Made by a program: the position numbers and the translations under genes. Below, piece after piece: positions 1 to 64,000 of a DNA stretch of 64,000 bases. The stretch is from Astropecten irregularis (taxonomy: Eukaryota > Echinodermata > Asteroidea > Paxillosida > Astropectinidae). The notes under the pieces were generated by a model, which saw only the letters and a program-made list of their open reading frames with translations, was not told the DNA's origin and ran no database searches. The stretch's first letter is position 1. Every line of letters begins with the position of its first letter. The DNA lies in assembly GCA_963971285.1 (NCBI GenBank), contig OZ020256.1, positions 2,792,501-2,856,500 of the forward strand, written 5' to 3'.

Positions 1-54
1 GACCTCAGAGGCCATTGACTGTACATCTTGTCTGGAAGGCAGACGGATTGACAT

Positions 55-345
55 TGTTATGCAAATGATTGACCTTAAGAGGTCACATTTACTGGTTTAT
101 GCAAATGAGAAATAAGTAATGCAAATGAATAAAGTTTGGGCAAGCCACCTGATTGGTTTATGGCAAAATAGTGGACATTACTGGTTTATGCAAATTATGA
201 ACAAATTATGCAAATGAACAAAGTTTGGGCAGACTACCTGATTGGTTTATGGCAAAATAGTGGACATTACTGGTTTATGCAAATTATTAATAAGTTATGC
301 AAATGAATAAAGTTTGGGAAAGCCACCTGATTGGTTGATGGCTTT
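55..345. repeat. 89-bp tandem repeat carrying octamer and inverted CCAAT motifs
   Basis: About three copies of an 89-bp unit. The octamer ATGCAAAT occurs seven times, starting at 59, 99, 119, 188, 208, 277 and 297. Three pairs are spaced exactly 20 bp and repeat every 89 bp. An inverted CCAAT box (ATTGG) recurs at 152, 241 and 330, also 89 bp apart. Octamers are POU-factor sites, and octamer plus CCAAT is a known arrangement in animal histone promoters (established knowledge). No coding region is seen beside it, so a regulatory role is inference; it could simply be a minisatellite cut by the window edge. Confidence 0.8.
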
Positions 346-736
346 GATTGCATTCACAGGTCTCATAACTGAACAAATGTAGTCCAAAGTACTGTATGTT
401 TAGGCATTGTGTATGTACACACTTGCAATTCAGCAGATATACTGTGCATAATTGTGGAGTAGGCCTACATCGAATCATGGAGAAAAACCCCCAACAAAAT
501 ATTAAATACTTGTTCGTTTGGAAGTAATACATTATATGTCTTCTAAGTGCTACTCTCAGTGGTTTTGAATTTCACTTTGTCTTCATGTATGGGGATTTAG
601 TGCTGATCTACAAACAAGCCATATCCGACCAGACAATTTCATACATTACAACGAGGGAAATTTACAAATTGTCCTCATTTCCTCTAATGGAAGTAGGCTA
701 CAGCATTAGGGAGAATGGTAACTTTAGTTACAACTA

Positions 737-971
737 AGGGCCTTTTTGAAAAGGAGGCTTAGGCTCAGGCTCTAGCTCAGTCATCCAATCCTTATGCTGT
801 AAATATAGGTTATGGCTTTTCATTGAAGCTGAAGCTCTGTTTTCCTTTTCAAACAAGAGAATCTACTTCCGAACTGCAGCCAAAAGCCTCCATTTTGTTG
901 AGCTATTTTAGAATTGATTCACGAAATGGAGCCGGAGCTGGAACCGGAGCCTCCGTCTTGAAAAGTCCCTA
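737..971. mobile_element. MITE-like element with imperfect terminal inverted repeats
   Basis: The left end (agggcctttttgaaaagg, followed by stacked GGCTC motifs) is the imperfect reverse complement of the right end (GGAGCC-rich, ending cttgaaaagtccct). The arms match over roughly 45 bp with scattered differences. There is no coding capacity. A GGCTCC-stacked fragment of similar type appears at about 51645-51685. Likely a non-autonomous DNA transposon copy. Confidence 0.55.
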
Positions 972-2761
972 TGACAGAGCATGCTAGTTGACGTCATTTA
1001 CATGTAGGTTACATCACATACACCCGCTTCCCCACATGTATCTCGACCACAGATTCTACAGACAGCCAGCCAAACCTCACTCAGAATTGTTGCCTGGTAA
1101 ACCACCAACCTTGATCATCTAATCACAGCAGGAATGCAAAGTAAACCCTACAGGAGGCACTGTCAGTTTCACCGGCGCCCCGCCGATCCCTAACCCACTT
1201 CAAAATTGAATTTCAGCAAACTTCATGGTGGAGTACATATTGTGCGGTATCACTTTTAGGATGATTCATATACAGTACTAGTGGGCAAATTCCCTTTAGA
1301 GTGAAATTTAATTTGATTCGCATATTTTCAAAGATATCATTTGATGTTCAACAATTGTCGTCAGATTAAAATACAATGCGTCACCGCAACACTTTATCAA
1401 TTGAACTACTAGAGGTCAATGTTATCAAATTTGATTTCACCAGTTTGATGATCAAAGAGACCTTTGACTTGGATAAATATGTTTTTCCACTTAAAAACAC
1501 TAATTTCTATCAACTATGATAAGCCACTTACTGTATATTTAGGCATACATATTTCCATGAAGTCCATGTGTAAATGAATTACTGTATTGCATTGTATGTG
1601 TGCATATTAATTATTAAGTCAGGTAAAAGTTTAGTAAATTTCAGACAATTAACAAATAACAATACAATGAATGTACTTGAAATACCACCTCATTCACACC
1701 ACTGGCTCAATACAAATTCAAATGAAGGGTATTGTGTGTACATGTATGACCACTGTATAAATGCAACTGCGCACACAGTAAATGGTATTTAGTAGGCCTA
1801 CATGTAAGCATATAGGCCTATTATAATTAAAGTGTGCACAATCTTCTAGGCACTAAGTAAAAGGAGGAGTTATTAAATGGTGATGATGTTCCTTTATTAT
1901 GACTCAACATGGATTGTAATAGGCCTATATCTCCTATATTGAGTATGAGTAGCTGTGAATTTACGCTCAGAACAAAGGATAAATAGATTTCTAACAATGT
2001 CACACAAGGGACACCGTCAAAATATCGCGCCCGCAAACCTGGGGGAATGACCGCCCGACAAAATACCGTACTACGAAAGCTTGTAATATTGTTACGAAAA
2101 GCAAAATGAATTCCGCTTCAATTCCGGAAAACGAAGTTCAACAGCCTCATCATTCCTGGATTATGAATTATCGATATCGCACTCAATACGTATTTGCTCA
2201 GAATTCTGTGATACAAACCGCAAGCCAATATAAAGCTTGTTGGCCACGTCATCGGTTCAAAGTGCAAAATAAAACTGCAATCCTCACCATACAAATATTA
2301 TTACGATTACAATACATACAAACAGCGGTTTTTTTTTCTCCTTCCCTATTTTTTGTTAGAATTTACTGGGTTTTTTCTTTTTGTTCTCACAAGGCGAATT
2401 GCACAAGGAATGTATGTAAATCTATCAACGCTACGATTAAGTTTGGTTGGGGGAATGCTGGTATGGCCAAATTTCCAGGTAATTTATGGTGAGTCACACT
2501 GGGGTTGCACAGCCAGTCACTAGTCAGTCAGTACAACCAGTGGTCTGTATATACTGGACCTGGTGGTAGTAGTGTGATTTAATACTCCTTTTGTTTCTGA
2601 CCCTATTAACAGGTTCTGGCTCTGTGGTGGATACCAGGCCTTGATGAGCCTACATGGAATGCAGAGTCTGTTGTCTGATCATAAAATCACCAAGGACATT
2701 GCCTCCATAGGTCTGGCCTCTTAAACCATTTTAAAGATGTTTCCAATCATTCCACCATTTG
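972..2761. other. Noncoding stretch, no gene recognised
   Basis: AT-rich sequence with short open frames only, none resembling a known protein. It contains three TAGGCCTA palindromes near 1793, 1813 and 1920. I see nothing else that can be named. Confidence 0.5.
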
Positions 2762-2906
2762 AATGGGAGACTTTAGAAAACCGGTCTTCATGTCAACAGC
2801 GCACGCGCAACACACAACATCGCAAACGCAAAACAACGCGCACATGCATACAACTGCATGCGCGTGCGCTGTTGACTTGAAGACCGGTTCTCAAAAGTCT
2901 CCCATT
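2762..2906. mobile_element. Palindromic MITE, family A copy 1
   Basis: A 145-bp near-perfect palindrome. The left arm starts aatgggagacttt and the right arm ends aaagtctcccatt; the arms pair over about 46 bp and include ACCGGTCTTCA and GTCAACAGCGCACGCG. The loop is rich in GCGCA. A second copy lies at 53104-53253. No protein is encoded. The single-strand form would make a very stable hairpin. Confidence 0.88.
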
Positions 2907-4530
2907 CCCTATTGACAGAACATTTCCTTCTCACAGCATGGCCCCCTTTGAATACAACTAAATGCCAATAAAACTGTTAAAAAGTGTTAAAATAATTATA
3001 CAAATTTTGAATTGAAGTTGAACATGTAAGGCCTACATGCTGCCATGGCTTAAGATAAGGTCAACATTCATGTTTTGTAGTCAATAACATAACATACATA
3101 CATGTACAGAACTCAATTCTATTCAGTGATCAACTTGAAGTGGACAATGAAGTGGACACCATCACCAGTATTTAAACTACATGTACTTGCTGGACTACAA
3201 CAGGTCCATATTGGTTCAGTGGCATTCAATTGGTAAAGTTGTAGAACCATATCCCACCAATGACATTATAACAAGCTAAAATCCCTCAGGCCACCCTTCA
3301 GAACATGTCTATATAAGTCGCTGTTGTTAATGTACTTGTTGACTTATCGCATGGCATAGACATGATTATCTTAATCTGGGTGGAAAATCGATCATTCGAT
3401 GGGCGTCATGTTTTTATGATCCCTTTATCAGCATAATACATGCACAATAGTGCAATACTGAAACTTTAGGCCCTACAGTATCTCTATAAAATGCCCTTAA
3501 ATATGGACTAATATAGTCATTGGCTCTTGATAGAAAGGACATTTTTCATGTACTATCATTAGGCCTATTACATGTATATGAAACTGGTACTAATAACAAA
3601 CTAATTATGAATCCTACTTGGTTCTTTATCTCTTTCTACTCGGACTAACAATTACGACCTGTTATAACCTAAATATTCACCTGGTTAAAGACAAATGAAA
3701 CTGAAATATACATAATTATGCAATTGACATCAAAAAGCCAGAACTATTACAGAAAACTGGTCATTACAAAGTACAAGGCCCTGGACTTCCATCAGGTCTC
3801 TGATAGCCGCTGTGAATGTGATGTCATCAGGAATGGAACAGCAAAACAAACAAACAACCGACTGGCCCTTGGAATCTGTTCCCACAATCACCAAGCACTG
3901 AGAAATACAATTATAGTCAGACCATAACATATCTATCACATCTGAACAAACTTCGAACGCGGCAAAACATTACGCTCAATTATCCCCACTCACAGCAAAC
4001 GCTCCAATTTTTTTGGTATTATTTCAAAGCGGGATTTAAATATCCTGGTCAGACCATGCCAAAGAACATGGGTCTTACTGTATTATTAAATCAATCCGAA
4101 TAACTTCCTAAAAAAAGAATGGAGAAAAACAAAAAAATATGCAGCCTGAGACGGAAAGAAAGCACAATCAGCACAACTGAAGCAATAAATGGGAATTTCC
4201 TATACACCTGCTTGGTCCAGGCCCTGGTGTTGATAGGACAATTCAGTCAAGGCTTTAGGAGGGCCAGGGAGACAGGAATGACTGCCCATGGTACCAGGGT
4301 ACCAGGGGCCGGGGACCAGTGAGTAAAGGGATTGTAATCTGCATCTTGTATTCCATCCACGGCTGGGTTATTATGGTTGCAGGTCAGCGACCCAGGTACA
4401 TGTAGCTTCAAGCCTTGGATGCTGGGGTAAAGCTCCAGGCAAAGGGACAATGAGGGCAAGATGTGGACAGCCTACCAGATTTAGAGGCCTAATATTAGAA
4501 CCAGAGATGCTGAGGGGTCAATGACAAGAT
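2907..4530. other. Noncoding stretch, no gene recognised
   Basis: AT-rich sequence with a TAGGCCTA palindrome near 3560. Two overlapping open frames of 69 codons on opposite strands (3718-3939) have no recognisable domain and look like chance. Confidence 0.5.
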
Positions 4531-4876
4531 GCCTTTTCACACTATCCAAAATCTCGGGGTTGGAACTGGATCAAACCCTGAGATTGTTTTCAACCCTTTT
4601 CACACTTGAACATTTTCAACCCCGAGCCAACCTGGGTAGGACAGCCTAACCGGATCAAAATCAACCCTGGTAGGGAGCAGGGTTGAAAATCTCAACCCGG
4701 TTCCAAACTGCATTTTTCGCCGTGTGTCGCGTGATCTGTGTTGTATGAGTCGGTTCACCATAAACGTGGTGTGAATGTTGCGCCTCTTCGATCCGGCTCA
4801 AGAACTTGCCGGGCTGAACCGGGGTGGATCCGGGTTGGTTTCAACACGGATCGAAAAGGAGATAGTGTGAAAAGGC
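4531..4876. mobile_element. MITE-like element, family B copy 1 (TTTTCACAC ends)
   Basis: Termini are perfect inverted repeats: gccttttcacactatc at the left and gatagtgtgaaaaggc at the right. The interior is built from repeated GGGTTGAAA, TCAACCC and GGATC-type words, so it folds internally as well. Related elements lie at 38103-38340 (TTTTCCCACT ends) and, as a fragment, near 55666. No protein is encoded. Confidence 0.82.
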
Positions 4877-7800
4877 CTAAGATAGATGTGTAAGTTTTGG
4901 TACAGCAAAAGAATTCCGTCACACTTTATACTGACCATGATGCCATATATTCATTATTTGTGAAAATTATCCAAGTACGGTAACTTATGATCAAAACGAT
5001 TAAATTGGTAAGCGCAATGGGTTATCGCAAAAGTCAGTGAGCATGACAAATTTGGCACTCTGTAAGCACAGATTGGTAGTCATACAAGTTAGTGCAGAAT
5101 TCGGTGTTTACACACACAGCACCAAGAACCCCTTGAAGCCCTGTGCAATGACCCTTATAGGCATGAATTCCTCTATGGAATAACACTTTTGACAACTTCT
5201 GATAAACAGATCCCGACAATTCCTCCAAAATTATCAAGTCTAGAAAAAAAATGATTAAAAAATACACAACGAATACATTTCTGTTTGCACCGATGACTCA
5301 TAACAAACCTTTCATCACGATCAGATCAGTAAACACAAACATATTTGAACCAGTTTAACAAACAAACGAAACACAAACTAACGGTCCCCATTCTTCTGCA
5401 AGAAAATGTCATTTTTTCATCCCAAAACCGCATCCGCCAGAAAAAAATCCAGAGTAGAATAAATGAAAAGAAGAGATGAAAGTATTTCGTCATACTATGA
5501 TTAGAAATCATGGAAGACCTGATTGTCCTATGACGACGGATGAAAGATTGCAAAAAAAAATTCTGACTGGGCCAATATTCAAGACTGAACCACATTTCTA
5601 CTCCTACTGACAGCCTTGTACTCACAGTTTATACTATCTGCCAGGTAACTGTTTGGGTATGCCATGATTGATTGTAGATAGGGGGCTAAAATCTAGAATG
5701 TGTATGGGTGGACTCAGTGTCCCTTCCAGGATTAATTGTGTGGTGGCAGCAGATACATGTTGTCCAATGAACACATTCAATTCTCGACTATTTGCCAAAG
5801 TGGCCTTTTGATACAAGGATCTCTATGATGTACCAGGATTTATGTCTTAGAAGCATAAACCTACATGTCTATATTTATCAAATAACCACAAGGGAAACTG
5901 ACTGGATTAAGTCACTGAAAGCTAAATAAAGAAAAACGGTACATGGTATTCCGGTGGTCGCTGGTTCAAATCCCGTTCCAGTCAATTTTTCTCTGTTCAC
6001 TTTTCAAACACACAGGCCTAAATAATTTCATGAAGTATAATGCTAGTTAATTCACAGGCTAAATTCATGTACAGGTACATCACAATAACATGGCCAAATT
6101 GTTTCTGTTAAAAACAGAAACCACGCAAAACAGCAAAAGTTAGAAAATTTCACCAACTGCAACAGATTCCACTACCTTATGCCTATATATGTTTAATTTG
6201 AGAAGCATCAAAGCGCACTAAAATAAAATCCTTTCTTCCTTTTTAAGTTATGAATTTAAAATATTCACCAAATTTGGACAGTTCTTAAAAATGAAAAACA
6301 CTCCTGCAATAAATTCCAAAATTCTTTCACATTTTTTGTATGAAGATAAAAGTGAAACAAATTTAGTTGTGCAAGAAAGACATGTAGTGTAACTTGAAGG
6401 AATCGTGCTGGGTAATTACATTTACACTGTAAACTAGTTTCTATTTCAATTTTGACACCAAGTTCAATTCCAAAAGCCAAGCTACACCTACCAACAGTAG
6501 TAGGCCTAACCCTGAACTCATCTAAACTCAGTGAATCTGGACTCTGGAGACCACCACAAAGAAATAAACCCTACTTTACGGAACATTCCATTTTTTTTTT
6601 ACAAACAATGAAACATGTCAAACATCAAACTTACAAGTAGACACTCACTTTGAGTTTGACCGAGTAAACTTCACTTGATATGTTGGTCTCCCTTGGGCTG
6701 TTTTCATATCTAGGATGTTGGGGTCTAGCTAAGAGGTGCACCTCCTGTATCTTGTATATACTGTACATCCCGCAGACGCTAAAAATCTTCAAAAGGAGTC
6801 ACTTATGAAAAGCCCCTGACCTTTCCCACAAGCACATGTCAGCCCCAGGCGGGACAGCCACGGCCTAACAATCTTGTCCCCGACCGGCCGAGTCCCCGCC
6901 ATCCATCCCCCTGCGCACCCGGCGTCCTGCTCCTAGAATGCAGGGGAGGTTGAAACTGAAGACCGGCACCCATCATAGGCCGAGGGAAAGTTTATACAAT
7001 AGAGCGGCAGGGAGCTTCCTGCCGTGGGGAGGATTCTGGGATACTTGTGTCTCAAACCGGTCGAGAACAACAACATACAGGACACCTGGGATAATACGGG
7101 AGGAATATACGTGGGCTCCAAGAAGAGTCTTTTTACACATTTGTTGAGACTCCAACTTGTCTCTGAGACAACAGATTTCCAAAATTCCGACCACATAAAC
7201 CACCTTTAGACAGCGCAGTGGTATAACCATACAGCTTACAGGAAGAGAGCTTGTATGCATTGTCCTGACGCCATTGTCATGATGCATTTCATCTCCCCCT
7301 GAACAAACTTACCGCATCGTTGTAAAAATAAATTCCAAGTCCCAAGGTACATAACAGGGAGGACAGAGGAAATTCAAGACCCAACACATCTTATGAATGA
7401 AGGAATTTGAAATTGTGTCACTTTCCAAAGTGACTTGTTGAAATGTGTGGAAAAGGGATAGAAATGGTATCAGAATGATTGAGAAGAATATCTAGTAATA
7501 GTATTAGATTCCAAAACAAAATGTCTACTCTAATGAGTGGCCACAAAAAGTCTTAAGAAACACAAATTATGGGAAAACTCACCTTGTTTTTCAGCTTTTT
7601 CTTTCAAACCAAACTTCTGTCAGTCCTGTGAAAATAAGCAAACGTGAAAAAATAGAATCTTAACACCCTGAAATTTTGGTAAGTTTGGTAATTTTGAAAA
7701 ATTTTCAGTAAGTCATGTAAGGAGCAACAAATTTGCATTCCGTAAATGAAAAAGAATATTTCACAATTTTTGAATTTGCAATGATTCAATAAACACTTGA

Positions 7801-10800
7801 AATGAAAAACGTAAGACTTTTTATTTAAGTGATTGCTGGAGAAGACAGTTAATAAGGAATCAAAGCTGTGATCCCCTGATTAACATACAATCAATACAAA
7901 TAACAATTTGAGCACTGCAAACTGCTCATCAACCCAAATAATGACCTGAAATTTGCTTGAATCTCATGCCCTCCTTTGAAAAAGATTCTGCTAGGTCTAA
8001 AATGTCAAGCCCTCTTATCTCCAAACATAACATACAAGCCTTCAACTTCTACTAAGGTGTGGAGCCCAACATGGCAACTTGCATGGACCCTCTATTATAG
8101 AATATCCTTGCCTGGCCTCTTCAGTTTATTTAATAGTGAGACAAGTTTGAAATAATTACAGTAGGAGACAAGAAATTAGACCTGAACACTTTCACACATT
8201 GCACGCACGGACTGAAGGAATTAATAAAGGTGTTGCATTATATCTCAGATTGCTTTGTGCTAATCCTTGGTGTAATCGGTAATAATGGTATGACAGTATT
8301 TCTATTTCCCTGAGGGCATTAACTTGTGCTGTTTCCAATTGTTACATGTGCATTGGCGCATTAGCAGTAGGCCTACATTACAAAACTTAAATGCCATCAA
8401 TTTAAATGGCAAACCAAAAATACAGAGTGCCAATTGTTTAATTTGCCTTTTTTAGGGGGAAAGGGGCATTGAGCCAACTTTATACATGAAAACTGCAATT
8501 TTGCTCAGTATCAATGTCATATGATGGAGGGATTCTAAATGTATGTGGATTAATACACAAAGTCACTAGTAAGAGGATTGGTCATGTTGATACATTCACT
8601 CCAATCATCCAGTTATCAAAAGACAATAACAAGTTAGAATTTCAACCCAATCGGTGTTCACACTTTGACATTTTGAACAAAAACACCAGCAAATTTAAGT
8701 TTACATTTGATGATGAATATGTGCACTTTCCTATTTCTATACTGCTACAACCCAAATCTGCAGGTCTGACTATTTAGGTTTGTAATTTATGGGCAGAAGG
8801 GGTGGATAATTCACAGATATATTTGTTCTGGCATGAACATCATAAACAGAAAGACATTTCAGATCCGAACCAATACTATAGTTCAGGCATATACAACTCA
8901 AACTAAACCAAAAACAAGGAAATTCCAATCTTTACAAGACTTTGTGCAATGTTTTTTTAATTTTCAATGGCATTGATAATGATATGATGAGTGTGATGAG
9001 AAAAAATACGAAATCAGCCGATGCCTGCTTTAGTTGCCTTTACACACAAATTCTGATTCATTATTGATCATGCTTATCAAGTAGGGCTAGATAAAAAGAA
9101 GCGCTATCATTTACAAGGATTCATACCATGACATGAGTAGTATACTGTATAGCACTATGAAGTCTCCTGCAGTACATGATAAGGTAATAACTGCTTGATT
9201 CATTTATCAGTAGCCTGTCAATGGTTCAGACATATTAATTATACAAGTCTGGGAAGTGAGAGCCATTACAGATTACAGATCAGCAGCTAGCAGATGTTCC
9301 CCCATCTGTACCAACAATTCAATCACCATCTTTCCTTTCCCTGTGGTATAATTATTCAAGAAGGCCGAGATACTACCAAGGAAAGTATTTTTAAACTTTC
9401 TGGCTGCCAGAACTGCCCTGGAACCTGTCGCCGCTAAACTGGTTATATGCAATGCCTAGTCCTTGGAATTTCTTGGTGAAAACTGGCAAGAATGTTTGGG
9501 AACGAAGACTCGTACATGTGTGGATCTCGTTGGTACAAGTTTTCTCTCACCACACACATGCATGTGAATTTACTGGTTGTATTTATAGCAGGCGTATAAC
9601 AACCAAGTAAGGTTATCACAACAAACTATAGGAATACCATACCTCATCAAGGCTGGGCTGACACAGAATTGGTAGATGGAAATCCTTCAGACGTATGTAC
9701 GGTCTTGAACTTCCAAGATGTGTGCAAGAATCCAGTAATCCAATCAAGAGATCCACATGGGTTTCTTCCTCCTTACTTATCACAATCCAATGCTGATGGA
9801 TGCAGCAAGCCAGCCACCAGTAGAAAAGAAATTTCTTGCTCAAGAGTTTTGTCCAGAAACTATCCTTGTCCCACGGCTGAGTACATAGCAATTGTGCATG
9901 AAATCTGGTACCTCGTGTGCTTCATGGATCAGGTCTAATCAATGATGTGAGGGCAATATAGGAAACAGTATGGTGCCTCCTAATGACAACACAATTCCAG
10001 TTCACCATAAAACAGGTGATATAACTCAGAGTATACAGCTACAGTGCCACCAATCTGAAAAACAAAGTGTCTCCACAGATGTCCCATTCATTCATGCACT
10101 GTAGATACTAGAGAGCACGAGTTAGCCCCACAACTCCAAAGCTTGAGTCATTTCTGTCAATCATATCCCCTACTGCTGGTATTAGCCAATCAGCTGCTCT
10201 GGCTACCACACTGCAATATGCTAATGAGCAGAGTTCCACTGACATCACAATCTGTATAACCACTGACTGTAGTGTGGAGTGGGCGGGGCTTAGGCATGAT
10301 GATGCATCATAACTTACAGCTTATCTCACACACAGACCAACTTCCTGTTTTATGGTATGTTGTTGTTTGTTTGTTGTGAGCTTGGGGTATCATTGGGTCC
10401 CTAAACAAATCCAAGTTCCTGGGATATCTTGATATTACTCCATGGCTTGGAATTATGCCACAGTCTAATCATTCCTTCCTCCACAGTTTAATAATTAACT
10501 GAAGTGCAAACAGAATGTTATTGATTTATAAATTCAGCTTTTCTCAGTAGACCATATTCTATTTAAATTGTGAGTTCATAACAATTACTGCCTCCAAATT
10601 ACAACATTTCATTTAATACTGAATCTAAATCCAGCACATGCAAGCCACTCATTAGAAAACAATTTCTTTAATTTACATAAATTTACAAGTAAGATTTGGT
10701 CATACTACCGAATTGAAGAATGTTGTGCTGTAATTTTGTATTGGCATCATTCAATGTGACTGTAATACTAACTTTAGTAAGTAGGCCTACTGTGAAAATT

Positions 10801-12542
10801 TGTAATCAATTAGTACTACAGTAGATACACTGCATGTATGGCCTACATGTATTTAGAAAGCATTCAACAAGCAGACAAAAAATCTCCAACCAACTGGTGG
10901 AGTGATGACAAGGATTTGGTAGAACCATGGACTTGGGTCTAGCTTGCGGACAAATGCAACTTTCTTTTCAATAAGAAGAGGGAACTTCCATTGAAAGATC
11001 CAAATGTCAGATGGGAACACTCAGAGGGTGAACCAAGGCCAGCCAGAGACAGACAGGGGGGAAATGAAGTCCATATATGATCTCATTGGCCTCCATGAAT
11101 TTCCAGAGGCCTGACAGCAACAGTCTATAAACTGATGGAAATGGCCTCCACAGTGAGTTAATAAGGGAATGGGATGGTAAGATTTGTGCTTGGTATCCTG
11201 TAGTGAAGGACATGTACTTTGTAGGTACACTGTAATAGGGCCCATGTTCTCCATTATTCTTATCAATTCCTGGAATTTCTCATTTTGGCACAAAGATTAT
11301 AAGTAATTTCATCCTAATTCTAGACAGTTGAAGTCAGGGGTGTTATCACTATCAGTTTGTTGCTGTTGTTAATGTTTTGAATGTAGCATGGAGGATGGAA
11401 GGGCCAACCATGTTGTTGTTGTGTATCTGTGTTCACCTGAGATACAATAAATGAAATGAAATTTGAAGGAATATTGATGAGGTCTTGCAGTAAAATAATA
11501 GTCTGGATTGTACAGATACAGATAGGCCAACACTGTAAACGTACAATGTAGGCCTACTTTCCCAGGCATTATTTTTGTTTTACCTGGCTTCAGAGTGAAG
11601 AATTTTGAACTATAGGCTAACTGAGGGAAATACACAAGTTCTCTAGAATTATAATTTATATAGGAAGAGTTTTATTGTCACAAAAAACCTAATCTTATTT
11701 TCTATGTTTATCCATCTGTTCCTAGCTCTATGGTTTATGGTCCAAAAACTTTGTCCACAAAGTTTGTTTTAGATGGGGTTTCTAGCAAGTGAACAAAGAG
11801 AGGATTCATAAAAATCTAAACAATTGTCAACATTAAAGCGGTTTTCATTATATTATTATTAAAGATATTTTGGTAGCATAGGAAACCATACAAATGATTT
11901 GTCCAGTTGATCCCTATACACATGGACATGTACATGTATTAATTACCAAGCTGCTTATACAGCATGGGTCAACACAGATGACATAACAAGAGATCAGTCA
12001 ACAACTCCCATAGGGGTAACCTAATGAGTAATTGTGTACACAAGCCAGGAAGGCTTACACCCTATATTGACACTGCACCCCTGCTGCTAGTGTGGGGTAA
12101 TAATACCCTTGGTGTTTACCAACAAGAGTTGGCATGTGGGAGGTTTGGTTATAGTTGGTAGGCTGCTTGCTAAATGCTGAACCATGGCTGGTGGATAACC
12201 AGGAATGTACAGCGGCGGAAATTAAAAATGCAGGCGGCGCTGGCAGACAAAGGAACTAGTCTGGGCAGCACGTAGGTGTGAAGAATTCCACTCCCATTTA
12301 GAAACCAACTGCTGTGTTAGCCAACTAAGCAAAGCTTGCTATAAACTAAGATAACATTCAAATGCCATTGATACTGTTATCTGAATATTAATACAAAGTA
12401 CTGTAGTAAGTTAATCGATATTCACAAACAATTGCCACTTGCAAGGCTTAATTTGCCATTTCTTGGCCTGGTACAAATGACTGAACTTAACTGTAAATCC
12501 ACCAGTAAAGCAACCAGTAGAAGACACTACTCACAAGTACTT
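4877..12542. other. Long noncoding stretch with SINE fragment, no gene recognised
   Basis: No reading frame in this 7.7 kb shows a recognisable domain, and the candidate frames lack coherent splice context. The block around 6820-7200 is more GC-rich and less repetitive than its surroundings and could be a conserved regulatory element, but nothing in the sequence proves that. TAGGCCTA palindromes occur near 6502, 8368, 10783 and 11548. Confidence 0.5.
5945..6012 (+). repeat. 3' fragment of a tRNA-derived SINE
   Basis: A B-box-like segment (ggttcaaatccc) is followed by a tail, caatttttctctgttcac, that matches the tail of the better-preserved copy at 13543-13640. The A box is not preserved here. 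Confidence 0.6.
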
Positions 12543-12735
12543 AAAAGCAGCATACAGGATTTGCAAGGCCTCCAAAAAAAAAATTATTTAGTTTGAGACA
12601 GAAAATGGACTCAACAGTTCGTAAACAGTGCAAACAGTCACCAATGGAAATCTTGGTTCATCAGATGCTGGGTTTTTCAAGGAAACCAAGATTTAGTGTA
12701 TTTTCCAAAGATCGTTCGTCCGAACGATTTAAAAC
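12543..12735 (+). mobile_element. Partial copy of dispersed repeat family H
   Basis: Matches the left half of the inverted-repeat element at 54749-55122. Shared segments include tacaggatttgcaaggcct, acagttcgtaaacagtgc and cagatgctgggtttttcaa. The right half, with the second terminal repeat, is missing here, so this is a truncated copy. Confidence 0.8.
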
Positions 12736-13542
12736 AAAATAAAAACAAACAAAACAAAAGTAAAACAAACAACAAAAAATAACACTTTAAACAGGATGTT
12801 TTCTTTTAACCTAAATCCCACAATTTGCCAATATTTCTTGAGACCAGGCTATAAGTATAAATAAATGCATCTAGAGCTTTATGGGCTCAGGTAACCGTAG
12901 GTTAACCCTGCTCTTCCACGAACACGACCACCGTAGAGTGACCAAAGTTACTGTCCATAACCTCACCATCACCTGGCCAGCCTTACCACTAAATACCACC
13001 ACCTCTAACTTCTAAGGTCAAGGAACTTCACCAAAGTCCCTCTGTCCAGTCATGGAGGAAGTATGGAATGGTGAAGTCCAGTCCAGCAAGATGTCACGGT
13101 CATCATCCCGAGGGGCATCCCTGAGGTTCATGATTGTTCATAAATGAAAAGTCCATTAGTGGTCAGACATTTAGTGGTTTTAGGATAAAGGTTGACAACA
13201 TCACTGTTGTCAAATTGTGGCTGGTAGATAGCAAGAAAGGCATTGACTGTCATACCATAGTCGCCCATAGGGATATCATCAGGCTTAATAACCATAAACA
13301 GAGTACAGGACGAATGTACGCAAGTGCAGCAGACTTCTTTGCACATACTGTCCAATCCACCATGGAGCTTTTGTGTTTAATAAGAGCCCCATGGCACAAT
13401 CAATTACTGTTTTAAAATGGCGTGAAGAAAAAAGGAACACCAACCTATTTACCCTGTCATTGTTTATCTTTGATTCTAAAAATAAAACCAAATGAACAAA
13501 GATAAATTGACTATTGGGAACACAGCTGTCACCACCAATGTA

Positions 13543-13640
13543 GGGCTGGATAGCTCAGTTGGTAGAGCGCCTTTATAGTATTCAGAAGGTCGCCGGTTCG
13601 AATCCCGCTCCACTCAATTTTTCTTTGTACACTTTTCAAT
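13543..13640 (+). repeat. tRNA-derived SINE (A and B boxes preserved)
   Basis: A tRNA-like head contains tagctcagttggtagagc (A box and D arm) and ggttcgaatccc (B box and T arm). The acceptor arms pair imperfectly. The anticodon region is about 3 nt too long for a regular 5-7-5 stem-loop. The head runs into an unrelated AT-rich tail shared with 5945-6012. These points favour a SINE over a functional tRNA gene. Confidence 0.75.
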
Positions 13641-14782
13641 ATTTTTAGTTCTACAGAAAATAGGAAAATGAATACTTTTAACTATTTTCTGTTCTGTGTA
13701 CAGAAAAGGGCAAACACAACCTTTTACCTATAACTCTTTATGAATGAGATATTTAGGAAAAGGAAATCCTTCATTGTTTTTAAATCTCCAATTTTCAAGA
13801 ACCACAATTCATGTTTTCTTCAAATGTGGTGGTTTAGGTTGGCAGTTTGAATTAAGTGGTAATTTTTCTTCTTCCCCCAATTTTTACCATAATATTGATC
13901 CTGTGAAAACAGAAAAACCAAGCATATCCTTTTAAATGCATACATGTACCCCAGAAAACAGAAACAAACAACACAACCCTTTCCTAATGAGTAATGTACT
14001 CAGCTTTAAAATGTGTATCGTACAAAAACAGCATACACAATCATATTTGGGTCCATATTTGTCCTTTAACAGCAATTTTGCCGCAAAACATGTTTTTTAC
14101 TTACAACAGTTTCGGCAGGCAAGTTGATATCACTCTCTTGCAAGTGTTTGAAGACCTGGAGGAGGGACCCATGGAAATTGACTCCTGGTATTTATAGAAA
14201 GGTCCCACGCACCCAAAACGCCAATGAGCTGACCAACCCGCAGGCTTGGCATACTGCCCACATGACAAGCTGGCCAATCTATCGTCACTCTGTTGGTACA
14301 TGTACATGTATGATAGTCTTTGACGTTTTACATGTAGCCTTATATTTCTGGTTAGTCAGTGACTGTGACTCCTGTAGACTTGAAGAGATCTTTCTTCGGT
14401 AGGAGCCTGAAGGAAACTAATGCAGCTTGACTTGTCTTAACCATGATTTAACTTGAACACTTTTCCATGACTAACAAATTACATCATCAGATGTATACCG
14501 TATCCATTTCTTTCCTATTTCTTCTCTCTATCCCCGCCCATTAGTTCCCCCAGAAGGTTTCAAAACTGTTCTTGTTAAGGTCACTGCAATCAATGTACAA
14601 TGTCATTCAAGCCTTTTTTCAAGGTGCAAGTTTGGTTCTGAGTGGGATCCCAGACAGTGTATGCATGCTTAGTAATTTGTGCAATTACTCAGGACATGAT
14701 GTACAAGAAGGGCCTACAATGATGTACATTTACTGTACTTGTGCATACTGAAATAAGTTGGTTACAATTACAAGATATTCCA
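13641..14782. other. Noncoding stretch, no gene recognised
   Basis: Several short overlapping open frames on both strands between 13744 and 14402 show no domain, signal peptide or splice logic. Otherwise featureless AT-rich sequence. Confidence 0.5.
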
Positions 14783-14952
14783 GGGGTCGATTTCACCAAA
14801 CTCATTGTAACTTACTTAAGTTACTATCAATCTTAGGATGTATGATGTATTACAGCCCTATGTGGGATACGATGGGTTATCCTTCATAACTCGCAGTACT
14901 ACGGTATCTATCTTAGGGCTTCGTGAAATCATGGAGCTAGGAAATCGACCCC
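14783..14952. mobile_element. Palindromic MITE, family E copy 1
   Basis: Begins ggggtcgatttcacc and ends gaaatcgacccc, with subterminal inverted segments (gtaacttact / ataactc; atcttagg / cttaggg). Related copies lie at 40213-40282 (right half only), 48769-48916 and 61805-61935. All share the phrase gatgggttatccttc or a close variant. No coding capacity. Confidence 0.85.
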
Positions 14953-15360
14953 TTGACTGTATAGCACTCTATTTTTAATACTATAATAATTACAATGATT
15001 CTGAACCATTGCATTCCCATGACAATATTTATTATTTAGACATAAATCCCAACTAGACCAACCAACCAACTAAACAAGTCAGTGATAAAGAAATACCATG
15101 ATATGAAGGAAATGAAAAATGTGCACATAATACAATATGACACATTCCCTCGACCAAAACAGATGCCAACACGTACCCATGACCCACATGTAAAGTGATT
15201 CAATTATAAACTCAGTGGACAAGATCATACAAGATAGAAACACTTGGGACTAGTTTCTCTTTCCCCCATCTGTCACAGGTCCTGAAGTTCCCAGCACACC
15301 ATGGGCTCGGTATCATGTCTCCAGCCAAATCCAATACCAGCGCATGGCATTTGGATTCAA

Positions 15361-15412
15361 ACCCCTAAGGGGGGAAGGAGAGGGGGTGGGGGTTGAGGTA
15401 GGGGTTGACAAC
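15361..15412 (+). other. G-run cluster, G-quadruplex-prone
   Basis: Four G-runs of 4 to 6 bases lie within about 50 bp (ggggggaaggagagggggtg and following). They meet the simple rule for a potential intramolecular G-quadruplex. Function unknown. Confidence 0.5.
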
Positions 15413-15836
15413 TTTTCAGGACAATTTCATCTGAAGTGGAGATAAACACATGTCATGTCAGCATATGGTTGGGCCAGATGATTGAGACAAAAAAGGGAGA
15501 TCGTGGAGGTTTGATGTTTCATATGGTAGGAATATCATTCCTATTAATCATACAGAAGAAAGTCTATATAATGGAATCGGTTGTAGCTGTTTAATAGGCC
15601 TACATGCTTGTACTTCGGTTGTTCTCTTTTGTGTTTTATGTAAATACATCCACATTCATGAATGAACATACATGTGGTTTTATGCAAATTATTCAAATAT
15701 TCATTCATATATAATGTAATTTCCATGATGGCTCTATTCAATTCACAGATGTTTGTAGTAACTCACATGAAGGTTTTTTTTATTTCACCATTAACATTAA
15801 CAAGACGAAATCCCTCTGCAGGCCTTGTAATGCCCT

Positions 15837-16072
15837 GGGCCGATTTCAGAGCTGCTTTTTAAAAGCAAAAAATTTGTTTTAATTTAAAAAAACATGACAA
15901 GTCTTCTTTGATCAAACAGGGTTACTGGTCAACAAAATTGTTACTGCTTTTGACTTTTTGCTGAGCATAACGGAAGGAGTTTTGTTTGGCTGACACACTG
16001 ATTTTATTCAAACCAAGGAGTTTGGTGCTCAAGGAAATTTTGGTGCTTCAGCAGCTCTAAGAAATTGGCCCC
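15837..16072. mobile_element. Inverted-repeat MITE, family G copy
   Basis: The left end, gggccgatttcagagctgct, is the imperfect reverse complement of the right end, agcagctctaagaaattggc (then ccc). The interior is AT-rich. A second full copy lies at 40371-40574, with fragments at 43563-43652 and 18266-18312. The termini resemble those of families E and F. Confidence 0.8.
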
Positions 16073-17365
16073 TGGTTTCAAGACTACAACCAAATACCTC
16101 CACACCTTCGACAGGAAGTTTCCCCAAAGCGACCTCTGACCCCCCACAACAAAAAATTCAAGAACAGGTGTTGGATTTAAGTTCAAGTCTCAGCCCACTC
16201 CTGCCCAGATGTGAATAGTCCCCGCCCCTAATAAGTCAGAGAAGGGCTTCAGAGTAAATATACTGTGCAATATGTAGCCGAGATTTATGGCAGTTGCCTA
16301 TTCGATTACAGGTACATGTATTACAGGCATATTTTGGTGTACGGTAGGTAATTCCTTTATTTATGGGCGCCCCTGCACGACACAATAACTGTGTTTGAAT
16401 ATACTGATTACATCGGTTCGTTGCAATAGTTGATGCAATAAAACCTGTTCCCTAGACAATTGTAGTCATTCAGGAGGGGAGGGGATAAACATAAGACATT
16501 CAAATGTGCACATTGTGCAGGATGGCCTAAGCTAGAAACTCACTTTACATTTGTACAACAATAGGAGGTTAGGTTTCAATCCTACCTGGAACTTTCTCAA
16601 AGGTTAAAAAACTTAAATGACAAGAACGTAGGCCCAAGTTAAAGACAAAATACACTTCAAGATCACAGATTCACATAAAACTTATACAGTATAATGGTGA
16701 TGATAGGAGAAAACATCCCATGAAATGTTTTTGTCTGAAATGCCATATTCGTTGAGAAATAAATGAAACTATTTTCCGATTGGAAAAAATCGCTTCGAAG
16801 CGTTTTATTACAACGCATAATATCGTTGAAATGTGTAAACAGGTTTTCACTATTTTCTCATGACCCAGATGGCTGATTGACCTCAAACTTCTACAGGTTT
16901 GTTAGTTAAGGTATATGATGAATTACATAATGTGCTTTCACTGTCAGCAACGGTTTTGTTGCAAAAACCAGTTCTGTACCATCCATTTTTTTTTTATGTT
17001 AATCCAGAAATAATGAATTATTCCACTGTCAGTTTGTGTGAACGTAATTCCTAGGCTCTGATCCACCAAAGAGGAGATTATTATTGCCCCGAAATGAAGA
17101 GATGATTGAGAACAGATAGAGAAGTCTCAGATTTATGACCAAACACCTGTTTCAATAGATGTACAGCGAGAGGGATACCCAGTATTTTATCACTGGAGAG
17201 CAAACTGACAAGCCATTTCCTGGATTTTAGGCCTACCTGTTCCTTCTACTGACCTTAACCTTCAAGTCACACCCCACACCCTGATATTGCGTGTAAGATA
17301 CTAAGAAGGGGTTTCGGTGAGACTTCAAGGTCAGTAAGGCATGACCTCTACATATGTGACCGTGT
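16073..17365. other. Noncoding stretch, no gene recognised
   Basis: AT-rich sequence with no recognised gene, and a TAGGCCTA palindrome near 17230. A small palindrome, cgcttcgaagcg, sits near 16791. Confidence 0.45.
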
Positions 17366-17735
17366 TTACACTTGATCGCACAAGGGAGGATCAGATCCTG
17401 CGGTCGATCGAGATCAAGCTAGAGGGATCTGATCCTAACGATATTTTACACTCGATCCTAATCATGAAGTGATCACGCAAGGAGCAACGTTAGAAGTGTC
17501 CATAGGTCATTCATTAGGCGCACAAACTGATCAGACTCTTTTGTAACCTCGTTTAAAAATTTCCATTTTGTCAAATGCTGTCACTGAAAATTGCAAGATC
17601 GGTTGATCCCACATTGCGTTTACACTCAAACGTTGATCCGTCGCTGCACGAGATCTGATTTGATCATTCCCGAGAAGTGGAACAAATCCCCAGAATGATC
17701 AAGCGTTGATCGTCCTCGCGGGATCTGATTGCCTT
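17366..17735. repeat. GATC-dense block
   Basis: About 360 bp contain 18 GATC tetramers, against one or two expected. They occur mainly in variants of GGATCTGATC and TTGATC. The phrase gtttacact plus GATC occurs twice in related form, near 17364 and 17619. The style (decayed internal repeats of a short palindrome) resembles the family B elements, but I could not define terminal inverted repeats. No coding sequence is apparent. Confidence 0.7.
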
Positions 17736-20700
17736 CTCAACATGGTAGGCACTACATGCATGGGAATAGTTTGTTTACCGTAATCCATATTCAAGTGGCA
17801 AGTTGGTCTAAAAAGGCTGTTCCTTTTTTGTAATCCAAGGGCCTTTTCAAACCCAGCACAAGATTTGTCACTGACTGTCTCCATCAAAGGCAAACCCATC
17901 TTGGTTATTTGTTGGAGTTGAACTTCAAGCCAAGATTTCTCATGCAAATGAGTCTACATGGAAAGTCTCTTGTTTTGATGCCTGTTGAAATAGATGCATT
18001 AAGCTGAAGGGCCTCAAATATCCTGGCTATGGTTGGATTCAGGAATAATATAATCCTCCATGTGAACACACCATGGGGGGGGGGGCAGTGTCCATACACA
18101 TCCAGGGATGTTTGTCCATTTGCCCACTGCTAACTGAGTAGTCAGATCAATTTCAAAACAGACCACTTCAGAACAGAGAAATATTTTTGTTTTTTTGCTG
18201 CAGCTGGTCTATATCTCTCTCTGGGATCGCTAATGTTTCTGGTGAGGGCCAAATAGTTCCTTCCTTGGAGCTGCTTAGCATGTAAAAAAATGCTTAGCAG
18301 ATTCATGTCACAATTCAGCCACGTGTTGGTAAGATGGTAAGATCAAGGCATTATCACCATCAGTCCCTTGACCGGGTGTGGTCGTTGGGGCGCTGCGTTG
18401 AGATGAACATCAGTCTTCTCCACCTCTCCCAGTCCTGTGTCAGTGCCTGCGTTTCTGCGAAGGATTTTTAGGTCCATTCCATTATCTTATTAACCCACTT
18501 CTTTTTCCTGCCTCCTCAAAAATGATGTTTGATCAAGGCGTAAGGTCTACAACAATGCCAATTTCTTGTACTTTATGGTTCAACACCGACAGTACAATAT
18601 TCCAATGACTTGCACATTAAAACTTCATACAAGGCAAAGATCTATTCTAGATTCTTCCTCAAAAAGTCTGTCTAGATATCCAATCTTTTAAAGATGTAGG
18701 CCTACATATCAAGAATAAAGGAAAATTGAGAGTTCCTATATAGAATTCATGAAAGTGGGATCACTACAGCCCAAAATCCAACCCCAATCTCAAGGAAAGC
18801 TTTCGGAAACATGCTATGTCTTTCTGCTATACCACACCATTCCAGCATTGAATGAGCATTTCTGTACTGAAGCAACTGCTGACAGTTGTGCCATAAACTT
18901 AAAATATGACCGTTTTTCTTATACAATTTAAGCCCTAGGCGAGAAACAGTGGGCCCAGAAATGGCCACAAGATTGAGAGGACAGTGAGATCCTTGTTTAT
19001 GTCCACAGTGTGCCAAAGGAAATATACAGGCTCTTGGAGAGAGGTTTGGGAGGCTGGAAATCAAGTCGCCTGATTGATGGTCATTGGCAAATGCTGACAA
19101 GGTTGAAGTTATGGGGAAAAACCTGACATTAGGCCCACAACATGGTGGTCTCAAAGGTCAATGTGGGCTGTAAACCTTGGACACCTTTCACAGAAAAAGA
19201 ACCAGAACTCTGAGTTTCATGGCTTTGCTGCAAGTACCACAGAACTTCCCTACTACCTACTACTAGTACTACATGTACCTATTCTGCGGTATAGGTCCCA
19301 TCCATAAATAAAAGACTTATGGTACACATTATGCAAAGTTCTTTGCTAAATTCGTTCAATTTACTTGCAGTTTACGCATAATTTTCCCGTATTGAAATGT
19401 GCTTAACCTGTGATTCCTCACTTTGAATTTTAGATGGTAAAGTTAAGTCAATAAATTGGAGAAGAGTTTCTTGTAATTTTGTTGGTTCACTTTTACGTCA
19501 AACTATGTTCAAGTCACTGTGAGTCACTGACAAACAGTTGCAAGTTAGAAACATGATCATCTTAAAAAAAAAAAAAAGAAGCAAGCCAAGCTCAAATTAA
19601 ACCAGAGCAAGTTACAAAAGGATTATCGATGTGTTTCATCGTTCCACAAAATTAAAAGTCTGTCTTTCAAGTACCAACAGCCGGGGATAACCAAACAAAA
19701 AAAAGACTTCAGCATCGATGGCAGTTTATTGAGTTTAACAGATGTACCAACTTGGGTCCACTCCCAACACGGCAGGGAACTCACAAGAGGATACCCAAAC
19801 TGTCATTATCAGATTAGAGAATAAGATGTCGGCCTGATCCTACGGATCTTAGGGCGATCTGATAGCAGCGCTCATTCCCTCATCACTGACGCGTCCTCAT
19901 CAGGTTTGCGGTGGCCCGGCTGGAGTAATATTTATTTGCTCAGAAGAAAGTGAAGGGAAGATAGAAGATAATCTGGTTGGGAGTTGTGGAGCTGTGTCGG
20001 CGCGCGAACATGCTAGAGCAATTAGGACCACAACTCTTATGTTGATGTGCAACCTAAATACCAAAAGCTGAGTGGCAAAAACATGGCTGAATTCTTGTGA
20101 GGTGGAGGGATGAGGAGATGGGGGGGGGGGGAAGGAGACCCCTCCCCATCTCTGGATTCAGATGTGAAGTTGGTGAAAGACAGAGTCCATGCTACTCTGG
20201 GAGCAATTAGCCTACCTTGCTTCCAAAGGACAGAATCTGGAGGCAGGAGACACGATTAATTTGCCAGACATTGGGGGTGGGGGAAGGACATAAGAAGGGG
20301 GACAGAGGGAAGGGGAAAGGCATGTCAGAAGTTGAGGGTCTCAGTCAGTCCCTCCAGTTATTGCAACCAATTATACAAAATTATCATAAATCAAAGACAG
20401 TAGGCGGGTAAGACCTATAATAGGGCCTATTCAAAAATCATACAAGGACTAAGCATTTGAAAAGTTAACAAAGCATCATTAAAAATAAAATCTTCTTTTT
20501 TTGCACTAAAAACCAAATTAGGCAATTCTACGTTAACTTACATTAGGCCCTACATGCTAAGCAACTTTGACATAGGCCTACTGTACATATGTATATCTTG
20601 ATCAATCATTCTTGAAGGACTCCAATTAAGGAATGTGTTAATGGAATCAGCAAGTATACTGTATGTATAGGCCTACCACTTAAGATTCCAACAACAAAAA

Positions 20701-23700
20701 AGAGGTAACTTACATTACAAAATACATACTTAACCGTGGAAATGCCCATTACTTTTATTGTTTTCTCAATGGCTTGATCTTTCAGTGGAATTCATTAATT
20801 TGTTCTTTAACTTTTCGGAACCCAATCAAAACATCGTACTTAAGTATTGATGCTGAATTGTTCAACTTTTGACAACTTCCAAAACTTGTTCGGATTTTTA
20901 AGCCTTACACACGATGCCAACGACACGGGCCATTGAGCCACTTCTAACGGTTCAACCCGCCTATTAATACGGGAGATTTGGGCAAAGAAAATATCAAGCA
21001 GGGCGGCTTAGAGGGGAAGACAGATACGGCAAGATGGAGAATGAACGGCCGACGAGGGAGACATGTAAAATTATCCTGCGTGTCCTAATTGCTTGAGGAT
21101 GTGGAGAAGAGATGATTGGCGAGACCTGAAGCAATTAGAATCCCGAAGTCCACATCTAGGTTACATTGAGGGGCCAGTTTTTCACATTTCAACCCCTGTG
21201 CAGGATGTTTAAAGACCATTTCAGGTCATTCTTTCTCTTTCTTCTGTCTGGATCAAATATTATAAGAACAACCAAGGCACACCATTCATTCAGTAGGATT
21301 CCACGCAATCCAGCCGTTTCCGGTCCAATGCATCCTTCCAGCTTATTATTCAGCATCATCAAAGTCAGGCAACCAGTCATTCTCCTGAGGACGAACAGAG
21401 CACACTGTTCGGAACGTCGAGATAATAGCAACGGTTCTTCTCAGAACCACACACTCTCACAGAAGATATTACATGGTGTCACCGCAAACCTACCTTCCTT
21501 TTAAGGTACACCATGCTTCTGTGTGGTTCTGTAAGAACTGGATCCCAATTACATGATGCCACTTCTTACCAAAATCATTCTGCACTAGTACAGTGCACTT
21601 ATGTTCATAATTCCTCGATTCCAAGGTTTCAGTAATGTATTTCCACAATAGCTAAGTAAGACAGAATCGAAAGGCAAAAAAGAATCTCTCCCCTAGGATA
21701 AACACCCCTGCCTTGCTTAACTAAAAACTAAACATCCTTGCAAAATCCATGAAATAGGATCTTAGTACAGACTTCCCTGCTTCCTGAAGAGCTGATGCCT
21801 CCTCCCAGTTTCCAGACCCATGAAATTAGACCCAGGTGCTAACTCACCTTTCTGGTCAATATCACATTATAAGACAAATCTCTCCAGAATCACTGTGACA
21901 CTATTTAGAAGGAAACAAAACAAACCAGTAGGTGGGGTGGGTTTAAAAGTACTAAACTTGCACTTCTTGACAGCTCATCATTTATGCCATGTAGGCCTAC
22001 ATCACAGAAAGTACATGTCTGCAGGCCTACATCATCACCAGCATGAGTTGTCATTGTAGCAAATGTTGGACATCATTATGAAGGTGTTAACAAATTAGCA
22101 TCTAAGTCAGGGTTTCCATCTTCTTTTCAAATTTTCTGCATCTAGGATGTGTGCACAGTTCACAGTGTAGGCCTATTTGCAAACCTATGTGTATGGCTAT
22201 GGAAAGAATTGGTGGGTGGGGCTGGCTGTGGTAGTCTGGTAGACAGTCTTTGAAAATTATTTTATTCTTTGCCACCATCAAATGTTGTCCTTTTTGAAGA
22301 GCAGAGATAATGAATAAACTGGTAGAATCCATGAAACTAGGTCTTCACAATGAGAATGGAATGCACCAATGGAATGACTGTAACAACCAAAGCTAGATCT
22401 GTAAGCTGTTACACAACAAAATTGCTCAAAAATCAAGAAAACATAAAATTTACCAAATCATTTGGTTGTTTAGATTGAAAAAAATTTCCCAAAACTAACA
22501 CTGCATTGACCAGGGAACGATTCTGTCTGAGAATAGTCCCACAACTTTTTCCAAAAGTCCAAAACCTTTTTTGATGCCACCCAGAAACTCAGTCATCAAT
22601 CACACTACAGGTGTAACCTACATACCAGACCTAAGCAATGATAGCCCAGGCCTCCATGCTACTACTGCACAACCTTCCATTTCACCTCTCAAATATTTAC
22701 GAGACACACACAAGTTGTAAACTAAAGCTGTAGGTTTATAGGAGAGCACCCAAGGGACTGCAAAGACAATAACTATTTCCCCCTTTTTTTCAATTTTAAG
22801 AGCTTCACTTTTGAGTCAATCATATTGCTCCTAAAATCATATTGGAATCAGTCAATCTACAAAAGTTAAGAAATTCAAATGTTTAATACCCTTGCCAATT
22901 GCCATTATTGTTAAGCCAACAGAACTAAATAGGCCTCTGTAAAATTACCAAAAAGAATCCTAAAACCTACTAGTTCAGACTTTCCAATTTTTTTTTAGCC
23001 ATGAAGGAGCCTCCACAAGAATTGAACACAAATTGCCAGGTCAAAAGAGCAGGAATTGTTGCATGTGTAAAACACAAGATTGTTTCAGTTGGTACATCAA
23101 CAGACCGATCTTTACCCAGGGCTCCACGCTCCCTCAAGTCCCATTTTCTTGCCGCGGCCGTGACAGATTTACACATCCTCTGATGTAGATTATAGGAACC
23201 AGTGAAAAATACAGCACAGAGTTGATATAATAAAACACCACAGTGGCATCTCAAATGACGGGATACCGATGAGCAAGTCTCGATCCCGTATCATAATTGG
23301 ATTTTCGCTCCCCTTTCCCAAGCGACTGAGATTTTTATACTGTTGACAGTTTTGTTATATATGTCGGGCAAACTGCAATTTTAATAGGTTTTTCTATTTT
23401 GGATGATACTTATCAAATTTCTTGGTTTTTTTTTATTATCTGCTGCAGTATAGAGAATGACACAGGGGTTAATATGCCAATTGGAAACAAAAGCAAGAAT
23501 ATGGGAAATTTACGACTGTGTACAGAAAGTGATCTTTCTTGCCAAGGCGGTGCAGTAGCAGGAGAATATTTAGACAAAGAAATATATGTGCAACCAATGG
23601 AAGCATCAATCTTTAGATGAAACTGTTCCAGAACGATTAAAGAGGAAAATAGACAAAAAAACAACGAAGGTAATCCTAGTATTGCAGTGTTAACAATTCT

Positions 23701-25496
23701 GGTATAAACTAGTGCAACAAGAAATGATTTTCATATCTACTCTTCCATTAAGACTAAACATTTCTTCTAGAAGGAGCAACTAGTCAAAGTTGTTAAGAGA
23801 CACTATACCATCAGGAAAATCAAAATGCCATTTGCAACACTTGAAGGTAGGATCACTATAACATAAGGGCCACAATTGAAGACCAGGAGCACTATAAGGG
23901 CCCCAGACAAAGGCCTGATGTAGACAGATTGTGCCAGCCCACTCTTCAAAGCCAAGACTCGTTAGATAGTCACATGAACAAAATCATAAAATGGGGTGCA
24001 ACCACAAAGCTAATCTTGTAATGTTAAAACACTGGCAGAATTTTGGTCAGTGTCATTTTAATCTGATGTGACTGTCTTTAGAGATTTGGATAGAGAGCTA
24101 GACTATAGGGCCTAAACTTTTTGCCAGATGCATTAACAAAAACAAAACACACTACCGGAACATATTTCTGAACATATTATTTGAACATATAAGTCAAAAC
24201 TGCATGAAAATTCATTCATACATCCACCAGTGGGCCATTAACTGCTCAGCCATTCACAAACTGCATTATCATATACCACAGACATTTTATCCTTCACTGC
24301 ATTAACTCAATGTAAACACAATATATTGCATTTATAATGGAAACATCTATAAAATATCCAGGAGCAAGTATAACCTTACACCCTGGGGAACTAAGTTTAC
24401 AACCCAGAATTTGTTTTATCCCTATTCATCTTTTGTTGTTGCTCTAATACATGTAACATCCAAAGATTTGTGAGAGAACATGTGTAGGACATACCCTTTG
24501 TACTTTTCAGATGGCCAATTATTTAAGCAGAACCTCCAAATGAAACTGGTATGGAGAGCTTTAAATATGGTGATATGACAACAATCTGACTAATTTTGAA
24601 AACCTTTTCTCTCAACTTTAGGATGGTCTGACGGTCAATTTCTACAGACTTAGTACTCAATTTTCAGCTCACATCCAGCTAGTTTCTGCAGAGATGTCTT
24701 GAATCTTGCGTGCTTAATAAGGCTATATCAAAGGAGTGGACCCTGCAATTGTAGTGATCACTCAGAAGAATGAACTTAACAGGTAGATTTTGTTGATTTT
24801 GCCATTTTAAGGAAATGGTACATTTGCCACACTGTCATACTCAGAGTATGACCAAAAATAGCATGGGACATGGCCATGGCACTTTGGTGATTGAAAAGTT
24901 GGAAATTCCATTGCTTTACTGATTTTGTTAGCAGGAATATCAGAGGCTGTGCAATTGGACATGTAGGCCTAAACACTGCACATTTTATGCAGAGATATGT
25001 CACTCATATTGAGCAATAAAATCCAGCTCAAAGGTTATCTGGCCTTGAAATGGACATGTATCAGAAATCGGAACAGGAAGTGCACAAATTGGTTAAGCTC
25101 TACTAATTAATTTATATTGGTTCCAGATCTTGAGCCTTTCAACAACAATCTTTGATTTCACTAAGTTAAGACTAGAGATTAATGAGATACCGTAGTTAAT
25201 ATTTTGATGTATTGCAAAGTATGATGTCACATGCATTACAAAGTTGTATCTTAATAACTAATGGTGATATTATTAACCAAACACATCTGAAACAAGTAAT
25301 GTAGGCCAATACACTACAGAGTTGTGAAATTGAATCATGGTCGGTCATCCTCGTGGTCAGTTCTTTACTGGTAGTGAGGCACCCATGGTGCAATTTACAC
25401 AAAGAAAAAACAATTCCAAAGTTTCACTACACATTTACACGTCCCTGTACATAGTGTACACTGTAGGCCTACATCTGGTCAAGAACATTGGTCAAT
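17736..25496. other. Long noncoding stretch, no gene recognised
   Basis: About 7.8 kb without a supportable gene. A fragment of family G lies at 18266-18312 (gagctgcttagcatg). Homopurine and G-rich patches occur near 20120-20310. Blocks near 19880-20040 and 20930-21140 are GC-richer and non-repetitive; they could be cis-regulatory modules, but this is only a composition-based guess. A 135-codon minus-strand frame at 18747-19154 has no recognisable domain. Confidence 0.5.
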
Positions 25497-25613
25497 TATG
25501 CGGTTCGGTTTGCTGGTAACACCATGTAATATTCGATCATATTTTCGTATATTCATCGCACTTCTAAGTTAGGTCTCAACTTTTCATCAAGCCTGCTCTA
25601 GTCATCATCATAT
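25497..25613. mobile_element. Half copy of palindromic element family L
   Basis: Contains cggtttgctggtaacaccat, then gcacttct, then cctgctctagtcatcatc, in the same order as one arm of the full palindromic element at 52135-52386. Only one arm is present here, so it is a deletion derivative or the ancestral single arm. Confidence 0.75.
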
Positions 25614-26704
25614 ATGGTAATGGAACCTCAATCACTAAAGTGAAAGTTTCAATTCTGAGAGGTAAAAATGTAAAAAATTACATCAATGACAAGATAAAAA
25701 AATGGAATGCAGAATGAGTGCATGCAACTTTTGATTTGTTTTTCTGAGGGCGATGCATTATTGGCAGGATAGGGCCTACAAGCTGGGAACTTGTTCCAGC
25801 TTTGGGTGTCTTCATGGAGTCTCCTTTAAAACCTGTTCTGGTTCTTGGTTCTACCAAAAAGAACCACATCAGACAGTTTAACATCTTCATAACCTCACAA
25901 CCATTTTGAAATATAAACATAACTTGCATGATACAATAAAATGTCACCAAAAAATGCCCAAAATTATAATTTTCAATGCCTCAGACACGTACATGTCTAC
26001 TCAATCGAAACTGAACATTATCATTGCCTGATAGTAAAATTGTTCCCCAAAATAGGAAAAAAAAGTCCCATTCCAGACCACAGACTGCATAATATAGAGA
26101 AAGACTTCCCACTGATAACCAATATAAACCCACCGCAACTTCCCGGTTGCCCGCTGAGTTGGTGCCCAGCATGCAGCCTGTAAGCGCGGACCCGTAACAC
26201 CCAAGGCCCTGCTATATTGGGCAATGTCAGGGCTAATTAAGAGGAGACAAGGGTGGCAAGAAACATGGCCCAGTTATTTATGAATTGAGAGAGATGTAGG
26301 CCTATACAATGTACAAGTTACCACCAGGACCGGCGTGTTTGTTTCGTTGTACAGTATTAGTTTTACAGTCATGAGGGAGGCAATTTTTGCAAGGCATAGT
26401 TGTTTGGATAGCTTGGCCGACTACAGCCCAAGTTGAAGTGCAAGGTCAGTTCGCTGACTTCTCTTAGTATGGTCTGTTTCAGTGTTTCTGTCTTTTTTCA
26501 CCTTTGATACAAAAAAAACATCTAAGATTGAAAGTGAGGTCATATCTACCAATTTGCAGCTTAGTTCTTCAAACCAAAACCTTTCAGAAAATGTATGGCC
26601 AGTATTGAACTACATGTACTTATCATAGCAACTGCAAAGCATCGCTTGTGATCTAATATTTTTCACTACAATTGTACAAATATGATGAAGTACGAATTCA
26701 ACCA
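25614..26704. other. Noncoding stretch, no gene recognised
   Basis: No supportable gene. Overlapping minus-strand frames in all three phases around 25981-26224 cancel each other as evidence for coding. Confidence 0.45.
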
Positions 26705-26709
26705 TTAGG

Positions 26710-26816
26710 CATAATAACTCTTTATTAGTTAACTAATAGTTAATGGAGATTAACTAGTTAATAGTTAGCTAATAGTTAACTAATAGTTAATAGTTATTAG
26801 TTAATGGAGATCTCCA
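26710..26816. repeat. AT-rich tandem repeat based on AGTTAATAGTTA
   Basis: Degenerate tandem copies of a 10-14 bp unit (ttagttaactaatagttaat) with two longer segments ending taatggagat. The unit is partly self-complementary (GTTAAC, TTAACTAGTTAA), so the block can fold into hairpins. Confidence 0.85.
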
Positions 26817-29800
26817 TTTTCCTATAAAACTGATACAAGTCTTCCAATCTAGAGACCAGCTAGTATAGGACTATATGTAGAAAAAACATGGAAGGACCGG
26901 GGCTTATCTAATGCATACATACACAATATTTGACATTTCAACAAGTTGTGTGCATTAAAATGATTTAAAATTAAATTTAATCAAAACTAAGAATCCGCCA
27001 AACAGGATTTTAATTGTGGGCTGCTACATACAATTACACGAACGGTACTGAAGAAAGTAGTATCATTTAACCCATGCCTTCCAAAAGCATCTTAATTCTG
27101 TCAAAGGACTTTGGGACGTACTGCCATAAAAAGGGCAAAGTATTGCACTATTGTAAGGGGCTTACTTGAAGGAAGTGCAAAGAGTGGAGAGTATTGTATG
27201 TTGTCAGTCTATTGAGGAAATGAGGAATAGTCCAAATATCCGTACATGTATGAGATCATTTAGGGTGTTTCTACAGCTACAAATCTTCACAAGTTCAGAG
27301 TGAAATGTCACTTAAACAAGTTTGACACGAACTATGAATAATGGCAAAATCCATCTGATCTTGAATGTTATTTCTTAGTGGTGTTACTTGGTAAAAGGGA
27401 CTAAGCATTCATATTTGAAGAGGGGAACTAGGGCAATGTGGTACTTTTGTGAAGTTTATGTTCTGGCTTTTTTATGGCATTAAAATTACAATGGAATGAT
27501 AAACTACAGAAATCAATCAAAGAACTGCAGAAACTTCAAGAAGGCCTAGTGTATGTCTAGAAAAACAAACAATTCTGAGAAATGGGTTGCGATAATTAAC
27601 AGTAGGTCTACATGTTGGATTTCAATCACAGTACATTTGAATAAATGCATGTGGCCCAAAGACAGTGATGTAAATTCACAACATGTAATGTCAAGCACAG
27701 CTTGTGTGCATTTCACTGTGGCTGTACATGTTAACTGCTGCACTAAATCAAATGTTTCAAGCTCGAGATGCCACTTATACCACCAGTAGGCCTACATCTC
27801 CTTCGTTGCCAAAAGTGATGTCTGTATTTTTATTTCAAGGTAAGGATTAACAAGGAATGGCACCATCTTGTCTACAACAACGTGAACCATACAAATAAAA
27901 TACTAGCCATCTGAGTGAACAGTGCTAGAAAAGATGCATATCCTTACCCTTGTTTCTTGCTCTATCTCCAGTCAATGTGGGTTCACAAAGTTTTATGGCA
28001 AAGTTTATCCAGTCCAATGCAAAAGATGAGATCTAGTAGTTCTACCACAGCTCCATGGTTTTACAATCAACATACAGCACAGATCATCAAGCAAGGACCA
28101 TTACAGAGTTGCTGCAGTACAGTCAAGTCCATGTACAGTTATCTGGCCACTATTGACAGATACCAAAACACCCCAGGATAGAGTGCTGAGTGCTCCCAGT
28201 CAGTCTGTCCACAACTCTCGGTCCCAAAAGTGATCGGGGGAATTTATGGAGCTGACAACCCTGATTCCCAGCTCCAGAGCAAATTTAACCACAAGTTCAT
28301 TTAGGAGAACAATATCTTTGTATACCGGAGGTCAGCGCAGTAATAAAAATGGCCGTAAAGGAAAGATAACGTATTAGTATTGGGTCTCTCTTTCACTATA
28401 CACGCTCCACAGTCAGAACAGAGATGTTGTGTCCAGTGTACATGTATCTGTGTGTCAACTTGTGTGACAACGATGTCCTCAACGAGTCCGGTTGATGGAC
28501 ATCAATGATGCAAACTTGTACTCAGCCTGTATCTCCTCCAAGGAATGTCAGACATTTAAATCAGCAATGATGCAATCATGTGTGTGGCCATCTATAATGT
28601 AGATTTACTTGTTGTGCCAACACAGAAGATACCAGTCTATCACCTCCGAGTTCCCTATAGCCTACACTCACTGCTACAGTTGTTAGTTCACTTTCACTGG
28701 TGGCAGTGTATAATTACCACTCCGAATGAGAGTCCAGGAAGATAGTACAAACTACAACGAATATCAATGTAAGATGATGCTGCTGATGTGTAGCAAAATT
28801 TATGGTAGGAAAGTTTTTAAACAGCACACATAACAACAGGAATCAGTCAGAGTTCAGTGTCCAGCATCGTTTCAGTCTCTGAGGAGAAGGTTATAATGAA
28901 AGAGAATGAAATATGCACCAGTATGATTACAAATACACTGATGAGAGTGTTGTCAACTCCAGTCATGGCTGCAGCACTGTCAGTCCTTGCGCATACCAGA
29001 CCCATACCAGAGCTTCATGTACTACACAAGATCCAGGGCCAACTACTGTCAGTGAAGTCCCTCATCTCAGGACTCAGGGCAGGGACAAGGGGGTGTTTCT
29101 TGCCAACTGGGAGCCATGCAGTGCACGGTGACAGCAGAGACCAGCAAGGGGCTTAGCGTTAGGGGTCTGGGGGTCTCAGGCAGGAATTACTGGATGGTGT
29201 TTGTGGGTGGCTGCCTGCAGTGTCCAGTGCCTCTTAGTCTAGACCAGATGCCTGGGCTCAGTCTGACAACAAACAAGCCCCTAAGCCAGACAATATTCAT
29301 ATATTCCTCCATATCCCTGTTTTCAATGGTTTCAATCAACATTTTGGGAATAATAACATGATATAGGCCTATAGGGCCTATTTAAGATCTTACAAAGAAG
29401 ATGTACAATTATGCATTACTATATTTGTTGGTGTTTTTAATGAGACTTCCAAACACAATTGGAATTGCCTTTTTAGAGGATAAATAAAGTATTTTGTAGT
29501 ACATTGATTTGAAAAAGGTCCACTTGTTTTACCAGGTTTCAAAATACACTGCACAATATCACTTGCTAGAGCAAAGCTGAACAATCTATTTCTAATGTAG
29601 GTCTACAATGGTTGCATTTTTTAAGACAACCAAAAATGGCTCGCTGCAATTACATTGAAATAAAGCCTTGATGAATTTGACCACAAGATTTGCAGACAGG
29701 AAACCATTAACACCAGTCAATTATTTTTGGAACTGATAACATTTGTACACAAAGAATTGACTGATGTCTAAAACTATGGCCTATATGAATATTATACTTG

Positions 29801-30306
29801 ATGTTTTCAATTACAAAAAAAAAATTAAAATAATAATTGCCAAATTAGATTTATAACAGCAAGTAACTGTACAGAACATCTTAAATGCATCATGCTTGTC
29901 AAGCAAAAAGGAATGAAAAAAGAAAACATGTGAGATTTTAGCTTGAAATTACAAAGGCCTACATAGGCCATATGCAAAATGTATCTTTGTATCATGCTAA
30001 AAACTGGAAGGTTCTTTTCGGACATACATGATGTAGCCTATGTATTCCCCTTGTCCACAAGTATTTGGAAGGGAGTTTTAAGATGATTCAAATAGGCCAA
30101 GTCATGAGTTTGTTAACTTTCAATCTGGCAATGATTCACAAATAACTGAATTCCGGATGTATACAGTATGGATGTAATCAAGTCTCGGATCACCATGACC
30201 TCATATGACGTGGGAGTTCAACTCACAGATTAAATTAATGCTCAATGGCTAAACAATGCATCCCAGCCTTGATATGATCTGCCAACAGAGGGCAGCGCAG
30301 CACACA
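26817..30306. other. Noncoding stretch, no gene recognised
   Basis: No supportable gene. The block 28950-29280 is GC-richer and open in two overlapping plus-strand frames (28857-29156 and 28913-29131), but neither has a recognisable domain or clear splice sites. TAGGCCTA palindromes occur near 27787 and 29365. Confidence 0.45.
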
Positions 30307-30312
30307 CTGATG

Positions 30313-30793
30313 GATGCACCACACTAAATAGCTCAAAAATCAATGCGCCGAGCTGATTATCATAATGTGTGTACCCTCAAATGTTTTTTAAATATGCAAT
30401 TTGGGGGGTCGTGCAATTAATATATTGTGTAATTTTGACTGGTTATGACAACCTGGGGGTTCAGTGTTTCAGCCTGTTGTGGAGACTTGAGATATTTTGG
30501 TTTAAAATCCGGTCCTACATTGTCTTGAACGTGGAGGGTTGCTTCATGAAAACTCGTAGCAAGTCGGTTACGGAAGAAGGACATTTCGGGGGTGTTTTTT
30601 TCTTGGGGCAATTAGCAAAAAATCCAATCGGTTACCCAACCAAAAATTGAAAAGAATTGGGTAGATGAGAGTTCACACTATCATTTACACTATTGCACCA
30701 ACAACTGAGAAACTTCTGGATGGGGTTTTTTGAACTGTAAAGTTGACGTATTTTACACTAAAGTCAATGGGAGTTTATTTAGTGTGGTGCACC
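30313..30793 (+). repeat. Left 481-bp direct repeat of the composite element
   Basis: Bounded by an 18-bp imperfect terminal inverted repeat. It contains an open frame of 93 codons (30369-30650) that is identical in the right copy. The frame has no domain and its conservation is explained by the recent duplication, so I do not call it a gene. Confidence 0.88.
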
Positions 30794-31757
30794 CTATAGG
30801 TCACAAGATGGCGGCGCATCGGTAGCTATTTTGTGATAGCGCCACCACTCTGTTGGGGGAGGCGAGAACGAAAAGAAGCTGTATAAGACCAAGTTTCTTA
30901 TCAGATTTTGTTAATTATTTCCTGAAAACATCATTCCTAATACACATAAAACCTTGTATTACGCAACTTACATTGTCTTTTCTACACCCTACGAGTTTTG
31001 TTTAGACGAAGGTGGCCCAATTTGTAACCCTATTAGATCCAAAATAGTAACCCTAGCCGGCCGAAATTCCAACCCAATCCCCTAAATTGTAACCCTAGTT
31101 CCGCAAATTCAATCCTATCACCAGTTTTAAACCCTAAATCGCTCTGATTCCAACCCTAACCCCAGCCGGGGCCCCAGACCTAGACCCAACCCTAGCAAGC
31201 CCCGCCCACACGCTGACAACCCTAATCGCCTCTTTCTCACTTTTCAGAGGGGAAATGATATTCTCAAGGACAGCGAAATTTGGTGAAATGTAATATGCAT
31301 TGATTAATCCCATAAAAGTTCATCATTATGTCTCAATATGGATACTGGGGCAGAAATATTCCACGGAATATCCCAAACGCCCCCCCCCCCCCAACCAAAC
31401 AGGCCAACCTTGACCTTACACCACTTTTCCATGTGAAATGACACCCTCGCCTTGATTAATTAAACTATCTGTAATGGCCTGCGCATCATTGCATCCAATA
31501 TAGCCATAAGATAACTTTGTGAGGAAATAATATGTGGAATCAGAGCCCGACTTTCCATGGGGTGTACACAATATTATAATGGAGAATGTGCACGTTTGTA
31601 TGGCCACCACGGGTCAACGACCTAACACATTAAGCCGTGCCGTAGAAAAACGCAATAATGTTTTTCAATTTTGTTTTCACATATGAGATCAGTGTCATAA
31701 ACTCTACATTTTGGGCTTAATTGGACAACCAATTTTGAAAGTTGAGCCCCCTTATAG
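30794..31757. other. Core of the composite element with spaced AACCCTA words
   Basis: Between 31026 and 31223 the word AACCCT occurs seven times (starts 31026, 31049, 31091, 31130, 31152, 31188, 31218), nearly always followed by A. The spacings, 22-42 bp, are irregular. The rest has no coding capacity that I recognise. A run of about a dozen C lies near 31380. The sequence resembles a decayed tandem array rather than a telomere. Confidence 0.6.
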
Positions 31758-32238
31758 GATGCACCACACTAAATAGCTCAAAAATCAATGCGCCGAGCTG
31801 ATTATCATAATGTGTGTACCCTCAAATGTTTTTTAAATATGCAATTTGGGGGGTCGTGCAATTAATATATTGTGTAATTTTGACTGGTTATGACAACCTG
31901 GGGGTTCAGTGTTTCAGCCTGTTGTGGAGACTTGAGATATTTTGGTTTAAAATCCGGTCCTACATTGTCTTGAACGTGGAGGGTTGCTTCATGAAAACTC
32001 GTAGCAAGTCGGTTACGGAAGAAGGACATTTCGGGGGTGTTTTTTTCTTGGGGCAATTAGCAAAAAATCCAATCGGTTACCCAACCAAAAATTGAAAAGA
32101 ATTGGGTAGATGAGAGTTCACACTATCATTTACACTATTGCACCAACAACTGAGAAACTTCTGGATGGGGTTTTTTGAACTGTAAAGTTGACGTATTTTA
32201 CACTAAAGTCAATGGGAGTTTATTTAGTGTGGTGCACC
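31758..32238 (+). repeat. Right 481-bp direct repeat of the composite element
   Basis: Same length, orientation and apparent sequence as 30313-30793, including its 93-codon frame (31814-32095). The lack of visible divergence implies a recent event, gene conversion or an assembly duplication. Confidence 0.88.
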
Positions 32239-34734
32239 CTGATGTCATCCTGAAGGCCACAAACACAGAACCAGACGATGTTGTGGTATTGGTATAAATA
32301 TAGACTCAATGCTTCAAATTCCAATAGGACAGGTGGCTATTTGAACAGTGTGTTTGGCTTCAACAGTGACTCCCATGAGGCAATAGGAATCAATTGCTAT
32401 ATCGAGGAACAAGCATGATCTATGAGATCATAGCTTTAAGGGTATGACAAAGTAGGAAATGGTAGATTAGTATTATTAATTGTTGACCTTAACTTAAAGA
32501 TTCACGAGTGAGTGACTAAAATAGGCCAACTACAATAGGGTATTATTAAGCCTACTCCCTGATTTACTTACAGCAGCCGTATGTCTGGTTCACACTGTTG
32601 GGCCTCAAGACGGAAGTACTGTAGCTCTCATTGAATCTGAGGCTGGAGATTTCTTGGGACATGAATTTCATCAAACCCACTCAAAATTTCTTCAAAGTTG
32701 GAGAATAAACCCCTTTAAAGGGGGTGTGCATATTTTTAATTTACATGAAGCGTGGCAAGTCACAAATAAAAATGCTGCCAATGTAGCCTACATGAGTAAA
32801 ATTACAGTCAGGAACAGAAGTAGTTCTGATCATGATCGTAAGCCTTGGTGTGCCAATTATGTCATGATGGCATGGACCTAGGCTAGGGTAATTACATGTA
32901 TACCGCATGATCATTGCGAACTAAATCAAAAGATAATGTAAATTGTCTGCTGTTGTTATAAACATCACACTTCCCTGTCCCAGTTTTGTGCAAGGGCTCA
33001 TACAGGATGTTTCATGTGGTTCGAGTGCTGTTTCCAGCTATGTTTAGTGATTTCCTGTAATTATGAAAAACTCTACCCACATACATGCTTGGCCTTTGAA
33101 TAAGCCGATTAAAAAGGTCAAATACAGGCCTCCATATTCACAGATGATTTGTAGAAGGCCAATGATAGGCTGCAATCTGGTGCTACTCGTGTCTCTTCAA
33201 ATCTAGGCCAATGACTAGACCAAGTCTGAAGTTGTCTGTGTTCAAGTTGGCCTCCAATTATCTGTACAATATTTGATTCTGATCTGTGTACTGGTGTATG
33301 TATGCATTGTACTAATAGGCCTACAGTATGATGATATTTGCAATGCAAACACAATATTTGGCACAGTGTTTGCACTAGTTCATATCAAAAATGCCAAGCT
33401 GATGATGGGTCAACAACAACTTGACTCCTAACTGCCTTTGTGTACATAATTCCTATTTCAGATGGTTTACTTGGAAAGATTTGTGTCAGGAATGTTTGTG
33501 GGTTGGACGAAGTGAAGTGGGGGGGGGGGGGGGGTGCTGTCTGAGCCCAGGCAGGCAAACAATTGAGATTCTGTACTATGGATATTATTTGGTCAGTTGA
33601 CTTAAAAAACACAAACTGTCGCGGGCTATAAACAGACTGGTGATTTCATTCTTGAACTTTGGTGGAGCAAGGGTATATTTTGGGTTTGTTTGTTTTTTGG
33701 CCGTCTTTGGTTTTACACTAGTTTCTGGATAAATACAGCATTTAACTTTTAAGGTAGAAAAATGTGAATGGTATGTTTCTACTATCACCATAAAAATATA
33801 CCCTGTAAGTTAGGTAAATCTGTGACGATTTCTGTTTTGGTATGGGCCTAAAACACGTAGTACCTTTAACAATATAGGGACTACATGTACCAGTTCCTAC
33901 TGGAACATACCACAGTTCTTGTGAAAAAAACCCACAACGTTCTTGTAAAAAAAAAGTAGGCCTAAATGGTAACTGTACAAGTCCACATTCCAATGCTTTC
34001 TAATTAGCTTGAAATATTGGCAATACACTTTGGAACACTGCTTAGGATTCAATTCAGAGTGTGAACAAATAATGATCATACCACCTGACATAGTGCTGTG
34101 GAGTGGGACAATGTAAGTTGAAATCACCCAGACACACATACCAAGCATGTCACTCAACACTCTCAAGTGAGTGACCCCTGAAAAACATGGTTGTTGATAT
34201 AACCAGAAAAATGACTGAGTCTAGAAATGACTTGGTTGAATAAAGAACTATGATTCTGACAACATTCTTTCCTTCAAAGTTCTACCAATCTGTAAACTGC
34301 ATGTATGTAGCCCCAAACCCCATACCTCTTTCCACAAACCACTTCAAGATTGGCCAAGGATCCAAACCTCCCTCTATCTCCTCGTCCTACTAACAATCAA
34401 CACCAGCAAATGAATAGTTGACGGAGGCAAGAAAAATGAAACAATCCGTTAATCCGAGAGGGCCATCCCCCTTCCGTCCACAGTAAGGACACATCAGCGC
34501 TACAAAGAGGAGTTCTGCTAGCATCATTCAATGGCAGCTTCTGGGAAAAGGTGCGAGTGAGGACTCAGTAGGATGCCGTAATTGGAATTGCGGGGAGAGA
34601 GAGGCAGAGGAGAGCGAACCGCCATTTTAGCAATCACAGTTTTTCTGTTGGCAAACATCGATTGGCTCAGGATCATTTAGTCGGAAGAATGCAGAGCTGA
34701 TAGCTTACTCAATGGTGATCAGAGAAGTCATGGT

Positions 34735-34795
34735 GGCAGGAAGGAAGGGGAGTGGGGAGGGGAGGGAGGAGGGAGGGTGGGAGGACAGGTTGTTG
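34735..34795 (+). other. Purine-rich G-run tract
   Basis: Almost pure A/G over about 55 bases, with repeated GGGG and GGG runs (ggggagtggggaggggaggg). It meets simple criteria for G-quadruplex or triplex formation. No known function here. Confidence 0.55.
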
Positions 34796-37586
34796 ACTAC
34801 CGGCCTTATGCGATACGCTCCGTGTTATGATTGGAACGCTGTGAAAGGATGCCTCACAGATGGATGGGTGGATGAATGGATGGAAGTTGCAGAAAAATCA
34901 AACAATTTTCTGAAGTTCATGATTTTCATCTGAGGAGCTCCACAATCACCAAGGGCCAGTTTGAAAACTAACCACTTGAGGTGTATTTAAGCGGCCTTGA
35001 GCAATAAATCACCAAAAAAGTCAAAACTGTGATACGAAGAGTTTATATCAAGCCGACTGTCCCATGGACTATTAGAAACTGAAAGGAAAGGTAGCTCGTT
35101 CTTTTCTTGTTTGCTTGTGTAGAAGGTGTAGGGTCTTTTATTAGGTGTTAATTTTGAGGACTGACAAATAAAACGTCAGGCTTGGCATTGGGTTCTTGAT
35201 GGGGCAAGGCCACTTTTTCATTGTTAAGAGAGGGGACCAGACAGGATCATTGTAAAGGTCAAGAGGAATAGATGGGGCAGCAACTCCAAAAACCAGGCCA
35301 ACTGAAGCCAGTCTCCAGGATACCAGATTTGATTCCTAATGACAAACACTGGTTTAAAAAAATATGGTATAAACTATTACTGTAGGCCTACATAGTAACG
35401 TTCATCATGAAACGTTTCTGAATTTTGCTTTAACTAGAAAAATTAATGCATGTGTATTCAAGAAAACTGCACTTGAAAATCTGAGCAAAAACAGAACTTG
35501 ATCAATACAAGAAATGAACTGCTACAACTGAACTACCCTGTTAGCCTTCGTGGAAGGTCCTGCTAGGATCAAAACGTCAAGCCCTTTTAGCTCTTCAGCT
35601 CAAAGTTAAAGGAACGAGCACAAATTGACCTGCAAATTAAACTAAAGCTTATAGGTTCTACATATGAAGGCCAATTTTGATAAAATTTGTACACGGTTAA
35701 TCAAACAGTCCTATTGATATATTTTTCAAAAGTAGTCGATCGGAATGAATTCTACTTCCAAAAAGAATGCCCAACAGGAACTTTCACAGTGCTTCAACCC
35801 TGGATCACTCTGACACACTGCAGTACTGAATACTGAACATAATATTTTGCAGATTTCAAAGATGAACAAAGATTTTCCTAAGATGAACACTGCATTTCTA
35901 CCTGTCCAAATTTCACCAACATATAGGGGCCTAATATGCAGAGAATATTCAAGATCAAAACAACAGCACCGCCCAATTGTTAATATACACACCATCAACA
36001 TTCAGGATCAAATTTTGTTACAATGTCAGCATTGGTAACCTGACAGGACTAACCTGTCAAAGCTTTGAGCAATTCTGTTTGATAAATGTACCCGCAGTTC
36101 AAAGTTATACCCTAAGCACTTGTCCCTATTATCTTTTGACAGTGTTCATGTGAGTGTCAATGACACAGTCCAAGAAAAATACAGCATTAGGGAGTGAAGA
36201 CAGTAATAAACCAGATTCCCAAGTAAAAGTCCCCAAATATTGGCCAGGGACACGACAAAAAAAAGAAATTCCTCTAAAATTCCTCTGGCATGATGTAGTC
36301 TATAGTCCCTTGCCTGCTGCAAAAGTTCTTCAGGGTAAAGCAACAGGCCACTAGGGTTGTCAGCCCACACATCTGCAACTGCAGTCTGTCTGTTCACACT
36401 TCATAAAAACCCAGGCAAGGGGGTCTACCGCTAGGCACTTCTTGCCCCTAAAAGAAACAAACTGCCAAATCATGGGTTCTCTTGAAGGTGGAAGAAGCCA
36501 TTTTCTTCTTCAGTTTTGTTTTTTAAAGGCTGGCTTTGTTGAACATTCTTAACCATTAAAATCGGCACAAAACAGGGCCGAAATTGGCGCAAACAAGTTG
36601 TTAACATTCTTTCGAGGGAGGGGCATGGTTGGAAAAGAATGGATATGAAGACAGACTGAAGTCTGGAAGTTCATGAGAATGATGAAAAAAATGTGTCTGT
36701 GAGTTACTGATAAAAAAAATACAAGCAGTCATAGTTCGGCTGTCTTGTTAATGCATTTTTGACAAGCCCACTGATGTATGTCTATGTAATCAAGACCATT
36801 ATTATTCTAATGACTAAAGGTTGTCATTTGACACTTCGTGATTACTGCATATGGACAATAGGACAAGACTTAACAGGAAAAAACACCCACTTTATCATTA
36901 TTTTAAAGGTATTTATTTCATGCTCTGGTTTGTGTATGATGCAGATTCATGGGCAAAAATATCAAGAAAGATACATACTGTAATCTGTGAAATTTCCAGT
37001 ACAATACAGGCCTACTTTTTAAGAAAACAGTGAAAAACGGCCATGGTATTTCTTAAATCTATTCACAGGAGTTTAGTGGGTGTGCTTTCATTGAAATATA
37101 AATGCTTTACAAAGAACAGAAAACAAAAAATAAGAGTAGTACAACCACAAGTAGGCCTATACAACAACGAGGAGTTATTTTCAAAGGCAGGTAATTTAGA
37201 CAAAACCTGCGAGTGGAAATAATCCCCTTTTGAAATGTTGACTCAAACATAGCGCTGTCAAACCCAAGTTTACAGAAGATCCGAAACTGTTTTTACTCCA
37301 AAAAAAAAGGAGATGGAGAGTTTGCTTTATTTACACACGTGTTGACAATGGCGTGGGCGGCTTGAGATGAACGGACTCACAGGCTTAAAAGAACATTCTG
37401 GCTGTCCGACATCGGCTTCTGGCTTAGTATGTAAGAGAGCATAGAGCAAAGACCTTACTGTAAGGTGAGAGAGGTTCACTTAGGGCCTACACTGACATTC
37501 ACGCTTGCAAAGATTCTAAAGAGCCTGCCGCCTCATCAGCAACCACCATGAGCCAACCGGAGGAGATGGTTACCGTAGTTTTTTGT

Positions 37587-37614
37587 CAGCATGATCATCA
37601 TCATCATCATCATG
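37587..37614 (+). repeat. (CAT)n microsatellite
   Basis: Seven consecutive CAT trinucleotides or close to that (catcatcatcatcatcatca), a simple sequence repeat. Confidence 0.9.
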
Positions 37615-38102
37615 AGCTGCGGCAAGCCCTTTGAGGATGATTTGCCAGGAGCAATAACTGCACTAAGGTATTAGTATTACAAGGCATTGAATGTTGATGG
37701 GACCTGTAGGCCAAGTGATTGGTAGGGGGGGTGAGATAGATGCGATAAATGGCACAGACGGAATACTCATCAGTGGGAAGGCAGTCTAGTAGTAGTAAGC
37801 AGACTGCTAGGACCTACTGGAATGGATTCTAGACTCTCATTGAACTGCAAAAAGTGGTCTTGTTACAATGAACATCTAGGCCAAGACACGTGGAATGATA
37901 AGGGAATGTTCAACTAGGCTTACATTGAGGTGACAACACTAATGAACATTTATAAATGATCTGTTTGAAATATAGACCTACTTCTAACCCATCTTCCCTT
38001 CAACTTGAAATACATTCCATTGTTATAAGACAATGCCCTGAACCCCAAGCTCAAGCATGACCCCCCTCCTCCCCACCTCCACCCACTATATACTAGCCAC
38101 AC

Positions 38103-38340
38103 TAGGCCTTTTCCCACTTGACCAATCTCGGGGGTGGCCCCGGGGTGACGCAGGGGTGAAAATAAGCCATGATTCCCACTTGAAATGTTCACCCCTCCGT
38201 CACCCCTGAGCCACCCCTGAGATTGCCTTATCTCCGGGGTTAGTTCAACCCTGCTTGGGACCAGGGTTGAAATTTTCACCCCGGGGTGGCGCCGGGGTGA
38301 GTTCGCCCCGGGGATGAGCGCTCTAGTGGGAAAAGGCCTA
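38103..38340. mobile_element. MITE-like element, family B copy 2 (TTTTCCCACT ends)
   Basis: Perfect 16-bp terminal inverted repeats: taggccttttcccact at the left and agtgggaaaaggccta at the right. The outer TA may be the target duplication. The interior repeats CACCCC, CCGGGG and GGGTTGAAA words, as in the related element at 4531-4876. A minus-strand open frame (37950-38591) runs through it by chance. Confidence 0.88.
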
Positions 38341-40212
38341 CTGTGTGCATTAGGGCCTATGATATAAAGCAGGTATTCAGGGGCATTCCCCTTAAAATAG
38401 TCAAAATGTCCATTCTCTTTCAGCTCTAACACTTGTAACAACTCCTCCCCCCAAATGAGCGACCAAAGAAGATCAATTGCAACCTCATTCAGAGTCTTTG
38501 TAATCCTCAGTGGGTTGTCAGCTATCACACCACAAACACAGAATCCCAGTTGGACAATAAACTCAAACTGGTGGTTAACCCACCAACACAAAAACGCACA
38601 AAGCTGTAGTGCTCATAATCACTCCCACCAATGAACAGGACAATTCCTGCTCTAAGCTGACCAGTGGGCTTACAGAGCGCCCTGTTGGCCGCCCTACAGA
38701 GGGACACAAAGAGGGTGCCAGAGGGCACACCAAAGAACATTTATGGGGGCAATGTACAAACACTGGAGGGGGACACTATGTCTGGACCACAAAGATTTTC
38801 AGGGAATATCAACAGAGAAAAGCAAATAATGAACAGGTACATAAAATACCTAGTTTTTAGGTTCCTTCACCTCCTCAACCACATGCCCCCCAGTTTTGAC
38901 CTAAATGACCTGTCTTTTATTTAGTTTTAATGCACAGGAGCAGTAAGCCTAATCAAACAAAATGAAACCCAAAAGACATGTTTGAAAATAGCGCCCTCTG
39001 TTGTTAATTATCAAGGGGGTTCATCACACTGTATCTAGGCAATTTGGTTGGGAATTTGAAAGCTACATGCCTACATACAATACATGTATTACCAAACTTC
39101 TTCAGCTCTGTATTCAACCCAATGTGCAGTTTGCTTTCCACGTTTGTGAGGAATTGCCTTTGATAACGTTTTTGCTATACAGGATTGGATTTCCACCAAT
39201 TTTTTTTTTCACAGATCATTTAAATCATCAAATAACCATTGTGACGGAAACTGACTGAATTTGAAGTCATTGAAAAGTGAACAGATACACATGGTGTATC
39301 TCTGATAATTATTGTGATTGTGTGATTATGAATTACACAACATACACAGTACATTCATCATAAACCTGGGCACACACAAAACAAGAAGATGCCGGCTTGG
39401 CTTGTTCCTCAGATTTCAGAGAGGGGCAAACCAGCAAGACTTCGCGGTCCCTTTTGACAATCAATATCTGGTACAGATTGCAGTCTAGATGCAGAATGTT
39501 AGCTGTGATCACAGTGACCAAGAAGACACAGTTTCCCCAGTGTGTGCAAGGCCTGTGGCTTCCATGCAGGCCTATACTTTTGTTAATACTTGGTCATCAT
39601 TTTTTGGCATAATTCTCTTTCTTCAGTTGAGTCTAAAGAGCTCGGCAAACTCCCTAACTTCATTGTCAGTCTTTCAGAACGGGTAAAAGAAAGACTGCAA
39701 CACCCCCAAAAATTGACTTATTACAAACGCATCCTGGAAACTTTCCAGACGTCATGGTAAAACTGAGCAATACGCCTGGGAAATTAGGAAACCACTCAAA
39801 TGATGAGAGCTGTCAGCATCGGTGGGGCAAATGACACACTTCACTGCATTCAAATCGTAGACAGACACTTGAAATGAAGAGGTAGAAATAATAACAGCCT
39901 ATCATTGAATAATTACAAGTTATCGCTGAGTGATATAGTTGTTATTACAACACATATAAATACTTGTGGGCGACACCTCCTATCTATGGGATGTTTTTAT
40001 TTTAATTTCCAACGTCCCCTGAGATTGTTGGAGTAATTAACATTTACCAGTGCTCAGGGAAAATACCACTAGCTAGGGGAGGAGACTGCATAATTGTGGG
40101 GGGGGGAGGACTGGGCAACCAATTGATGGGTATATGGGAGCAGATATAACGTTATGATCGTCACCACTCTATTGGCACTGAACGTACTGGATTGCCCCAA
40201 ATAGAAGTTGTT
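38341..40212. other. Noncoding stretch, no gene recognised
   Basis: Short frames on both strands near 38525-38924 and 39333-39686 show no domain. A segment near 39250-39290 shares about 15 bases, in reverse, with the SINE tail of 5945-6012, which is too little to call. Confidence 0.45.
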
Positions 40213-40282
40213 GTAGGATACGATGGGTTATCCTTCATAACTCCAGTTACGATCGATCGTAGCGCTTTGTGACATCGACCCC
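40213..40282. mobile_element. Right half of a family E MITE
   Basis: Contains ggatacgatgggttatcctt and ends acatcgacccc, matching the right part of the element at 14783-14952. The left part is absent. Confidence 0.75.
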
Positions 40283-40370
40283 TGGTCCAAAACAGTTGAC
40301 AACGTTTTCTGGCTTGGAATTTCAGCAATAATTACCAGAATAATGTTAATAATTGGCACATAACTCAGTT

Positions 40371-40574
40371 GGGGCCAATTTCAAGGAGCTGTTAAGCACA
40401 AAAAAATTGCTTAGCACAAAATGTCTTGCTCAATAAAACAAACCACCATTGAAAATTCCATTTGATATTCATGGTCAGCGAACAACAGCCAAAGAACAAT
40501 CACAAGTGATACACAACACATGGAAATTTGGATGTTAATCCTTGTTGTGCTAAGCAGGGCCGTGAAATTGGCCC
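40371..40574. mobile_element. Inverted-repeat MITE, family G copy
   Basis: Starts ggggccaatttcaaggagct and ends gctaagcagggccgtgaaat (then tggccc). Subterminal segments (ttaagcacaa / ttgtgctaag) also pair. It is similar to 15837-16072 and to the fragment at 43563-43652. No coding capacity. Confidence 0.8.
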
Positions 40575-41040
40575 TTGGTCTTAACGATGCTTACCTGATT
40601 TCACCCTGCTGAACATCCAAATAGAAGAGAGTTCCGAGAACTGAAGACAAAAAAGAAGCTTCTTCTCTGAAAGCATGAAGACTCTGAGTCAGAAGTTTGT
40701 CGGCCACTCCACAAAGGGCAATAAAGGGCCCAAACCTGACATCAGACCAGCAGGCAGCCTTGGAGTTTCTCCACTCCCATTCTCCAGACCAAATTCTGTC
40801 TGAGACTCAATATGAGAGGAGCTACACGTCCAAGCCAGCACCAAAGGACAACAGCAGCAAAGTCACCTGGACCTGAGAGGGAGCAGAAAAAATGAATCCA
40901 ATACAAAACATCAAGTGGACAAATATGTGGAATGGCTCAGTGGTTGAACACTAGCCAGCAAAGCGCAGGGTGATGACAGAGTTCCAAAGACCAGTGATAT
41001 TTGGCTGGGTTGGCAAAGAAGAAATAATACTTGGTATAAC
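40575..41040. other. Noncoding stretch, no gene recognised
   Basis: Non-repetitive, with no recognised domain. The short frame at 40970-41176 runs into the foldback element and is not a gene. Confidence 0.4.
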
Positions 41041-41048
41041 TATAACTA

Positions 41049-41711
41049 TATGGGCGGCCAAAAGGGCCAAAATTAAAAAAAAGTTAAGAAGGACAAACAA
41101 AACATCTAAAGACCAAATTTATTCAAAGAAAGGACAAATCAACAAAAGAACAAATACACGAAAAGAACAAATGTAAACCAAAAGACAAAACTAGAAGAAG
41201 ACAACTTCACAAGAAGACAAAATCGAAGTCGAACAAATGACAAAATGGCAAAAGGACAAATTTACAAACAGACAAAACCAAAATCAAACAAAGAACAAAA
41301 CGGCAAAAGGACAAATTGACAAAAAGACAAATCCAAAATCAAACAAAGGACTGAACGGCAAAAGGACAAATTTACAAAAAGACAAATCCAAAATCAAACA
41401 AAGGACAAAACAGCAAAAGGACAAATCTTCAAAAAGACCAAACCAAAATCAAACAAAGAAAAAAATAACAAGAGGACCGATTTAAAGAAAGACAGTAAAA
41501 AAACAAATCACGCGCAAAACCTCAAGAGGACGAATGCACACAATTAAGGACGAAGTGAAAATCAGACGACCGCTATTACACACAACCATGTTGGAAAACT
41601 GAAAAGGTCACTCACTCACACAAGACGAACATTTTCACAAACGGACAAAGGTCGTTGCGAAGAGAACTGACCAGCACCGAACGATGGGGGCGGCCCCCAT
41701 TCTCTGTCTCA
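41049..41711 (+). repeat. Left arm of the foldback element
   Basis: Lysine/glutamine/asparagine-rich frames (41237-41485) are by-products of the A-rich tandem units. The arm is A-rich on this strand and its complement at 42821-43437 is T-rich. The unit aaaggacaaa with a downstream caaaatcaaacaaag recurs several times. Confidence 0.88.
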
Positions 41712-42820
41712 ATTGTTTTTGGAGGTCCCTTTACAATTTTAGTGGAAAACCTGCTGGAGTGAATTCCCAGGAGTACTATTTGCCTCATTCTCAGGGCATA
41801 GATCTGGTTCACTGCTGTAGCACATCCGTTACGTAATACCCTAGCTAAAACAAACTGGAGTACAGCCACTGTGTGTTCATTATGTAGGCCTACTGCATTT
41901 ACTGTACATTAAGTACATGTACATGTAGTACATGCCCACATTTAGGGTACTTTCTCTTGGCTTGTGACAACTGCAAAAAATCTGGTAAACTCTTGATTTT
42001 TGCATGGCCCTGCAATTGAAATCAATTAAGTTTTTAACAGTCTTATTTTACTACTAATGAAGGGATTGAAGGCACATGAGGAGCAAAAGACGTCTGCTAG
42101 TATATATATAGGCTGTCCCTGCCGATTTTGAATTATTTTGCTTGACAGCTCGCTTGACATTGTGGATTTTCAACTTTACAGCTACAGCCTACAAGCATAA
42201 ACTTCAAGCATACAATTTAAAATCGTTATAGCCGTTAGACGGAACATGGAGGAAGGAAAAGATCCTTTCATGGGGTTCTCATAGGCCTACGTACATTGTG
42301 ATCGAGAGCAATACAACAACATGGTGATTTAAATATTGGAACACATTGCACTGTTTGATTTGGAGTCTTTCTTTTTTCGTATACCTCCACACAATTATTG
42401 GAACAAAACAACATGTATAGGCCCTAAACCAATTTTTTTTTAAAAATCGTCCTTCCATTGGAGAAGTTATCCTTTTTATAGCTCCATGGTATAACTATAT
42501 CAAAGGCCTCACCACCCCCCCCCCCCCCCCAAAAAAAAAATACATATATCAACGAGATTTTCTTCGTGAAATGGTTAATTGGCACAAATTCCCCCCGCCC
42601 CCCCCCCCCCCCAAAAAAAAAAAAGATAAAGAAAAAGGGAAACCCTGATGAAATAACCAGCGCCTTCTGCTGGAGACAGACAACATAATTATAACTCATC
42701 CTATAACTTATACTATAAGACCGCATCCTAGCTTTGTGGTATTTATCAGAATATTCAAGCTCGGACTGGAGTGAATGGGAAGCCTGTAAGCCCAGTCCAC
42801 TCGTTTCGAAAACGATCCAT
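41712..42820. other. Spacer of the foldback element
   Basis: About 1.1 kb with no recognised coding sequence. It contains two C-run plus A-run tracts (42515-42540 and 42591-42624) and a TAGGCCTA palindrome pair near 41885 and 42283. It may be captured host sequence. Confidence 0.6.
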
Positions 42821-43437
42821 GGAGACAGAGATAGAGATTATATAAGTCAATGGGGGCCGCCCCCATCGTTCGGTGCTGGTCAGTTCTCTTCGCAACGACC
42901 TTTGTCCGTTTGTGAAAATGTTCGTCCTGTGTACGTGAGTGACCTTTTCAGTTTTCCAACATGTGTGTGTGTAATAGCGGTCGTCTGATTTTCACTTCGT
43001 CCTTAATTGTGTGCATTCGTCTTCTTGTGGTTTTGCACGTGATTTGTTTTTTTACTTCTTTCTTTAAATCGGTCCTCTTGTTATTTTTTTCTTCGTTTGA
43101 TTTTGGTTTTGTCTTTTTGTAAATTTGTCCTCTTGCCGTTTTGTCCTTTGTTTGATTTTGGTTTTGTCTGTTTGTAAATTTGTCCTCTTGTCATTTTGTC
43201 CTTTGTTTGATTTTGGTTTTGTCTGTTTGTAAATTTGTCCTCTTGTCGTTTTGTCATTTGTTTGATTTTGTCTTCTTGTGAAGTTGTCTTCTTCTAGTTT
43301 TGTCCTTTGATTTACATTTTGTCTTCTCGTGAATTTGTTCTTTTGTTGATTTGTCCTTTGTTTAAATAAAATTGATCTTTGGATTATTTTTTTGTCCTTC
43401 TAAACATTTGTTTGATTTTGGCCCTTTTGGCCGCCCA
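42821..43437 (-). repeat. Right arm of the foldback element
   Basis: Reverse complement of 41049-41711 with small unit-number differences. The T-rich tandem units read gtcctttgtttgattttggt on the plus strand. Confidence 0.88.
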
Positions 43438-43562
43438 TATAACTAGACTACAACATTTTTTAGGGAGAGGGGTGGTTGTGAGGAGTATTAAGTTTGACGG
43501 TTACAAAAGTTTCAGAATGAATTTCTTTTTAAGACACCGAGTTGAAAAATTGAAGATTGTAT

Positions 43563-43652
43563 GGCCAATTTCATAGAGCTGCTTAAACACAAAATTTGCT
43601 TGAAAAGCATGAAAAGTCTTCCTTGGTCAAACAGGATTACCAACCAAATTTC
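43563..43652 (+). mobile_element. Fragment of family G MITE
   Basis: Begins ggccaatttcatagagctgc and shares gtcttccttggtcaaacagg, in variant form, with the interior of 15837-16072. The second terminal repeat is not found. Confidence 0.65.
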
Positions 43653-45017
43653 ATTCTCAGCTATGCTTCAAGGAAAGGTCTGAATCTGACCAGTCATTCC
43701 TTCTCAGTCTGTCCCACCTCCACTGGCCTCTCCATCGATCCAGGGATTGGAAAAACCCATCCACCATCTTGGTCCGTACATGATCTTGACTCCATAATAC
43801 CAGTCTCCTACCCCTAGAGCTGTACAAGCAGCGGTTTGGGGCATCCTGCTGGGTAAAGTTGAGAAACAAATACATTTAGACCCTGAGGCTAGCCCTGTTA
43901 AGTCCATCTCAAGGAATGAGAGAGGCTCCCGACACTGGTACCTAGGAGGGGGCCCAAGGAAATATATGTTAGGGTAGACAGTAATACAAGATCCTGCTGG
44001 GTTTTCGGTCAGCGGTCTGTGGCGAGAGTCCACGGAGGGAACTTGACAAAATGCAATCTACTCAGGATCCAACTTCTATTTGAGGGCATTACCGATAAAG
44101 GAGAAAAACAACAACAAAAGTGGGGGATTAGAAATGAAAACTAAAACATTTCCTTATTATATTCTTATAAGCAACGGCAGCACTAACTACTCAGCATTGA
44201 CAATACCAGAAGCAGCAAGCATTGAACATGCAGTGCAAATTTTCCTCCCGAACTAGGGGCCTATACCTCGTTTTTCCCGTTTTCCTGAAATTCCCATTCC
44301 TTCGGAGAATCCCTCTATCGGCTTTCCGATGCAAGTTCTTTCTCTTTTAATACATTTTCCTGCATTGGTCTCAAAGAATCATGATTTTTAGGCCTATTTC
44401 TTTCTTTGATTTAGCATTTGACACACACAAAATTATTGCCCAGGATTGAAGCATTATTTTATCCAGCTGAACAATTGCCTACATATTCAAACAAAAGACC
44501 AAACAATTTTGTTTTCAAAATTTAGTCTGGAATCTCCCACTGGCAGCATCTTATTTTCCTTACACAAAAGTCCTGCAGGTGTCTAGCATCAGACCCGCCT
44601 GACACACTGGTGGGGGGAGATGGTATCTAGAGTGAAATGCTTGGCGTGTTGTGAGGTGACTGGTGTTATGACCCAGACCGTCACACACTGTGTCAATGAG
44701 GATAGCATATAATTGGTTTGTGGGCGAGAAGAACCATGGATGTATTTAGTCTCGCCAAATTTCTCTCAAACTACTTAAGGAGGTCAATGTCAGCACAATA
44801 ACACTAACACTTATCACTGTGACTGACCCCTTTATCTTTGTACAGGGCTCACTAATTAGTAAAGATCTAATCAGGGTTTGTGACCTTTCCTGTCCTAAAG
44901 GCATTTTACAAACCCAATGGTAGACCAAGAACACACAAAAAAAGTTGCCTTTCCAAAACATCAAACTGTGGCAACATTAGAAACCTCTTGTGTTAATATT
45001 CACTCATGTAGCTAAAC
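43653..45017. other. Noncoding stretch, no gene recognised
   Basis: Open frames on both strands between 43596 and 44033 overlap each other and show no domain. Nothing else nameable. Confidence 0.45.
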
Positions 45018-45154
45018 TAAGGGCCTGTTTGTTTCACGCAAAGAATCATGAATCCTTCGGATCCGGATCCCATTTTAGCGTACCCTGCATAGGAGGTGGA
45101 TCCGAAAAATGGGATCCGGATCCGTAGGATTCGTCCGAAACAAACAGGCCCTAA
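45018..45154. mobile_element. Tourist/PIF-Harbinger-like MITE with TAA target duplication
   Basis: Perfect 15-bp terminal inverted repeats, GGGCCTGTTTGTTTC and its complement, at 45021-45151, flanked by TAA on both sides. The interior mirrors itself further with atccggatccc and gggatccggat. A 3-bp TAA/TTA duplication and GGGCCTGTTTG-type ends are typical of Tourist-like MITEs mobilised by PIF/Harbinger transposases (established knowledge). No transposase is present. Confidence 0.85.
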
Positions 45155-45215
45155 GGTCCGCAAGCCTCCTAAACTTTTATAAACATTGCCACCAGTAGTC
45201 ATAACTTGTTAGAGG

Positions 45216-45345
45216 ATTAAAGGTAATATAATACTTTGGTTTTGTTCACCTTTTCAGTCCCATACGGTGCCAACTTTTTGAGAAAACAGTGAACAACGAC
45301 CACAGTATTTCTAAAGTCTTTCCTCTTTTATTTTTGATCTTTAAA
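45216..45345 (+). mobile_element. Truncated copy of dispersed family I
   Basis: Starts ttaaaggtaatataatactt and shares cagtcccatacggtgcc and tttttgagaaaacagtgaa with the fuller copy at 49941-50260. The right terminal repeat is absent. Confidence 0.75.
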
Positions 45346-48300
45346 AGATAACATGCATACAAGGGAAAGTTAACTTGCAAACACACACTGAACTGCCAAC
45401 TAAGCACTACAAAAGTTAGTTGTGATGATCGTAACCATATGTCTGACATGGGGAGAAGGGTTGTTTACTTTTTTCCTTCTTCTTTTTTTTAAATGGATAT
45501 TATTATTAACCATTAAACAAACAAAAAAGAAGTCTTCAAATACATGTCCGACATGTCACATATTTTCAGGCCAACAGGTTGCTATAAACCATTAATTTCC
45601 AATTACATTCCATGTGTTAGGCATAATGAGTAATGTATCAGTTTCCTAGCAGTAGCATGAATGATTTTACTAAAGAAAAAACTGGTCGTGGGCCGGCCGG
45701 GGATGTAACTTGTAAAGTTGTATTGTTGTAAATGTAAGTTGTACTTGTTGTATCAATCATGCCAACCCATGGTCAATTACTGTGTAATTATTGTAAGGAA
45801 GTCACACATGTTCAAATTAAAAATTTGTCTCTGGACTTACGGACATTCCCAAGTACACCGGAGAAGTAAAAGAAGTCGTTCAGCCTAAATTAACCACAAA
45901 AACGTCCACTTTAAAATCATTTTTTCATCCATTTACCACCACTGCATCATACGACGTGCTTGTTTACCTACAAAATGATTCGTCTGGTTCCAATTTAATT
46001 GTTCCTCTATCGTGCAAAATTGCATAAGAGACGTCCAGGTAAATCAATCAACTTACCAGTTTTAACACTAAAGAGGGCGCTATTTTTCGAGCGGGAGCAA
46101 AGTTATCGCTGGTCAATGATTGGAGGAAAGTTTCAGAGCAATAGAGGGAGCTATTCAACTGAAACGGACCGACAATCAGACCACCACAAAATAGGTTAAC
46201 CTCTATAAACAGTGCGATACTGACGAACTTTTCGGCACTGAAAAATAATACGTCTTCGGGGTATGATATTGAAACATTAATATCGTATAATTATTCAGTA
46301 ATGACACATTGTCATACAAACCAATGTCGCCTGTAGAATAACATTTCCGTCATTTTTATGTTCGGGTTCCGTCAATCCATCCGCTGATTGTCTACACGAC
46401 TTCCCACTAGGGCTCACCAGACGCTCTAACTAGAAAGGAATTTTTAATGAGCTCCGCGGACCGATTTGTGCCTATTTATAGTGGTCTGCACCTAGCCTAC
46501 AAACATTTAGTTCTCAACAATTTTATTCAGTGCACATGTTCGAACTGACTTGCGACAAATAATCGTAAGTACCACTGAAGTAGCACTTGTTCATCTTTGT
46601 ATAGATTAAAAAGCTGGCATGTACTTTTATATAATGTTTTGACTTGATTTCAAGCATTTTTGAGGCGATCTGTTTATGATATTTGTTTTACTGCATTGCT
46701 TAGCGTGGGACATAATATCTTCTATTGAGACTAACGGCCCAGTAAGTGGGACTAGAAGTTACTACAGTACGATGAGTTTGGTGAAATCGACCTTTATTTT
46801 GCCGTATTCGTCGCGTCGATTGCCTAAAAAAATTGCGAGTATTTCTAATAATTTTTATCAATTGCTTTGGAGCCTATGTGAAATTATTTAGTGGTCTGCA
46901 TCCTTGTACAATGAAAAACATCTTCACGGGCTTTAGCAATGGTCCCATACACAAACCTATGCGCGAAGGCTGGGAACTTGACCGCGTATTACTGACTATG
47001 TCAAACATAATCTACGACCGTTTCAATTCACAATTCATGTTGGTCCACGTAGGCTCTATGGGCCTGCCTTTAAGCGTCACACGAAACAGTCGTTTGGCAT
47101 AGTCAGTGACATGCGGTAAAGTTCCCAGACTTCGTAATATGATTTGTACACGGGCTCATTGCTGAAGCGCGTGGCGATTTGTTAAAGAGGATGTTCAACA
47201 CTCAACAAACCTCGCTTTATTTGTTAGAACTATAATCATTAAATTACTTGATAGGAGAAAAAAAATATTTATCTCAGTACTGGTAACTCAGTAGTCATAC
47301 GTTATATAGGCCTACTTTGAAAATTCAATCGACTAACGCGGCCACAAAAAGTGAAGCTGACATAAAAGACGTTAGATTTTAAATAAACGGATCTTTGCAG
47401 CTTGACAGCGAAGTAAACCCGCCCATCTAGATATCATGACACCAAGGACATTAACACATCATGTAAAATCATATTTTATATATAAAAACAAATCACCCAT
47501 GGGCCTATCATGCCGCGCACAATTTCATCCGTGAGTTTGTATTCATAATAAAAAAACGCAACAACAAAAACAACACCGTATTATGCGTGCATGGTGCTGT
47601 ACGGTCATCCATACCTGACATCGACAACGAGTAAAAAAAAAAAGATCCTTGAAAAAAACACAAATTGACTTTTAAAAGCTCGTTTGTAACAAAACCATGG
47701 TCATTTTAACTTTGAGCTTTGTCCATTGAAGCGTGCGAAGCATTAGGCTTAATGTAATATTTATTCATATTTTATAATTACATAGGGGGCCTACACACAG
47801 CTTGTGACTTCAGAACGTTTTATAATGATTATAATTTTTTCGCAATTTTGAAGTGGTATTGCATATTTTTTTTTTCTAAGCAATCGAGACACAATTCCAG
47901 TAATTTCTTTTTGCCAGGTGTTGAGTGCTCATTGTTCATGGTCACCGCGATCCATTATAATTGGCCTTGACGATCGATGTACCGCGTCTACCGAAGAGGA
48001 ATGAAATACAGACCCTTCTTATTTTGCTATGAATTATCAAAAAGGTTCATTATCTGTCTCATTTTTACTTTTGTTTTTCCCTTTGTTTCCTTCCATGTTT
48101 CCAAATAAATTGTTGTTCAGTGGTGTTTTGTTATTCTGAGTGATGTCTGGAAATAAATTATTGAATTATGAGCAGAACCATCAGTGCATGTAAAACGTGT
48201 TTATTTTTCGCGACAGCAGCCATGAGTTGTTTTTCGATTTTCCCTTTCCCCATGGCAACACAACAACACAACAAAATAATTATTATAAGTAGGTAGGGAG

Positions 48301-48405
48301 AAAGACGAGTTCAGGAATAATATACATGTATGAGGAGGAGGGCATTACGAAGTAGAGTGGTGTAGACTGCGGTTCTTGCTCGCCGAAGCTCATAGCCTGA
48401 TCGGA
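45346..48405. other. Noncoding sequence upstream of the PAN-lectin gene
   Basis: AT-rich sequence without a recognised gene. Two overlapping frames at 46676-47102 have no domain. The proximal promoter of the downstream gene should lie in the last few hundred bases, but I cannot point to a convincing TATA box or initiator. Confidence 0.45.
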
Positions 48406-48729
48406 ATGACTCGTCCGAAGTTTAATATTCGCCTGATTTTATTTGCCGTTCCCATCTGGATCCTCCAGATTCTTCTCTGCGCTCAAGGAAGGGTCAATGG
48501 TCCAGTATGTGGTCTAGTGGGCTACGTCTTGGCGACCTCGAGCTTCAATGAGTCCATAGCGGCCACGCAGGGACTCTGCTTCGGTGCGTGTCGCCGGCTA
48601 GCGGAGTGCAAGTCGACTAACTACTTCTTGGCGACGCGGGTTTGCGCTCTCAATAATGTGTCGCATCTCGACGGCTGCCTGAAGATGACGGTTTCACCGG
48701 GGAGTTTCTACGCATTCCGCGCCTCATCG
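48406..48729 (+). CDS. Exon 1: signal peptide and PAN/apple domain
   Basis: I chose the ATG at 48406 because it opens directly into an ideal signal peptide (MTRPKFNIR, then LILFAVPIWILQILLC); upstream in-frame sequence has no ATG. The exon has 108 codons up to the strong donor gtaagt at 48730, which is phase 0. Using that donor with exon 2 gives about 20 out-of-frame codons and a TAG at 51067, so a PAN-only secreted protein. Ending instead at 48733 (donor gtcata) keeps the lectin frame. Confidence 0.85.
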
Positions 48730-51700
48730 GTAAGTCATACTCAAGAAGGTATAACCTTATGAATCCGTGGGTTTTGATTTCACCAAATTATTCGTAACTT
48801 ACTATCAATCGTAGGACTTTTGATGCATTGAAGCCCTACGTGACTAAGGCCCCTACGATGGGTTATCCTTCGTAACTCGAGTTACGACCGATCGCAGAAC
48901 TTCGTGAAATCGACCCGTATGTAGTATGTGGATCTTATACCAATCGCCTACTTCACACGTTGGCCTTAAAATTCGTCCACACCATGGTCAGGAATCTATA
49001 AAAAAAATTATGTAATCAAGGTTTTCACGGCCGATTTTACATTTTCTCGACTCCACCCAACTTTGGTAAAACCATAATTCGATTTCGTGTGCTTTCCAAC
49101 AACAGGGTAATGCTGTTTCTAGGTAAAAAGGCGCGTGGTGCAAGCCCGGTAAAATATAGCGCCACTTATTCCAAGTTTTGATGCCAATGAAAATACAAAA
49201 CAGACATTTTGAACTTGGAATCATTCTTTGTTTGTTCATTTGATTAGATTTCCAATAACACACAATAACGCCAGATATGCCAATCCTCTGCACACTACTA
49301 CCATCTATTCCCATGCGTGATCAATGGAGTATTTATACTTGAGAAAACAGGCAACAATCTTAAAGATACAGTACCAAATAATTATGTGTAATTAAGTTCC
49401 ACGTACAAAAATAAAAGTAGAAGCAAATTGTGGTTTAAAGATAACGTTCTGTAATACATAAACTGCTAAGCGTTTTACATATTTCACTTTTAGAATTAAA
49501 ACAATAAAAACAACCCTATACATGATCTGCTTGTGAGACATAATGCACAGCATAGCGCAACACCGCGTGAATCGTAATAACATAATAATTATTTATGACG
49601 ACCGGAAATTATGATTTTGCCAATTGATATTTTAAAATTCGTCGGCGATATAGAATTATGCAAACTAGGTTTGCCCTTCATGCACCGACGTAGATCAGCA
49701 CCGAATACTCAGTGTTTTTCGCACTTGAAAATCGTGCGCTGGCTCAGGTGATGGGATTCGAAACATTAATTGCATGTATTTCTCACGTACCATACTAAAC
49801 CTACAGTCTGACAGTTGCACGACGCCTTCCGCTAGACAGACACAAACTAACTCATGGACTGAGCAAGGTAAGCGAACAAGAGATATTTACTGCGCTACCA
49901 AACTATAGGCCGAACCATCCTCACAAACCAAAAATGTCTATTACAGGTGATATCATACTTTGGTTTTTGTCAAAGAAATATAGATTTATGGGCAAGGATA
50001 TCAAGGAAGATTCAGTCAAAATCATCTGTGAAAATGTCAGTCCCATACGGTGCCTCCTTTTTGAGAAAACAGTGAAGAACGGCCACAATATTTCTTAAGG
50101 CTTTTCTCTGTTATTTTTGTTTATCTTTATAAGATCAACAATAATTTTGGCCACTAGTTTTCCTCTTTTCTTGATAAATACAGCATTACGGGCAGAAAAA
50201 TGTTAACGGTATGTTTCTACCATCACCATCTTTATACCAAAGTATGATACTACCTTAAACAAATGTAATTGCAATAGAATCAGACATTGGATGCTTCTCA
50301 CTTCTACTCACGGTGATTTGTCTTTTCTTTCACTCGGATTATTTCTGAAATCCGTTTGTATGAGTGAAAAAGGTCTGGTCGCTTGGTCGGTTGATCTATT
50401 AGTCTATTTGTCGGTAGGTTGGCTGGTGGGTTGGTCTGTCGGTCGGTCGACCAGTCGGTTGACCAGTCGGTTGTCTGCCGGTCTGTCGGTTGGTCGGTTG
50501 GTTAGTTGGTTGGTCAGTCGGTTGGTCGGTTGGTCGGTTGGTCTGTCGGTTGGTCGGTTGGTTGGCCGGGCAGTTGGTCTGTCGGTTGGTCTGTCGGTTG
50601 GTCGGTTGGTCTGTCGGTTGGTCGTTTGGTTGGCCGGTCAGTAATTGGTCTGTCGGTTGGTCGGTTGACCAGTCGGTTGACCAGTCGGTTGTCTGCCGGT
50701 CTGTCGGTTGGTCGGTTGGTTAGTTGGTTGGGCAGTCGGTTGGTCGGTTGGTCTGTCGGTTGGTCGGTTGGTCTGTCGGTTGGTCGTTTGGTTGGCCGGT
50801 CAGTAATTGGTCTGTCGGTTGGTCGGTTGACCAGTCGGTTGGTTGGTCGGTTAATTGGTTGGCCTGTCGGTTAGTGGGTTGGTCTGCCGGTTGACCAGTC
50901 GGTTGGTTAGTCGGTTAGTCGGTTGGTTTAATTCCCTCCAAAATGTGCCCACGGATCTTATACATTTATTATCCATGTTCGTTTCACATTCTTCGCTTGT
51001 ATATAGATTTATCATTGGTCGGCAAACCCAGTGTGCAAAGTACCACCTATCGTACTAGAACGTTTGTAGCACATGCCCAGCTGGCCAATGACGGAAACAC
51101 GACTGCTGTGATACCGGGGTGTACACATACCAGTGAGTTTGATCATTTCCCATTGGATTTTCTTGTGATTGGTTTTGGACGCATTTCATGCTCACTTCCC
51201 CGACACAATCGAAAGGACATGCTGCTAACGTATACCTTCATGTGTCGGGGTGGGGGTTCATGGATATGGACGGGTAGCTGAGGGTGTGGGTGGGTTTGTC
51301 CATGAAAAATAAAAGAAAACCGTGCCATCAGTGAAGCGCCATTACTCGAGAAATGATTTTAGGACCATTTTAGCGTGGACACAATAGTGTTTGTCGTAGG
51401 GTCTATACCCCCGCCCCCCCCCCCCGGGGGGGGGGGGGGGGCAGATTTCACGAAGCACTAAGATTTATCTTAAGTGTGAACTCATCTTAATTGCTAAGCA
51501 ACATGTGATGTCACAGCATTATTTTTGTCTCTTCTACCCCCCCCCCCAAAAAAAAAAAAATAAATAAATATTGGCTCTAGAACCGCCCCTGCTGGGAACG
51601 AGGGGGTCCCCCAATAACTTCATCATCACATAAGCTCTTTCCAGCTGCTCCGTCTACTGCAGCTACGGCTCCGGCTCCGGCTCACACAATATTATTTTAA

Positions 51701-53068
51701 TCTCCGTCACAAGGCTGTACGTTGTGGTTGCTCGTTTAAGAAACCACATCCAAAATTGAACATTGATGTTGGTGTGATAATGGAGCCAAAACGAAACCGT
51801 TAAGCCATAGGCCATATCTGGAAATGTGTCAGTTCTCATTGAAATGTCACTGTCATTGAAACGCCACTTGAAATGTCATAATGCGTCGCATATACTACTT
51901 CACCCTTCACGGACTTTTAAAAACTACAACATGTTTTCATTTTTCCGCAGGATGGGAACCGAAACCTTGGTGGCGTGTTGACTTGGGCAGCGAACATTGG
52001 ATCAGGCGTATTGACGTGCTGAACAGGGCCAAGTGCTGCCGTAAGTATAACGTTGACAAATCGCCCGAAGGCTAGGAACACGCGTGCACCAATTATTTCA
52101 TTAATTAACACATTTCGGCAGAAATAGTCGACAAGTATGTGGATCGGTTTGCGGTTATACGTAACACCATGGAATAATCGGTTCCTTCTTTTCGCACTTC
52201 TTATTTCGTGGCACTTTTTGTTATAGGTCTCAACGTTTCGACTAGCCTGCTCTAGTCATCATCAGGAGATCGAGATGATGACTAGAGCAGGCTGGTCAAA
52301 ACGTTGATATCCAACCAGAAGTGCGACGAAATATGCGAAGTATAAACCGAATATTACACGGTGTTACCGCAAACCGATCCATGTACTAATTGTCACCATG
52401 CAAAACCTCAAATCATCCAAGAACTGAGCTATTTGGAATGGTCGATTTGCTGAAAGATGTTATGGGGGAAAATACATTGTGCAGGCTATTAGAAGCACAC
52501 AGAACGGGTGCAATTTTGTCCTAAAATTACCCCGAAAGGGCAACCAAAATCACGACAGTAGCCGATTTCACGAAATGTCAAATGTAGCGTACGCACCATT
52601 TTGTTGCGTAACTTACGCAACATTTTCCTTCCTTGGTTGCACAAGTTAATATGGCCGTTTCACACCAAACTTACGCAATATTATTTTGCACGTTGCGTAA
52701 GTTACGCAACATTTCGTGAAATCGGTCGAGCTGTCACAGGATTCGACTGCCAAAAGATAAGGCTGGGAATTTCAAATAAGAATCAACAACAACTAAGTGC
52801 CTTATATTTTATGTTCTCTTTAGACGAGCGCCTGATTGGGGCAACATTGCGTGCCGGACTGAGCCCAGACCTGACCGCTAACACGATGTGCGGCTCTGCA
52901 GTTACGGCTGCTGAAGCCGGACCAGGTGTCTGGGTCAATAAAACCTGCCAGCCCCCCTCCCTGGCCCGCTACATCAGCGTTGATATCACCGGGAAAAATA
53001 CCACTCATTTGTTACAAATCTGCGAAGTTAAAGCTAAGGAAATGGTAGAGCCAAACTGTGGATTTTGA
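48406..53068 (+). CDS. Secreted PAN/apple plus F-type lectin (fucolectin) domain protein, four-exon model
   Basis: Predicted secreted sugar-binding protein of about 262 residues, with exons 48406-48729 (or 48733), 51007-51132, 51951-52040 and 52824-53068. Order: signal peptide (hydrophobic core about residues 10-26), PAN/apple domain (about 30-105, six cysteines, CKSTNYF and VCALNN signatures), then one F-type lectin domain (about 110-255). The lectin part shows GKPSVQS, DGN, CTHT, PWWRVDLG, NRAKCCHERL and the terminal CEVKA. F-type lectins bind fucose through HX26RXDX4(R/K) (family knowledge). Here His and both Arg are in register, the vicinal Cys pair is present, but Asp is Lys. Exons 2-4 join in phase 1. 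Exon 1's best donor is phase 0 and does not fit exon 2; a weak donor 4 nt later does. A role in innate recognition is inference. Confidence 0.85.
48769..48916. mobile_element. Family E MITE in intron 1
   Basis: Starts gggttttgatttcacc and ends cttcgtgaaatcgaccc. The interior phrases actatcaatcgtaggac and gatgggttatccttcg match the other copies (14783, 61805). It begins only 39 bp after the exon-1 donor, so it could affect donor recognition. Confidence 0.85.
49941..50260. mobile_element. Family I inverted-repeat element in intron 1
   Basis: The left end, ggtgatatcatactttggt, and the right end, accaaagtatgatactacct, are inverted repeats. The interior shares cagtcccatacggtgcc with 45216-45345 and atgggcaa...atatcaa with 36940-37075. 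Its right half shares ggtatgtttctac and atcaccatctttatacc with 59365-59672. Confidence 0.8.
50386..50930. repeat. GGTCGGTTGGTC minisatellite in intron 1
   Basis: About 545 bp of short units (ggtcggttggtctgtcggtt) with a higher-order pattern: the block tctgccggtctgtcggttgg occurs near 50473 and again near 50692, about 0.22 kb apart. Low-complexity frames rich in VGWSVGRLVG are open in several phases and are not genes. Confidence 0.92.
51007..51132 (+). CDS. Exon 2: N-terminal part of the F-type lectin domain
   Basis: Acceptor cgcttgtatatag, donor gtgagt at 51133. Phase 1 at both ends, 42 codons. It encodes LSLVGKPSVQSTTY, then NDGN and GCTHT, the classic start of the domain. The split first codon is (N)AT; an A before it would give the Asn usually found at this place. 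Confidence 0.85.
51133..51950. other. Intron 2 with C-run/G-run palindrome and C-run/A-run tract
   Basis: Contains 12 C followed directly by 16 G (51414-51441), a family E/F/G-like fragment from 51448 (gatttcacgaagcac), a C11A13 tract (51537-51560) and a GGCTCC-stacked fragment (51645-51685). No additional exon is needed here, since exons 2 and 3 join in phase. Confidence 0.7.
51951..52040 (+). CDS. Exon 3: central core of the F-type lectin domain
   Basis: Acceptor with a strong pyrimidine tract (catttttccgcag), donor gtaagt at 52041, phase 1 at both ends, 30 codons. It encodes WEPKPWWRVDLG and VLNRAKCC. The codon joined to exon 2 becomes Arg. The conserved Asp of the fucose motif is Lys here (NRAKCC). 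Confidence 0.9.
52135..52386. mobile_element. Family L palindromic element in intron 3
   Basis: A ~250-bp imperfect palindrome. The centre carries cctgctctagtcatcatc and its complement gatgatgactagagcagg around a short loop (52252-52300). The outer arms carry ggatcggtttgcggt and accgcaaaccgatcc. A single-arm copy lies at 25497-25613. Confidence 0.85.
52561..52726. mobile_element. Family F palindromic MITE in intron 3
   Basis: Terminal inverted repeats gccgatttcacgaaatgt and acatttcgtgaaatcggt. Subterminal repeats of TTGCGTAA / GTTACGCAAC also pair. The outer bases resemble families E and G, suggesting one superfamily of ends. Confidence 0.85.
52824..53068 (+). CDS. Exon 4: C-terminal part of the F-type lectin domain and stop
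   Basis: Acceptor gttctctttag, entering in phase 1; the joint codon becomes His to give CCHERLIGATLRAG. It ends ICEVKAKEMVEPNCGF and a TGA at 53066. The domain is complete and the protein stops soon after it, with no transmembrane segment. Confidence 0.9.
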
Positions 53069-53103
53069 AAATCTCTTTCAATTTTGTTCTCCGGGATTGA
53101 AAT

Positions 53104-53253
53104 TTCAATGGGATACTTTTGAGAACCGACCTTCAAGTCAACAGCGCACGCGCACGCAATTGTGAGCATGCGCGCGTTGTTTTACGCATGCGCACGTGTG
53201 CGTGCGCATGTGCTGTTGACTCGAAGATCGGTTCTCAAAAGTCTCCCATTGAA
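53104..53253. mobile_element. Palindromic MITE, family A copy 2
   Basis: Ends ttcaatgggatacttttgag and ctcaaaagtctcccattgaa, with internal GTCAACAGCGCACGCGCACG and its partner. Closely related to 2762-2906. It starts 36 bp after the lectin stop codon, so it probably lies in that gene's 3' UTR and would form a hairpin in the mRNA. Confidence 0.88.
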
Positions 53254-53776
53254 TTTGAGTTCTCGGATTAAACTCACATAAATAAGGCCTATTGCCTAAA
53301 GGGAACAATACTTATTTAATACCATTTTCTTTTAAAAGAAATTTGATTCACGATCGAGTGAAATTCTAAGCTATTATATAGATTTTCTTTTCAATCGTGT
53401 TAAGACTAATTTTTCAACAACATTAATTCACTCGGAGATAGAAAAGTTGGGAATATTCGAACTTATTTTGAGTGTTGTAGATCATGTCACGGAACTTTGT
53501 TTCGAACCAAATTATTTACAGCATTCCATTTGTGATTTGATATAGAGAAAGAAACTTTGCACGATTTTACATTGATGGAAAAGATGTCAAGTACTAGGCC
53601 TATTTCTTGCATTTTCATTTTAAAATTCAAATAATATTTGACTTTCCCTACTTCACATGTAGATAGAAACGCACATTAATGACATTTTGTTCGTAAATTG
53701 GACACGGAGTTTAGTTGAACGTTTCACATCGAACTCTCGCGGTTTTTCAATGGCAACAATGTACTTTGTAAACGAT
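53254..53776. other. Noncoding stretch downstream of the lectin gene
   Basis: AT-rich sequence, no gene. I see no clear AATAAA in the first 200 bases, so the poly(A) site cannot be placed. Confidence 0.45.
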
Positions 53777-54082
53777 ATTAGGCCTAAAAAAAAAATTGTT
53801 GTGTTGCCCTCAGCGACCGACCGTAAAATGCCAACACTTTGGGTCGGGATTATTATTATTTTTTTCTCTGAGTCCTAAAGTATAAAAACTCACAATTTTT
53901 GACAGAAAATGTAAGATTTAGCAGTAGAAAAGCGTGTCTCCTCAAAACGACCCAAGACTGTTGATTTCATAAGCCCTTGTGACCATACATCCTGTATTTA
54001 TTCTTAAAAGTTTTGAAAGTCTGCCCCAATTTTTTTTTTTTTCCACTTGAGGGCAACACAACAATTTTTTTTAGGCCTTAAT
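53777..54082. mobile_element. Inverted-repeat element, family K
   Basis: The left end, attaggcctaaaaa, continues into attgttgtgttgccctca; the right end is tgagggcaacacaacaat, then t-run and ttaggccttaat. The arms pair over about 34 bp. Single copy in this window. No coding capacity. Confidence 0.8.
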
Positions 54083-54111
54083 AAGTCAGCTTTTTGCCGA
54101 ATGCATTCTTC

Positions 54112-54481
54112 TTAAAGGGCATGTACAATATTGGTGAGGTGACAGAGCAGCTGCAGGCTGTTCAAAATTTGATTTGTCATTGAATAGAAACAAACCTGTG
54201 ATATTTTGAGCTCAAACAATAGAAAACACGAAAAACCGCTGCAATTGTTACGCCAAATCGAGTGATGGGAATACCTGTCTCATTTTTTGATCTTGCCAAG
54301 ATAAAAGAAATGTTTTGGTGTTTGGTTGTACTCTTTTCTGGACAAATACACCGAATGTCAGGTATAGAAATTTTCACAGTAATTTTTTTTTTGCCATAAC
54401 CGTCTTTACACCCTAAGTTATACATAAATCGGGAACATTTCTGTTTTGGTTTGTTACCAATGTTGTACATGCCCTTTAAAA
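54112..54481. mobile_element. Inverted-repeat element, family J
   Basis: The left end, ttaaagggcatgtacaatat, and the right end, gttgtacatgccctttaaaa, are inverted repeats. The right half (caaataca..gtcaggta..ccgtctttacaccct) is related to 33728-33845 and 59365-59672. Confidence 0.8.
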
Positions 54482-54748
54482 CGTAATGTTTAGTCTAAAT
54501 GTAATAGGTTACTGGCAATAATTGCTTTAACAAGTCAAAGGTGTCAGCATTTTCGAGCGTAGTCACGATACACAATGGTGTATAGGAAACATGGTAGTAG
54601 AATGAAAGTCATTTTATTGACATACCAGTACTTGCGTTCCTGCATGCCCTATTGGTAAAATCACATGGAAACTGACATGAATGATTCGAAAGGATCGCTT
54701 GCAAACTGCCTCATGTTTGCAGCATATAGTGGCTCTTAGATAAAGGAC

Positions 54749-55122
54749 TTAAAGGCAGCGTACAGGATTTGCAAGGCCTCATAAAAAAAATGGAGTTTGA
54801 GACAGAAATGGACTCAACAGTTCGTAAACAGTGCAAACAGTCACCATGGGAAATCTTGGTTCAACAGATGCTGGGTTTTTCAAGGAAATTAAGATTTAGT
54901 GTTTTTTGACGAACGATCTTTTTAGCATTTCCAAAGCGTAGTATAACCGTGAAGGATTCGGAGGGGGCAGGATTATTTCGGCCGTATTTCTGCTATGCAG
55001 ATGAACAAAGCATAAAAAGGTACATGAAACAACGTCTGCAAGGAAGTTTAAGACCTTCACTTCTGTTTAAATACCAAATTCAGCCAAAACGCACATCTTT
55101 GCAAATCCTATGCTCCCTTTAA
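54749..55122. mobile_element. Inverted-repeat element, family H (full copy)
   Basis: Ends ttaaaggcagcgtacaggat and atcctatgctccctttaa, extended inward by ttgcaa on both sides. The left half matches 12543-12735 closely. No coding capacity. Confidence 0.8.
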
Positions 55123-56916
55123 CATCAAGTATAAGGACAGTTTAAGTGAAAATAATGATACATGTAAAATATATTGTAAAATAATATATTATAATTAAAA
55201 TATTGATAATATTATTACATAATACTTATACATAATGATTTTTATAACTTTTTATTGTAGAGCTCGTCACTACATGCACTCGTTTTCAGTATGCACACAT
55301 TTTCGGGGTTTAACTGCAGCATAATATTATCATGGCGTCCCGAGTTTCCAATGGAAACGGTATATTCAAAGAAAACAAAATATGCAAACATGTCAATCAG
55401 CCAAATAAGCCAGGGCAGAAGAGTTTGTTTATTTTCACCATGCGCATGTCACAGTCAGAACAATGGATGTCAAAAAATGACTCAAAGAGCGATGCCAATG
55501 TAAATATCATCATGATAGCCCCGGATTGATGGTTTCCAAAATGCGGTAGAATTTAGCCTTATGTATGGTGCCACTTTCAGCGAAATTTAACTTTGACTTT
55601 TAACAGTTGTGCTTAATTTTACATATGCCTAAGTATTGTTTTACTCTGGGGTTAACATGTACAAGGGCTTTTCACACTCTAAAATATCGGGGTTATATTC
55701 GGATGCATCCCAAAATTTTCAAACCCAAGCCGATCCGGTTAGACGGCCTATAATCGGATTTAAAAAAAGAAAAAATGATTTTTGATTCATTCAAATGGCT
55801 GCTGATAGAGTATTAATTTGACACTCGATGACGTCATCATGGCCTAGCTCTTCTGCAACTCTGCGTACATCTATGCTGTATGGACTATATGCCTAATGCA
55901 AACTTTGAACTATGTGTAACAGAGCCTAATGGCAAAAGTGGTGACCAGAATAGACATGTACAAAGTCTATGGGCTTTTGGAAAAAAGAAAAGGAAGAAGA
56001 AGAAAGATAAATCAGAACAAAAAGAAAGGCTTTTTCCCGAAACAATGCGGGAAAGCCAAAACAGGGGGAGGAGAGAAAAAAGAAAAAAGAAAATGGGGCG
56101 CTTAATATTCCTATTGTATAACATTGTGTTGTCCTGACAATTCTGTTCACAGAGATAACAATAAAACAATAAATGCACATAATTTGATGCTGTCTTTACT
56201 TTATATTATCATTTACTGTCAAGTTTTTCCCCATTCCAGCTGTTAGCTCAATAAGTTGTTTAGTTTGTTGTTATAAGTGTGTAGATTTTGGGGGGAATTC
56301 TTAAAAAGAAGTCGGTCGATAATTCATTTAAAAGAAAACTGTAATAATAATTCATAGCGTAAAACCCCTGCAACAGTAATTGCGCAATACATGTAGTGCA
56401 ATTTCCCATCTCAGTAACCGAGGGGCTCAGTGTTTGGTTTTAATTTTCGCGCGCTCCATCACAAGACCAGACTAGTCTATTTTCAAGTCGCATCAGCTCG
56501 ACGCCTGAGCATTTTGTCAGGCAGCTTAGCACCTTCGTTTAGGTTAGTTTTTCATCATTAAATTCAAGTGTCTTGCGCAATTATTTCAGTCCTGAAATTT
56601 TACGGAAAGTTAGAGCAACAAAGTAAAAAAAAAAGAAAAAAAAGACGAGGAATTGTTTCTGAAATCCCGAATCCGTTCATCCGAGGCGCAGTAAGCGACT
56701 GAGTCACGTTTAGCTTAGGTTCAACTTATTGTACACACATCCGTTCATGGACTCGGTCCAATCTATCAGGAAACAAAACAACTACAGTTGTTTATACCGT
56801 TGCAATTTGCTGTAATAATCCCGGCAAATATTTCATGAAACCATCGAGTATCTCCTGGAAGTAAAATACATAATAGGCTGCAGTTTTCATAATTATTGCA
56901 ACGGCAGTAAAATAAA
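55123..56916. other. Noncoding stretch upstream of the membrane-protein gene
   Basis: Contains a family B fragment (about 55666-55745, starting gggcttttcacactctaaaa). A purine-rich tract at 55978-56100 gives a Lys/Arg-rich chance frame. No convincing TATA box is seen before the ATG at 56917. Confidence 0.45.
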
Positions 56917-57109
56917 ATGGACCGTGCCAAAAGAGGGCCGACCTTAGTGGAATTGGAGGCAAAAGACGGGCAACAGCGCAGCCAAGTTAGCGGTTACGGT
57001 AGTATGCGTAAGGCACCATCAGCTCTAGAAGACCTCCCCTGTCCGCTCATGGTCTGCCTGAGGGTTCTAGGGTTGCTTCCCATGCCGACGACCAGCACCA
57101 ATGAAATGA
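56917..57109 (+). CDS. Exon 1 of the membrane-protein gene
   Basis: 64 codons plus one base to the donor gtaagt at 57110 (phase 1). The start is the first ATG (aaaATGgacc). The N terminus is hydrophilic, then LRVLGLLPM near residue 50. Confidence 0.7.
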
Positions 57110-59307
57110 GTAAGTCCTTCCCAAAATCACCCCTAGTAAAGTCCGCATGTTAACATCACCTTCTGGAACGTCCTATTAAAGGGTTGCTGCGGTGCTTTTT
57201 TCAGTCAGGTTATTTTATTGCCTTCATACAGAGAATATACTGAGAAATAATGAATGGCAAGTCTTATTTTGGTTTCAAACCAGCATTTGGTTTTCCTTTG
57301 AATGGCTTTGTAAAACGGGGGATTTTCACGCATACTCATGTAGGGAACCAACAGCAAAAATATAATGAAAAAACATTAAAAAATGAAGAGGCAAACTTGA
57401 CCTACAGAAATGGTTTGGTTAAAAAAAATACACCACCAGGCACCAGCTGAGTGAAAGGAACATAATTATTTGGCAAAATAAAACCCATTGATGGGGAAAA
57501 GGTCTGTCAGAAAACCTATAAAACAACCGCAACTTTTTGTGCACAAATCAATTGGGTTACTGCTCTCAGTTCCCCAGATGACATCACAGTTTTGCTCACG
57601 AATATGGAAATGCTAATTAGCATACAAACCAAAAAACCTGTTTTTAACCCTGAATCAGTGTGAGGAAGTGGGTAAAATCACAGTCCCCATGTACAGTTTT
57701 TTTATTGGCATGTGTTCAAGCCATAATATTCCCATTGCAGAGACCCTTTAAGTGCGGAGGATTTTGTGTTTAGAAGAAACTCGGAATGAACTCAAAGAAA
57801 TCGTTTTCAATTCCGTAAAGAACTTCTGTCAAAGACCAATAGCAGATGAATCAATCACATGACTTAATGAAAAGCTGAACAAGCATTTTATTTTAATAAT
57901 CAGAATGCTAATTAGTTTGGATGAACATGCAGATGCATGGTTCCTGATGATTTCATTTAAGTCTTTCTCTTTCGCCTAAACACGAATAATTAGGTTCTGT
58001 AGTTCCCACTGGTCTATAATATGGCATCGTAGGGGACTAGAGTACAATGGCCTTTCAGATTCTAGCTGTTTGACTAAATATTTGACACTTATCTGTTGTG
58101 TCCAAATTACAATACTGTTTTGAGTGTCTTCTGATTTGGCCTCTGGAAAATGTGCAGTGAAAGATTTCGTTATGTTTGTTTTGTTATGTTTTAATATGTT
58201 GTGTTTTGTTTTTTCAGGCTATGGAAAAGTTTCGTTCTTGATGTTGGTCTTCATTTTGTTGTGCCATATCATTGATATCTCCGACATCTTCAATGATTAC
58301 CTTGGGAAGCAGCATGACACGGTCTTCCTTTTATCCTACGTGACGTACCGCTGTTCTCCCTCGTGGCAAGGATCTACCTTTCTTGGGTGTACGATCCTAG
58401 CAAACATCATGTTGCCGTCTTTTCAGAGGAATACTTGAGGGCCCGGTCGAATCACTGCTTCAAGGGCGCCAGTCTGTGGTGCTCCTTCATCGGGTTTATG
58501 TTGCTGCCAGCGGCGTGCATCGGCATGAAAATCGTGGTGTTTGCAACCGAAGCTGGGAGCACCAACTGTCCGCGGGATTGGGTCGTTTACATCAGAACAT
58601 TCGGGGGTATGGCTGGATACGCACTATACGGTTGCTTCTGCTTTGTGATCTTCTGCTTACGGAAGGCCCACTGCAGGGAGTTCTACCGCGTCGCCGTTGA
58701 CATCAGCCGAAGAGGCGCCATCAACGTTGAGGCCACATACGCAGAGATCCGAAGATTGTGTTTGGGATTCCTGAGCTTTCAGGATTTTGTGGGTAGGTGG
58801 ATGATGGTATCGGTATCACTGGCCATACTAGGTCTAGTTGACTTGTTCTGGTTTGTCTTTTACACCATACCTGAGATACGGCAAAATATCCAGGCAGAAG
58901 AGGGCGTCCTGCGGACGTGGACGGTGTTCACCTTCGCTGACAAGCTGCTTTTCTTCTTCCACCCCATGTTGGCAGTAGGGGGAGTTGACGTAATGCAGCC
59001 CTGGCGATTCTTCAGAGAAAGTATCTTACTGACCTGGAGCAACAACGCAAAGGCTCAGGTTGCAAAGAAACAAGGTAAAACGGCCAAGACCGTCCCGGCA
59101 GCACCGGGCAGCAAGACACTCCATGATATCATTGCTCATCATAGGCGGTTAGGAACTGGCAGGTCCTGGGTCAAGGGAACCCTTGTCCTGTCTATTGTAA
59201 GTCTGTACTTTGGGTTGTCTTTTGATCCGTCTCAAGACCTTGATCCTTGGATTGGTATTGCGTGCAGAATGTACATGAATGACTCATCCGTGGCACATGA
59301 CGCATAA
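56917..59307 (+). CDS. Multi-pass membrane protein, possibly gustatory-receptor-like; frameshift in exon 2
   Basis: Exon 1 (56917-57109) and exon 2 (58218-59196, or to a stop at 59307) join in phase 1. The product, about 390-430 residues, has a polar N terminus, then LPCPLMVCLRVLGLLPM, and about six hydrophobic segments: VSFLMLVFILLCHII; the weaker LFSLVARIYLSWVY; LWCSFIGFMLLPAACIG; GYALYGCFCFVIFCL; WMMVSVSLAILGLVDLFWFV; FADKLLFFFHPMLAVGG. Size, topology and the LRxLGLLP motif recall insect-type gustatory-receptor-like proteins (7tm_7 superfamily), known in echinoderms and other invertebrates. That assignment is tentative, because the TYxxxxQF signature is not seen. Between 58318 and 58362 the frame must shift by one base: a sequencing error, a polymorphism or a pseudogene. 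A phase-0 donor at 59197 suggests a further 3' exon. Confidence 0.7.
57110..58217. other. Intron of the membrane-protein gene
   Basis: About 1.1 kb between a strong donor and a strong acceptor. The frame at 57250-57450 inside it shows no recognisable domain. Nothing else nameable. Confidence 0.65.
58218..59196 (+). CDS. Exon 2 of the membrane-protein gene, with a frame change
   Basis: Acceptor ttgttttttcag. The first 100 or so bases read in one frame (YGKVSFLMLVFILL...); from about 58363 the long frame, one base out of register, continues for some 280 codons with GC-rich, coding-like composition. The two frames overlap open from 58318 to 58435, so a single missing base there (for example near 58348) would unite TM1 with RIYLSWVYDPSK. 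The intervening distance is too short for a normal intron. A donor gtaagt at 59197 is in phase 0; read-through adds 36 codons. Confidence 0.75.
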
Positions 59308-59364
59308 TATTTGACCACATTCCAAAGCTATGCTCAAACTTCGCATAATCTTTAATTTTACGGC

Positions 59365-59672
59365 TTAAAGGTATAATACATGATTGGTAAATGTCACAGA
59401 GCGGCACTTAAACTTTGTCTGATCCAGCATATACATAAAATGAAAAACATGTGAAAATTTGAGCTTTATCGGACATCTGAGTCACGAGAAATTAGCGAAA
59501 ACCCGACTCAATTTTTCTTCTAAAACATGAAGAATGGTTTTGATCTAACCCTGAGATCATAACTATTTTCGGTGTTTGTCTGACTTATCTCTGGATAAAT
59601 ACACCATTTCAGGTCGAAATATTATAACAGTATGTTTCTACTAACACCATCTTTATACCCTGAAAGTTATAG
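59365..59672. mobile_element. Decayed family I/J element
   Basis: Begins ttaaaggtataatac and contains agtatgtttctac and acaccatctttataccctga, as in 49941-50260 and 54112-54481. The right end is worn. If the membrane-protein gene ends at 59307, this falls in its 3' flank. Confidence 0.65.
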
Positions 59673-60200
59673 GTAAATAGGCCTATGTTGAGGGCCTATA
59701 TGAATGTGAAATAATTATGTTTCCTTGAAATACATGATTTCAATATGATATTTCTTTCATATTATGATTTGTTTTCTTTCATGTCGTTTGATTATTATCA
59801 TAGTGTTCACATTGGGAAAAGATCAATGTTTGAAGAAAAAATCGTACAGTAGACAAAAAGAAATTGACTGCTACTGCTTTTCATCGATAACAAACATCAG
59901 TGCCGACCGTTTTCCCTCGTGAAATGGGCCCACATTTAAAAAGCCATGATCATTAATCATAATAATGGAATACATGTATAACATTATCATAATTATGTAC
60001 ACAGTTCGTTTAGTTTCAAATAAAAATAATATGTACCTGTCTAAGTATATACTTTATTCAATTTATCGATTTTATGAATTATTTGGTTTGGCATGATTTT
60101 TTTTTATTGTAGCACCAGGCTTAAATAATGTGACTATTAAGCAGATGGAAACCTATCAATGACTGATACTTGTCACTCAGAAGAAGTATAAATTCTCTAA
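59673..60200. other. Noncoding stretch, no gene recognised
   Basis: AT-rich sequence. A plausible acceptor (ttttttttattgtag, ending 60112) opens only three codons in phase 0 before a stop, so a 3' exon here is unproven. Confidence 0.4.
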
Positions 60201-60236
60201 GCAGGAGGTCGTGGGTTCGAATCCCATTTAAGCCAG
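60201..60236 (+). repeat. tRNA 3'-half-like fragment
   Basis: gtgggttcgaatcccattta is a good T arm and B box, preceded by gcaggaggtc. The D arm and A box are missing. Likely a SINE remnant, different from the 13543 family. Confidence 0.45.
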
Positions 60237-61056
60237 CGCATGAATTATATAAGTAATGTCTTCTATTGTGTATAGTGTACTTCTTTGGTCATTATATTAT
60301 GTAAATGTCATTTTCAAGAATAATAATGTAAGAACACAATTCTATTAAGGGGGTCCCCAGTCCACAAGCTCTGCTTCTTGGGGACCTCCTCCACTTATTG
60401 TTAGTTAATTCCCCCACTTAAAAGTCTGATTATTTTATTTTATGCACTGATCATTTGAGTTGCATGAGTGGAAATAAAGTGAAATGAACTGAACTACATT
60501 GGATGGTAACGGACACAAAGAGTGTTGGGTGAGCACCAGACTTATTATACATTGTAGGAGACTAATGTTCTTATTATCAAGGCTCCTCATTTTATTCCAC
60601 TTTGCCAGCAGACAAACCTAAATGAGTATGACTAATATAACTGATGTATTATTTCAGGGGTTTTATTTGGACTAAAAGTGTGAAATAAAGATTTAGAAAT
60701 TAGAACCAGCATATCAGACTTCCGGACCGAGTCCTTCCTTCACATAGTATGCTGCTCCAAGTTACTTTGAGTATCACCCATTCTACTCCGTGTCACTACG
60801 AACGAACGTCTCTGATACATGCGTGCATGCACATTTTATGCAACGCGGCACATCGGCCAATCAGATCTGTTTTGAGAACAACATTTCTGTCTGGATCGTG
60901 ACGGAGAATGTTGATTGGTCAATTTCCCGTGACAGCAGTTATCTTCGTGATAAATACGCTCGCCAAACGGTATGATAGTAGATGCCCCCTGATTGGTCAA
61001 AACTTAGAGCGGTCAGTGCTGGGTTGGTTTGCATAATTAATCTGGAAATCTGCGCG
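60237..61056. other. Noncoding stretch with several CCAAT boxes
   Basis: CCAAT or its complement occurs at about 60855, 60914 and 60993 (GGCCAATCA, GATTGGTCA twice). Their spacing looks promoter-like, but no gene start is visible next to them. Confidence 0.35.
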
Positions 61057-61104
61057 TATGTGATAGACGCTCGCTTGCTGTACGGCGAGTGCGTCTATCA
61101 CATA
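61057..61104. repeat. Near-perfect 18-20 bp stem hairpin
   Basis: The left arm, tatgtgatagacgctcgc, and the right arm, gcgagtgcgtctatcacata, are complementary except for two inserted bases, with a 10-base loop (ttgctgtacg). Possible remnant of a MITE or a structured RNA. Confidence 0.8.
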
Positions 61105-61804
61105 GACTATATGCTGCTCCATTACCTAGGGATTCACATCCCACTTCGACTCGGTGCAAACGGTATAAGGAAAATAGGAGCGCCCACCTCTCCATTACCA
61201 TAGGTCTAGAACAATTTTTTTGACAAAAAAGTAATCATTAAAGTAGAATTCGATTTGAAACGACCCACCTTTTTTTTGTCACAACGGATGTTGTGAAATA
61301 CGAAGCGAATGACCCAGGTATACAACACCCACAGAGACAAGGATGGAATCACCTCGGAGAACCCTGCATGGTTGTGTCAGTGTCAGTATCAAGCGAGCCG
61401 AGACCTTAAACAATAGGGGAAAAAAAAGAACAGAACTCAAGTGAACTATGAACTCGTTATAATTAGGTTCCATTCATTTCCAGGTCGATATACAATCGAG
61501 TGATTAAGCCACAGTTTTCTTTTAGTATTGCTATGTTTTGAAATTGTATTGTCGAAAATGGATAGAGTACCGTTCGTAGTGTATGCTGTTATATATACGC
61601 GCCGCGGAATGTAATTCCTCCGGGGATAAGGATATTAATTATTCCTGCAATACGACCATCTGGTGGCACTTTGGGAGCTCCGTAAGTATGTCTCATTAGC
61701 ATTGAAGCGAAGCGTGTCAGGCTCTGTGGCCAATCACCGCTGTTATCGTGGCAGCAACCACCGTGCACTTCACTAGTGACTAGGAATACATTTTTATCAG
61801 CTCA
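61105..61804. other. Noncoding stretch, possible promoter elements
   Basis: A TATATATA box at about 61593 is followed by gcgccgcgg, and a CCAAT box (GGCCAATCAC) lies near 61730. No transcript start can be proven. Confidence 0.3.
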
Positions 61805-61935
61805 GGGGCCGATTTCACTAAACTCATCGTAACCTACTATCAATCGTAGGACTTATGATGCATTGCAGCCCTATGATGTGTTATCCTTCGTAACTGGAGT
61901 TGCGATCGATCATAGGGCTTCGTGAAATCGACCCC
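61805..61935. mobile_element. Palindromic MITE, family E copy 4
   Basis: Begins ggggccgatttcacta and ends cttcgtgaaatcgacccc. The interior has actatcaatcgtaggactta and tgttatccttcgtaact, as in the other copies. Confidence 0.87.
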
Positions 61936-62093
61936 AGAACTAGAACCAGAAAGAACGGGATAAGACACAGTTACCCCATTCAGCCTCGTTCTGTTGCTGT
62001 GTGTGGACGATTGATGTACTGACGTCCATCACTTTTCCTCCATCACTTGTTCTACTCTTCCCAAGTTCCCAGAGCATAATCACGGACAGAATG
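61936..62093 (+). other. Possible first exon: 5' UTR ending in ATG followed by a donor
   Basis: Non-repetitive, pyrimidine-rich sequence ends gacagaATG and is followed at once by a donor, gtaagc (62094). A start codon as the last three bases of exon 1 is a common layout, for example in ribosomal-protein genes. A phase-0 acceptor exists at about 62442 (acatcaccag), opening a short frame (AVNDLGDLAL), but no donor or domain supports it. The gene, if real, would run out of the window. Confidence 0.3.
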
Positions 62094-64000
62094 GTAAGCT
62101 GCTTTGCATTGTTTTATTGATTAATTATTGGCCATTTGAAGAAACCTTTCCAGAGAGTACTTGACGGAACGTTTGTTCACTTCAGTGGAAATGAAAAAAA
62201 AAAAAAACTCAAAACCAAGAAACTTCATAACTGCGGGAAACCAAAATGAGGGTAGAGAAATGTTTTCAATGTGAAATTGTATTTTGTCTGGCAATGTAGC
62301 ATAGGGTGGGACCGATTGGTGATGAAGTCGACCATTATTGAGTATTTGCAATGCCTCTTTCGGCCTTTCCCCTTAGTTCATATAGGCCCTAATTTATGTC
62401 AAATTGAGTTTGTGAAACATGACGTTTTCCCCCCCACATCACCAGGCCGTCAACGATCTAGGAGACCTCGCCCTAAGCTCACTAAATTGTTTGTTTTTGT
62501 TGTTTTTTAAATCAAGTTTATTGTGAAAAACTTTCCCCCGTAAATGCTGTTTACACGTCCAAAACAGGACAGCCGATTGTTGCCTCAACATGTGACACAG
62601 ATCGAGCTTGAGTCAAAATTCTCAACAAGTCATTGAATTCTCAGTGCCAAAATAAGTCAATTATGTGTCATTGAATCTTTAATTAAAAAGAACAACAATG
62701 CTGTCCTAAACATACATGGATTGCAGAATGCCTGTAGACAAATTAGGCCTCAAATTGAACAAGTACAAATTCGGCAGAGATGTGGCCATCTAGAATTTAA
62801 CCAAAGGCGTCCCACTTCCGGCCCAACGTTATTAAAGTCAGTATGAACGTGGCTTGGTTAATTTCCTGTGCGCGTGCATGCTAGGCCAGCGCCAAGCAAT
62901 GTAATTTGTGTATAATACACATGGATGTACACCCCGTATGTACATGTACATACACATGCACATGCACATGTATTATACATTATACTAATAATGCACATTC
63001 AATGGCCTTCTCGGCCCATCCCTTGTTTACTAGGATTGCGTGCTGTGGGAAAGTCCCCTAGCACGCAACATCCCTTCCAATGAATAAACATTTTTGTACA
63101 GTGGCCATACATGGACATTTCTCTCAGGCATCATCTTGAAACACAGTGAACGATTTTTCACAAAAAAACGGATCATATGTTTATGTCAATGAGAGAACAC
63201 ACACAAATAAACACAGTATATTTCCCTCTATTATAAAGGATATTTAGGCCTATCATGTAATCCCTTGCAGTAAACGGGGTGTAGGCCTTCTTACATTATA
63301 AGCCGCACTCCATGCAAGCAACCGGCATTTGAAAACAGTGACGAATTTTGCATAGCTTGGAAGAATTCTTGTCTTGAAATGCAGATCAAGGAATCTGCAT
63401 TTAAAAAAAGCCAAAAGTCAAAATACCATTAAAAAAGAGGAAGTAGGCCTAATATTTATTCTGCACCTTGGTACCGTAATGCCAATATAAAATCAATAGA
63501 TACACAATTGTTACATTTTGTTTTACTGACAGTAGGCCTATATCCATACTAACAGACTAAATGAGGTTTTTATAATGCGTTGCATGGATATCATGCAAGC
63601 TAAAATAATTGGGCTGATATTTTACTTCCTTTCGGACTGGCAAACTGAATGGCAGTTCATTCCCCCACAGCAGATGACAATGATCTTGAAAGCATGCATG
63701 TTAGCTTGCAGTGTGGTTTAAGTGGAATGTACGGTATATCCAAATGGAATATATCTGTCTATTGCTGTTAATATGCGATATGCACTACGCAGTATTTCCT
63801 TTCAGTACTTCAGTGCACTATAACATATACTGTACATACATTTATACTCTGAGCCAGTAAAGAACATTATGAATACACATAGGAACGGTACGTGACATTA
63901 TTTGTAACTCACATGTGAGCTTGGTCATCTGGTTTATCATGCCCTTAATTTTCATAATGCAATTCGCCCGAGGCCATGATGCTTCGGTTTCTTTGTGAGT
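62094..64000. other. Noncoding end of the window
   Basis: AT-rich sequence with inverted repeats: an AT-rich one at about 62907-62981 (tgtgtataatacacatg / catgtattatacat) around alternating ACATGC-type sequence, and a tight 15-bp hairpin with a 3-base loop at 63036-63068. TAGGCCTA palindromes occur near 63246, 63445 and 63535. No gene is recognised. Confidence 0.5.

Follow-up and report, generated by a model that had tools for sequence, protein, structure and literature searches.

We identified, at C20:2792501-2856500 of a 475.7-Mb genome (168 contigs) of the sea star Astropecten irregularis, a unit in which two identical copies of a 483-bp element, hereafter M, enclose a core that is one monomer of a satellite. 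We consider it probable that M is a satellite-borne, MITE-like element whose outer ends can move M alone, M-core-M or a longer unit, and that its insertion is steered to sites beside a CTCF-like motif. The sequence itself shows the ends and target duplications of M, its composites with the core, empty joints between cores, an array flanked as a whole by a duplication, and the polarity and spacing of the motif; that transposition uses the outermost M ends and carries satellite DNA along appears to be their best reading. Below, "the window" denotes the whole 64-kb stretch of DNA that was analysed.

The composite unit in the window

The left copy of M (30312..30794, + strand; ends GGATGCACCACACTAAATA and TATTTAGTGTGGTGCACCC) and the right copy (31757..32239, + strand) agree at 483 of 483 bases, and the core between them (30795..31756, + strand) is 962 bp long, equal to one satellite monomer, with TATA at 30795-30798 and again at 31753-31756. 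The exact direct repeat measures 484 bp, because one flanking base is common to both copies. The inverted ends of M are 19 bp long with one mismatch, and the four ends of the unit gave four inverted-repeat matches, versus a mean of 0.27 in shuffled sequences. The layout proposed in a first-pass annotation of this DNA, two direct repeats around a core, each repeat transposon-like and bounded by inverted ends of its own, was thus borne out, while the sizes it gave (481-bp copies, 18-bp inverted repeats and a 964-bp core) had to be corrected. It had also placed a perfect 6-bp duplication, CTGATG, on the outer sides; these bases do occur on both sides, but the register is TGAT (left, 30308..30311; right, 32240..32243; neither assigned to a strand), since the solo and composite copies elsewhere in the genome show a 4-bp duplication. 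The outer C and G of CTGATG would then be part of the element or a chance match. No further copy of M or of the unit was found elsewhere in the 64-kb window. Thirty-three ORFs of 35 aa or more overlap the unit, and the 11 of them that were scanned gave no Pfam match above cut-off.

The window holds several other features. A large inverted-repeat, foldback-like structure with arms of ~200 bp (84-96% complementarity) and 55-bp tandem repeats inside lies at 41047-43441, and a minisatellite of ~500 bp of the GTCGGTTG type at 50410-50928. A histone 3' stem-loop match slightly over the gathering score was found at 21428-21472, and an ORF at 48334-48759 has a PAN domain match slightly over cut-off. 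A tRNA model match at 13544-13616 is absent from the output of ARAGORN, which reported no tRNA in the window.

M as a dispersed element

M is an abundant non-coding, transposon-like element of 483 bp with 19-bp inverted ends. When up to two mismatches were allowed, the inverted end had 956 forward and 1030 reverse matches in the whole genome, versus 6 and 2 for the reversed pattern. A 4-bp target duplication flanks 24 of the 28 solo copies tested (6/8, 10/12 and 8/8 in three sets), among which the M-spacer-M tandems L121 and L142 were entered as solos; the chance of a 4-bp match is 1 in 256 per locus. The search for single copies suggested by the first-pass annotation therefore did reveal dispersed solos, with duplications of 4 bp instead of the expected 6 bp. 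The duplication adjoins GGA and CCC of M, and the usual target has T at position 2 (36/51) and A at position 3 (37/51), a pattern that the TATA of the core does not share. The five solo copies L070-L074 differ from one another by 2.5-3.5% among the pairs listed, and empty sites of M were seen only inside the satellite. Judged by its 19-bp inverted ends and 4-bp target duplications, M is best read as a non-autonomous MITE-like DNA transposon. A genome search found no autonomous copy or transposase, the inverted end followed by C or T giving 17 scattered matches and no pair. The inverted end had no match in viral_contigs, and its sole match in genome_contigs, in a Saprospiraceae MAG (L001), was taken as chance.

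A variant of M and a core-less tandem arrangement were also observed. The variant, M', has ~152 bp of its left and ~32 bp of its right end in common with M and a middle that is ~17% different (L077 and L081 compared); it occurs at L077, L081, L010 and L075, at the first two together with cores, a pattern that suggests either exchange or constraint on the ends. The tandem arrangement consists of M copies with only 4 bp between them and no core (L117, TATA; L121, CTAG; L142, TACT).

As to the loci scored, L104-L143 (n = 40) were drawn in list order from a set of 87 loci, with contig C1 and already known loci left out. L117 (M-TATA-M) is in neither the solo nor the composite count, and L109 was entered as having a duplication, an uncertain entry with a further M directly adjoining. 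We dropped L081 as an array fragment, L135 and L143, which continue into a further core, L139, with a degenerate right end, L141, for which no right edge was taken, C17:9836908, for which no edges were taken, and the truncated copies L106, L115, L128, L129, L136 and L140.

Composites of M and the core

Near-complete matches to the full unit occur on at least nine contigs (C11, C22, C21, C18, C1, C27, C8, C17 and C16), several of them in the form repeat-core-repeat-core-repeat. Perfect 4-bp outer duplications were found at 26 of the 30 composites (9/10, 7/9 and 10/11 in three sets), the two-unit composites L004, L006, C27, C8:12653 and C8:10250 included; the four without one (L080, L130, C16:10817216 and C28:9351010) each have TATA at one outer side. 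Two elements flanking a cargo, with the duplication at the outer ends, appear to constitute the layout of a composite transposon or macrotransposon. The core in the window and that of the C11 composite differ by no mismatch and a 3-bp indel, yet their duplications are TGAT and CTAT, respectively, which argues that a composite is mobile as a whole, and solos with their own duplications show that single elements are mobile too. The single cointegrate event envisaged by the first-pass annotation thus gives way to a family that recurs at many sites, where the insertions hold one or two cores and have a separate 4-bp duplication each.

Of 10 composites compared, 8 have M copies that are identical and 2 have copies that differ by 0.8%, and the variants of M go with the variants of the core across composites and arrays. 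These results disfavour an origin in which a circle of the core and one M entered a resident solo M by homologous recombination. Such an event would account for the like outer duplication and inner edges, both of which would come from the resident M, but it predicts M copies that differ as much as the resident and the circle do, by ~12 bases (2.5%), so we regard it as very improbable.

The core as a satellite monomer

The core corresponds to a ~960-bp satellite monomer, copies of which also follow one another head to tail with no M between them, at a spacing of ~958-963 bp in several arrays. A 32.8-kb array on C23 (905938 to 938701), with 14 M copies and 27 cores, has a spacing of 961-963 bp from core to core and of ~1447 bp where M lies between; it begins and stops exactly at M ends, and its flanks carry CTAC/CTAC. 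Two arrays on C1 have an M end at one side and N at the other. The core-core joint reads CCCTTATAGGTCAC, while the joint with M reads CCTTATA-M-TATAGGTCAC, and there are 60 exact copies of the core-core joint with a single TATA, spread over C1 (two arrays), C15, C17, C18, C19, C20, C23 and C30. This pair of joints, with and without M, is what would be expected if M had inserted and duplicated 4 bp of its target.

Two of the searches suggested by the first-pass annotation, for intact empty sites and for the core without the repeats, thereby had a positive outcome within the satellite, the latter, as far as checked, in arrays that also hold M. Its view of the inner edges as the old target of a single copy likewise agrees with the core-core joints, which correspond to the empty site, though the proposed 6-bp pair CTATAG/TTATAG gives way to a perfect pair of TATA. 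On the other hand, the same joint would result if M were lost from between its two TATA repeats, so an order in which M came first and was later lost also fits; at L117 the core is missing in the same manner as M is from the joints. No old core array free of M appeared among the 40 empty joints scored out of 674 candidates; these joints were 95-100% alike and, as far as checked, lay in arrays with M. We favour, without claiming proof, the order in which the satellite was present first and M entered it.

Two other arrangements of core sequence were noted. At L081 (C1:34313140-34316140), the repeating unit of another array is 2361 bp long and combines M' with the first half of the core and a further ~900 bp of other DNA, inside which a piece is 76% like M. 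The sequence CCCCTATAGGTCACAAGATGG, which resembles a core start but has a different left neighbour, occurs at seven dispersed places (C10:22590435, C12:16610500, C12:16783650, C12:16933346, C19:13982912, C19:15407721 and C19:15567588).

Proposed mechanism and alternative explanations

We propose that a copy of M sits in the ~960-bp satellite monomer, so that tandem arrays hold M-core-M-core-M. A transposase acting in trans may pair the left end of an M with a right end that belongs either to that copy or to one further along, and this pairing would move M, M-core-M or M-core-M-core-M as one unit; M alone, M-core-M and the longer units would thus be alternative cargos of one end-pairing reaction. 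After insertion, some composites would expand into tandem arrays where they stand, or would already have arrived as arrays. Several observations weigh against this proposal: the four composites without a duplication, the difference between the TATA of the core and the usual target, the absence of an old M-free array among the joints scored, the lack of an autonomous copy or transposase in the search described above, and the 13 loci and 8 right ends at which the motif of the right polarity is missing or reversed.

The first-pass annotation had proposed instead a replicative cointegrate, in which a small circle of the core and one M fuses into the target and M is duplicated. This explanation is unlikely, although it predicts identical M copies, an outer duplication and like TATA at both inner edges, and could explain the two-unit form by dimer circles. 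It is unnecessary because the satellite arrays already contain M-core-M, and no replicative fusion is required for this product if the left end of one M is used along with the right end of the M that follows; moreover, solo M copies with duplications would require resolution or separate moves. The source context that we found is a tandem satellite, which is formally circle-like but requires no circle, and the earlier interpretation as a whole was supported in part. To our knowledge, there is no established cointegrate pathway for animal cut-and-paste transposons, and a search of the open-access literature found none.

Quite unlikely as well is a TRIM, or gene-less LTR retroelement, with M as the LTR and the core as the internal domain, of which reverse transcription would make the repeats identical and recombination would make the arrays. 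The repeat-core-repeat order, identical repeats, 4-bp duplications, solos and tandem arrays are all compatible with it, the perfect stretch of the inverted repeat is TG...CA, and a plant TRIM, Cassandra, is described as forming tandem arrays in the part of that source available to us (PMC7215508). However, the inverted ends are 19 bp long, the duplication adjoins GGA/CCC and not TG/CA, and the core-core joints have exactly one TATA and lack the repeat. Neither core edge has a primer-binding-like TGG or T-loop complement nearby, and a purine run of 7 is absent; the first-pass annotation's failure to see a primer-binding site or polypurine tract was therefore reproduced by this simple string test on both strands. 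The lack of Pfam matches in the 11 of 33 ORFs scanned also speaks against a retroelement.

Finally, a re-replication composite insertion as for maize Ac, in which nearby termini insert ahead of a fork and the flanking DNA is re-replicated and rejoined, is highly unlikely, for although transposon termini with a target duplication around duplicated DNA are described there (PMC4270019) and such insertions behave as macrotransposons (PMC9910405), the maize insertions, in the portions of these reports available to us, have variable inner joints and kilobase sizes, while the inner edges and unit size are constant here and equal to the satellite period.

A CTCF-like motif beside the insertions

The flanks of the insertions often carry a motif like AGAGGGCGCT. 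In its 8-mer form, scored in the flanks on both sides of 54 loci, the motif turns its 3' side toward the element at 41 loci and has the other polarity at 4, and 13 loci lack a motif of the right polarity. The 8-mer was picked after inspection of the discovery loci, in which right and wrong polarity stand at 25 versus 3 (n = 36), and two sets (A and B) gathered afterwards gave 7 versus 0 (n = 7) and 9 versus 1 (n = 11). The number of right-polarity matches expected over the 54 loci is ~1.8 when the window rate is applied and ~5.8 with the rate of the far flanks, a control (1.25 per kb per strand) that is inflated because one of its stretches at L004 and at L006 is mostly element sequence. Some flanks are related: L003/L118 and L112/L127 have a common host repeat, and a few pairs have 15-33 bp in common. 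Exact patterns searched genome-wide, in counts that take in the discovery-set loci, gave 41 matches versus 0 for the flipped motif at left ends and 156 versus 8 at right ends, so that 197 of the 205 have one polarity. Four array ends are among the motif-flanked ends (C1:648233, C1:38683.3k, C23 and C30:36.7k).

The distance between motif and element is also restricted. Among the matches listed, gaps are known for 141 of the 197 (100 of the 156 right ends being listed), and they fall at 14-18 bp in 48 cases, 19-22 bp in 3, 23-28 bp in 61, at least 29 bp in 26 and at most 13 bp in 3. The clusters at 14-18 and 23-28 bp are about one helical turn apart, and the best gap period, 10.0 bp, was unmatched in 5000 uniform and 5000 smoothed simulations. 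In the window, the 8-mer core of the motif CCAACAGAGGGCAGC (30282..30296, + strand) is separated from the element by 17 bases; the CTCF identity of this motif rests on the consensus for CTCF and on the agreement outside the 8-mer. M within the core has a motif of like polarity at 45 bp; in the window this CTCF-like 8-mer (30840..30847, - strand) lies inside the core, 45 bases from the left M, with the polarity seen at other insertions.

Insertion would accordingly be steered to DNA lying 3' of the motif, for the most part at distances of 14-18 or 23-28 bp, and these distances fit a motif-bound protein that positions the transposase on one helix face. Outside the 8-mer, C at -4 (26/32), C or G at +8 (31/32) and C or T at +9 (30/32) agree with what we take to be the CTCF consensus. 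The 3' side of the motif would be the side on which the N-terminus of CTCF meets cohesin. We infer that the tether protein on the motif is CTCF, the simplest candidate, with a zinc finger of the transposase, or some other factor that recognizes similar sites, as a possible substitute. CTCF is present in echinoderms and other bilaterians (PMC13317027). The chances seem to us evenly balanced that this transposon family docks on CTCF, or through a transposase zinc finger of the same specificity, and inserts 3' of it in helical phase, with the composites seeding satellite arrays beside CTCF sites. In the open-access literature searched, we found no report of a transposon with a fixed polarity or phased spacing relative to a CTCF motif.

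Comparison with known systems and implications

One close likeness is to the macrotransposons and composite insertions of maize Ac/Ds, in which, as far as the available parts of these sources describe them, two elements behave as a single transposon through their outer ends, duplicating the target and carrying the DNA between them (PMC4270019, PMC9910405). Our case differs from these in its animal host, its non-autonomous elements of ~480 bp and its 4-bp duplication, as well as in its constant satellite cargo, its dispersed family and its motif-linked insertion. A TIR element joined to a tandem repeat, with formation of arrays, is likewise described for Tetris of Drosophila virilis (PMC4079207), for MITE/transposon-satellite cases in Xenopus (cited in PMC12628747) and for bivalve satDNA junctions (PMC5139131); in the portions of these sources available to us, the repeats lie within a single element, whereas here whole elements surround whole monomers, with the duplication at the outer ends. 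The Cassandra TRIM resembles our arrays in its gene-less repeat-core-repeat-core-repeat order, according to the available part of its description (PMC7215508), but the arrays reported here are without LTR hallmarks and have core-core joints without the repeat. Insertions of piggyBac and Tol2 in mouse ES cells are enriched at CTCF/cohesin sites (PMC5333637); as described in the part of that study available to us, this is an enrichment at binding sites, while the natural insertions here have fixed polarity and base-pair spacing relative to the motif.

The composites offer a concrete route for satellite DNA to leave its arrays and seed new ones, with MITE ends carrying entire monomers. If the link to the motif reflects docking on CTCF, this family would represent a natural transposon with polar, base-pair-scale targeting to an architectural protein, in which the choice of safe sites could be tested directly; it might also give rise to repeat arrays at domain boundaries and could guide the design of tools for site-directed insertion.
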